From IMG/VR virus record IMGVR_UViG_3300037862_000257, positions 1 through 40,925 of that record: a stretch of DNA of 40,925 bases; one strand, 5' to 3'. The stretch is from a virus. Shown here piece by piece: positions 1 through 40,925 of this stretch; positions within the stretch are counted from its first letter, which is position 1; each line of letters starts with the position of its first letter. A program made the position numbers and the translations under genes. A model generated the notes under the pieces. It saw only the letters and a program-made list of their open reading frames with translations. It was not told where the DNA came from and searched no databases.

Positions 1-1035
1 TTGCGAGTTTTCTACTTGCAGGCTGAGGTGCAGTACCACTACTTGCGTGAACGCATTAAGTCGATTGACCTGCCAGCGCACCGGCTCAAGGATGCCAGAG
101 ACAACTTCGTGGCTACGCCGCAGTTGCGCCTCATCCTTAATGAGGTCGGTGTTGTTCAAGTAATCGCAGCCATCCTGAGTGCCTTTGGCGGCGAACTGCC
201 AGACATCATTGCCATTGATCCTCTGCGCAATGTTTTCGATGGCGGAGAGGGTTCGTCAGGCGAGAACGACAACGCAGCGATGCTGTTCTTTTTGTCGCAG
301 CGAGTGGATCGCATTCGCAGGGCAGTCAATCCGAACGCCGGTGTTGTACTGGTGCACCACACCAAGAAGCTGGGAAAAAAGCAGTTTGAGGAAGACCCTT
401 TTCAAGCGCTCGCAGGTGCGGGCAGTCTGCGCGGCTACTACTCGACCGGCATGCTGCTGTATCGCCCGGACGAGACGAACTCCAACCGTGACTTGATTTT
501 TGAGCTGCGCAATGGGCCTGGCATTCCACAAAAGCACGTTGACAAGATCAAAGGTGAATGGCGAGAGGTGGATTCGAGCACCCGGTTGGTGATGCAGGAC
601 TATGGAGTCAAGCTCGATGCCGAACGCAGGCGAAAGCAGGACGTGATCTTGCAAATCCTGTTCGACGAGGCTGCGCAGGGTCGCTGCTACACGGCCAATC
701 AGTTCGCTGACGGCTTTGAGGGCAAAGCAGGCCTCGGTGCCAACAGGACCATCTATGAGCGTCTATCTGTGTTGGCCAGCAAAGGCTACATCAAGTACTG
801 CAAAGACTACGCACCCTACGGCTTGGTCTCGGTCGGACGAAGCAAGTTCGGCTATCTCTGCGTCGAAAGCATGCTGCTGACCCGACCCCTGGGGCCACCG
901 GACGAGGACACGGGAGAGATCCGATACGACTCGCTCAGGATCTACCCCACTCACTACAAGTGCCCGCAAACCGGAGCGCTGCTACCCGTTGAAAACCCGG
1001 ATATCTGGATTTACCAAGAGGACGCAATGTCATGA
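1..1035 (+). CDS. RepA-like AAA ATPase, 5' truncated
   Basis: This is the C-terminal part of a RecA-fold ATPase of the RepA / AAA_25 kind, which phages and plasmids use as a replicative helicase or its loader. Visible motifs are a Walker B strand (PDIIAIDPLRN, about residues 66-76) and the later strand with VVLVHHTKK (about 116-124). The Walker A loop, which should lie upstream of these in this family, is missing. The frame is open to base 1, so the real start is outside the window and the TTG at base 1 is probably internal. Residues about 210-344 look like a C-terminal winged-helix or DNA-contact part. The stop overlaps a possible ATG at 1032. Its position before a resolvase and methyltransferases fits an early replication module. 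A DnaB-like helicase is the main alternative. Confidence 0.75.
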   Translation: MRVFYLQAEVQYHYLRERIKSIDLPAHRLKDARDNFVATPQLRLILNEVGVVQVIAAILSAFGGELPDIIAIDPLRNVFDGGEGSSGENDNAAMLFFLSQRVDRIRRAVNPNAGVVLVHHTKKLGKKQFEEDPFQALAGAGSLRGYYSTGMLLYRPDETNSNRDLIFELRNGPGIPQKHVDKIKGEWREVDSSTRLVMQDYGVKLDAERRRKQDVILQILFDEAAQGRCYTANQFADGFEGKAGLGANRTIYERLSVLASKGYIKYCKDYAPYGLVSVGRSKFGYLCVESMLLTRPLGPPDEDTGEIRYDSLRIYPTHYKCPQTGALLPVENPDIWIYQEDAMS

Positions 1036-1349
1036 AATTCACCCCCAAAAATAGGTCAATTAAGTTTGCAGAATTTCTGCAAACTGAACCAAGGTTTCTG
1101 CAGACTGCAAACTTCAGCAAACTTAGTTCGTTGATTTATAAGGATTTTTTGAAAAACGGAAGTTCGCATGCGCAAGTTTGCAGCGAACTTCTGCAATCTG
1201 GAAAACCCCCTAATAAATCAACGACTTACGGCTTTTGGAAGTTCGCATGCAGAACCCTCTCCCTACGGGAGAGAGATAAACCGCGCTTACGCGGGTTTAA
1301 CTCTTTGACGCAAACCCCTTTGGCCGTCGGCTCGATAGGTGTGGCATGA
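1032..1349 (+). CDS. doubtful small ORF across a repeat region
   Basis: An open frame of 105 codons starts at an ATG that overlaps the previous stop (ATGA) and has AAGAGGA about ten bases upstream. It looks translatable, but most of its length is made of the GTTTGCA-type repeats and the two hairpins listed separately. The predicted peptide has no recognisable domain, and its composition (Ser, Asn, Lys, Phe) is unlike its neighbours. I think the stretch is mainly regulatory or origin DNA with an accidental frame. A short real protein ending inside the repeats cannot be excluded. Confidence 0.2.
   Translation: MKFTPKNRSIKFAEFLQTEPRFLQTANFSKLSSLIYKDFLKNGSSHAQVCSELLQSGKPPNKSTTYGFWKFACRTLSLRERDKPRLRGFNSLTQTPLAVGSIGVA
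1063..1250. repeat. GTTTGCA palindromes and GGAAGTTCGCATGC direct repeat
   Basis: Positions 1063-1085 are a perfect inverted repeat, AGTTTGCAG and CTGCAAACT, separated by five bases. Further core copies are TGCAAAC at 1106-1112, the near copy AGCAAAC at 1116-1122, and GTTTGCA at 1176-1182. A second inverted repeat, GAAGTTCGC (1159-1167) and GCGAACTTC (1183-1191), encloses that last copy. The 14-mer GGAAGTTCGCATGC occurs at 1158-1171 and again at 1237-1250. This density of short sites just after a RepA-like ATPase gene resembles an iteron origin or an operator array. The same GTTTGCA core recurs at 2649-2706. Confidence 0.7.
1257..1298 (+). terminator. tandem hairpins before the resolvase gene
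   Basis: Two adjacent stem-loops lie just upstream of the resolvase gene. The first is CTCTCCC (1257-1263), loop TAC, GGGAGAG (1267-1273). The second is AAACCGCG (1278-1285), a four-base loop, then CGCGG plus TTT with one bulged G (1290-1298). The second is followed only by a weak T-rich stretch, so this may be a weak terminator, an RNA-processing site or an attenuator rather than a strong terminator. Confidence 0.4.
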
Positions 1350-1810
1350 ACACGACCATCCTCGCCATCGATCTCGGAACCACCACCGGCTGGGCGCTGC
1401 GTTCGCGCGACGGCCAAATCGCACATGGCTTTGTCAGCTTCAAGCCTCAACGCTTTGAAGGCGGTGGCATGCGCTACCTCCGGTTCAAACGCTGGCTCTC
1501 GGAGATACAGGGCGCAGCCAGTGAAATCCACTCGGTCTACTTTGAGGAGGTACGTCGCCACAGTGGTGTGGATGCGGCCCATGTTTACGGTGGCCTCATG
1601 GCCACTCTGACCACTTGGTGCGAGCGCCACAACGTGCCCTACCAGGGCATACCGGTGGGCACGATCAAGAAGCACGCCACCGGCAAAGGCAACGCAGGCA
1701 AGGCCGATGTCATTGCTGCCATGCGTGCCAAGGGTCACCCCGTCACCGACGACAACGAAGCAGACGCCCTGGCCCTGTTGGGCTGGGCTATCGATACACA
1801 GGAGACATGA
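1346..1810 (+). CDS. RuvC-like Holliday junction resolvase
   Basis: This 154-residue protein has the RNase H-like fold signature of RuvC-type crossover-junction endonucleases, which cut four-way DNA junctions during recombination or before packaging. The first acidic strand is AIDLGTTTGWA with Asp9. The second is VYFEEV with Glu67/Glu68. The C-terminal helix TDDNEADALAL carries Asp140 and neighbouring acids. A basic segment, GTIKKHATGKGNAGK (about 105-119), resembles the DNA-facing loop of phage RuvC homologues. The length matches the family. The next gene's ATG begins one base after the stop, suggesting one transcript with the two small genes that follow. Confidence 0.85.
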   Translation: MNTTILAIDLGTTTGWALRSRDGQIAHGFVSFKPQRFEGGGMRYLRFKRWLSEIQGAASEIHSVYFEEVRRHSGVDAAHVYGGLMATLTTWCERHNVPYQGIPVGTIKKHATGKGNAGKADVIAAMRAKGHPVTDDNEADALALLGWAIDTQET

Positions 1811-1811
1811 C

Positions 1812-2021
1812 ATGAAGATCACACCCCAACGCTACCAATGCCCCCTGGGTCGTCTGCAGCCCCAGGTCACTGACCTGGAGGCCGTCAAACGCAATGGCTG
1901 GCGTGAGCAGCACATCCTGGTGGTCAGTGAGACGGACTCACGCCTGGACTTCATCGAGCAGGCGTTCGTCAAACGTATCGGCGAACGGCTGTTTGGTCAG
2001 GGAGACAAACGCCATGGCTAA
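1812..2021 (+). CDS. small phage protein, unknown function
   Basis: This 69-residue protein starts at an ATG one base after the resolvase stop, and its 3' end overlaps the start of the next gene at 2014. The tight packing supports translation. It has no membrane segment, signal peptide or domain that I recognise. The N-terminus contains a Cys and several Pro/Gln residues, and the C-terminal half (SRLDFIEQAFVKRIGERLF) looks like an amphipathic helix. It may be an accessory protein of the replication/recombination module, but nothing in the sequence proves a role. Confidence 0.6.
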   Translation: MKITPQRYQCPLGRLQPQVTDLEAVKRNGWREQHILVVSETDSRLDFIEQAFVKRIGERLFGQGDKRHG

Positions 2022-2406
2022 CACCAAGACCAACTGGACGATTGAAGACGTGGCCAATCGCTTTGAGGAAGCGGCCCGCACAGCACGCAGGCTCCCACCC
2101 GTGCGTGTGCAGGGTTACTTCACGGTATGGCCCATGATCGTGCGCTCAGAGTGGGAACGTATGTCGGCCGAGGAACAACCACGCCTGCACTTCCAGCCCA
2201 GTCCTGTCGAGGTTGACGCCATGCTTGAGGTCATGCACTGGGTGCAGTGGCTTGAACTCGATCAGCGCCACCTGGTCTGGATGCGTGCCAAGCGCTATGG
2301 CTGGCGAGACATCGCCATCCGCTTTGCCTGCTGCACCAAGACTGCCCAGCGTCACTGGCAAGCGGCACTGCAGTGTGTGGCGCAGCGTCTGAACACCATT
2401 GTGTAA
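2014..2406 (+). CDS. DUF6362-like protein with C-terminal HTH
   Basis: This 130-residue protein starts at ATG 2014; the GGGAGA at 2000-2005 fits as a ribosome binding site. The N-terminus (WTIEDVANRFEEAARTARRL, then PPVRVQGYF and a WP dipeptide) matches my memory of the DUF6362 phage family. The C-terminal part, about residues 82-125 (MRAKRYGWRDIAIRF, then CTKTAQRHWQAAL), reads like a sigma region 4-type helix-turn-helix. A role as a late-transcription or packaging regulator is plausible because such genes sit just before methyltransferase or terminase blocks, but this is inference. It closes a tight three-gene run, and a repeat-bearing gap follows. Confidence 0.7.
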   Translation: MANTKTNWTIEDVANRFEEAARTARRLPPVRVQGYFTVWPMIVRSEWERMSAEEQPRLHFQPSPVEVDAMLEVMHWVQWLELDQRHLVWMRAKRYGWRDIAIRFACCTKTAQRHWQAALQCVAQRLNTIV

Positions 2407-2648
2407 GTGACTCACGTGAAGGTAATCGAGGCTTATTGACAAGTCTTTGATGTTGCTACGAAAGGTTACCAACAGATGACAAAAGCAGAATCAAAACGGG
2501 TGTCGCATTTCGAAGTCGTTTGCCCTATATTTACGGCTATGGTTGCAAAAGGTGCGAGGGCATCGCGGCCATCGTCAGATTCGAGGGGTCCTTCCCTAGC
2601 AATATCCAATGCGGGGGGCAACAGCGCTGCATTGCTCTAGCGACTGAC
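2407..2648. other. non-coding stretch before the repeat cluster
   Basis: I see no convincing gene here. A TTGACA hexamer lies at 2436-2441 without a good -10 partner at 16-18 bases. A small open frame at 2520-2717 exists but runs through the repeats and lacks a ribosome binding site. The stretch probably holds a 3' untranslated region and upstream regulatory DNA for the methyltransferase genes. Confidence 0.4.
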
Positions 2649-2706
2649 TGCAAACCGAGGTTTGCAGGGGTTTGCACCCCGCCAGGTTTGCACCTCAAGG
2701 TTTGCA
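2649..2706. repeat. GGTTTGCA direct repeats (4 + 1 inverted)
   Basis: Four exact copies of GGTTTGCA begin at 2659, 2669, 2685 and 2699. They are preceded by the inverted copy TGCAAACC at 2649-2656. Start-to-start spacing is 10, 16 and 14 bp, so the first two lie on one helical face. The cluster ends about 92 bp before the first methyltransferase ATG. The core GTTTGCA is shared with the array at 1063-1250. It is a likely binding array for a phage regulator or initiator. Confidence 0.75.
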
Positions 2707-2742
2707 CTGAACGCTGACCACCAGATCGAATTACTTTTTACA

Positions 2743-2776
2743 GCCCGCTCACGTTTAACACGTCGGCGGGTTTTTT
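2743..2776 (+). terminator. intrinsic terminator or attenuator upstream of methyltransferase
   Basis: CCCGC (2744-2748) pairs with GCGGG (2766-2770). An inner ACGT (2751-2754) pairs with ACGT (2760-2763), and six T follow (2771-2776). It has the form of a rho-independent terminator. It ends only 22 bases before the ATG at 2799, so it either stops transcripts from the resolvase operon or acts as an attenuator in the leader of the methyltransferase operon. Confidence 0.65.
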
Positions 2777-2798
2777 GTTGCCCGAATTGCCCCTGTAC

Positions 2799-4277
2799 AT
2801 GCCCATGCCACAAGCCATCAAACTCAACATCGAATACCGCCAGGTCGATGCATTGATTCCGTACGCCAGAAATCCGCGCACGCACAACGCCGAGCAAATT
2901 GCCAAGATCGCGGCCAGCATCGTCGAGTACGGCTGGACAAACCCTATCCTTGCCGATGGCGAGAACGGTATCCTGGCGGGCCACGGCCGACTGGCGGCTG
3001 CGCGCAAGTTGGGGCTGACGGAGGTGCCCGTGATTGAACTGGGCCACTTGTCGCCCACGCAAAAGCGCGCCTATGTGATCTCCGACAACCGCTTGGCCCT
3101 GGATGCTGGCTGGGACGAAGACATGCTGGCACTGGAAATCGCTGAGTTAACGCAGGATGGTTTCGATCTGGCACTCACCGGCCTGGACGACTTGGAGATT
3201 GAGGCCTTGCAAAATCTTGATGGCGAGGCTGGCAGTGAGCAGTCACAGACTCAAGACGACAGCGATGCCCCTGTTGACGCTGGTGCGCAAGACGATGTCC
3301 CCCAGGCACCGGTCAATCCTGTGGCACGCGCCGGTGACGTTTGGGCGCTTGGTGAGCACCGACTGATTTGCGGCGATTCGGCCAACGCCAGAGTTGTATC
3401 CGAGCTGATGGACGGTGCGCTGGCCACGCTTTGTTTTACCTCGCCACCCTATGGCAACCAGCGGGATTACACCAGCGGGGGTATCCATGATTGGGACGCT
3501 CTGGTGAGCGGGGTATTTGGCAACGTGCCAATGGCCCCTGATGGCCAGGTGCTGGTCAACCTCGGATTGATCCACCGCGACAACGAGGTCGTCCCCTATT
3601 GGGATGGCTGGCTTGGCTGGATGCGAACGAAAGGATGGCGGCGCTTTGCTTGGTACGTGTGGGACCAGGGTCCTGGCATGCCGGGTGACTGGTCCGGCCG
3701 ACTGGCACCGAGCTTTGAATTCGTCTTTCACTTCAACCGCCAGAGTCGCAGGCCCAACAAGACCGTGCCCTGCAGGCATGCTGGCCAGGAGTCGCACCTG
3801 CGTGCCGACGGATCCTCGACTGCGATGCGCAGCAAGGAAGGCGAAGTGGGCGGCTGGGCGCACAAGGGTCAGCCCACGCAGGACAGCAAGATTCCAGATT
3901 CCATGATCCGCGTCATGCGTCACAAGGGAAAGATTGGTCAGGACATCGACCACCCAGCGGTATTCCCGGTGGCACTGCCCGAATTTGTGCTGGACGCCTA
4001 CTCGGACACTGGCGACATCGTGTTCGAACCGTTTTGTGGCAGTGGCACGATGATCCTGGCGGCCCAGAGGACCGGTCGTCTGTGCCGTGCCGTGGAAATC
4101 GCACCGGAGTATGTCGATGTGGCGGTCAAGCGCTTCCAACAGAACTTCCCCAGTGCACCGGTGACCTTGCTGGCGACGGGTCAGAGCTTTGCCGAAGTTG
4201 AAGCGGAACGCCTAGGGGTGCATCAACCCACATCAAGTCTTGAGGTTGAGTCTGCACAGCTGGAGACAACCGTATGA
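2799..4277 (+). CDS. ParB-domain / DNA methyltransferase fusion (TSPPY type)
   Basis: This 492-residue protein fuses an N-terminal ParB/Srx-like domain to a beta-class S-adenosylmethionine DNA methyltransferase. The ParB part spans about 10-130 and includes ILAGHGRLAAARKLG (58-72). The methyltransferase part has motif IV TSPPYG (214-219) before motif I VFEPFCGSGT (408-417), the beta-class order. TSPPY is typical of N4-cytosine enzymes, though base specificity cannot be fixed from sequence. An acidic, Gln-rich linker (about 141-172) joins the halves. I chose ATG 2799; ATG 2805 is possible, and the upstream TTG at 2775 lies at the terminator T-run. The stop overlaps the next start (ATGA). It probably modifies phage DNA, and the ParB domain may guide it or act as a nuclease-like or CTPase module. 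Confidence 0.85.
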   Translation: MPMPQAIKLNIEYRQVDALIPYARNPRTHNAEQIAKIAASIVEYGWTNPILADGENGILAGHGRLAAARKLGLTEVPVIELGHLSPTQKRAYVISDNRLALDAGWDEDMLALEIAELTQDGFDLALTGLDDLEIEALQNLDGEAGSEQSQTQDDSDAPVDAGAQDDVPQAPVNPVARAGDVWALGEHRLICGDSANARVVSELMDGALATLCFTSPPYGNQRDYTSGGIHDWDALVSGVFGNVPMAPDGQVLVNLGLIHRDNEVVPYWDGWLGWMRTKGWRRFAWYVWDQGPGMPGDWSGRLAPSFEFVFHFNRQSRRPNKTVPCRHAGQESHLRADGSSTAMRSKEGEVGGWAHKGQPTQDSKIPDSMIRVMRHKGKIGQDIDHPAVFPVALPEFVLDAYSDTGDIVFEPFCGSGTMILAAQRTGRLCRAVEIAPEYVDVAVKRFQQNFPSAPVTLLATGQSFAEVEAERLGVHQPTSSLEVESAQLETTV

Positions 4278-5563
4278 GCGCGTCATGGTTCGCCAACAAA
4301 ATCGAGCAGTGGCCAACCGCCAAGTTGCTGCCCTACGCCAGAAATGCCCGCACCCATTCGGACGCGCAGGTGGCACAGATTGCAGCCAGCATTGTGGAGT
4401 TTGGATTTACCAATCCGGTGCTTGCTGGCTCTGATGGCACCCTCGTCGCCGGGCATGGCCGCCTGGCAGCTGCTCACAAACTGGGCCTGGAACTTGTTCC
4501 GGTGGTCGTACTGGATCACCTGACCCCAACCCAGCGCCGTGCCCTGGTCATTGCCGACAACCGAATTGCTGAGAACGCCGGTTGGGACGAAGCCATGCTG
4601 CGGGTGGAACTCGATGCACTGCGCGATGATGATTTCGATCTGTCGCTCACCGGCTTTGACGTGGACGCACTGGCCGATCTGTTCGAAGGAGAGGACGGTG
4701 GCGCGTCAGGCCAAACGGATGACGACATGGCCCCCGAGGTGCTGGGTGCCGCGATCTCGCGCCCTGGCGACGTGTGGCTGCTTGGTGGCCACCGTGTGCT
4801 GTGTGGCGACTCGACCGATGCGGGTTGCTACGCCCAGCTACTCGGCGATGAGCAAGTCGACATGGTTTTCATGGACCCGCCCTACAACGTCGATTACGCC
4901 AACAGCGCCAAAGACAAGATGCGTGGCAAAGATCGCCCGATCCTCAACGACAACCTGGGCGCAGGGTTTTACGACTTTTTGCTGGCGGCGTTGATACCGA
5001 CCGTGACGCGCTGCGATGGTGCCATTTACATCGCCATGTCGTCCAGCGAATTGGACGTGCTGCAAAAGGCATTTCGAGATGCCGGTGGCAAGTGGTCGAC
5101 CTTTATCATCTGGGCCAAGAACACCTTCACCATGGGGCGCTCTGACTACCAGCGTCAGTACGAGCCCATCCTGTACGGCTGGGCCGAGGGTGGCAAACAC
5201 CACTGGTGTGGTGACCGCGACCAGAGTGATGTCTGGCAGATCAAAAAGCCCCACAAGAACGATTTGCACCCGACCATGAAGCCAGTGGAACTGGTGGAGC
5301 GTGCCATTCGCAACTCCAGCAAGCCCGGGGACACGGTGATGGATCCCTTTGGCGGTTCTGGCACCACCGTGATCGCAGCCGAGAAAACCCAGCGTCTGGC
5401 GCGCATGATTGAACTCGATCCGAGGTACGTGGACGTGATTGTTCGGCGTTGGCAGGACTGGACGGGCAAACAAGCTACCCGTGAGTCTGATGGCAAATCA
5501 TTCGACGGCTGTGCCGGAACAACTTTGGTGGCAGAGCCCCAAGCTGTGGAGACTGCACCGTGA
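4274..5563 (+). CDS. ParB-domain / DNA methyltransferase fusion (DPPY type)
   Basis: This 429-residue paralogue of the preceding gene has the same architecture. Its ParB/Srx-like domain (about 10-130) includes LVAGHGRLAAAHKLG (57-71). Its beta-class methyltransferase has motif IV VFMDPPYNVDY (198-208), a conserved HPTMKPVELVERAI segment, and motif I VMDPFGGSGT. DPPY is the usual N6-adenine form, unlike the TSPPY of the upstream copy, so the pair may place two different marks. It overlaps the upstream gene by ATGA and the downstream gene by GTGA, so the three are probably translationally coupled. The two ParB domains are much closer to each other than the two catalytic domains, consistent with duplication followed by exchange of the catalytic half. 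Confidence 0.87.
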   Translation: MSASWFANKIEQWPTAKLLPYARNARTHSDAQVAQIAASIVEFGFTNPVLAGSDGTLVAGHGRLAAAHKLGLELVPVVVLDHLTPTQRRALVIADNRIAENAGWDEAMLRVELDALRDDDFDLSLTGFDVDALADLFEGEDGGASGQTDDDMAPEVLGAAISRPGDVWLLGGHRVLCGDSTDAGCYAQLLGDEQVDMVFMDPPYNVDYANSAKDKMRGKDRPILNDNLGAGFYDFLLAALIPTVTRCDGAIYIAMSSSELDVLQKAFRDAGGKWSTFIIWAKNTFTMGRSDYQRQYEPILYGWAEGGKHHWCGDRDQSDVWQIKKPHKNDLHPTMKPVELVERAIRNSSKPGDTVMDPFGGSGTTVIAAEKTQRLARMIELDPRYVDVIVRRWQDWTGKQATRESDGKSFDGCAGTTLVAEPQAVETAP

Positions 5564-5805
5564 AGCAGTCCCGCTGGATGTCGTTGGTGGAGTCGATTGC
5601 CAACGTGGTGGTTGGCTACGGCGTGGCCGTGGCCACGCAAATGCTGGTGTTTCCGCTGTTTGGCTTGCATGCCAGCCTGAACCAGAACCTGCTGATGGGT
5701 CTGGTGTTCACCGGCGTGTCGCTGGTTCGCAGTTACTTCTTGCGCAGGGTGTTTGAGACCCTGCGCTTGCGTCAGGCGGCGAGTTCTTCGCAAATGTCGC
5801 AATGA
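5560..5805 (+). CDS. small membrane protein, DUF7220-like
   Basis: This 81-residue protein starts at GTG 5560, overlapping the methyltransferase stop as GTGA, which supports translational coupling. Two hydrophobic segments at about 14-35 and 43-60 predict an inner-membrane hairpin. A basic segment (LVRSYFLRRVFETLRLR) follows on the likely cytoplasmic side. It resembles the short DUF7220 phage proteins that I recall beside such methyltransferases; the function is unknown. Its last 34 bases overlap the 3' end of the opposite-strand gene at 5772-6149. Confidence 0.7.
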   Translation: MKQSRWMSLVESIANVVVGYGVAVATQMLVFPLFGLHASLNQNLLMGLVFTGVSLVRSYFLRRVFETLRLRQAASSSQMSQ

Positions 5806-6149
5806 ATCACAAACCCGGTGAGGTATGGCAGGCCCTTGGGGATTCCGTATTCCTTGCTCGTTTGTCGGCTGATGGTCCAGCCCATCCAACGTTGGGTGGC
5901 CTGTTTGATGGCGTCTTGCAGATTGGCACCCAAAAACAGTGCGTTGTTGACGTCGTCTGCAAAGTGGCGTCCATGCCGGCTATCCAGAAAAGTCTGGACC
6001 GACTCAAGCGATTGGCCGGTGGCATCTGCGACTGCAGTCATCGCCAAGGGCCAGGCTGACTGAGCCTTTTCGTTCATGGTGCCCCAAAAGCCCCATGACT
6101 CGTTGGTGGTGGTGGGCATGGTGGGGATGGCGACTGGGGCTTTGTTCAT
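5772..6149 (-). CDS. conserved accessory protein, 125 aa
   Basis: This 125-residue protein has no domain I can name. Recognisable blocks are SWGFWGTMNEKAQSAWPLAM, LDSRHGRHFADDV and KGLPYLTGFVIHC, and I recall similar proteins in Burkholderiales phages and plasmids. It ends in a CDIC motif (two Cys spaced by two) that could bind metal, but there is no second pair. The ATG at 6149 follows CCGGAGT in a good position for ribosome binding. An in-frame ATG at 6218 would add 23 residues encoded by the 41-bp element; I reject it because that element also precedes unrelated genes. It is the last gene of the minus-strand cluster. Confidence 0.7.
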   Translation of the reverse strand: MNKAPVAIPTMPTTTNESWGFWGTMNEKAQSAWPLAMTAVADATGQSLESVQTFLDSRHGRHFADDVNNALFLGANLQDAIKQATQRWMGWTISRQTSKEYGIPKGLPYLTGFVIHCDICEELAA

Positions 6150-6174
6150 CTTGGACTCCGGTTGGTTGGTTGTT

Positions 6175-6215
6175 GCGACACCCGTAGTAACGCGCTGTTT
6201 GATAAGGAAGCCAAG
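6175..6215 (-). promoter_or_regulatory. 41-bp cluster element, copy 1
   Basis: Read on the minus strand this is CTTGGCTT, nine variable bases, ACAGCGCGTT, then ACTACGGGTGTCGC. It ends 25 bases before the start codon at 6149. Copies 2 and 3 have the same architecture with exactly nine bases between the two blocks. TTGGCT could serve as a -35 and TTACTA as a degenerate -10 with 18 bases between them, giving a leader of about 30 bases. Promoter function is inferred from position and conservation. Confidence 0.6.
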
Positions 6216-6245
6216 CATTTCCTGGCTTCTTTCCCATCTTTTTGA

Positions 6246-6617
6246 TCAGCCCAGTCTGGCCACGTAGCGGGCGTAGTCGCTACCTTCGGGGTTGATGTAG
6301 AGGTAGGGGCGACCCGGTGCGCTGATCTCGACGCAGAGGTAGCCGCCATATGCGCCGCCGCCTTTGCCCTTGAGCCAGTCGCGCGACTTGTAAAGCGTGG
6401 CGGCGAAACCGTCAAACTCTGCAGGGCTCATCTCCCGGGTTTCGATGATGAAGACTTTTTGTTGTCCGTAGCCTCCCACTTCATTCAAATCGGCAGGCTT
6501 GCGGGCAAAGGGGAGTTGCACCCCGAGTTCGATCACTTCGATGGCCCCGCTGGGTAACTCAAGGGTGCGCGCAGTGCGTTCAATGTTGATGGTCATCGTC
6601 GTGTTCGTGTTCGTCAT
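6246..6617 (-). CDS. accessory protein, 123 aa, unknown function
   Basis: This 123-residue protein starts at the ATG with CAT at 6615-6617, preceded by ACAAGGAAC, a clear ribosome binding site. It reads as a soluble alpha/beta protein. The N-terminus is Thr/Asn-rich; a beta-rich part runs through LELPSGAIEVIELGVQLPFA and KVFIIETREM; a Gly/Lys stretch KGKGGGAYGGYLCVEI follows. It has no signal peptide, membrane helix or catalytic motif that I recognise. Its own copy of the 41-bp element lies 29 bases upstream, so it may be transcribed independently of the DUF3489 gene before it. Confidence 0.65.
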   Translation of the reverse strand: MTNTNTTMTINIERTARTLELPSGAIEVIELGVQLPFARKPADLNEVGGYGQQKVFIIETREMSPAEFDGFAATLYKSRDWLKGKGGGAYGGYLCVEISAPGRPYLYINPEGSDYARYVARLG

Positions 6618-6646
6618 GTTTGTTCCTTGTAAATGCGTCGTCAATC

Positions 6647-6687
6647 GCGACACCTCTATGAACGCGCTGTTCCAACCAGAAGCCAAG
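6647..6687 (-). promoter_or_regulatory. 41-bp cluster element, copy 2
   Basis: Minus strand: CTTGGCTT, nine bases, ACAGCGCGTT, CATAGAGGTGTCGC. It ends 29 bases before the start codon at 6617. It differs from copy 1 mainly in the nine-base spacer and two bases after GCGTT. Confidence 0.6.
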
Positions 6688-6718
6688 CATTTTGGCATCT
6701 GTTTTGAATCATTTTTTG

Positions 6719-7288
6719 TTAGGCCACCCGGTAGGTACGCTCTCCACCCTGGGTTTTGTCTGAGGTGATGCTGAGCCCCAGTTTCTTTTTGAACGCTCCG
6801 GCAAAGGTGCCGCGCACGGTGTGTGCTTGCCAGCTGGTTGCCTCGCAGATTTGCGCAATGGTTGCGCCCTCGGGGCGTTTAAGCATGCTGATCACGGTGG
6901 CCTGCTTGCTGTTCTCGCGGGTGCGGGGCTTCTGCTCTGTGGCCACCACAGTCACTGTTGTTGTCGCTGTCGCCGCCGTTGCGGGTTCGACCTCTTGCGG
7001 TTGCGTCCAGGAGGCCTCGGCTGCGGCCACGTCGGCCTCGATGTCAGGGATTGGTGTGACAGGCGCAGCACCTGGCCGGGCGAAGCCAAGGGCATCGTAG
7101 CCCTCTGCTGCGACCATCCAGTCGTTGCCCGACGGGGTGATCAGTGCGCGGTTGATAAGCCCGTCGAGCACCTTCTTGCGCGCGCCACCCTTGACACTCT
7201 CGGGGAACCAGTCAATGCGCCCGTCGTTGTGGTCCAGCGCATGTTGCAGGACTTTGGTTTGGGTTGCGGTGAGTTGGGTGGTGGTCAT
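6719..7288 (-). CDS. DUF3489 domain protein
   Basis: This 189-residue protein starts at the ATG with CAT at 7286-7288. The C-terminal 65 residues match the DUF3489 helix-turn-helix-like family, with ENSKQATVISMLKRPEGATI, TSWQAHTVRGTFAG, a KKKLGL segment and a closing ERTYRVA. The N-terminal part (TQTKVLQHALDHNDGRIDWFPESVKGG, read as two adjacent blocks) looks like a second small helical domain. A Glu/Ala/Thr-rich linker (about 80-125) connects them. DUF3489 proteins are probably DNA-binding and common on mobile elements, so a regulatory role is plausible. It follows the 79-residue gene after 55 bases without its own element copy, so the two probably share a transcript. Confidence 0.8.
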   Translation of the reverse strand: MTTTQLTATQTKVLQHALDHNDGRIDWFPESVKGGARKKVLDGLINRALITPSGNDWMVAAEGYDALGFARPGAAPVTPIPDIEADVAAAEASWTQPQEVEPATAATATTTVTVVATEQKPRTRENSKQATVISMLKRPEGATIAQICEATSWQAHTVRGTFAGAFKKKLGLSITSDKTQGGERTYRVA

Positions 7289-7343
7289 GATTTTTTCTCG
7301 GGTTGGGGTTGTGTTGAAAAAGGTGTGTTGCTTTGGGTGGTGT

Positions 7344-7583
7344 TTAGTCTTCCCAGACTTGTGCGCCGTCCAGGGTGATCCAAAGGCGGGCGTCGTCGCA
7401 GGTGGCCATCTCGCGCACCGCCAGGCCTGTCTTGTGGTTGGTGCCAGCCTTGTGCGTGTAGCTGTAGGTTTTGCCGTCGTGCTCAATCATCAAGGGGCCG
7501 ACTTGGTCAAAGGCCACTTTGATCTGCATCTCGCCGCGTGTGCGGTGGTTGGTGTCTGTGACTTGGGCGTTGATGGTGTTCAT
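7344..7583 (-). CDS. accessory protein, 79 aa, unknown function
   Basis: This 79-residue soluble protein is the first gene of the minus-strand cluster. It is beta-rich and polar (IKVAFDQVGPLMIEHDGKTY, then HKAGTNHKTGLAVREM) and ends in the acidic WED. I recognise no family. The ATG at 7583 is the first possible start: the frame upstream is closed by a TGA directly before the element core. Copy 3 of the 41-bp element lies 22 bases upstream. Confidence 0.6.
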   Translation of the reverse strand: MNTINAQVTDTNHRTRGEMQIKVAFDQVGPLMIEHDGKTYSYTHKAGTNHKTGLAVREMATCDDARLWITLDGAQVWED

Positions 7584-7605
7584 TTGCTTGTCCGTTTGGT
7601 GTGTT

Positions 7606-7646
7606 GCGATGCCTCTAGTAACGCGCTGTCTGCTTGTAAAGCCAAG
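7606..7646 (-). promoter_or_regulatory. 41-bp cluster element, copy 3
   Basis: Minus strand: CTTGGCTT, nine bases, ACAGCGCGTT, ACTAGAGGCATCGC. It ends 22 bases before the start codon at 7583. It lies in the divergent space between this cluster and the terminase small subunit gene and probably drives the minus-strand cluster. An in-frame TGA directly before the core shows the element is not a translated N-terminal extension here. Confidence 0.6.
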
Positions 7647-7773
7647 TCAATTTCGAACAATTTTTGAATCTTTTTTTGCTTCAAACCAACAAAGCAATCG
7701 TCTGCAACTTTGCATCTCTGCCTGATGCCACCGACGCAATGCGCATCCTTCATGAAAACCACATACCTACCCC

Positions 7774-8385
7774 ATGGGACTATCGATTCGCGCCTACGCC
7801 CGTCATCGCGGGGTCACAGATACCGCCGTCCATAAGGCCATCCGAAGCGGACGCATAACGCCAGAGCCTGATGGCACGGTCGACGCAAACCGCGTCGACC
7901 TGGAGTGGGATCGCAACACGGACTCGCCAAGACTGGGAACCAAGCAAAAGGCGGTAACCGTCAAATTTCCACAGGGCGACGTATCCGCTGCTGGAGTGGC
8001 ATCGGGTTCGACGGAAGACCCCATCGGATCCGGCGCTTCAGCTAGCCAAAGCAGCAATTCAGGTGGCAGCAACGGCGGCGGCGGCGGCGGTGGTGGTACA
8101 TCGCTCTTACAGGCGCGCACGGTCAATGAAGTGGTCAAGGCGCAAACCAACAAGGTGCGCCTGGCCAGGCTTAAGGGTGAATTGGTGGATCGGCCGCAGG
8201 CCATCGCCCATGTATTCAAGTTGGCAAGGTCTGAGCGCGATGCGTGGCTGAACTGGCCCGCACGCGTATCGGCGGAGATGGCGGTCAAGTTAGGCATCGA
8301 GCCTCATCCGATGCACGTCGCGCTGGAAAACGCGGTGCGTGAGCACTTGCAGGAGCTCGGCGACCTGCGACCACGAGTGGACTGA
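7774..8385 (+). CDS. terminase small subunit
   Basis: This 203-residue protein is the DNA-recognition subunit of the packaging terminase, comparable to lambda gpNu1. The N-terminal 40 residues are a winged helix-turn-helix (LSIRAYARHRGVTDTAVHKA, then the SGRITP wing). A low-complexity linker of Ser and Gly follows, with eight consecutive Gly at about 102-109. The C-terminal helical part (about 115-203) should carry oligomerisation and large-subunit contacts. The stop is one base before the ATG of the large subunit, the usual pairing. The start has no strong ribosome binding site, but no better in-frame start exists. Confidence 0.85.
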   Translation: MGLSIRAYARHRGVTDTAVHKAIRSGRITPEPDGTVDANRVDLEWDRNTDSPRLGTKQKAVTVKFPQGDVSAAGVASGSTEDPIGSGASASQSSNSGGSNGGGGGGGGTSLLQARTVNEVVKAQTNKVRLARLKGELVDRPQAIAHVFKLARSERDAWLNWPARVSAEMAVKLGIEPHPMHVALENAVREHLQELGDLRPRVD

Positions 8386-8386
8386 A

Positions 8387-10417
8387 ATGCAATCAAGTAC
8401 GACTGATCATTACGAAGGTGCCGTTGAGATTGATCGAGCCTGGTGCGATGGCCTGACGCCCGACCCGCTGCTGTCGGTATCAGAGTGGGCAGACCGGCAC
8501 CGCATGCTGTCAAGCAAAGCGTCGGCTGAGCCGGGTCGCTGGCGCACCAGCCGCACGCCGTACCTCAAAGACATCATGGACTGCCTGTCTCCTGCCTCGC
8601 CGGTGGAACGGGTGGTGCTCATGGCGGGCGCACAGTTGGGTAAAACAGAGTGCGGTAATAACTGGATCGGCTACGTCATCCACCACGCCCCGGGACCCAT
8701 GATGGCGGTCTCGCCCACGGTGGACATGGCCAAACGTAATTCAAAGCAGCGCATTGACCCACTGATCGAAGAGTCGCCGGTGCTGGCCGAACTGATCGCA
8801 CCGGCACGCAGTCGGGATGCGGGCAACACCATCCTGGCCAAGGAATTCAGGGGCGGCGTGCTGGTGATGACAGGCGCGAACTCCGCAGTGGGCTTGCGCT
8901 CGATGCCGGTTCGCTACCTGTTTTTGGATGAGGTGGACGGCTATCCGCTGGATGTGGAAGGCGAAGGCGATGCGATCTCGCTGGCCGAAGCCAGAACGCG
9001 AACCTTTTCCCGGCGCAAGATCTTCATTGTGTCGACCCCGACCATCTCGGGTGTGTCGGCGATTGAGCGCGAGTACGAGGCATCCGACCAGCGTCGCTAC
9101 TTTGTACCCTGTCCGCATTGTGAGCACCGGCAGTGGCTGCGGTTCGAGCAGTTGCGCTGGCAGCGAGGGCCCGAGGGCTCCAAACCTGAGACGGCTGCCT
9201 ATGTTTGCGAATCTTGTGAGCAACCCATCCCCGAGCACCATAAAAGCTGGATGCTAGAAAACGGTCGCTGGCAGGCCACTGCACCGCAGAACACGGGCAA
9301 GACGGTGGGATTCCATCTGTCGAGCCTGTACAGCCCGGTCGGTTGGCGCAGTTGGAAAGAGATCGCAGGAGCTTGGGAAAGTGCGATTAGCAAAGAGACG
9401 GGCTCCACCGGGGCCATCAAGACGTTCAAGAACACCGAATTGGGTGAGACCTGGGTCGAAGAAGGCGAGGCACCGGACTGGCAGCGACTGCTGGAGCGCC
9501 GGGAAGATTACGCCGTTGGCACGATTCCCATGGGCGGCATGCTGCTGGTGGGCGGTGCCGACGTGCAGAAAGACCGCATTGAAGTTTCCATCTGGGCGTT
9601 TGGTCGAGGCAAGGAAGCCTGGTTGGTGGAGCACAGGGTGATCATGGGCGACACGGCACGCGCCGATGTTTGGACTGCTCTAGCCAGTTTGCTGGGTGAG
9701 TCCTGGACGCACGCATCTGGCGCGTTGGTACCGCTGGCGCGACTTGCCCTGGATACCGGCTACGCCACCCAGGAGGCGTATGCCTTTGTGCGCTCCTGCC
9801 GCGACCCCAGGCTGATGGCCATCAAGGGCGTGGCCCGGGGTGCTGCGCTGGTGGGCACACCGACGGCAGTGGATGCCACGGTTAACGGCAAACGCCTGCG
9901 CCGAGGTGTGAAGGTGTTCACGGTGGTGGGCTCTATTGCCAAGCTGGAGTTGTACAACAACCTGCGCAAGGGCTCCGACGTCGAAAGCGATGGCACCACG
10001 CCGCTGTATCCGACCGGGTTTGTGCATTTGCCCAAGGTCGATAGCGAATTTCTTCAGCAACTCTGCGCCGAGCAGTTGATCACCCGGCGCGACCGCAACG
10101 GCTTTGCCCAGCGCGAGTGGCAAAAGATGCGCGAGAGGAATGAGGCGCTGGACTGCTACGTGTACGCCCGAGCGGCGGGGGCAGCCAGCGGACTGGATAG
10201 GTTTGAGGAACGCCATTGGCAGGAACTGGAGCGGCAACTTCTCTCAGATCCAGATGGATTGAGGGTCACAAGAGTGCAGTTGCAGCCAAGCCCGGTTGTA
10301 CGAGAGACGCCAGATGCGCCATATAAGGCGGCATTTGCGGTCGCTTTGCCAGGCGAGGTAACGCCGCCTAAGACAACCGTACGCAGAGTGATCCGAAGCA
10401 GTTGGCTGCGGGGGTAG
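8387..10417 (+). CDS. terminase large subunit, GpA family
   Basis: This 676-residue protein is the packaging motor ATPase and DNA-cutting nuclease of the lambda GpA family. The ATPase half has a Walker A-type loop GAQLGKTE (81-88), Walker B YLFLDE (177-182) and coupling motif VSTPT (215-219). A CPHC motif at 242-245 and a later CESC pair suggest a zinc-binding insertion. The C-terminal nuclease region begins near GGADVQKDRIEVSIW, whose Asp is the expected metal ligand. Length matches GpA. I chose ATG 8387, directly after the small subunit stop, over upstream frame positions that overlap the small subunit gene. A strong terminator follows. Confidence 0.93.
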   Translation: MQSSTTDHYEGAVEIDRAWCDGLTPDPLLSVSEWADRHRMLSSKASAEPGRWRTSRTPYLKDIMDCLSPASPVERVVLMAGAQLGKTECGNNWIGYVIHHAPGPMMAVSPTVDMAKRNSKQRIDPLIEESPVLAELIAPARSRDAGNTILAKEFRGGVLVMTGANSAVGLRSMPVRYLFLDEVDGYPLDVEGEGDAISLAEARTRTFSRRKIFIVSTPTISGVSAIEREYEASDQRRYFVPCPHCEHRQWLRFEQLRWQRGPEGSKPETAAYVCESCEQPIPEHHKSWMLENGRWQATAPQNTGKTVGFHLSSLYSPVGWRSWKEIAGAWESAISKETGSTGAIKTFKNTELGETWVEEGEAPDWQRLLERREDYAVGTIPMGGMLLVGGADVQKDRIEVSIWAFGRGKEAWLVEHRVIMGDTARADVWTALASLLGESWTHASGALVPLARLALDTGYATQEAYAFVRSCRDPRLMAIKGVARGAALVGTPTAVDATVNGKRLRRGVKVFTVVGSIAKLELYNNLRKGSDVESDGTTPLYPTGFVHLPKVDSEFLQQLCAEQLITRRDRNGFAQREWQKMRERNEALDCYVYARAAGAASGLDRFEERHWQELERQLLSDPDGLRVTRVQLQPSPVVRETPDAPYKAAFAVALPGEVTPPKTTVRRVIRSSWLRG

Positions 10418-10446
10418 TCACAAATAGCGAGAAACAGTTTTTTGTC

Positions 10447-10471
10447 GAGCACCTTGAGTGCTCTTTTTTTT
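10447..10471 (+). terminator. rho-independent terminator after terL
   Basis: GAGCAC (10447-10452), loop CTTGA, GTGCTC (10458-10463), followed by eight T (10464-10471). This is a textbook intrinsic terminator lying between terL and the next gene. In lambda-like phages, head genes are normally one transcript at this point, so the terminator marks the left edge of an inserted block. Confidence 0.85.
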
Positions 10472-10500
10472 GTTCGTTTACCAAAAGTGAGACCATCCCT

Positions 10501-11007
10501 ATGAGTTTGCAAGTTCGCGTTGAATCCCTCGTCCTGCGCTTAGCCGCAGAGTTCAAGACCATCCATGGCGAGATCGGCACCTTGGCCAATCTGTCGACCT
10601 TGGATAAAACCAATCTGGTCTCTGCCATCAATGAGTTGCGCAGCCAAATCACGACGATGTCCGGTGCGACGTTTATCAACGATGCCAATGCTGCGGCAAC
10701 GGGCACGACCTTCTCGGCGTCCAAGATCACCGCACTGCTCGATGCACTCAAGGCCGATTTGCTCGGTGGTGCAGACGCGGCCTTTGACACGCTTAAAGAA
10801 CTTCAAACCGCCATCCTGAGCGACCAGACGGGAATCAGTGCATTGCTGGCAGCCGTTGACAAGCGGGTGCGCTTTGATGCGGCTCAGGCCCTCACGGCAC
10901 CCGAGCAGTTGCAGGCACGCCAGAACATGGGCGCTGTGGCATCTAGTGACATTGGCAATACGAACACTGACTTCGTTGCCATCTTCGATGCCGCGTTGAT
11001 CGCCTGA
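10501..11007 (+). CDS. tail-fibre-like protein, 168 aa
   Basis: This 168-residue protein resembles shaft and end segments of phage tail fibres. The N-terminal half is helical and probably coiled coil (ESLVLRLAAEFKTIHGEIG, LSTLDKTNLVSAINELRSQI). The C-terminal block (FDAAQALTAPEQLQARQNMG, then VASSDIGNTNTDFVAIFDAAL) is the repeat-like ending seen in many fibre proteins. It starts at ATG 10501, after a terminator. The next gene begins two bases after its stop. Fibre genes normally lie after the tape measure and tip genes, so this place between terL and gpW is unusual. The encoded protein could be a head fibre or decoration, or a moron-type insertion. Confidence 0.65.
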   Translation: MSLQVRVESLVLRLAAEFKTIHGEIGTLANLSTLDKTNLVSAINELRSQITTMSGATFINDANAAATGTTFSASKITALLDALKADLLGGADAAFDTLKELQTAILSDQTGISALLAAVDKRVRFDAAQALTAPEQLQARQNMGAVASSDIGNTNTDFVAIFDAALIA

Positions 11008-11009
11008 TC

Positions 11010-11402
11010 ATGAGTTTGAGCACGCGCTTAGCTGATCTGGCTGCTGCGGTGGCAACAGAGATTCGCTCACGTATCACCGCTGATCATCCGGGCGTTGCCA
11101 AGGCCTGGGTCTGCTTTGGCTATGTTGGCAATCAAGTCGTGGTGCGTAAGGCTTTCAACGTGCGAAGCGTTACTCGCACCTCCAAGGGCGTGTACCGGGT
11201 GACGTTTACCAACGCGATGCTAGATGCCAACTATTGCTGGAACGCATTCGCCCGAAACGAGGGAAGCGCATCCACGCTCAAGTTGGCCTCGGCGCGGGTG
11301 AGTGCTGACCTCAAAACGGCAACCTACGTCGATGTGATCTGTGCGTCTCAGGCAGGCACGTTCTCCGACACGACTGAGCTCAATTTGACCGTCTGGTGCT
11401 AA
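11010..11402 (+). CDS. tail-fibre C-terminal-type protein, 130 aa
   Basis: This 130-residue protein has the pattern of small beta-rich C-terminal domains of phage fibres: VAKAWVCFGYVGNQVVVRKA, then a block with VTRTSKGVYRVTFTNAMLDANY, then a closing beta stretch ending LNLTVWC. It starts two bases after the upstream fibre-like gene, so the two are probably translated together and may form one appendage. There is no signal peptide. The context suggests a virion-surface or host-interaction role; this is inference. Confidence 0.65.
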   Translation: MSLSTRLADLAAAVATEIRSRITADHPGVAKAWVCFGYVGNQVVVRKAFNVRSVTRTSKGVYRVTFTNAMLDANYCWNAFARNEGSASTLKLASARVSADLKTATYVDVICASQAGTFSDTTELNLTVWC

Positions 11403-11415
11403 GCAAGGAATACCC

Positions 11416-11637
11416 ATGGCCTACACCGAAGAACAAGTCAACGCCCTGCAGTCTGCCCTGGCTAAGGGCGAGCGCCGGGTCACCTTTGCTGATAAGACCG
11501 TCGAGTACCGCTCGGTTGACGAGCTACGCCTGGCCCTGCGCGAAGTGCAAAAGGGGCTGTTCTTGCAGTCCACCGCCACAGGTCTTTGGCCGCGTGCGCC
11601 CCGGCAAATCCATATCAACACGTCTAAGGGCACTTGA
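11416..11637 (+). CDS. head-tail joining protein gpW
   Basis: This 73-residue protein matches the lambda gpW family: small, helical, with AYTEEQVNALQSALAKGERR at the N-terminus and the conserved VEYRSVDELRLALREV in the middle. gpW completes the portal vertex after packaging and makes a site for tail attachment. The stop TGA shares one base with the following portal ATG (TGATG), which supports coupled translation. Confidence 0.9.
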   Translation: MAYTEEQVNALQSALAKGERRVTFADKTVEYRSVDELRLALREVQKGLFLQSTATGLWPRAPRQIHINTSKGT

Positions 11638-13145
11638 TGGGCTGGTTTAAAACAATTCGCAGAAAGCTTTTCACCAGCACACCCACCTATGACGGGATTG
11701 GCAGCGGCAGGAGAGCGATGGCTTGGTCTGTGGGCAACCCTGGGGCGGTGGCTGCCATGCTGTTCAACCAGAGCGAGCTTCGGGCTAAGAGCCGGGACTT
11801 GGTGCGCCGAAATGCCTGGGCCAATGCTGCGCTGGAGTCCTATGTGGCCAACGCCATCGGGACCGGCATCAAGCCGCAGTCCATGTTGACGGACTCCGTG
11901 CAGCGCGAGGCGGTCCAGACGCTATGGCGCAATTGGACGGTCGAAGCCGATGCAGCAGGTCTGACCGACTTTTACGGTCTGCAGGCGATGGCCTGTCGGG
12001 CCATGTTGGAGGGCGGTGAAGTGTTGCTGCGCCTGCGCTATCGCAGACCCGAAGATGCTTTGAGCGTTGGGCTACAAATTCAGGTTCTGGAGCCCGAGCA
12101 CCTGCCGGTGCAGATGAACTCAGTCGCCGAGAACGGCAATCTGATTCGGGCAGGTATTGAATTTGACCGCCTGGGCAAGCGTGTGGCTTACCACTTGTAC
12201 CGATCGCACCCCGAGGACGGAGCCCTCGCACCCATGTCGGGCAATGGTGACAACAGCACGGTGCGGGTCGATGCGAGCGAGATCATTCACATGTACCGGC
12301 CCTTGCGCCCAGGTCAGATACGCGGCGAGCCGTGGCTGGCGCGTGCGCTGATGAAGCTGCACGACCTGGATCAATATGACGATGCCGAACTGGTGCGCAA
12401 GAAGACTGCTGCGATGTTTGCGGGCTTTGTGACCCGGCTGGCACCCGAGGACAACCTGTTGGGCGAGGGACTGTCAAACCCCAATGGGGTGTCGATGGCA
12501 GGGATGGAGCCCGGCACCATGCAGATTCTGGAGCCTGGCGAAGACATCAAGTTCTCGCAACCTGCAGATGTCGGCGGTTCGTACTCGGAATTCCTGCGCA
12601 TGCAGTTTCGCGCGGTAGCAGCCGCCATGGGCGTGACCTATGAGCAACTCACCGGTGACCTCACCCAGGTCAACTACTCATCCATTCGCGCCGGTCTGCT
12701 GGAATTCAGACGGCGCGTGGAGTCCTTGCAGCATGGCGTGATCGTGCATCAGTTGTGCCGACCGATTTGGCAGGCCTGGATGGATCAGGCAGTGATTGAG
12801 GGTGCATTGAATCTTCCTGGGTACGCCAACGCAAAGACTGTGCGGCGCGACTACCAAGCCTGCAAATGGATACCGCAGGGTTGGCAGTGGGTGGATCCCT
12901 TGAAAGAAGCCGATGCGATGAAGGCCGCGATTCGCTCGGGTCTGATGAGTCGCTCAGAAGCCATCTCGGCCAACGGCTATGACGCAGAAGACGTAGACCG
13001 GGAAATTGCTGCTGACAACGCGCGTGCCGATGGCCTGGGATTGATCTTTGACTCGGATCCGCGTCACGAGTTGTCGGCGTCGATTGCGGTGCCAGTACAG
13101 CCAATACAGGCTGCAGCCGACACCCCCGCTTTCCAAGGAAACTGA
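11637..13145 (+). CDS. portal protein, lambda family
   Basis: This 502-residue protein is the lambda gpB-type portal that forms the dodecameric DNA gateway of the capsid. Typical segments are SELRAKSRDLVRRNAWANAA near the N-terminus, ASEIIHMYRPLRPGQIRGEP in the middle, and FLRMQFRAVAAAMGVTYEQL near residue 330, where the family is most conserved. I use ATG 11637, not the TTG three bases earlier. It overlaps gpW by one base and is followed two bases later by the protease gene, as in lambda. Confidence 0.93.
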   Translation: MGWFKTIRRKLFTSTPTYDGIGSGRRAMAWSVGNPGAVAAMLFNQSELRAKSRDLVRRNAWANAALESYVANAIGTGIKPQSMLTDSVQREAVQTLWRNWTVEADAAGLTDFYGLQAMACRAMLEGGEVLLRLRYRRPEDALSVGLQIQVLEPEHLPVQMNSVAENGNLIRAGIEFDRLGKRVAYHLYRSHPEDGALAPMSGNGDNSTVRVDASEIIHMYRPLRPGQIRGEPWLARALMKLHDLDQYDDAELVRKKTAAMFAGFVTRLAPEDNLLGEGLSNPNGVSMAGMEPGTMQILEPGEDIKFSQPADVGGSYSEFLRMQFRAVAAAMGVTYEQLTGDLTQVNYSSIRAGLLEFRRRVESLQHGVIVHQLCRPIWQAWMDQAVIEGALNLPGYANAKTVRRDYQACKWIPQGWQWVDPLKEADAMKAAIRSGLMSRSEAISANGYDAEDVDREIAADNARADGLGLIFDSDPRHELSASIAVPVQPIQAAADTPAFQGN

Positions 13146-13147
13146 CC

Positions 13148-14509
13148 ATGCTGTTGCCACATTTGGCGTCTCGTCTTTACGGGACGCCGCTTCTGCTTGC
13201 CCGTACCAAACTCGACATCATCCTGGCCGTACTGGGTTCGCGTGTCGGCTGGCCGGAGCAACAAGCCGCCATGGCTCTGCCGCAGGCACGTGCATCTCCT
13301 CAAAGCTTGGCATCAAGCGCCGCAGGCATTGCTGTGGTGCCGGTGCATGGGTCACTGGTTCGCCGGTCAATGGCCATGGATGCGCAGTCCGGCATGACCT
13401 CCTACGGTGACATTGCCAGCATGCTCGACGAGGCCGCGCGCGACCCAGGGGTTGCGGGCATCTTGCTGGACATCGACTCGCCCGGTGGTGAAGCCGGTGG
13501 GGTGTTTGAGCTGAGTCGAAAAATTCGCGACATCAATGCGATCAAGCCCGTCTGGGCCGTTGCCAGTGATGGTGCGTACTCGGCGGCCTACGCCATTGCC
13601 AGCGCTGCATCCAGGGTGTTTGTCACCGAGACCGGCGGCGTGGGCTCCATCGGTGTGATTGCCATGCATGTGGATCAGTCTGCCCGCGATGCCAGAGAGG
13701 GTTATCGCTTCACTGCCATCTCCGCTGGTGACTTGAAGAACGACCTGTCACCCCACGAGCCGATCAACAAGGCGGCCATGACTCGGCTGCAGACGGAAGT
13801 CGATCGGCTCTACGGCCTGTTTGTCGATCACGTTGCCGCCATGCGCGGGCTCGACGTGAAGGCAATCCGCGCCACTGAAGCGGGTCTGTTCTTCGGGCCC
13901 GATGCGGTGCGCTCTGGATTGGCCGATGCGCTGGCCAGTCCGGATCAGGCCGTTGCCGAGTTCTCTGCCTACCTGTCAGTCCAGCGCATTCAGAAAAGCG
14001 CTTCCAGGGTAATTGCCACCACGGCCAGTGCAATGACCGCCACTTGTATTTCAAACCAGAAGGAGATTCACATGAATCAAGCCCCCGCTACAAACCCCGC
14101 TCCATCGGCACCGGTTGACACCACCACCGAAGACGAAGGCAAGCAGCCCAAAGTGCTGCCAGCACCCGTCGCTCCTGCTGCGCCCGTCACTCCCGTACAG
14201 GTTGATCCAGCCGTTGCCAACGACGCTATTACCGCTGCAAGTCACGCAGCAGGCCTGGCCGCCCGAGCCGAGGCGCTCACGATTGCTGAACTCTGCCAGC
14301 TTGCGGGCCAAAGCCAGCGGATCACCGGGTTCTTGGCACAGGGGGCAACCTCCACACAGGTGCGCCAGACCCTGCTGGCAGCCCGTGCGCAAAGCGAGGA
14401 GATCTCCTCGGTCATCCATCCCGATGCGGCCCTCAAGGCCAACCCAGGCAATGCCCACGATGCCGGTGCCCTGATGGCCGCCGTCAAACGACTCACCCAA
14501 AAACCGTAA
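13148..14509 (+). CDS. S49 prohead protease with C-terminal scaffold region
   Basis: This 453-residue protein is a gpC-type prohead protease of the S49/SppA family that matures the capsid shell. The catalytic region includes IAVVPVHGSL, LLDIDSPGGEAGG (107-119), the nucleophile Ser145 in GAYSAAYAIA, and the probable base Lys197 in SAGDLKNDL. After about residue 300 the protein changes to a Pro/Ala-rich linker and a helical part typical of scaffold proteins. That part can also be translated separately from the internal start at 14072. The gene lies between portal and decoration protein, as in lambda. Confidence 0.9.
   Translation: MLLPHLASRLYGTPLLLARTKLDIILAVLGSRVGWPEQQAAMALPQARASPQSLASSAAGIAVVPVHGSLVRRSMAMDAQSGMTSYGDIASMLDEAARDPGVAGILLDIDSPGGEAGGVFELSRKIRDINAIKPVWAVASDGAYSAAYAIASAASRVFVTETGGVGSIGVIAMHVDQSARDAREGYRFTAISAGDLKNDLSPHEPINKAAMTRLQTEVDRLYGLFVDHVAAMRGLDVKAIRATEAGLFFGPDAVRSGLADALASPDQAVAEFSAYLSVQRIQKSASRVIATTASAMTATCISNQKEIHMNQAPATNPAPSAPVDTTTEDEGKQPKVLPAPVAPAAPVTPVQVDPAVANDAITAASHAAGLAARAEALTIAELCQLAGQSQRITGFLAQGATSTQVRQTLLAARAQSEEISSVIHPDAALKANPGNAHDAGALMAAVKRLTQKP
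14072..14509 (+). CDS. nested scaffold protein (Nu3-like) from internal start
   Basis: Within the protease gene, in the same frame, ATG 14072 is preceded by AGAAGGAG at ideal spacing, a stronger ribosome binding site than most in this window. The resulting 145-residue product has a Pro/Ala/Thr-rich N-terminus followed by a helical part (AGLAARAEALTIAELCQLAG, AQGATSTQVRQTLLAARAQS). Lambda makes its scaffold gpNu3 in this way from the end of gene C. Separate expression here is inferred from that precedent and from the site. Confidence 0.7.
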   Translation: MNQAPATNPAPSAPVDTTTEDEGKQPKVLPAPVAPAAPVTPVQVDPAVANDAITAASHAAGLAARAEALTIAELCQLAGQSQRITGFLAQGATSTQVRQTLLAARAQSEEISSVIHPDAALKANPGNAHDAGALMAAVKRLTQKP

Positions 14510-14534
14510 ATCTCAAAACCCCAAGGACATCACC

Positions 14535-14915
14535 ATGAACGCCATCTCTGAATCCCCCAATCTGGGTGACTTGCTCAAGTACGAGGAAGACTGCCTGAAC
14601 TATTCCCGCGAAGTGGCCACGGTCGCTGCGGGCCAGAACCTGCGCTTGGGCGCGGTAGTCGGTCGCGACACCTTGAGCGGCAAGCTCAAAGCCCTTGATC
14701 CCGCTTCCACCGATGGGTCAGAGGTCCCGGTGGGCATCCTGCTGGGCAATGTCGATGCCAGCCTGATCGACGTGGACGACGCTTTGTTGCTCAACCGCCA
14801 TGCGGTGGTGGCCTCCAACGCCGTGATCTGGCCGGTTGAAATTTCCACCGCACAAAAGGCTACCGCGACTGCCTCCCTGGCAGCCATCGGCATCTTGATT
14901 CGTCAGTCGGCCTGA
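14535..14915 (+). CDS. head decoration protein gpD family
   Basis: This 126-residue protein matches the lambda gpD-type capsid-stabilising trimer. It has the conserved run of small residues and beta strands: GQNLRLGAVVGRDTLSGKLK, then PVGILLGNVDASL, then an AVVASNAVIWP strand. The N-terminal arm (EEDCLNYSREVATVA) would contact the capsid surface. AAGGACATCACC precedes the ATG. It lies directly before the major capsid gene, the standard order. Confidence 0.88.
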   Translation: MNAISESPNLGDLLKYEEDCLNYSREVATVAAGQNLRLGAVVGRDTLSGKLKALDPASTDGSEVPVGILLGNVDASLIDVDDALLLNRHAVVASNAVIWPVEISTAQKATATASLAAIGILIRQSA

Positions 14916-14940
14916 TCCCCACTTTTTAGGAATTCCCACC

Positions 14941-15945
14941 ATGAACAATCCCTTCAATTCCCCCGCGTTTTCGATGGCAGCGCTGACCTCGGCCATCAAC
15001 ATCATCCCCAACCGCTACGGCCGTATGGAGGCTTTGAACCTCTTTCCGGTCAAACCGGTGCGCACCCGCCAAGTGATTGTGGAAGAACAAAACGGCGTGC
15101 TCAACCTGCTGCCCACCATGCCACCGGGCTCTCCCGGCACGGTTGGCACCCGTGGCAAACGCAAGGTTCGCTCCTTTGTGATTCCCCACATTCCGCATGA
15201 CGATGTGGTGCTGCCCGAAGAAGTCCAGGGTATCCGGGCCTTTGGGTCGGAGACCGAGATGGAAAGCATCGCTGGTGTCATGGCGCGCCACCTGGAGACC
15301 ATGCGCAACAAGCACGCCATCACACTGGAGCACCTGCGCATGGGTGCCTTGAAGGGCGTGATTCTGGATGCAGACGGCTCCGTCATTTACGACCTGTTCG
15401 ATGAGTTTGGCATCACGCCTGCTGCCATCAACTTTGACCTGGGCACGGCCAACACCAACGTCAAGAAAAAGACGGCTGATGTGCTGCGCTACTTGGAGGA
15501 CAACCTCAAGGGCGAGTTCATGACCGGCATTCACGTCCTGTGCTCGCCTGAGTTCTTTGATGCGCTCACAGGTCACCCCAAGGTCGAGCAGGCCTACACC
15601 TACTGGCAACAGGGGGCGGTGCTGATTAACGACATGCGCGCAGGCTTTAACTTTGGCGGCTTGACGTTTGAGGAATACCGGGGCCAGGCCACCGACCTCA
15701 ATGGCGTGAGTCGGCGCTTCATTGCGGCCGGTGAGGCGCACGCGTTCCCACTGGGCACGATCGACACCTTCAGCACTTACTTTGCACCAGCGGACTTCAA
15801 CGAGACCGCCAATACGCTGGGTCAGGTCTTGTATGCCAAGCAGCAACCACGCAAATTCGAGCGCGGTACAGACTTGCACACGCAGGCCAACCCGCTGCCG
15901 ATGTGCCACCGCCCGGGTGTGCTGATCAAACTGACCGTGGCCTGA
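14941..15945 (+). CDS. major capsid protein, gpE family
   Basis: This 334-residue protein is the lambda gpE-type major capsid protein. Family features are the N-terminal FSMAALTSAINIIPNRYGRM, the basic RGKRKVRSFVIPHIPHDD, and the C-terminal AHAFPLGTIDTFSTYFAPAD with PLPMCHRPGVLIKLTVA at the end. Length and order after gpD agree with the family. AGGAATTCCCACC precedes the ATG. Confidence 0.94.
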   Translation: MNNPFNSPAFSMAALTSAINIIPNRYGRMEALNLFPVKPVRTRQVIVEEQNGVLNLLPTMPPGSPGTVGTRGKRKVRSFVIPHIPHDDVVLPEEVQGIRAFGSETEMESIAGVMARHLETMRNKHAITLEHLRMGALKGVILDADGSVIYDLFDEFGITPAAINFDLGTANTNVKKKTADVLRYLEDNLKGEFMTGIHVLCSPEFFDALTGHPKVEQAYTYWQQGAVLINDMRAGFNFGGLTFEEYRGQATDLNGVSRRFIAAGEAHAFPLGTIDTFSTYFAPADFNETANTLGQVLYAKQQPRKFERGTDLHTQANPLPMCHRPGVLIKLTVA

Positions 15946-15960
15946 CGGAGGGTGTTTGCC

Positions 15961-16263
15961 ATGGGCATGATCGAATCGATCTACGCATCGGCAGCGAGCG
16001 CTGGGCTCTTGAAAGAGGTGGTCTGGATCATTGATCAGGCCACCAGTCCGATGCTGGCCCAGGTCGGATTTCGCGCACCTGATGAGAATCTGCTGGACGG
16101 GCTGGCCATGGGTCGTGATTACACGATCACCTACCCGGCGAGTTGTCTGGCAGGTTTGAAAGCCAGAGCGCGACTATCGGTTGACGGTCAGGCCTACGAG
16201 GTGCGTGAAGTGCGGGCTGTTGGTGATGGCTCGGAGTGTCGGGCCACGCTCACCAAGGTGTAG
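15961..16263 (+). CDS. head-tail joining protein, gpFII-like
   Basis: This 100-residue beta-rich protein follows the capsid gene, where the head-tail connector genes lie. The GRDYTITYPAS segment and the Arg/Val strands near the end resemble the gpFII / phage head-tail joining group. I start at ATG 15961, with ACGGAGGG about eight bases upstream; a GTG at 15952 overlaps that ribosome binding site and is less likely. It probably attaches the tail to the completed portal. Confidence 0.65.
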   Translation: MGMIESIYASAASAGLLKEVVWIIDQATSPMLAQVGFRAPDENLLDGLAMGRDYTITYPASCLAGLKARARLSVDGQAYEVREVRAVGDGSECRATLTKV

Positions 16264-16265
16264 CC

Positions 16266-16709
16266 GTGGCGCTCTCCATTCGTGAACGCATCTTGCAGGC
16301 TATCACCTCCATTTTGGAGACGGTCGCTCTCACATCGGGTGCCACCCTGATCCGCTCCCCCACAACGCCGGTCACGCGGGAGCAGTCACCGGCATTACTG
16401 CTGGTGCCTGAATCTGATCAGGTCACCGCGCGCCCCAACGACCGGGTCGAGCGTCAGTTGGTGTTGCGTGTCACCTCGGTCGCCCGTGACGACGGCTCGC
16501 GTCTGGCGCATGCGGTGGCGGATGAATTACTGGTTGCCGCACACCGGGCGCTCTTTGCGCACAGCCCCTTTGACGGTCTGGCTATTGGACTGCAGGAGCT
16601 TGACTGCGACTGGCAGGAGGAGGACGCAGACGCAGACCTGGCAGCTATGCCAGCGCGCTACCAGATCACTTACCGGACCCTGGCCGCAGACATATCGCAG
16701 CTTGGGTGA
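16266..16709 (+). CDS. tail completion protein, gpU-like
   Basis: This 147-residue protein starts at GTG 16266, two bases after the connector gene. The N-terminus is a helix (SIRERILQAITSILETVALT), followed by strands around PALLLVPESDQV and VERQLVLRVTSVARDD and a closing ARYQITYRTLAADISQL. This pattern is typical of minor tail U / tail-terminator proteins that cap the tail tube. The annotation rests on order (connector, terminator, tube) and fold impression rather than on a diagnostic motif. Confidence 0.65.
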   Translation: MALSIRERILQAITSILETVALTSGATLIRSPTTPVTREQSPALLLVPESDQVTARPNDRVERQLVLRVTSVARDDGSRLAHAVADELLVAAHRALFAHSPFDGLAIGLQELDCDWQEEDADADLAAMPARYQITYRTLAADISQLG

Positions 16710-16737
16710 ACACAGATGCACCTTGAAAGGAAATCCA

Positions 16738-16986
16738 TTGCAAATTGAACTTCTCAAACCCCATGAACACGCCGGAGTGCGATGTTCTGCAGGCGCAGTC
16801 CTGTCGATTGACGACAACCAGGGCCAGTGGCTGATCGACCTGGAGGTCGCACGCCGTGTCAGTGCGTCTAGTCCTTCCAGCGCTTCCAGTTCCACCAAGC
16901 CTGGCAAGCCGAATTCTTCGTCTGTGCCCAACAGCCCACTCTCTCTCAATCCAACTTCCAAACTCACAGAGGAAATTTCCAAATGA
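16738..16986 (+). CDS. small phage protein, DUF7210-like
   Basis: This 82-residue protein starts at TTG 16738, seven bases after GAAAGG. No ATG is available in this frame downstream of the previous gene. The N-terminal half (LQIELLKPHEHAGVRC, then GAVLSIDDNQGQWLIDLEVA) matches the short DUF7210 type found in many phage tail regions. The C-terminal half is a Ser/Pro/Asn-rich tail. The stop overlaps the tail tube ATG (ATGA). Its function is unknown. Confidence 0.65.
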   Translation: MQIELLKPHEHAGVRCSAGAVLSIDDNQGQWLIDLEVARRVSASSPSSASSSTKPGKPNSSSVPNSPLSLNPTSKLTEEISK

Positions 16987-17735
16987 GCTACTACGCATCC
17001 TTCCAGGGCCGGGTCTACCTCGGCAAACGCGATCCTCTGGGCAACCCCATCGAGGTTCGCAGTCCCGGCAACGTCGCCGACCTGAAGCTTTCCCTCAAAA
17101 CCGAGGTGCTCGAGCACTTTGAGTCGCAGTCAGGCCAGCGTTCGCTCGATCACCGCATGATCAAAAGTAAATCGGCCACGGTCAGTATGTCGGTCGAGGA
17201 ATTCACCAAAGAAAATCTGGCGCTCGCGCTTTACGGCACAGCGGTGGCCAGCACCGGTGGCACGGTCACCAATGAGCCCATCGGTGGGGCCGTACCGATG
17301 GTGGGCGACCGTTACTTTTTGGCGCACCCCAAGGTCACCATCCTGGTAGTCAAGGACAGCGCCGCTACGCCGACGGTATTGACGCTGGGTACCCAGTACA
17401 CCGTGGACACGGATTTCGGTGCCGTCCAGTTTTTGGACACCACGGGTCTTACTGCGCCATTCAAGGCCAGCTACGCGTTTGGTGATGTGTCGGAGATCGG
17501 CATCTTCACGCAACCGCTACCCGAGCGCTATCTGCGGCTTGAGGGTTTGAACACGGCCCAAAGCAACGCCCGGGTTCTGGTTGAGTTGTACCGGGTGGCG
17601 TTTGATCCCCTGAAGGAACTGGCCCTGATCTCGAATGATTACAACAAGTTTGACCTGGAAGGCTCGCTGCTTGCTGATTCCAGCAAGCCGTATGACGCAG
17701 TGCTGGGCCAATTCGGTCGGATTGTGCAGTTGTGA
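16983..17735 (+). CDS. major tail tube protein
   Basis: This 250-residue protein fits a siphophage tail tube monomer. The N-terminus carries SYYASFQGRVYLGKRD, an early strand DLKLSLKTEVLEHFESQSG, and alternating beta strands to the end (DAVLGQFGRIVQL). Similar proteins with the RSLDHRMIKSKSATVSMSVE block occur in the tube position of related phages. It lies between tail completion and chaperone genes and overlaps the upstream stop as ATGA. Confidence 0.8.
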   Translation: MSYYASFQGRVYLGKRDPLGNPIEVRSPGNVADLKLSLKTEVLEHFESQSGQRSLDHRMIKSKSATVSMSVEEFTKENLALALYGTAVASTGGTVTNEPIGGAVPMVGDRYFLAHPKVTILVVKDSAATPTVLTLGTQYTVDTDFGAVQFLDTTGLTAPFKASYAFGDVSEIGIFTQPLPERYLRLEGLNTAQSNARVLVELYRVAFDPLKELALISNDYNKFDLEGSLLADSSKPYDAVLGQFGRIVQL

Positions 17736-17755
17736 GCGAAAAAGGAGCCAACCCT

Positions 17756-18181
17756 ATGACTGATCTGGAAAAACTCATTCCCCAAGCGCTCGAGCTGAGC
17801 ATCAATGGCGAGACTCTGGCAATCAAACCCCTCAAGGTCGGCCAGATGCCTGCCTTTTTGCGGGCCATCTCGCCGGTGATGCAGCACCTGACCAAGACAG
17901 AGATCGACTGGCTTGCACTGTTTGGTGAGCGCGGCGACGACTTGCTATCAGCGATTGCCATTGCGGTGGGCAAACCTCGCCAGTGGGTCGACGAACTGGC
18001 AGCCGACCAGGCCATCGTGCTGGCCGCCAAGGTGATTGAGGTGAACGCCGATTTTTTTACCCGAACGGTGATGCCCAAACTCGACGGACTGCTCGGTCAG
18101 GCGAGGAACCTCGCACCACCGCCATCACCAGCAGTTCAAGCGGCGACACAGGCTACTGGTTCGACGCCATCCAACGGCTGA
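17756..18181 (+). CDS. tail assembly chaperone, gpG-like
   Basis: This 141-residue protein lies between the tail tube and the tape measure, the place of the gpG chaperone that binds the tape measure protein. I prefer ATG 17756, preceded by AAAAGGAG, to the GTG at 17732 that overlaps the previous stop. The core is helical (LVGQMPAFLRA-like segment, EIDWLALFGERGDDLLSAIA, AADQAIVLAAKVIEVNADFF). The end, from about residue 120, is Pro/Ala/Thr-rich. The run of seven T at 18052-18058 is in phase as T TTT TTT and allows a -1 shift into the next frame. Confidence 0.82.
   Translation: MTDLEKLIPQALELSINGETLAIKPLKVGQMPAFLRAISPVMQHLTKTEIDWLALFGERGDDLLSAIAIAVGKPRQWVDELAADQAIVLAAKVIEVNADFFTRTVMPKLDGLLGQARNLAPPPSPAVQAATQATGSTPSNG
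18052..18058 (+). promoter_or_regulatory. slippery heptamer T TTT TTT for -1 frameshifting
   Basis: The gpG frame reads GAT TTT TTT ACC here. Both tRNAs can re-pair perfectly after slipping one base back, giving TTT TTT TAC. The -1 frame is closed by TGA at 18037-18039, only 12 bases upstream, and then stays open to 18387. Lambda gpG/gpGT uses the same arrangement with a different heptamer. Confidence 0.75.
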
Positions 18182-18387
18182 TCACAAGAGGCCACCGGCT
18201 ACCCGACATCTTGGACTACACCCTGGCGCAGTTGCATGGTTTCTTGCACGCCGTCAACCGCCAGGACGGAGCGCACGATGCTCGGTTGCTGTCCCTGATA
18301 GCAGTGGGTACCCGGGGCGATGCCAAAAACCTCGACCAAACCCTGGACCAGTTAACTGACCAATCCAACTCACGACGATCTTCTTGA
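18058..18387 (+). CDS. gpT-like extension, made as gpGT by -1 frameshift
   Basis: This frame has no ATG start of its own and would be missed by start-based gene calling. From 18058 it reads YPNGDAQTRRTARSGEEPRT, then a Ser run, then the well-formed GDTGYWFDAIQRLITRGHRL, PDILDYTLAQLHGFLHAVNR and ARLLSLIAVGTRGDAKNLDQ, ending at TGA 18385-18387. It follows gpG in the -1 frame from the T-run. Translation of 17756-18058 joined to this frame gives a fusion of about 210 residues. By analogy with lambda, the T part would recruit the tail tube subunit to the gpG-coated tape measure. The helical GYWFDAIQRL region resembles chaperone extensions of related phages. Confidence 0.78.
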   Translation, partial: YPNGDAQTRRTARSGEEPRTTAITSSSSGDTGYWFDAIQRLITRGHRLPDILDYTLAQLHGFLHAVNRQDGAHDARLLSLIAVGTRGDAKNLDQTLDQLTDQSNSRRSS

Positions 18388-18395
18388 CCATCTTC

Positions 18396-19043
18396 ATGAA
18401 AATATCCCTCTCCATCGACAGTGCAGCCGCCAAAGCCCAACTGCGCCAATGGGGCGGTGCGTTTCGCGAAAAGGTAAAGGTGGCCACTGCCAAGGCGATC
18501 ACTGCCCAAGCTGCGGAAATCAAGACAGAGGTGCGCGCCCACGTCATGGCGCACATGTCAGTGGTCAAAAAGTCTTTTTTGCGTGCCTTCACTGCCCGAA
18601 TGATCAACAAGGACCCAACCCGCCTGCCTGCACTTTATGTGGGTGCAAAGATGGAGTGGGCGGGCATGCATGAATACGGCGGCCAGATTGGCGCAAAGAT
18701 GCTGATCCCGTTGCATGGCCGGGTCGGGCGCAAGCAATTCAAGGCCCAGATTGCCCAACTGATGCGGGGCGGCAACGCCTACTTCATCAAAAACGCCAAG
18801 GGCAATATTGTCTTAATGGCCGAGAACATCAAGGAACACGGGCAACCGCTCGCAGGATTCAAGCGTCGCTACCGCAAGGCCGAGGGCATCAAGCGCATTA
18901 AACGTGGAGCGGATATTCCGATTGCCGTGTTGGTGCCGCGCGTTGTCATCAAAAAGCGCCTCAATATTGAAAGGCTGGTGGAGGCTCGCATGCCCCAACT
19001 TGCGATAGCGATCGAAAACCAGATCAGCACGTTGGACGACTAA
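18396..19043 (+). CDS. minor tail protein, gpZ / HK97 gp10-like
   Basis: This 215-residue basic protein begins at ATG 18396; a TTG at 18384 overlapping the previous stop is possible. The N-terminus SIDSAAAKAQLRQWGGAFRE and the central MEWAGMHEYGGQIG resemble tail-completion proteins of the gpZ/gp10 group, in which an EYG motif follows a helical N-terminus. The C-terminal half is very rich in Lys and Arg (KRIKRGADIPIAVLVPRVVI), suited to contact with DNA or acidic partners. Order just before the tape measure is unusual for gpZ but seen in several phage groups. It could also be a DUF6441-type tail protein. Confidence 0.6.
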   Translation: MKISLSIDSAAAKAQLRQWGGAFREKVKVATAKAITAQAAEIKTEVRAHVMAHMSVVKKSFLRAFTARMINKDPTRLPALYVGAKMEWAGMHEYGGQIGAKMLIPLHGRVGRKQFKAQIAQLMRGGNAYFIKNAKGNIVLMAENIKEHGQPLAGFKRRYRKAEGIKRIKRGADIPIAVLVPRVVIKKRLNIERLVEARMPQLAIAIENQISTLDD

Positions 19044-19045
19044 AA

Positions 19046-22000
19046 ATGGCCAAACGAATTTCCATTCTTGTCGCGTTAGAGGGCGCAGACCAGGGGCTCA
19101 AACGCGCCTTGAACCAGGCGCAGCAAAGCATGGACACGCTCGCCAGCAGCGCAAAGACGGCGGGCACCAAGGCGGCGTCCGGTATGGCCGAGGTGAAGGC
19201 CGGTGTTTCTGCTTTCGGTGACCAGATCAACACCGCCAAGACGCAGTTGCTGGCGTTCCTGTCGATCAGCTGGGCCGCAGGCAAGGTGCAGGAGATCGTG
19301 CAGATTGCAGATGCCTGGAACATGATGTCGGCGCGCTTGAAGCTGGCCACCATCGGTCAGAACGAATTTGTCACTGCACAAAAGGCGTTGTTTGACATTG
19401 CCCAACGTATCGGTGTGCCGATCGCTGAAGTGTCTGCCTTGTACGGCAAGTTGCAGCAAGCGGTGCGGATGTTGGGTGGTGAGCAGAAGGATGCACTGAC
19501 GATCACCGAGAGCATTTCGCAGGCCCTGCGCATCTCCGGTGCGTCGGCCACTGAGGCACAGTCGTCCTTGCTGCAGTTCGGCCAGGCCCTGGCCTCTGGC
19601 GTGCTGCGCGGCGAAGAATTCAACTCCGTTGTCGAAAACAGCCCCCGTCTGGCGCAAGCCCTGGCCGATGGTCTGAATGTCCCCATTGGCCGCTTGCGCA
19701 AGCTCGCCGAAGAAGGACGACTGACTGCTGACGTGGTGGTCAATGCACTCTTGGGCCAAAAGGACAAACTGGCAGCCGAGTATGCCCAGTTGCCCCAGAC
19801 GGTGAGCCAAGCCTTCACACGCGTGCAAAATGCCTTCGCCCAGTGGATCGCCCAAGTCGATGCCGCCACCGGCATCACCAAAAAGCTCTCGGAGGCGCTC
19901 ACCTGGCTTGCGACCAACTTTGATGTGGTCATGCAGTGGCTCAAAAAAATAGCCGAAGTGGGACTGGCCGTGTTGGTCTACCGCTTGCTGCCAGCCCTGA
20001 TCATTGCGTGGCAAACGGCGGGTGCTGCGGCTGTCACGGCAGCCGCTGCCACCTCGGCTGCTTGGGCGACAGCCAATCTGTCGGTCAGCGCGGCCGTGGC
20101 CAGCGTGGGCGTGCTCAAAACTGCCTTTGCAGTGTTGGGTGCCTTTCTGGTCGGCTGGGAAATCGGCACCTGGCTTTCAGAAAAGTTCGAAGTCGTGCAC
20201 AAGGCGGGCATCTTCATGGTGGAAATGCTCATGAAGGGCATTGAGTTGATGCGTTTTCAGTGGGAAGCCTTTGCAGCGATCTTCACCTCTGACACCATTG
20301 CGGCTGCCACCAAACGCCATCAGGATAGGCTGACGGAGATGAATGGCGTATTCGCGCAGATGTATGCGGACGCCAGCAAGGGGTCCGATGCTGCCAAGGG
20401 TGCCATGACGGCAGTTGCCAATACCGCAGAGGAAATTGCCAAGCGTCTGGAGGCGGTGCGCCAGGGCACGCAAGAGGCAGTCGGTCGGGGTGTCGAGGCG
20501 GTGCATTCGGCGGTAGAAAAGCTCAAGTCGCGCCTGGGTGAGGTTGAGCAAGCAGTCACCAAGGCCAACGCGGTGGTGACGGATGCCACCAGCAAAATGG
20601 CCGAGGCCTACAAGGGACTGACCGCATTGGTGGAAGCTGGCCTGCAGCGCCAGATTGATGCCGTCAAGGCACGCTACCAGCAGGAGCAGACAGCGCTGGA
20701 TCTGTCCAAAGCATCCGAGGCGACTCAGATCGCGAAGTCCACGCAATTGCTCACCGACGCACTGACCCAGCAGACCACTTTACGCCGACAGGCCACCACG
20801 GAAACCTTGAAACTCATCGATGACGAGTCCAAGGCCAGGATTGCCGAGGCTGCGCGTCAAGGGCTCACCGAAGGTGCGCGCAGCGCCAACGTCACCCGCG
20901 TAGAAAATGAGATTCTGGCGACCAAACGCCAATCGATGGCGCAAGCGGCCACCGAGTACAAGGCCCACATTGATGCCTTGAATGCCGAGGCCAACCGGCA
21001 TCTGGCCGAAGTTCAGCGCATTGAGGAAGCCAAGCGCCAACTCACGATGAGCACCGATGAGAAAATTCGGGAGCTACGCCGCCAAGGGATGTCGGATTTC
21101 GAGGCGACTGAGGACCGTAAGCGCCAAGTTGTCGAGTTGCAGGCTAAGGCGCGCGAGGCCCTGGCCAATGGTGAGTTTGAGCAGGCTCGGCAACTCGCGC
21201 AAAAGGCCATGGACTTGGCCGCGCAGGTGGCCAGCACGCAGACCAGCGAGGCCAAGAAGGCAGAAGAGGCCCGCAAAGCGTCTGAGCAAGGCTTTTCAGA
21301 GGTTGCCAAACTGGAGGCGCAGTCACGCGCAGCCGCCAGCAAGCAGGAGTACACAACCGCCCAAGACCTGATGCGCCAGGCTGACCAGCTACGCGCAGAG
21401 TTGGCCCAAAAGACCAAGGATTCGGATGCGGCCGTGGTCAAGAGCAAGGAAGGTGTCAACAAAGCCATTCAGGACATCCGGGAGTCAGAAGACATCCTGA
21501 ACAAGGCGCTCGATGCTGAAGGGCTGGCACACCAGAACGCAGCCAAGTCCGCGTTGGCTTCGCGTGACCAGATCAAGCAGACCCTGGCAGATACCGAAAC
21601 GCAGATAGACCAGATCACGGCCAAACTCAAAGAGGGCCTGAAACTGAACCTGGAGGCCGATACCTCGCGTTTTGACAAAGCTATCGCTGATCTGGACAAG
21701 GCCCTGGCCGAGAAAGAACGATTGCTGCCCATCAAGGCCGACCTGGAGCAGGCGCAAAAGCAATTGCAGGAGTACGAGCAGTTGTTAAAGGAAGGCAAAA
21801 CGCTGCCAGTGAACGCCGATGTCTCGCAGGCCAAGGCGGCGCTGGACAAGCTCACCGCCTATGCCAAAGAGAACTCCTTGCTGGAGTTGCGCGTCACCAC
21901 AGAAAAAGCGCAGGCATCAATCGCCAACGTCGAAGGCATGATTCGTGCGCTGGACCGGATCAATACCGAGTCCAAACACAGCGTCAGTACCAATGCGGAC

Positions 22001-23113
22001 GCAGCACGCTCCCAGATTCAAAGCCTCAACGGTCAAAACACCTCGAGCACGCACACCATTTACGTCACCAAGGTAGAAACCAAAGCTACGGGTGGTCTGG
22101 TGGGCGGGGGTGTTTCGGGTGGTCTGCCGCATTTCGCGGACGGTGGCTCAGTTTCTGCGGCCTCTGCAGCTTTCTCACGGATGAGTGGCGGCGGGGTACC
22201 AGGCTCGGGCGACCAGGACACGGTGCCGCGTACGCTTGATGCCGGTGCCTTTGTGCTTCGCAAGGCTGCTGTGCGCAAGTACGGTGGGGGCATCCTCTCG
22301 AAACTGGCCAACAGCGTGGCGGGTGGTATGAGCGGTGGCATGCGTGGCAGCTTGGCTGGAGTTGCCAACTTCGCCACCGGTGGGCCGGTTAACCCCGCGT
22401 CCAATCCGTCCAATGTGATCAAGCGCAATAAGGACGCGGCTGAGGCGCAGCAAATGATCGAGCTCGGCCTGAAAAGCATGCGCGAGTACACCAACTGGAT
22501 GCGTGCCAACTATGGCGCGTCCCTGAGTATCGGTTTTGAGTGGGACACCTTGAAAGGCTACGGCGAGCAGGCCCATACGGACCGGTCTCAACTGGAAGCT
22601 ATGGCCTCGCGCAAAACGCTCACCTCCAATGAACGCCAAAAGGTTGATGCCATCAAACAGACTTGGCGTCAAGCCATGGCGCAGCCACTGATGTGGGGCA
22701 AGGACGTAGAGCGCGAACTGATGGACTACATGGAACAGCACCAGGGTGAGTTCTATCGTGGCGGCGGCATAGCGAAGTCAGACACCGTGCCTGCGATGTT
22801 GACCCCGGGTGAATTTGTCGTTAACCGGGGTGCTGTCGCCAGGTTTGGTTCAGGGCTGTTTGAGTCGCTCAACAACCTGACCCTGCCAGCACAGGCCTTG
22901 GCCCAACACGTTCAGGGATTTGCTTCAGGCGGCCTGGTTCAGCCCAATGCCTCGCGGTTGGCCCGACCTGTGTTGGCGACAGACGCAGGGCCTAGCCGCA
23001 CGGTGCGTGTGGAGCTTTCCTCGGGAGACCGCAAGGTCAGCGCCTCCATCGATGCGCGCGACGAGTCGCGCCTTCTGCAACTTCTTGACGCTGCTCGTTC
23101 CCGCACGGCTTGA
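19046..23113 (+). CDS. tape measure protein
   Basis: This 1355-residue protein sets tail length and is carried into the cell envelope during DNA injection. The N-terminal tape-measure domain (about 70-270) has the diagnostic ASGVLRGEEFNSVVENSPRL and ADGLNVPIGRLRKLAEEG. Hydrophobic segments follow at about 305-385 (VGLAVLVYRLLPALIIAW and later ones). A very long Gln/Ala/Lys/Glu coiled-coil region spans about 460-1000. The end is Gly-rich with two copies of a DTVP-x-x-L-x-x-G-x-FV-type motif, near 22216 and 22780. At roughly 0.15 nm per residue it predicts a tail of about 200 nm, an estimate. AAAAATGG at the start gives little Shine-Dalgarno signal. Confidence 0.93.
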   Translation: MAKRISILVALEGADQGLKRALNQAQQSMDTLASSAKTAGTKAASGMAEVKAGVSAFGDQINTAKTQLLAFLSISWAAGKVQEIVQIADAWNMMSARLKLATIGQNEFVTAQKALFDIAQRIGVPIAEVSALYGKLQQAVRMLGGEQKDALTITESISQALRISGASATEAQSSLLQFGQALASGVLRGEEFNSVVENSPRLAQALADGLNVPIGRLRKLAEEGRLTADVVVNALLGQKDKLAAEYAQLPQTVSQAFTRVQNAFAQWIAQVDAATGITKKLSEALTWLATNFDVVMQWLKKIAEVGLAVLVYRLLPALIIAWQTAGAAAVTAAAATSAAWATANLSVSAAVASVGVLKTAFAVLGAFLVGWEIGTWLSEKFEVVHKAGIFMVEMLMKGIELMRFQWEAFAAIFTSDTIAAATKRHQDRLTEMNGVFAQMYADASKGSDAAKGAMTAVANTAEEIAKRLEAVRQGTQEAVGRGVEAVHSAVEKLKSRLGEVEQAVTKANAVVTDATSKMAEAYKGLTALVEAGLQRQIDAVKARYQQEQTALDLSKASEATQIAKSTQLLTDALTQQTTLRRQATTETLKLIDDESKARIAEAARQGLTEGARSANVTRVENEILATKRQSMAQAATEYKAHIDALNAEANRHLAEVQRIEEAKRQLTMSTDEKIRELRRQGMSDFEATEDRKRQVVELQAKAREALANGEFEQARQLAQKAMDLAAQVASTQTSEAKKAEEARKASEQGFSEVAKLEAQSRAAASKQEYTTAQDLMRQADQLRAELAQKTKDSDAAVVKSKEGVNKAIQDIRESEDILNKALDAEGLAHQNAAKSALASRDQIKQTLADTETQIDQITAKLKEGLKLNLEADTSRFDKAIADLDKALAEKERLLPIKADLEQAQKQLQEYEQLLKEGKTLPVNADVSQAKAALDKLTAYAKENSLLELRVTTEKAQASIANVEGMIRALDRINTESKHSVSTNADAARSQIQSLNGQNTSSTHTIYVTKVETKATGGLVGGGVSGGLPHFADGGSVSAASAAFSRMSGGGVPGSGDQDTVPRTLDAGAFVLRKAAVRKYGGGILSKLANSVAGGMSGGMRGSLAGVANFATGGPVNPASNPSNVIKRNKDAAEAQQMIELGLKSMREYTNWMRANYGASLSIGFEWDTLKGYGEQAHTDRSQLEAMASRKTLTSNERQKVDAIKQTWRQAMAQPLMWGKDVERELMDYMEQHQGEFYRGGGIAKSDTVPAMLTPGEFVVNRGAVARFGSGLFESLNNLTLPAQALAQHVQGFASGGLVQPNASRLARPVLATDAGPSRTVRVELSSGDRKVSASIDARDESRLLQLLDAARSRTA

Positions 23114-23154
23114 CCGTGCGTTCCTGATTTCGCGAGCAGCCTGAGTCCATTCCG

Positions 23155-23562
23155 ATGCAACTGAAGAACCTCTCCGATGAGGTGGCCCTGCTGCTGCCTG
23201 ACGATTTGCTGTGGAGCGATGAGCACGCATGGACGCCCGCTGTGGCGTCCGCGTCCTACCTCATCACCGGAGCCTTGTTGATCCAGTCCGCCACGCGGCA
23301 GGCCGGTCGCCCGATCACCCTGGTGGGTGCGCCCGACATGGCCTGGATCACCCGCGCCGCCGTCGAGCAACTGCGCGCCTGGGCGGCGATTGGGGTGAGC
23401 AACACCACGGGGCGGTTCGCGCTGACCTTCAAAGATGGCCGCTCGTTCACCGTGGCCTTCCGTCACGGCGACACGCCCATCGAATCCGAGCCGGTGCTGG
23501 GCATCCCGGCCCGCGCTGACACCGACTTCTATCGCCTGACCCTTCGATTCCTGGAGATCTGA
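23155..23562 (+). CDS. distal tail module protein, 135 aa
   Basis: This 135-residue protein opens the distal tail block after the tape measure. It is a mixed alpha/beta protein with VALLLPDDLLWSDEHAWTPA near the N-terminus, RPITLVGAPDMAWITRAAVE in the middle and a beta end (FYRLTLRFLEI). I recognise no Pfam family, but this size and position fit a small tail-tip or distal tail component. GC at third positions looks higher from here onward than in the tape measure gene. The next gene begins two bases after the stop. Confidence 0.65.
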   Translation: MQLKNLSDEVALLLPDDLLWSDEHAWTPAVASASYLITGALLIQSATRQAGRPITLVGAPDMAWITRAAVEQLRAWAAIGVSNTTGRFALTFKDGRSFTVAFRHGDTPIESEPVLGIPARADTDFYRLTLRFLEI

Positions 23563-23563
23563 A

Positions 23564-26500
23564 ATGCCGATCCAATCCGGCGACGTGAAACTGTTGAAGT
23601 CCGCCGTGATGGCGGACGTGCCCGAGGGGGGTGGCGCACCCACGGGCAACACAATTGCCGATGGCGTCTCCAACGCCATCTTCCCCGACATCTCCGAGCT
23701 GGATCGCGCCGGTGGTCGGGTCAACCTGCGCAAGTCCTTCGTCTCTGTTCAGACCGACGACACCGACACCTACTTCGGGGCCAATGTGATCGTCGCCGAA
23801 CCGCCGCAGGATGTTCGGGTCAGCGTCACGCTGTTCAGAACCGAGAAGACTTTCGACACCCGCGAGCAGGCGCAAGTGCGCATCGAGGCCTACCTCAACA
23901 AGGGCCCCGAGTGGGCGGGCTATCTGTTCGAGAACCACATCGCGGGCCAGCGCGTCATTCAGCTTTTCCAGCGCGTCACCGACACCATCCCCAACGTTGG
24001 GCAAACGCTGGTCTTGATCGAGAACGAGGGCTTGGGCACGCAGAAGGAGCAGTACATCCGGGCCACCTCGATTTCGGTGGTGGAGCGCACCTTCACCTAT
24101 AACGGCGACCAGGACTACAAGGCCAACGTCGTCACGGTCGACATCAGCGATGCCTTGCGCTACGACTTCACTGGCTCGCCCGCAACACGGACGTTCACGC
24201 GAGCTACCAATGGCACCAAGGTGCGTGACACGGTCGTGGCCGACGCCGGGACCTACGTCGGCGTGGTGCCACTGACCCAAGCCGCTGCGGTCGGTGATTT
24301 CACGATCCGGGGCGCTTCGATCTACACGCAGTTGGTGCCGAGCGCGCAGACCGAGACGCCCATCTCCTTCGTCCCTCCCTACGCGGCCGCTGGATTGCCA
24401 GTGCCTGGGGCCGTTGCGGTGAGCTACACCGCCAGCCATGCCTGGACGACCAGCATCAAGTTCAACCTGCCCGGTGGATGCTTGCCCGGGTCGCTGACCA
24501 TCCAGACCGACGGCATCGCGATCTTCGATGATGCGGGCTTGCTCAAAACCGCCAGCGGCACGGTGGGCACCATCGACTACGCCAACGGCATCCTGACCCT
24601 GAATTCAGGGACGATGTCCAACGCGAAGGCGGTCACGTACACGCCTGCCGCACAGATTCTTCGTGCGCCGCAGAGCTCGGAAATCCCGGTTACACCGGAG
24701 TCGCGCAGCCAGTCCTACGTCGGCACCGTCAACCCCATTCCGCAGCCTGGCACGCTGGCGATCAGCTACATGGCGCAAGGGCGCTGGTACGTGCTGTCCG
24801 ACGGCGGCAATGGTTCGCTCAAGGGGCTGGATGCCAGCTACGGCGCAGGTACGTTCAACAGGAACACCGGTGCGTTCGTGGTGACGCTGGGGGCCTTGCC
24901 TGACGTGGGCAGTTCGCTCGTCCTGAGCTGGAACGTCCCGACGCAGGAAACGCAGCAGCCCTCGACCACGCTGAAGGCGTCGCAGAGCCTTGTTTTGAGT
25001 CCGCCCGCAGGGACGGCGGTGCAGCCCGGGTCGCTTACCGTGTCATGGGAGTACGGCGGCACCAAGACGGCAACGGCGGCCACCTCGGGCGTGCTGTCGG
25101 GTGCCGCCACTGGCAGTCTCAGCGTGGCGCAGAACCGCGTGGACTTCGCGCCGAACGTGTTGCCATCGGTGGGCACGGAGCTCACCGTTACCTACGTGGC
25201 GGGACCTAAGCAGCTGGATTCGTTTGCCCATCCCTCCCGCAATGGGTCAGGCTTGCTGCCGGTCACCGCGACGCTTGGGGCCATCGAGCCGGGCTCCCTG
25301 GAGGTCGAATGGAACACCTTCACCGACGAAGCGGTGCTCGGTGCGTACACGTTCGCTCAGTTGCAGGAGATGGGTATCGGCGTCTCGATCTGGCGTGATC
25401 CCATCCAGATCGCCCGCGACGATGGCAATGGCAACGTCGTTCTGAACGGCGCATCGGTCGGCTCCGTCAACTACGCGATCGGTCAGGTGACCTTCAACCC
25501 GGATGTCTCGATCCGCATCCCGCGCCCGGTCTACACGGCAGCGGCCATCAACGGTACGGGTCGCTGGCGACTCAACTATGGCGGCATCGCCTATGTGGAC
25601 GCGCCGTCGCTGTACCCCAATGACGAGACCGGCTACGTGAAGCTGCGTTACAACAGCGCGGGCTCGACCACCAACCAGACGGAGACGCATCCGTTCCTGC
25701 CGGCTTTCAAACTGGTGCCAGGCGTCAATGCGCAGGTGGTCACCGGCACAGTGTTGCTCTCGATCAGCGGCGCGCAGCCTTGGGGCGACAACGGCCAGGG
25801 CACGCTGCGCGAGTTCACCACCAGCGGCTGGGTCACGCGCGGCACGATCAACTATCTGTCCGGTGACGTGGCGCTGACGTCATGGACGGCGGGCACCAAC
25901 AACGCGATCCAGCGTGCCAGTTGCGTGACCACGGTGGGCGAGAACATCTCCAGCGAGTACGTATTCCGCAGCGGCGCGGCCCCGCTGCGGCCGGGGTCGC
26001 TGTCCATCCAGTACGCCCGCGCGGTCGGTGGCACGCAGAACGTGACCGCTGGGATCGACGGCAAGATCGAGGCGACTGGCATCAGTGGCAGCGTCGACTA
26101 CGAGACCGGGCTGGTGCGGGTTCGGTTTGGCACGATGGTCACGGCGGCCGGTAACGAGAGCCAGCCCTGGTACGCCGCCGACCGGGTCGGCACCGACGGC
26201 AAGATCTTCCGGCCGCAGCCCGTGGCCGCCTCCAGCGTGCGTTACAGCGCCGTTGCCTACAGCTACTTGCCGCTGGACGCCGATCTGCTCGGCATCGACC
26301 CGGTGCGCCTGCCCAGTGACGGGCGCGTGCCGATCTTTCGGCCGGGCGGCTTCGCGGTGGTGGGTCACACCGCAGCGATCACAACCTCGGTCAGCAACGG
26401 CCAGACCATCAATTGCGCCAGGGTGCGCCTTTCGCGCGTGCGGGTCGTGGGCTACAACGGCTCGGTGATCAACAGCGGCTACACCGCCGATCTGGAAGCG

Positions 26501-27127
26501 GGCACTGTCACCTTCACCAACGTGGCGGGCTACAGCCAGCCCGTGACCATCGAGCACCGCATCGAGGACATGGCGGTGGTGCGTGACGTGCAGATCAGCG
26601 GCGAGATCAGCTTCACGCGCGCACTGACGCACGAATATCCGCTTGGAAGCCACGTCTCCAGCGCCCTGGTGGCCGGTGACCTGTTCGCCCGCGTCAACCT
26701 GGTGTTCGACCAGTCGACCTGGAGTGGCGCGTGGTCGGATGCCTTGTCCGGCAGTTCGGCGACTGCGACCTTCAACAACACGCAGTACCCGATCCGCGTG
26801 ACCAACCGGGGCGCGCTGACCGAGCGTTGGATCGTGCGCCTCACCAACAGCACCTCGTTCGATGTCATCGGCGAGAACGTCGGCGTGATTGCCACGGGCA
26901 ACACCAGCGCCGATTGCGCCCCCAACAACCCGGCGACCGGCGTGCCGTACTTCGTTCTTCCCGCACTCGGCTGGGGCAATGGTTGGGCGACGGGCAACGT
27001 GCTGCGCTTCAACACCATCGGCGCGCAGTTCCCGGTCTGGGTGGTGCGCACCGTTCAGCAGGGCCCGGAATCCGTGCCCGACGACAACTTCACGTTGCTC
27101 ATTCGCGGCGACGTGGATACCCCTTGA
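23564..27127 (+). CDS. large beta-rich distal tail protein
   Basis: This 1187-residue protein has no catalytic motif and consists mostly of repeating beta segments. Phrases such as PGSLTI/PGSLTV/PGSLEV followed by a short strand and a turn (GTVDYANG-like, GSVNYAIG, GSVDYETG) recur at least seven times between about residues 300 and 870. This suggests tandem Ig-like or beta-sandwich modules. The first 200 residues differ (VNLRKSFVSVQTDDTDTYFG, FENHIAGQRVIQLFQRVTDT) and may hold the attachment part. Such giants between tape measure and baseplate genes usually form tip or side-fibre structures. The gene ends 19 bases before the next ATG. Confidence 0.75.
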   Translation: MPIQSGDVKLLKSAVMADVPEGGGAPTGNTIADGVSNAIFPDISELDRAGGRVNLRKSFVSVQTDDTDTYFGANVIVAEPPQDVRVSVTLFRTEKTFDTREQAQVRIEAYLNKGPEWAGYLFENHIAGQRVIQLFQRVTDTIPNVGQTLVLIENEGLGTQKEQYIRATSISVVERTFTYNGDQDYKANVVTVDISDALRYDFTGSPATRTFTRATNGTKVRDTVVADAGTYVGVVPLTQAAAVGDFTIRGASIYTQLVPSAQTETPISFVPPYAAAGLPVPGAVAVSYTASHAWTTSIKFNLPGGCLPGSLTIQTDGIAIFDDAGLLKTASGTVGTIDYANGILTLNSGTMSNAKAVTYTPAAQILRAPQSSEIPVTPESRSQSYVGTVNPIPQPGTLAISYMAQGRWYVLSDGGNGSLKGLDASYGAGTFNRNTGAFVVTLGALPDVGSSLVLSWNVPTQETQQPSTTLKASQSLVLSPPAGTAVQPGSLTVSWEYGGTKTATAATSGVLSGAATGSLSVAQNRVDFAPNVLPSVGTELTVTYVAGPKQLDSFAHPSRNGSGLLPVTATLGAIEPGSLEVEWNTFTDEAVLGAYTFAQLQEMGIGVSIWRDPIQIARDDGNGNVVLNGASVGSVNYAIGQVTFNPDVSIRIPRPVYTAAAINGTGRWRLNYGGIAYVDAPSLYPNDETGYVKLRYNSAGSTTNQTETHPFLPAFKLVPGVNAQVVTGTVLLSISGAQPWGDNGQGTLREFTTSGWVTRGTINYLSGDVALTSWTAGTNNAIQRASCVTTVGENISSEYVFRSGAAPLRPGSLSIQYARAVGGTQNVTAGIDGKIEATGISGSVDYETGLVRVRFGTMVTAAGNESQPWYAADRVGTDGKIFRPQPVAASSVRYSAVAYSYLPLDADLLGIDPVRLPSDGRVPIFRPGGFAVVGHTAAITTSVSNGQTINCARVRLSRVRVVGYNGSVINSGYTADLEAGTVTFTNVAGYSQPVTIEHRIEDMAVVRDVQISGEISFTRALTHEYPLGSHVSSALVAGDLFARVNLVFDQSTWSGAWSDALSGSSATATFNNTQYPIRVTNRGALTERWIVRLTNSTSFDVIGENVGVIATGNTSADCAPNNPATGVPYFVLPALGWGNGWATGNVLRFNTIGAQFPVWVVRTVQQGPESVPDDNFTLLIRGDVDTP

Positions 27128-27146
27128 ACCGCAGACAGGAACCGAG

Positions 27147-28418
27147 ATGACTGACCTGACCGTCAAATACTTCAACAGCGGCATGACCGGCGCACCTCAG
27201 ATCGCCAACAACTGGGGCGATCTGGTGACTATGCTCGATGCCTGCCTGGTCAACGGCTTCGCCCTCAAGGCCGTCGACACACTGACCTTTGCCAATGGCA
27301 TTGCCACGGCCACCATCACGTCCGGGCACGCTTACCTGCAAGAGCAGGTCGTGCTGGTCGCCGGGGCCGAGCAGCCCCAATACAACGGATCGTTCCGCGT
27401 ACTGACGACGACCTCGACCACCTTCACCTACGCGGTGACGGGCACACCGGTGTCGCCCGCAACGACCACGACCAATCTGAGCGCCAAGGTGGCACCGCTG
27501 GGCTGGGAGAAGCCGTTCTCGACCACAAACAGGGCCGCTTACCGCAGCAAGAACCCGCAGTCGCCGCAGAACATCCTGCTGATCGACAACAGCCTCAAGA
27601 CCCCGGGCTACACCACCACCTGGGCCAAGTGGGGCAACGTCGGCATCGTGGAAGATCTGTCGGACATCGACACCATCGTCGGCGCGCAGGCTCCCTACGA
27701 CCCCAACAACCCGACGCAGAACTGGAAGCAAGCTCAAGCAGGCCAGTGGGGTTGGTACAAGTGATACCACGCGCGCAGTCCTGGGTACGACAACTCGGGC
27801 GACAGCGGTGCCGGTGGCCGCAACTGGGTGCTGATCGGTGACGACCGGTTGTTCTTCCTTTTCTGCACCAACGCAGCGGGCTATGGCTGGTATGGCCGCA
27901 ACTGCTATTGCTTTGGCGACCTCATCAGCTTCAAGCCAGGGGACAACTACGCCACGATCCTTGCCGCCGAAGATATCTACTGGAGCAACAGCAGCAGCGG
28001 CTACTCAAGCTACCCGGGGCAGTTCAGCGGCTACGGTTTGGTCTCGTCCCTGGACTTTACGGGCAAGGTGCTGCTGCGCAACCACACCCAGCTCGGCAAC
28101 CCAGTTCGCTTTGGCCTGACGTCCCTGAACACCAACAACGCGCAGCAGATCTGCGGCCGGGGCCCGACACCATTCCCAAACGGGGCGGACTACAGCTTGT
28201 GGCTGCTGCCCACCTACGTTCGCCAGGAAGATGGCCACATGCGCGGCATCCTGCCCGGGATGCTGTGGATGCCCCAAGACCGCCCGTACAGCGACCAGAC
28301 CATCGTGGACAACGTGGTCGGCCAGGCGGGCAAGCGCTTCCTGCTGGTCAGGACGCAGTACAGCTCGGAAACCGAAGGCGCGCAGATCGCGTTCGACATC
28401 ACCGGCCCGTGGAGGTAA
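27147..28418 (+). pseudogene. virion tail protein interrupted by in-frame TGA
   Basis: The frame from ATG 27147 runs to TGA at 27762-27764 (205 residues) and then continues in the same frame without another stop to 28418, giving about 423 residues if read through. The first part starts MTDLTVKYFNSGMTGAPQIA and has a beta module with DTLTFANGIATATITSGHAY. The second part (RNWVLIGDDRLFFLFCTN through a closing FDITGPWR) looks like a natural continuation, not an independent gene. The only start there is GTG 27828, lying inside the conserved strand and lacking a ribosome binding site. The TGA follows WYK and precedes YHARS, so a TGG to TGA change is the simplest explanation. Readthrough or a sequencing error are alternatives. 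The product is probably a tail-tip or receptor-contact protein. Confidence 0.75.
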
Positions 28419-28421
28419 GCC

Positions 28422-29507
28422 ATGAGCTACCCGCTGAGCGACACCTTCGCCACGGCACCGGTGAACGGCTACACCACGGTGCTGGGCAGCATGTCCGCCA
28501 CCCACAACAGCGCACAGCGGGCCCTCGACATCTCGGCACCCAGCAGCCAGTCCATCCTGCGCTTCAATGAAACGGCGCACGGCGATTTCTGGTTCGAGGC
28601 CGACGTCGAGTTCTTGACCGATCCGTCTACCCGCAAACACCTCGGTCTGTGGATGACGACCGGCAACGGTTCGGAGGGCTACCGGTTCGCGCACATTGAC
28701 GGCGCCTGGAGCGTGACACGCTGGAACAGCGGCTTCGGCGACGGCGCAGCAGTGACGGGTGGCGTCAACGACGGAGCCAAACCGGTCGCCGGTGTTGCCG
28801 ACGTAGCACCGACTTTCAACGTCGGCCAGCGCTTGACCCTGCGTTGCGAGGTCATCGTTGGGGCGTTCGATGCCAATGGTGTGCCGTGGGCGCGCCTGGT
28901 CCAATTCAAGGCCGGTGGCGTGCTGATGTTCCAGGTCGGGGATGCTGCTTACCGGGGCAAGCTGATTCCGGGCGTGTTTCTCTACGGGGCCACAGCACGC
29001 GTTCACGCCATCGCCGGTGACACACCGTCGGGGCTGCCTGCGTTTCCAGCAACCGTGGGCGTGAACGCCGCCGATGACCTGCTGCCGCTGGCTGGTGGAT
29101 CGACCTCGGTGCTGCCCGACCCCGCCGCCAACATCGGCGTGAACGCAGATTGCGACCTGATGCGCCTGAACAGCCCGTCGTCCGAACTGTGGAACCGGGG
29201 CGGTGGCTACGACTGGTACTTCCGCCCGATTCCGAACGGCCGCAAGGACATCCACTTCAGCGGCCACGGCGTCATTGCCGGAACCGTCAAGGAGAAAGGC
29301 CTGCCTGACCAACCCCTGGTGCGGCGGGTGCAACTCATCAGCGAGAACACGCGCGTCCTGGTGGCCGAGACATGGAGCGACGCCAGTGGTGCCTACCGGT
29401 TCGAGACCATCGACCCGGCGCAGCGCTACACGGTCGTGAGCTACGACTACAAGCAGATGTACCGCGCTGTGATCGCGGACAACCTTCACCCGGAGATGAT
29501 GCAGTGA
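28422..29507 (+). CDS. distal tail protein with C-terminal Ig/carboxypeptidase-like module
   Basis: This 361-residue protein starts at ATG 28422 after GGAGGTAAGCC. The N-terminal 190 residues look like a concanavalin/LamG-type jelly roll (FNETAHGDFWFEADVEFL, HLGLWMTTGNGSEGYRFAHI), a common sugar-binding fold in tail proteins. The C-terminal 80 residues (GVIAGTVKEKGLPDQPLVRR, then SDASGAYRFETIDP) match a carboxypeptidase regulatory-like beta sandwich. Together they suggest a surface-binding tip or fibre component. The stop overlaps the next start as GTGA. Confidence 0.7.
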   Translation: MSYPLSDTFATAPVNGYTTVLGSMSATHNSAQRALDISAPSSQSILRFNETAHGDFWFEADVEFLTDPSTRKHLGLWMTTGNGSEGYRFAHIDGAWSVTRWNSGFGDGAAVTGGVNDGAKPVAGVADVAPTFNVGQRLTLRCEVIVGAFDANGVPWARLVQFKAGGVLMFQVGDAAYRGKLIPGVFLYGATARVHAIAGDTPSGLPAFPATVGVNAADDLLPLAGGSTSVLPDPAANIGVNADCDLMRLNSPSSELWNRGGGYDWYFRPIPNGRKDIHFSGHGVIAGTVKEKGLPDQPLVRRVQLISENTRVLVAETWSDASGAYRFETIDPAQRYTVVSYDYKQMYRAVIADNLHPEMMQ

Positions 29508-29899
29508 CCGTTGCCATCACCGTCGAACACAACGAGGCGCGGCTGGCGGGCACCCTGGCATTCCTGGATGCGGGCAGCAACCCGGCGCGCCTGCGCATTT
29601 ACGGCGGCACGCGACCCGCCACCCCAGCCACGACGCCGACGAGCGCGATGCTGGTCGAGATCAAGCTGACCAAGCCCGCAGGCACGATCGCGGGCGGACT
29701 CCTGACGCTGACGCAGCAGGAGGACGGGTTGATCACCGCCACCGGTATCGCCACCTGGGCGCGGCTGGTCAACGGCAACGAGGTCACCGCCTTGGATCTG
29801 GATTGCAGCGGCACCGACGGCAGCGGCGACGTGAAGCTGGCCAGCACCAACCTCTATCTGGGCGGCGATGCCCGGATGGTGTCGGCGATCCTGGGGTAA
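29504..29899 (+). CDS. distal tail protein, 131 aa
   Basis: This 131-residue protein starts at GTG 29504, overlapping the upstream stop. It is an all-beta protein with GTLAFLDAGSNPARLRIYGG, then MLVEIKLTKPAGTIAGGLLT, then VTALDLDCSGTDGSGDVKLA. I know similar small proteins from tail-tip operons of Mu-like and lambda-like hybrids, but no specific function. It probably accompanies the preceding jelly-roll protein. It is followed after three bases by the next gene. Confidence 0.65.
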   Translation: MTVAITVEHNEARLAGTLAFLDAGSNPARLRIYGGTRPATPATTPTSAMLVEIKLTKPAGTIAGGLLTLTQQEDGLITATGIATWARLVNGNEVTALDLDCSGTDGSGDVKLASTNLYLGGDARMVSAILG

Positions 29900-29902
29900 G
29901 CC

Positions 29903-31918
29903 GTGCCGAGCGTACCCAGCGAACTGACGCTGGCCGCGATGCTTCCAGTGCCCGAGGTGAGCATCGAGATCGGGCCGCCGCTCGTCAACCTGCTGTTCGA
30001 CCAACCCGCAGCCACAGACGCCAACTTGGTGTTCGGCGCAGGCTTCGTCGCGCTGCGCGACGATGTGGTGGTGCTGGCCAGCCTGCCGCTGCCGGTCGTC
30101 GCGATCAAGTTCATCCCCCCGGCGCGGGCCGAACTGCTCGCCGAGCTACCAGCGCTGACGGTCAGCACCTTGCTGCTGCGCCCGAGCGTGCCCTTGAGCG
30201 TGGTGGGCGCAAGCCTTCCGGGTGTCGTGTTCTCTGGCGAGGTCAAGTACTACTCGCGCACGCAGCGGCCTACGGTGGGCCAAACCGAGCATCTTTGGCA
30301 GGTCGCGAGGCAGACCGAAGATGGCTCGATGCAGGGACAACAGGACGCTGCCTCCGCGCCTGCAGGCTGGGAGGCGTTCTGGCGGCGCACGCTGGCCGTG
30401 CCACAAGGCATCGAGCACCGCTTGCCGCCGGTGTTGTCGGCCGCGCCAGAGCAGCGCCGAACGGGCCATCAGCAGGGCACGCGCTTGTTTGAAGCGACGT
30501 GGTTCGCGCATCAGGATGGCACGCACTTTGAGCTGGCCCGCCAGGGCTTGTTCCAGAACGTTGTCCGACTGCGCGATGCCACTCGCTTTCGACATCAGGA
30601 CGGCGACCGCACCAAGCGCCCCGGTCGGTTGGGGTTCTGGCAGGTCGCGCGGCTGCTTACCCAGTTGCAAGCCTCGGACTTCCAGAGCGCCAGCGCCAAG
30701 CCTAGAGGATGGCTTGGCCGGTATCAGGAAGCCGTGCCACCGCCACCAGGCATCAGCCTGTGGGTAGTGCCCGAGCCACCTGCGCCACAGCCCTGCTACA
30801 CGCCGAGCCCGCACCTGCTGTTCGCCGCGCTGGCCGCGACGGACGGGCACCTGCTGTTCCTTTGTGAAAACCACATCACCCCGCCGCCACCCGATGGGGA
30901 GCCGGTGGTCGTTCCCGTTCGGAGGGTGTATTTCGTGATCAACAACGTGACCCTGCACAGGGTGGCCGATGGCGCGCCGGTGCCGGTGTTCAATCTCTCG
31001 CTGTCGCTGGATGCCGCATCCTGGGCGTGGGGCTTCGATGCCGTGTTGCCCGCGAAGGCCGAGGCGCTGGTTGCCGGCAACGCATCCGGGCCGGTCGAGC
31101 TCGTGGCCACCATCAACGGCACCACCTTCCACGTGCTCGCCGAGAACATCAGCCGAGAGCGCAGCTTTGGCGACGCCAGCATCCGCATTTCCGGCCGAGG
31201 AAGAAACGCCGTGCTGGCGGCACCCTATGCCCCTGTGATGACGTTCTCGAACACCGAGGGTCGTAGCGCGCGGCAGTTGATGGACGACGTGCTCACGGTC
31301 AACGGCATCCCGCTGGGCTGGGCGGTCGATTGGGGGCTGACGGACTGGAACGTCCCGGCCGGAGTGTTCGCCCAACAGGGAACGTGGATCGAGGCGCTGA
31401 CCGCCATCGCCGGTGCTGCCGGGGGCTACCTGGTCCCGCACCCTTCGGCACAGAGCATCCGCGTGCGTCATCGCTACCCGGTGGCTCCGTGGGAGTGGAG
31501 CACGGTCACGCCCGACTTCGTGCTGCCCGTCGATGCCGTTGCCCGCGAATCGCTGCGCTGGCTGGAGAAGCCTGCGTACAACCGCGTGTTCGTTTCCGGC
31601 CAGGACGTTGGCGTGCTCGGGCAGGTGACCCGCGCCGGCACGGCTGGAGACGTGCTCGCGCCGATGGTCGTCGACCCGTTGATCACCGAGGCGGCCGTAG
31701 CAAGGCAGCGTGGCATCGCCGTGTTGGCCGACTCCGGTCAGCAAATCGAGGTCAGCTTGCGCCTGCCGGTGCTGGCCGAGACCGGGATCATCGAGCCCGG
31801 GGCATTCGTCGAGTACCAGGACGGCAGCGTCACACGGCTGGGCCTCGTGCGCTCGACCCAGGTCGAAGCCGGGCTGCCCGAGGTCTGGCAGACGTTGGGG
31901 GTGCAGGCCTATGCATAA
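29903..31918 (+). CDS. large tail-tip / baseplate hub-like protein
   Basis: This 671-residue protein starts at GTG 29903. The first 140 residues are strand-rich and low in charge. The middle (about 110-290) is rich in Arg, Gln and Trp, with repeated WQVAR / RxRHQDG-type phrases. The last 330 residues (VRRVYFVINNVTLHRVADGA, GRSARQLMDDVLTVNGIPLG, a closing SVTRLGLVRSTQVEAGLPEV) resemble the hub or late-control fold of tail-tip proteins that bind the tape measure end. The hub assignment is inferred from these C-terminal features and from position. The stop lies inside the start region of the next gene. Confidence 0.65.
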   Translation: MPSVPSELTLAAMLPVPEVSIEIGPPLVNLLFDQPAATDANLVFGAGFVALRDDVVVLASLPLPVVAIKFIPPARAELLAELPALTVSTLLLRPSVPLSVVGASLPGVVFSGEVKYYSRTQRPTVGQTEHLWQVARQTEDGSMQGQQDAASAPAGWEAFWRRTLAVPQGIEHRLPPVLSAAPEQRRTGHQQGTRLFEATWFAHQDGTHFELARQGLFQNVVRLRDATRFRHQDGDRTKRPGRLGFWQVARLLTQLQASDFQSASAKPRGWLGRYQEAVPPPPGISLWVVPEPPAPQPCYTPSPHLLFAALAATDGHLLFLCENHITPPPPDGEPVVVPVRRVYFVINNVTLHRVADGAPVPVFNLSLSLDAASWAWGFDAVLPAKAEALVAGNASGPVELVATINGTTFHVLAENISRERSFGDASIRISGRGRNAVLAAPYAPVMTFSNTEGRSARQLMDDVLTVNGIPLGWAVDWGLTDWNVPAGVFAQQGTWIEALTAIAGAAGGYLVPHPSAQSIRVRHRYPVAPWEWSTVTPDFVLPVDAVARESLRWLEKPAYNRVFVSGQDVGVLGQVTRAGTAGDVLAPMVVDPLITEAAVARQRGIAVLADSGQQIEVSLRLPVLAETGIIEPGAFVEYQDGSVTRLGLVRSTQVEAGLPEVWQTLGVQAYA

Positions 31919-32132
31919 CCTCTACGAGCAGTTCCGCCAACTCATCCCCGACCCGCCGCTGCAGGCTGGCACCGTGATCGACGTTGGCTCTGGCGTGGTC
32001 ACTGTCGCATTGCCCGGTGGTGGCCGGATCAAGGCGCGGGGCTCTGCGGCTCTTGGCCAGAAGGTGTTCGTGCGCGACGACGCCGTCGAGGGCATCGCGC
32101 CGAGCCTGCCCCTGGAAATCATCGAGATCTGA
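31911..32132 (+). CDS. small tail-tip protein, 73 aa
   Basis: This 73-residue protein starts at ATG 31911 and overlaps the previous gene by eight bases. It carries an OB-like beta pattern (GTVIDVGSGVVTVALPGGGR, RIKARGSAALGQKVFVRDDA). Small beta-barrel proteins of this kind occur after the hub gene and may help make the tip or spike. It is the last gene of the distal tail operon and is followed by a strong terminator. Confidence 0.65.
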   Translation: MHNLYEQFRQLIPDPPLQAGTVIDVGSGVVTVALPGGGRIKARGSAALGQKVFVRDDAVEGIAPSLPLEIIEI

Positions 32133-32157
32133 AACCCAGCTGATTCAACCCCTGAGG

Positions 32158-32189
32158 CCCGCCCTGATGCTTACGCATCGGGCGGGTTT
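32158..32189 (+). terminator. rho-independent terminator ending the tail operon
   Basis: CCCGCCC (32158-32164) pairs with GGGCGGG (32180-32186). An inner GATGC (32166-32170) pairs with GCATC (32175-32179), with one bulged T and loop TTAC. A short T run follows. It separates the tail operon from the lysis genes. Confidence 0.85.
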
Positions 32190-32209
32190 CGCATTTCTGG
32201 AGAGCCCAA

Positions 32210-32509
32210 ATGACCGATCCCGAATCCCCCATGCTTGTCGAAAACATGCTCCTGATGCGAAAGGAGGACTTCGACGATCTTCTCGACCGTGCCGCCGAGC
32301 GCGGTGCAGAGCGCGCGCTGTCCCACCTCGGGTTGGAGAGCAGCACCGCAGCACGAGACATCCACGAACTGCGGAATCTCCTGGAGGCGTGGCGCGATGC
32401 ACGGCGCACCGCCTGGCAGACCGTCATCAAGGTCATCACAACCGGCATCTTGGCCGCGCTCCTCGTGGGTGCGGCCATCAAGCTCAAGTTGATGGGAGGT
32501 GGCCAATGA
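32210..32509 (+). CDS. DUF6127-like membrane protein of the lysis cassette
   Basis: This 99-residue protein has an acidic, helical N-terminal part (LMRKEDFDDLLDRAAERGAE, then RDIHELRNLLEAWRDARRTA) and one C-terminal membrane helix (about 70-92, VIKVITTGILAALLVGAAIK). It resembles DUF6127 proteins that occur directly before phage holins. The topology suggests the N-terminus stays in the cytoplasm. It may tune holin timing or be a second holin; this is inference. It overlaps the holin gene by ATGA. Confidence 0.75.
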   Translation: MTDPESPMLVENMLLMRKEDFDDLLDRAAERGAERALSHLGLESSTAARDIHELRNLLEAWRDARRTAWQTVIKVITTGILAALLVGAAIKLKLMGGGQ

Positions 32510-32982
32510 TCGAGACCTTGCTCGGTGGTCTCCTGGGCGGGGCCTTCCGTCTTGCGCCTGAATTTCTCAAGTGGCTCGACCGCCAAGGCGAGCGTGGCCA
32601 CGAGCTGGCGATGCAGGACAAGGCGCTGGAGTTCGAGAAGCTGCGTGGCGCGCAGCGAATGGCTGAGATCGGCGCCAGTGCCGACGCGGCATGGAACGTC
32701 GGCGCCCTCGAGGCTCTGCGGGATTCGGTCGCTGCGCAAGGGCAGCGCTCGGGAGTGCGCTGGGCCGACGCGCTGTCCTGCAGCGTGCGCCCTGTGATCA
32801 CCTACTGGTTCATGGCGTTGTACTGCGCCGCGAAAACGGCGGCGTTCGTGGCGGCGGTCAGTGCTGGCGCTGGTTGGGGCACTGCGGTTTTGCACGCATG
32901 GACCGATGCCGATCAGGCGTTGTGGGCTGGGGTGCTGAACTTCTGGTTCCTGGGGCGCGTGTTCGACCGGGTGCGGTCGTGA
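32506..32982 (+). CDS. holin, 3TM type
   Basis: This 158-residue protein matches the holin_3 / 3TM-type group. The conserved N-terminus GLLGGAFRLAPEFLKWLDRQ is followed by a charged helix (about 25-90) and hydrophobic segments at about 95-122 (RPVITYWFMALYCAAKTAAF) and 137-151. Holins form membrane holes at a set time and let the endolysin out. The start overlaps the upstream stop (ATGA) and its own stop overlaps the endolysin ATG by one base, so the cassette is tightly coupled. Confidence 0.85.
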   Translation: MIETLLGGLLGGAFRLAPEFLKWLDRQGERGHELAMQDKALEFEKLRGAQRMAEIGASADAAWNVGALEALRDSVAAQGQRSGVRWADALSCSVRPVITYWFMALYCAAKTAAFVAAVSAGAGWGTAVLHAWTDADQALWAGVLNFWFLGRVFDRVRS

Positions 32983-33440
32983 TGGCAGTGCCGCAGGCGG
33001 CCATCGATCTCGCCAAGCGCTTTGAGGGCTTTCATCGGGTGCCGAGAGCCGATCCGGGACGCGCGCACCCGTACCTCTGTCCCGCAGGCTTCTGGACGAT
33101 CGGCTACGGCCACCTGTGTGATTCCAAGCACCCGCCGATCAACCAGACCGACGCCGAGCGCTACCTCGCGGATGACCTGCAGACGGCACTCAGTGCGACG
33201 CTGCGCTACTGCCCGGTCCTGGCCAGTGATACCGCCCGACTTGCCGCCATCGTGGACTTCACGTTCAACCTCGGTGCGGGGCGCCTTCAGACCTCGACCC
33301 TGCGCCGAAGGCTCGGCCAGCGTGACTGGCCGGGCGCGGCCAGCGAGTTGCGCCGGTGGGTCTATGGCGGCGGGAAAGTGCTGCCCGGTCTCGTCACGCG
33401 GCGCGAGGCCGAGGTCGCCTTGCTGCTTCGCAACGTCTGA
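32982..33440 (+). CDS. endolysin, GH24 lysozyme
   Basis: This 152-residue protein is a T4/P22-type muramidase that hydrolyses the peptidoglycan glycan strand. The catalytic Glu15 (KRFEGFHR), Asp24 and Thr39 (FWTIGYGH) fit the GH24 triad, with a longer stretch between Asp and Thr than in T4 lysozyme. The VDFTFNLGAGRLQTSTLRRR block and the ending VTRREAEVALLL are typical. No signal peptide or signal-anchor is seen, so export depends on the holin. I see no spanin pair after it. Confidence 0.93.
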   Translation: MAVPQAAIDLAKRFEGFHRVPRADPGRAHPYLCPAGFWTIGYGHLCDSKHPPINQTDAERYLADDLQTALSATLRYCPVLASDTARLAAIVDFTFNLGAGRLQTSTLRRRLGQRDWPGAASELRRWVYGGGKVLPGLVTRREAEVALLLRNV

Positions 33441-33460
33441 TTCGGATGCATGCGAAAGAG

Positions 33461-33490
33461 CTTGGCTTCAGCGCCGAACAGCGCGTTCAT
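33461..33490 (+). promoter_or_regulatory. cluster element, copy 4 (plus strand)
   Basis: Plus strand: CTTGGCTT, nine bases, ACAGCGCGTT, CAT. This equals the core of the three minus-strand copies, including the nine-base spacer; the downstream half (after CAT) has diverged. It lies 27 bases before ATG 33518. It is the only copy found outside the 6-7.6 kb cluster. Confidence 0.55.
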
Positions 33491-33517
33491 GTCATCCCCT
33501 GCCACGGAGAAATGCCG

Positions 33518-33808
33518 ATGACCAACAGATACAAGAAGGCCGTGATCGATGACGTCGTCTGTCATGGCATCGACGAGTCAGAAAAGGCCAACCTGCTCGA
33601 CCTGTTCGAGTACGCCATGAAGTCAGTTGCGACCACACTTGTTCGTGAGGCCTGCTTCGACACGAGCGACTTTGCGACGGCGAGGCAGCGCAACTGCGAG
33701 GGATTTCAGTTGACGCTGCAACGTCTGAGCGTCGACGGTCGGGATGCATGGCAAGGCCGCTTCAGCAGAGCCGACCAGCAACTCACCGTGGTTGCGTCTC
33801 TCGAATAG
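33518..33808 (+). CDS. small orphan protein, 96 aa, linked to the cluster element
   Basis: This 96-residue soluble protein has no recognised family. It has an N-terminal basic segment (TNRYKKAVIDDVVCHGID), a helix (ESEKANLLDLFEYAMKSVAT) and a beta end (RFSRADQQLTVVASLE). ATG 33518 has CGGAGA eight bases upstream; ATG 33446 would read through the regulatory element and lacks a ribosome binding site. It sits after the endolysin, where cargo genes are common. It ends eight bases before the stop of the opposing defence operon. Confidence 0.6.
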   Translation: MTNRYKKAVIDDVVCHGIDESEKANLLDLFEYAMKSVATTLVREACFDTSDFATARQRNCEGFQLTLQRLSVDGRDAWQGRFSRADQQLTVVASLE

Positions 33809-33816
33809 CCAGGCGC

Positions 33817-34758
33817 CTACTCGGCCTCTTTCGGCACGTCCCAGTCGGCCAGCCGTGCTTCGCCGGTCTGGTAGAACTGCTTCACCAGCTTCACGTACTC
33901 CAAGAAGTCTTTGTTCTCGGTGGCCAGCCGGTTGGCAGTATCCCAATCGATCTCGCCGCGCTCCCTGGCTGGGATCAAGACCTGACTTTCCGACGGGTTC
34001 TCGACATCGAGCTTGATGAGGCCGATGCCGTGAGCCGCGAACAGCATTCGCAGCTCCTTCAAAGTGTCCTGCCCCTCGATTTCGGCCGCCACCAGGTAGC
34101 CAAAGTTGGACCACGACGAGTTCGAGACGGACTGGAAAAAGCACTCGCGGACGTTTGACCGGTTGATGAGCAGCTTGACCTCGAACGACCACAGCTTGGT
34201 GCGCTTGTCCGAATACTGGTTGACGCAGTCCTTGACCTCTCGGTGCCAGTCGGCGCCCAGGTCCTCCATGCCAACCAGATCCGGATACAGCCAGCGGTTG
34301 CCGTGGGGTCCACGTTTGTTGGAAGAGCGCTTCTCATCGACGCGCTTCGAGTACACCCCGAACTCTGCCCACAGATAGCTGGCCAGCAAGGGGTACAGGC
34401 CATGTTCCCCGATCTTGGCTTCTTCTTTGCCAACCGGCGCTGTGACGCCAACGTTTTCCACTGCCGCGACTTCGGCACTGTCCGATTTTTCCGAGAAGTA
34501 GTACTTCCGAGGCCTACCCTCGGTCGTCTTGAGGCTCGGGTGCTTCTTCTGAAGGCGCGGACGTTGCGAGCCGATCTCGGCCACCAGTTGCTGCAACAGG
34601 TCTGCGTCGGTTTCCAGCGCCTGGCTGCTGGCCTTCTTGGCGTGACATTCTTCGGGGAACGTCGCGACGATCCACTCGGCAATCTGCCGCGCAGAGAATT
34701 TTTCTTCAGGGTGCGCGGTCAGGAAGTCGACAACCGATTTTCCAAGGTTAAGTGCCAC
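33817..34758 (-). CDS. COG2958-type protein, winged helix plus nuclease-like core
   Basis: This 313-residue protein resembles the COG2958 family. The N-terminal 90 residues look like a HARE/winged-helix domain (NLGKSVVDFLTAHPEEKFSA, then a TTEGRPRKYYF wing). The C-terminal part has a PD-(D/E)XK pattern: YPDLVG with Asp160, FEVK with Glu193 and Lys195, and FFQSVSNSS with Gln209, followed by a strand and helices. I infer a DNA-cleaving or DNA-binding protein working with the McrBC pair upstream, 24 bases away. It is the last gene of the operon. Many homologues are uncharacterised, so its role is open. Confidence 0.75.
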   Translation of the reverse strand: MALNLGKSVVDFLTAHPEEKFSARQIAEWIVATFPEECHAKKASSQALETDADLLQQLVAEIGSQRPRLQKKHPSLKTTEGRPRKYYFSEKSDSAEVAAVENVGVTAPVGKEEAKIGEHGLYPLLASYLWAEFGVYSKRVDEKRSSNKRGPHGNRWLYPDLVGMEDLGADWHREVKDCVNQYSDKRTKLWSFEVKLLINRSNVRECFFQSVSNSSWSNFGYLVAAEIEGQDTLKELRMLFAAHGIGLIKLDVENPSESQVLIPARERGEIDWDTANRLATENKDFLEYVKLVKQFYQTGEARLADWDVPKEAE

Positions 34759-34782
34759 TTCTGTGTTCCCCTTTCGTTGCTC

Positions 34783-36120
34783 TCACGCCGGTACCGCATT
34801 GAAGTCTTCGGCCTGCGATGCATTGCTGTTCTCGCCGATGAAGACCGACCGCAGCTGCAGGGAAGCCGGCAACTTCAGGCGTCGCTCCTTGAGGCAAAAC
34901 GGCAGCACCCACAGGCGCATCCCGACGGCCTTCGGAAAGTCAAAGACGGGCAACGGTTCTGTGAAGGCGTCCGTCTTTGGGTAGATCAATACGATGTCCC
35001 CGGCGCCATCTAGGTAGTGGTGACCGTAGGCGTACAGCTGATAGAAGTCGGCCTGACTGAGCTGGTACTTCTCGCGTCCGTTTTTCTTCGCCGCATCCAG
35101 CAGCTTCCACTTTGTATCCAGGACCAAACGCGTGTCTTGCTTCTGCTTTACCAACAGGTCCGGCTTCAAGCGGAACCATCGCTGCTCATCGTGAGCAACG
35201 AGGTGCTGGCTGCTTGCCTGTGCTTTCAAAACAAAGTCACCTCGCAACTGTTTCGCCAGGTGCTTCTCAACATAGGCCTCGAATACCGCCTCCATCGGAA
35301 ACAGCAGCGAGGGCGCATGATGCTTCCCCATCCCAGAAATCGGGCTGAGCCCCTGCAGGATCAGCTTCGCCCAGTCCAGTGCCGGCTCGTAGTAACCCAT
35401 TCCTCGATCCAGCCTGATCCGTTGAATGTCGAGGGCTAAATCGGCTGAAAACGGGACATCCGCAAAGACGAAGCTGAGTTCGCGTGCGACGCGCTGGTTC
35501 TCTTGCGATCGGCACATGGTGAGCACATGGCGGAGCGCCGTGTGAAGCAGTCGGTTCTCCGCGCGATCCTGAGAAAACTCGTCATGCTCAGTAAAGAATC
35601 GATCTGGTCTCACCAAATTCTGTGTGATCTGCCTTGCCACCAGCAACCTGCCCCGCAGAGCAAAGAGGCTGTCTTGTCGCGCGACATAGTCACTGCGTAG
35701 GCCGCGCTTGACCAGTGAGCTGACGGCCAACAGGAACTGCTGGATGAACACCTCCAGCAACGGCATGCGCTCAGCGACCAAGTCCGCGTTGGCTGTTCTG
35801 ATGTGCCGAAACCCGGCCAGGCACTTCAACATCTCGATGAGGAGTGCGCGTGCCTCGTCAGGTGATGTGTGCCTTCCGGTCTTGGGCAGCACTTCGATCT
35901 GAAACCCACACGGCGCACGAATCACGCCGACGTAGCTGGTGACCTGAATGGCCCGCTGGCCGTTCAACTGGGTCAGCTTAAGCCAGCCAGGCGTGTCACC
36001 ATCACTTCTCAAGCACTGAGTCTCCAGCCAGGCGAAGACGCGCCTGGGCACCACGAGACCGACCGCTCCGGCCTTTGCTTCGACGACCTTGTCGAACTCA
36101 AAGATCGTCAGGGAATTCAT
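34783..36120 (-). CDS. mcrC: McrC-type nuclease subunit
   Basis: This 445-residue protein is the nuclease partner of McrB in modification-dependent restriction. The N-terminal part (about 1-130) is the McrB-interacting region. The C-terminal PD-(D/E)XK core shows FRLKPDLLVK with Asp321 and LVLDTKWK with Asp335 and Lys337, the DTK form usual in McrC. It overlaps mcrB by four bases (ATGA on the minus strand). It should be inactive without the McrB GTPase. Confidence 0.9.
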   Translation of the reverse strand: MNSLTIFEFDKVVEAKAGAVGLVVPRRVFAWLETQCLRSDGDTPGWLKLTQLNGQRAIQVTSYVGVIRAPCGFQIEVLPKTGRHTSPDEARALLIEMLKCLAGFRHIRTANADLVAERMPLLEVFIQQFLLAVSSLVKRGLRSDYVARQDSLFALRGRLLVARQITQNLVRPDRFFTEHDEFSQDRAENRLLHTALRHVLTMCRSQENQRVARELSFVFADVPFSADLALDIQRIRLDRGMGYYEPALDWAKLILQGLSPISGMGKHHAPSLLFPMEAVFEAYVEKHLAKQLRGDFVLKAQASSQHLVAHDEQRWFRLKPDLLVKQKQDTRLVLDTKWKLLDAAKKNGREKYQLSQADFYQLYAYGHHYLDGAGDIVLIYPKTDAFTEPLPVFDFPKAVGMRLWVLPFCLKERRLKLPASLQLRSVFIGENSNASQAEDFNAVPA

Positions 36121-38111
36121 CCGGCGGTCACGGCAGGCTTAGCCGTATAGATGCCGACGTAGGCGTCCGGCTGATCAAGCGCGGCCGCGTTCAACTGATA
36201 GCGAGAACGAATCGCGTACTGATCCAGCTCGTGCTCACGGCCGAAGAGCGCCAGCAGGTCTTCCTCGCGGCCGACTTCATGCACGAATTGGTGGTCCTGC
36301 TTGGCCTTCTGGTTGTCGCCCAGCACCAGTCGAATCTTCTGCCAGTCCTCGAAGAAGTATTCCTCCAGGAGCGGGATGATTTTGTTCTTGAACACGGTCT
36401 TCAGCTCGCTGAAACGATCCGCATCTTTCAGGTCTTTGATGCGCGTGAAGTAGGCGTGCCCCACCGTGTGGTCGCGGTCGTACAGAGCCTCGATCCGCTT
36501 GTTCAGCATGGTCAGCATCTGCTCGATGTTGATGTCCACGCCGTTGTGAGAGACGATGGTGCCCGCCAGAACCGAGGGCTTGGGCATCGACTCAATGAAT
36601 TCGAAGCGACGCCGAAGCGCGGTATCTACCAGTGCCAACGAGCGGTCCGCTGTGTTCATCGTCCCGATCACATCAACGTTCGAAGGCACGCTGAAGCTCT
36701 CGGCGGAATACGGCAGCGTCACAGTGACGGGATACTTCGCATCTTCGCGCTTGTCGACTTCGACGAGTGTGATGAGCTCGCCGAAGATCTTGCTGATGTT
36801 GCCGCGATTGATCTCATCGATCACCATCGCGTACTGGCGCGACGGGTTCTTGCGCGCCCGATCGCACAGCCGCAAGAACGCACCTGGCTTGATCTCGTAG
36901 CGCACCTCGCCGTTCGAACTGGCTGCTATGTCGCTGTCGACCGCACGCTTCTTGCCTCGCTTGGTAACGACGGGGCGCAGTCCCTCGACGAACTCCTCGT
37001 ACCCATAGGACTGGTGGAAGGTGACGAACTCGTAGCGCTCGCCGTACTCTGCGTCGGTGTATTCGGTAGCGAGTAGACCTTGCAACTCGAATGTCTTGCC
37101 GGTGCCGGGCGGGCCGTAGTAAATGACATTCCTTGGCGGCTTGTCGCTCTTGGGCTCGTCTTCAATGTCGTAGTCGTCGGGCCAGTAGCCGTTGCGTCCA
37201 GAGCGCGCCCCGAGCTTGGCTGGCCAAGTGCCTTCATCCTTGTCGGCCGCCTCGAAAAGCTGGACAAGCTCGCTCGTGAGATCGGTTGGCTCAAGCGCGT
37301 CCAAGCCGGCGAAGGCGGCCCAACTGACCCGGATGCCATCCTTGCGCAGGAACAGCCATCCGACCGGACCGCCTTTCACCACGCCCTTTTCCTTGCGTCC
37401 AAAGCGCAGCTGGCTGTTTGTGGCCCGGGTGAACCACCAGTCCAGCCCCATTTCGCTCACTGCACGCGCCAGTCGGCCGAACAGCTCCGTCGTTGTGCTG
37501 GTCCACAGCGGCTGTCGTTCGACGAAGTCCTCGTGCCCCTGGAAGTGGTGCAGCAAAGTCTCTTGATCTTGACCGGCCGAAAGTCCCAACTGATCCGCCA
37601 GATCGTCGTAGCTGATCTTGAACTTGCTGATGGCGTCCACGCTCCAGTCAACCAGTGCGGTGAAATCGAGCGCGAGCCCCTCGGCAGCCGACTTGATCGC
37701 AACGATGGGCGAGGATGTGAGTGGTCCTCGGATCTGTTCGTACTTCTTCCGCAAGGCCGGGTCGTTGACCTTGATATCCACGAGGTCGATCTTGACGACA
37801 AACCCAAGCTCGGCGTCGATGCCCACGGTGTAGGCCAAGCCATCAGGCGCGTTCTGCGTCGGGTAGATCCGGGCCCAGTTGTAGTGGGTGAACTTCTTCT
37901 GCCACTGGTCGGTCGGCTTCCGGACGGTCTTGGTCTTTCCGTCCTTGAACAGTTGCTGTTGCAGGGCCTCGGCCCAATGCTTGGTGACGTCGTAGGCGTG
38001 CCCAAGCTCCTCATAGACGCGTTGCTGCTCCGGGTTGGTCTTGTCGTAGACCGTCCCTTTCCATTTGTTCAGCAGCTTGAAATGGTCGTTGTTGAAATAG
38101 TTCTGTGCCAT
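36117..38111 (-). CDS. mcrB: McrB-type GTPase subunit with unusual N-terminus
   Basis: This 664-residue protein belongs to the AAA+ McrB GTPases that translocate DNA and activate McrC. It has Walker A GPPGTGKT (333-340), Walker B AMVIDEIN (428-435), the McrB signature MNTADRS (485-491) and an arginine-rich RRRFEF (500-505). The N-terminal 320 residues, which in this family read the modified base or target, do not look like the E. coli McrB DNA-binding domain or the common MrcB_N domain. They contain GIDAELGFVVKIDLVDIKV and WLFLRKDGIRVSWAAFAGL. The target modification therefore cannot be predicted. It starts four bases after the metallopeptidase gene and overlaps mcrC. Confidence 0.9.
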   Translation of the reverse strand: MAQNYFNNDHFKLLNKWKGTVYDKTNPEQQRVYEELGHAYDVTKHWAEALQQQLFKDGKTKTVRKPTDQWQKKFTHYNWARIYPTQNAPDGLAYTVGIDAELGFVVKIDLVDIKVNDPALRKKYEQIRGPLTSSPIVAIKSAAEGLALDFTALVDWSVDAISKFKISYDDLADQLGLSAGQDQETLLHHFQGHEDFVERQPLWTSTTTELFGRLARAVSEMGLDWWFTRATNSQLRFGRKEKGVVKGGPVGWLFLRKDGIRVSWAAFAGLDALEPTDLTSELVQLFEAADKDEGTWPAKLGARSGRNGYWPDDYDIEDEPKSDKPPRNVIYYGPPGTGKTFELQGLLATEYTDAEYGERYEFVTFHQSYGYEEFVEGLRPVVTKRGKKRAVDSDIAASSNGEVRYEIKPGAFLRLCDRARKNPSRQYAMVIDEINRGNISKIFGELITLVEVDKREDAKYPVTVTLPYSAESFSVPSNVDVIGTMNTADRSLALVDTALRRRFEFIESMPKPSVLAGTIVSHNGVDINIEQMLTMLNKRIEALYDRDHTVGHAYFTRIKDLKDADRFSELKTVFKNKIIPLLEEYFFEDWQKIRLVLGDNQKAKQDHQFVHEVGREEDLLALFGREHELDQYAIRSRYQLNAAALDQPDAYVGIYTAKPAVTAG

Positions 38112-38115
38112 CGTC

Positions 38116-38811
38116 TCAAATCCCTTCTACGTCCATGCCGTGCTCGGCCAGCCAGATCTTTCGCCGCTCGAAATCAGGCAGTGCGCGTTCGACCCGCTGC
38201 CAGAACTCAGGTGTGTGATGCGGTTGATGCAGATGTGCCAGCTCATGTACGACCACGTACTCGGCAATGCGTGGCGGTAACAGGATGGTCTTCCAGTGAA
38301 AGTACAGCCAGTCGCCTTTGCCGCATGAGCCCCAGCGGTAGCCCAGGTCCTGCACCTTCAGGCCCACCGGGGTGACTTCCATACGCGCCACGTAGTCCTG
38401 TACCTTGTCCCACAGCCAAACCTTGGCCCGGGCGCTGTACCACTGAATCAAATGGCTTCGGGCGGTCTCGACCAGGTCGCGGCGCAACATGAAGCGGCCA
38501 TTCAGCAGTTTCAAGGCGGTGTCCTGTTCATCGACCAATCGCAGCCGATAGCTCCGCCCCAGGTACAGAAAGCCCTCGCCATCCACGTAGCTCTTAGTCG
38601 GCACTGCCTTTTGCAGGCGATCCTTCTCAGCCAGCTTGGTGTAGATCCAGAAGCGTTTTTCCAGGACGAACTGGCGCAGACGTTCCTCTTCGACATCAGG
38701 CGGTGCCGACAGCACCAACTCACCGCTGCGATCCACGGTGATCTGCAGCGTCCTGCGTCGACTGCTGGGCTTCAGCTCGAAGGAGAGGTCGTCTACGGTC
38801 AGCACGCTCAT
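38116..38811 (-). CDS. M48 / YgjP-type zinc metallopeptidase
   Basis: This 231-residue protein has the SprT/YgjP-like pattern: an N-terminal beta domain (SRRRTLQITVDRSGELVLSA), the RWGSC block (159-163), the zinc helix VVHELAHLHQ with His189, Glu190 and His193, and a third-ligand region HHTPEFWQRV (198-207). Such genes are regularly found inside Type I restriction operons, where their role is unknown; cleavage of stalled protein-DNA complexes is one idea. The start overlaps the hsdR stop by four bases, showing co-translation. Confidence 0.87.
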   Translation of the reverse strand: MSVLTVDDLSFELKPSSRRRTLQITVDRSGELVLSAPPDVEEERLRQFVLEKRFWIYTKLAEKDRLQKAVPTKSYVDGEGFLYLGRSYRLRLVDEQDTALKLLNGRFMLRRDLVETARSHLIQWYSARAKVWLWDKVQDYVARMEVTPVGLKVQDLGYRWGSCGKGDWLYFHWKTILLPPRIAEYVVVHELAHLHQPHHTPEFWQRVERALPDFERRKIWLAEHGMDVEGI

Positions 38812-40925
38812 CCCTTGGTCAACCTCTCATGGTTGGCGCGGGCTAACTCGAGCAGGCGATCTTTCAGGGCCGACACATCCCCGGGCGCGATCAGGCGGGA
38901 TGTGCGCAGCGTTCTGAAGATGCGTGCCCCTAGCGCATCTTGTGCTGGCCGCTTGTGTGGCTCCCAGAACGTGTCGGTCAGCTCACCGGCAATCATGTCG
39001 ACCAGCTCTACGGTTAGGTCCCGGATCTTCAGCAACTGCTCGTCATTCGGGCGCTCGGTGCCCACCACTGCCTCAAGCAGCATCCGCAGGAATGGCACGT
39101 AGTGCTCTGGCATGTCGGGTAGACCTGCGTCATCACTTGAGGCACCGGCGCGCATGTCGCTGACGATCTTCTGCAGCGCTTCGATCAGGTCATCCCACTG
39201 GTCCGCCAGCGTTTTCAGGATCTCGTTCAGTCGCTCGCTGAGCTTCCGAAAAAGCACCGGATCCTCATCCAGATGCTTGCGGATATGGGAGCGGATGGCA
39301 TGTTCCATCTCAGACGCCTTGGCGCGATCGTTCGCTTGGCGCGACAGATGCGTGTCGAATTCCGCGTCGGTTAGTGCAATCGGCGGAATCTTGGGATCGA
39401 CTCCTAGCGAAATCACATGGTCGTCGATCAACTTGCGGACCTTGGCGCCTACATCCTTGCCAAGTACCGGTGTGTCCTTGTAGCGATTGCGGGCCCGGGC
39501 ATAGATGTACGAGAGGGTCTTGGCGTCCTTGGAGAAGGGCAAGCCCTCCGGGCGAGGCAACACCATGTCCAGCGAACCCAGGAACTGCTTGAGCTTGACG
39601 GTGAACTCGGCGCGCAGCCGTTCGTCCGCTAGAACTTCAACGCAGGTCTCCACGTCATCCAGTGACTCGATATCGCGGCTGCGGAACAGATCCATCACAC
39701 GCAGATGCCGATCGCGCAGCGCAGGCACTTCGTCCTTCAGGCTCTGCAGGGCACCCTGAATGTCTTCGTCGGAGTAAGCCGCCAGAGCTTCTTTCAGGTG
39801 TTGGGCGACGCCGTAGTAGTCCACCACGATGCCGCAGCGCTTGCCGAAACCAGTGCGGTTTACACGCGCAATCGCTTGCAACAACTCAGCCTCGCGGATC
39901 GGACGGTCGAGGTACATCACGCCTTCAATCGGCGCATCGAAGCCTGTCAACAGCATCGACTTCACTACCAGAAAAGCCAGCGGGTCGGTCTTCTCCGGCT
40001 TGGTGTGAAACAGCGGCTTCTTGAAGCGCTTGATGCGCGTCTCGTTGGCAGAAGACTCCGTCCACTGCTTCCACGCCGGATCGTCGTTGTTGCTGCCGGA
40101 GATCACCGCCGCGAACTCGATCTTCTGCAGGGTGTCGCGGTAGCGCCAGGCCTGCACGATGGCCTGCACCTTGGGCGGTCGCTGGCACAGGGCTTCGTCA
40201 TCCAACGCCTTGTCATCGGGCGGCAGCGCATCGGCCTCGGCTAGTAGTTCGGCGCGTGCGGCTTCGAATGCCGCCACGTAACGTACCGCCGCCAAACGGC
40301 TGTAGGCCACCACCTGCGCTTTGTAGCCATTGGGCAGGATGTTGGTCACAAAGTGGCGCAGCATGTCACGCGCCTTGTCCGCAATCAGCAGTGGGGCGTC
40401 AAAGATCGGGCCCTTGGTGGCGTATTTTTGCTTGATTGCTTCAAGTTCTTCGGCACTTCGATCGCGGAACAGGTCCTCGAACAACTCGTCCAGGCTGGCC
40501 CCGTCCTTCACTGCGCCTTGCGCGGTACGGCCCTCGTACAGCACAGGCACGGTAGCGCCGTCCGCCTCGGCCTCTTTGATCGTGTAGCTGTCGATGAACT
40601 CGCCGAAGATCTCGTGGGTGCGCTTCTTGTCACCCATGATGATCGGCGTGCCAGTGAAGCCGATGCGCGCGCAGTTCGGCAGCCCGGCCAGCAGGTTGGC
40701 GTGCAAGTCACCTGCCTGGGTTCGGTGCGCCTCGTCGACGAGCACGAGAATGGTCTCGTCCTCGTTCAACACCTCGAAGGTCTTCGCCGCAGGCTTGGCC
40801 AAATAGGCTGTTGCAGGCTCTTTCACCCCCATCTGCCCCTCTTGCCAGCTTTCCGGGATGTCGTCCTCAGTCAGGCCTGGCTCACCGGCGGCATCCGGGT
40901 CACGGTACTTCTGAATCGTGGCGAA
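38808..40925 (-). CDS. hsdR: Type I restriction enzyme R subunit, N-terminal part outside window
   Basis: The frame is open to the right edge, and 705 residues of a longer protein are visible. Superfamily 2 helicase motifs present are FATIQK at the very edge, LVDEAHRT (motif II), GFTGTPI (motif III), LLTGFDAP (motif V) and QAIARVNR (motif VI). A long helical C-terminal domain follows (about 430-700), which docks to the HsdM/HsdS methyltransferase. The N-terminal nuclease core and Walker A lie outside the window. hsdM and hsdS are expected further to the right. The gene leads the minus-strand defence operon. Confidence 0.92.
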   Translation of the reverse strand, partial: FATIQKYRDPDAAGEPGLTEDDIPESWQEGQMGVKEPATAYLAKPAAKTFEVLNEDETILVLVDEAHRTQAGDLHANLLAGLPNCARIGFTGTPIIMGDKKRTHEIFGEFIDSYTIKEAEADGATVPVLYEGRTAQGAVKDGASLDELFEDLFRDRSAEELEAIKQKYATKGPIFDAPLLIADKARDMLRHFVTNILPNGYKAQVVAYSRLAAVRYVAAFEAARAELLAEADALPPDDKALDDEALCQRPPKVQAIVQAWRYRDTLQKIEFAAVISGSNNDDPAWKQWTESSANETRIKRFKKPLFHTKPEKTDPLAFLVVKSMLLTGFDAPIEGVMYLDRPIREAELLQAIARVNRTGFGKRCGIVVDYYGVAQHLKEALAAYSDEDIQGALQSLKDEVPALRDRHLRVMDLFRSRDIESLDDVETCVEVLADERLRAEFTVKLKQFLGSLDMVLPRPEGLPFSKDAKTLSYIYARARNRYKDTPVLGKDVGAKVRKLIDDHVISLGVDPKIPPIALTDAEFDTHLSRQANDRAKASEMEHAIRSHIRKHLDEDPVLFRKLSERLNEILKTLADQWDDLIEALQKIVSDMRAGASSDDAGLPDMPEHYVPFLRMLLEAVVGTERPNDEQLLKIRDLTVELVDMIAGELTDTFWEPHKRPAQDALGARIFRTLRTSRLIAPGDVSALKDRLLELARANHERLTKG

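Follow-up and report, generated by a model that had tools for sequence, protein, structure and literature searches.

The CII promoters of phage lambda (pRE, pI and paQ) carry TTGC direct repeats (TTGC-N6-TTGC) around the −35 region together with a normal −10 element. The C1 operators of phage P1 and the stoperators of phage L5 are repressor sites that lack symmetry and are scattered along the phage genome, and P1 C1 binds over many promoters at once. The σ70 promoter consists of TTGACA and TATAAT, separated by 16–18 bp, and an A at −11 is needed. In cluster K mycobacteriophages, start-associated sequences have been described under the names SAS and ESAS (PMC3203893, PMC12699233). The defence hotspots of P2 and P4 prophages consist of a slot in which defence systems are interchanged, bordered by phage genes that stay fixed (PMC9122126).

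Here, we analysed a 30 bp element in a 40 925 nt stretch of viral DNA (hereafter, the window), which represents part of the genome of a lambda-like temperate phage, and compared it with these systems.

Element copies and gene organization in the window

The original prediction placed a fourth copy of the element on the plus strand, 27 bases ahead of the gene for a 96-residue protein, and both points were confirmed. The bipartite core of copy 4 (CTTGGCTTCAGCGCCGAACAGCGCGTTCAT) is an exact match, identical in its core to the 6658–6687 copy on the minus strand, and four matches were detected in the window, compared with none in 100 dinucleotide shuffles. The ATG of the 96-aa gene lies 27 nt past the element, with a Shine–Dalgarno-like sequence, ACGGAGAAA, ahead of it. 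The cluster at 5.8–7.6 kb to which the prediction linked this gene holds four small genes but three elements, the DUF3489 gene having no element of its own and lying second behind the 79-aa gene (Table 1).

The gene order of the window is RuvC-like resolvase, DUF6362, two ParB–DNA methyltransferases, DUF7220, the minus-strand cluster, and then the terminase onward. The two neighbouring ParB-domain DNA methyltransferase genes (2775–5563) are kept in nearly all records of the phage family. The ORF holding the endolysin is a relative of a lysozyme-type gene found in AcaML1 and 23 other records. A 5 bp hairpin (6682–6696) ends in CTTGGC of the 6658–6687 element copy, and no family was matched in an Rfam search of the window.

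Table 1. Element copies and associated genes in the window
Feature	Position	Strand	Remarks
125-aa accessory gene, phrog_8020, downstream family 1	5772–6149	-	
Element copy	6186–6215	-	GTTACT variant, 2 mismatches; heads 125-aa gene
123-aa accessory gene, downstream family 3	6246–6617	-	
Element copy	6658–6687	-	Exact core; heads 123-aa gene
DUF3489 protein gene, candidate regulator	6719–7288	-	PF11994, 3e-32; model with two winged-helix-like domains
79-aa accessory gene, downstream family 8	7344–7583	-	
Element copy	7617–7646	-	GTTACT variant, 2 mismatches; first of leftward array; heads 79-aa and DUF3489 genes
ORF holding endolysin, upstream of copy 4	32691–33440	+	True start probably further in
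Element copy 4	33461–33490	+	Exact match; −35-like TTGGCT 33462–33467, −10-like GTTCAT 33485–33490
96-aa gene	33518–33808	+	Alpha/beta fold predicted, pLDDT 85
313-aa gene, convergent with 96-aa gene	33817–34758	-	Conserved defence-hotspot border
McrC, variable defence cargo	34783–36120	-	PF10117
McrB-like AAA+ subunit	36117–38111	-	AAA_5 and Type II restriction models
YgjP-like metallopeptidase	38116–38811	-	PF01863
Type I restriction R subunit	38808–40832	-	N-terminal part missing

Sequence and promoter-like layout of the element

The element has the form CTTGGCTT-N9-ACAGCGCGTTCAT with rigid spacing. The spacer was 9 nt in 564 of the 565 pairings with an exact left block and in 472 of the 476 pairings with a left block at no more than one mismatch, where every locus had been retrieved through one N9 match and many additional copies were free to vary. 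None of 468 occurrences of ACAGCGCGTT lacked CTTGGCTT 9 nt upstream. Among 115 inexact copies, CTTG was invariant, and the opening A and C of the right block varied. The T at −7, at the end of GTTCAT or GTTACT, was 100% conserved and lies outside the viral search pattern.

These positions give a promoter-like layout, with TTG at −35, a 17 bp spacer and the invariant T at −7. In the profile balanced over downstream families, phased A-rich blocks stand upstream at intervals of 10–11 bp, at approximately −42, −52 and −62 from the inferred start, where the alpha subunits of RNA polymerase bind. In the same profile, the inferred initiator has a pyrimidine at −1 in 98% of cases. The −35/−10 geometry, the initiator and the place upstream of gene starts are those of promoters in general, with a purine at +1 in only 74%. 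The region of the inferred +1 of copy 4 is CCCC and does not fit the pyrimidine/purine start, and its start is uncertain within 33494–33501. The start codon mostly lies 36–39 nt after GTT, and 28–33 nt after it in the 96-aa family. The element is not a σ70 consensus promoter: it has TTGGCT, 17 bp and GTTCAT or GTTACT, without A at −11, and a search for a σ70 consensus promoter near the element found none. Sites for σ54, heat-shock factors, FliA and LexA misfit in spacing or bases in a by-eye comparison.

Distribution among phages and hosts

Based on a scan with CTTGGCTT-N9-ACAGCGCGTT, we identified at least 118 stretches in IMG/VR and at least 119 in GTDB genomes; in total, the element is present in more than 230 viral and prophage contig stretches. 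Its range extends over Beta- and Gammaproteobacteria, Nitrospira and the Acidithiobacillus phage AcaML1, and record titles name Burkholderiales, Rhodocyclales, Lysobacterales, Pseudomonas indica, Halotalea and Nitrospira defluvii among the hosts. Each of the 33 near-complete records chosen from those with the element carried two to nine copies at no more than three mismatches, and the reversed pattern matched none or once per record in the same set. Nearly all close copies in host genomes were located in prophages or other mobile loci. BLAST of the element against PLSDB plasmids gave weak partial matches only, and a match in Bacillus safensis (L185), which falls within a coding sequence, probably arose by chance.

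Single elements were also observed in other loci whose stretches hold no DUF3489 (L126, L142, L190, L201 and L241), that of L126 having ParB-like and recombinase genes nearby. Other mobile loci contain DUF2924/serine-recombinase operons preceded by the element, again with no DUF3489 in the stretch (L342, L343 and L347), and some of these adjoin restriction or XRE/ImmA genes.

Genes downstream of the element

The first genes after 640 copies fell into 26 families with at least two members, plus singletons, some of these being gene-calling errors. The downstream families, approximately 25 of them multi-member, are mutually unrelated and include DUF3489, phrog_8020-like proteins, a 65-aa protein, the family of the window gene at 6246, DUF2924 and the 96-aa family. 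The element has three settings in the phage family. It heads the operon of DUF2924 (first gene) and a serine integrase at one end of the phage; it heads each gene or small operon of the leftward accessory array, which is flanked by the methyltransferases on one side and the terminase on the other; and it precedes the 96-aa gene that follows the endolysin. Among 34 records, DUF2924/serine recombinase was found in 24, with the element before all located DUF2924 copies, and all located 65-aa, 96-aa, 89-aa and 6246-type copies likewise have it (some split matches were counted). Most DUF3489 copies have the element, and those without it include second genes that follow a gene with an element, which is the arrangement in the window. 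Across the main families, nearly every located copy has the element, and the few that do not are mostly second genes. At the sequence level, the proposed regulon linking the 96-residue gene with the small-gene cluster is strongly supported, and it would be far larger than proposed, extending over hundreds of phages and including the integrase operon.

The 96-aa gene family at a defence hotspot

A profile search blind to the element returned 52 viral loci of the 96-aa family. The element was present at no more than two mismatches in 44 loci and as a decayed copy with three to five mismatches in the remaining eight, a five-mismatch match within approximately 120 nt being expected in about 0.2% of random stretches, as inferred from control counts. 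The expectation that this family always carries the element was thus borne out in the protein search, with a recognizable copy at all 52 loci; its absence from homologues or from close phage relatives, proposed beforehand as a refutation, was not encountered, and both keep it. The 96-aa protein is well conserved across the family. It gave no match in Pfam, PHROG, PADLOC or NCBIfam, and its predicted fold gave no significant match among PDB folds. The suggestion that it could be an anti-defence or exclusion factor found no support in these searches.

The convergent 313-aa gene follows the 96-aa gene in 46 of the 48 loci with enough sequence, and had no match in Pfam, PADLOC or NCBIfam. Behind it lie interchangeable defence genes (loci L382–L433 and window 33518–40832), including McrBC, Type I and Type III restriction, PD-T7-3, a CBASS cyclase with phospholipase, a DUF262-type protein and a caspase. 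The earlier remark that the 96-residue gene abuts a restriction operon is therefore right and general. With its conserved anchors and swappable defence systems, the locus is a phage-borne variable defence hotspot, of which the 96-aa gene is a border, outside the interchangeable cargo.

Hairpins at array junctions

The complement of CTTGGCTT is present shortly before many copies, giving hairpins of the form AAGCCAAGC..GCTTGGCTT, mostly where a co-directional element-bearing gene lies upstream (for example, G014 at 23169 and L221 at 4159). Stems of at least 8 were detected at 44% of internal junctions versus 6% in shuffles, and at 3.5% of first copies versus 5.8% in shuffles, these counts not being of independent events, as junctions are common to related phages. 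The hairpin was present at 43 of 66 junctions of DUF3489 after the 65-aa gene and at 22 of 33 of the phrog_8020 type after DUF3489, and absent from the 65-aa gene when first (0 of 38) and from the 96-aa gene (0 of 19). The stems have no U-tract. We read these hairpins as ending the previous transcript by some form of termination, with the −35 block of the next element supplying the 3′ arm.

A different element in another clade

Several DUF3489 genes of other proteobacteria are preceded by CTKGATA-N13-ATGGCYNYAT, a sequence of 30–31 nt located 34–52 nt from the ATG, and have no copy of the 30 bp element. The loci with this sequence are a small sample (L363, L366, L367, L372, L376, L379, L381, L441, L442 and L444). 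In some of the same genomes, further copies precede genes that we call DUF2924-like from reading the translation (L441 and L444) or from a similar sequence (L442). The sequence is rare in viral contigs, where its matches are chance-like. That both gene types again share an element, but another one, is the pattern expected of a regulon whose recognition factor changes. Upstream of the DUF3489 genes at L352, L353, L355, L357 and L365, we observed a G+C-rich hairpin followed by a CTTGG..GTAGAAG..GCCGC-like sequence, perhaps a third version of the element.

Interpretation of the element

From its conservation and rigid spacing, its position, the hairpins, the genes that it precedes and the parallel in another clade, we infer that the element is probably a dedicated promoter, or a promoter fused to the binding site of its regulator, of a phage-wide regulon whose genes would be co-expressed. 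RNA polymerase would contact TTGGCT at −35 and the conserved ACAGCGCGTTCAT from −19 to −7, and transcription would begin approximately 7 nt downstream of the element, leaving a short leader with a normal Shine–Dalgarno sequence. At internal junctions, the −35 block would also be the 3′ arm of the hairpin ending the previous gene, and each cassette would be its own transcription unit because this block completes that terminating hairpin. A factor that enables or silences such a non-consensus promoter would most likely have its gene on the phage or mobile element itself.

The conservation of the element amounts to approximately 40 bits, far above that of most bacterial promoters, and it could for this reason be a binding site for something else. 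The leading alternative, which we consider possible but clearly less probable than a promoter, is an operator: a phage repressor, DUF3489, would act on an asymmetric site placed over many weak promoters, contact both blocks, and control its own gene. The extreme conservation of both halves and the rigid spacing are consistent with such a site. DUF3489, our candidate for the recognizing factor, is encoded in 32 of the 34 records with the element, one of them AcaML1, in which DUF6362 was not found, and also in solitary non-phage mobile loci, close to the element. Its model shows two winged-helix-like domains, and the fold matches were mostly winged-helix (wHTH) regulators, none of them significant. 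Among 301 Burkholderiaceae genomes, 30 carry DUF3489, 35 the element and 24 both, and three of the six other DUF3489 carriers have a variant of the element. Against the operator, the element precedes some DUF2924/integrase loci in genomes that encode no DUF3489 (G058, G115, G131 and G307), and the association is confounded, core phage genes being equally conserved. DUF3489 is also not a sufficient predictor, many DUF3489 lineages being without the element. The operator and promoter readings overlap, since the factor could activate or repress.

Two other factors were considered and rejected. DUF6362, a possible sigma-4-like HTH protein, is present in 30 of 34 records, but was not found in element-bearing AcaML1; the XRE/ImmA pair that adjoins the element of the integrase operon has an XRE family that was found in only 10 records.

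A broader and tentative proposal is that a widespread class of temperate phages and related mobile elements carries its own transcription system, in which a dedicated promoter class, read only with a phage-encoded factor (DUF3489 or another), would switch the integrase, cargo and hotspot gene together, the promoter sequence having changed in step with the factor in another clade.

An RNA-level signal, namely a 5′ leader of transcripts from distant promoters that acts in translation, as an antiterminator or as a small RNA, appears improbable. In its favour, a start codon always follows the element within a narrow range of distances, and the leader past it is partly conserved; however, copies stand before solitary units that have no co-directional gene directly upstream (the integrase operon, and the first array gene beside the divergent terminase gene), the hairpin pattern implies that the previous transcript ends at the junction, the A-blocks upstream resemble those of promoters, and the Rfam search gave no match. 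A recombination site for cassette swapping, comparable to integron attC or dif modules, is still harder to credit: the element is asymmetric, in one orientation per array and between interchangeable small genes, but it keeps a fixed start-codon distance in promoter-like surroundings, also heads both the core operon of the integrase and the solitary 96-aa gene, and has a variable 9 nt centre and no linked recombinase to act on it. Relics of a recent duplication of one cassette, suggested by the several copies per phage, are contradicted by the approximately 25 unrelated downstream families, the strongly varied spacer and the conservation across host phyla, and can practically be dismissed.

If the element is a promoter, its completion of the previous gene's hairpin would explain how cassettes are added without disturbing their neighbours. 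Scanning for this tag yields a list of accessory genes, most of them without known function, in a widespread phage family. Integration, cargo and a defence slot would thereby belong to a single regulon that can be tested.

Comparison with known systems

Like SAS/ESAS, the element is an asymmetric repeat, mostly in one orientation, located upstream of the start codons of unrelated phage genes and conserved with the gene family. SAS (GGGATAGGAGCCC), however, directly adjoins the start codon, and ESAS consists of a 17 bp inverted repeat, whereas the element lies 27–45 nt upstream, combines promoter geometry with a rigid bipartite form, and belongs to proteobacterial phages. Its sequence and position therefore place it outside SAS/ESAS.

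The lambda CII promoters resemble it as dispersed promoters with one signature that co-control the integrase and other lysogeny genes, and an integrase is likewise among the genes behind the element. In contrast, TTGC-N6-TTGC at −35 is absent from the element profile, and the copies are many more and mostly on cargo genes. The P1 C1 operators and L5 stoperators share the asymmetry and the dispersal over the phage genome; the element differs in having promoter geometry itself and a fixed start-codon distance, and its repressor is only a candidate (DUF3489).

The closest individual phage, AcaML1 (JX507079), shows the same gene order, four elements, and McrBC behind the lysozyme. Its elements lie in its own minus-strand cluster, with one before DUF2924/recombinase, and are not in its annotation table. 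It differs in that DUF6362 was not found and no 96-aa gene is annotated behind the lysozyme. As a cultured phage, AcaML1 offers a test system for the question of what reads the proposed promoter.

Finally, the hotspot behind copy 4 shares with those of P2 and P4 the fixed flanks around a swappable defence slot, but belongs to another phage family, and its anchors are the endolysin and 96-aa gene on one side and the convergent 313-aa gene on the other.
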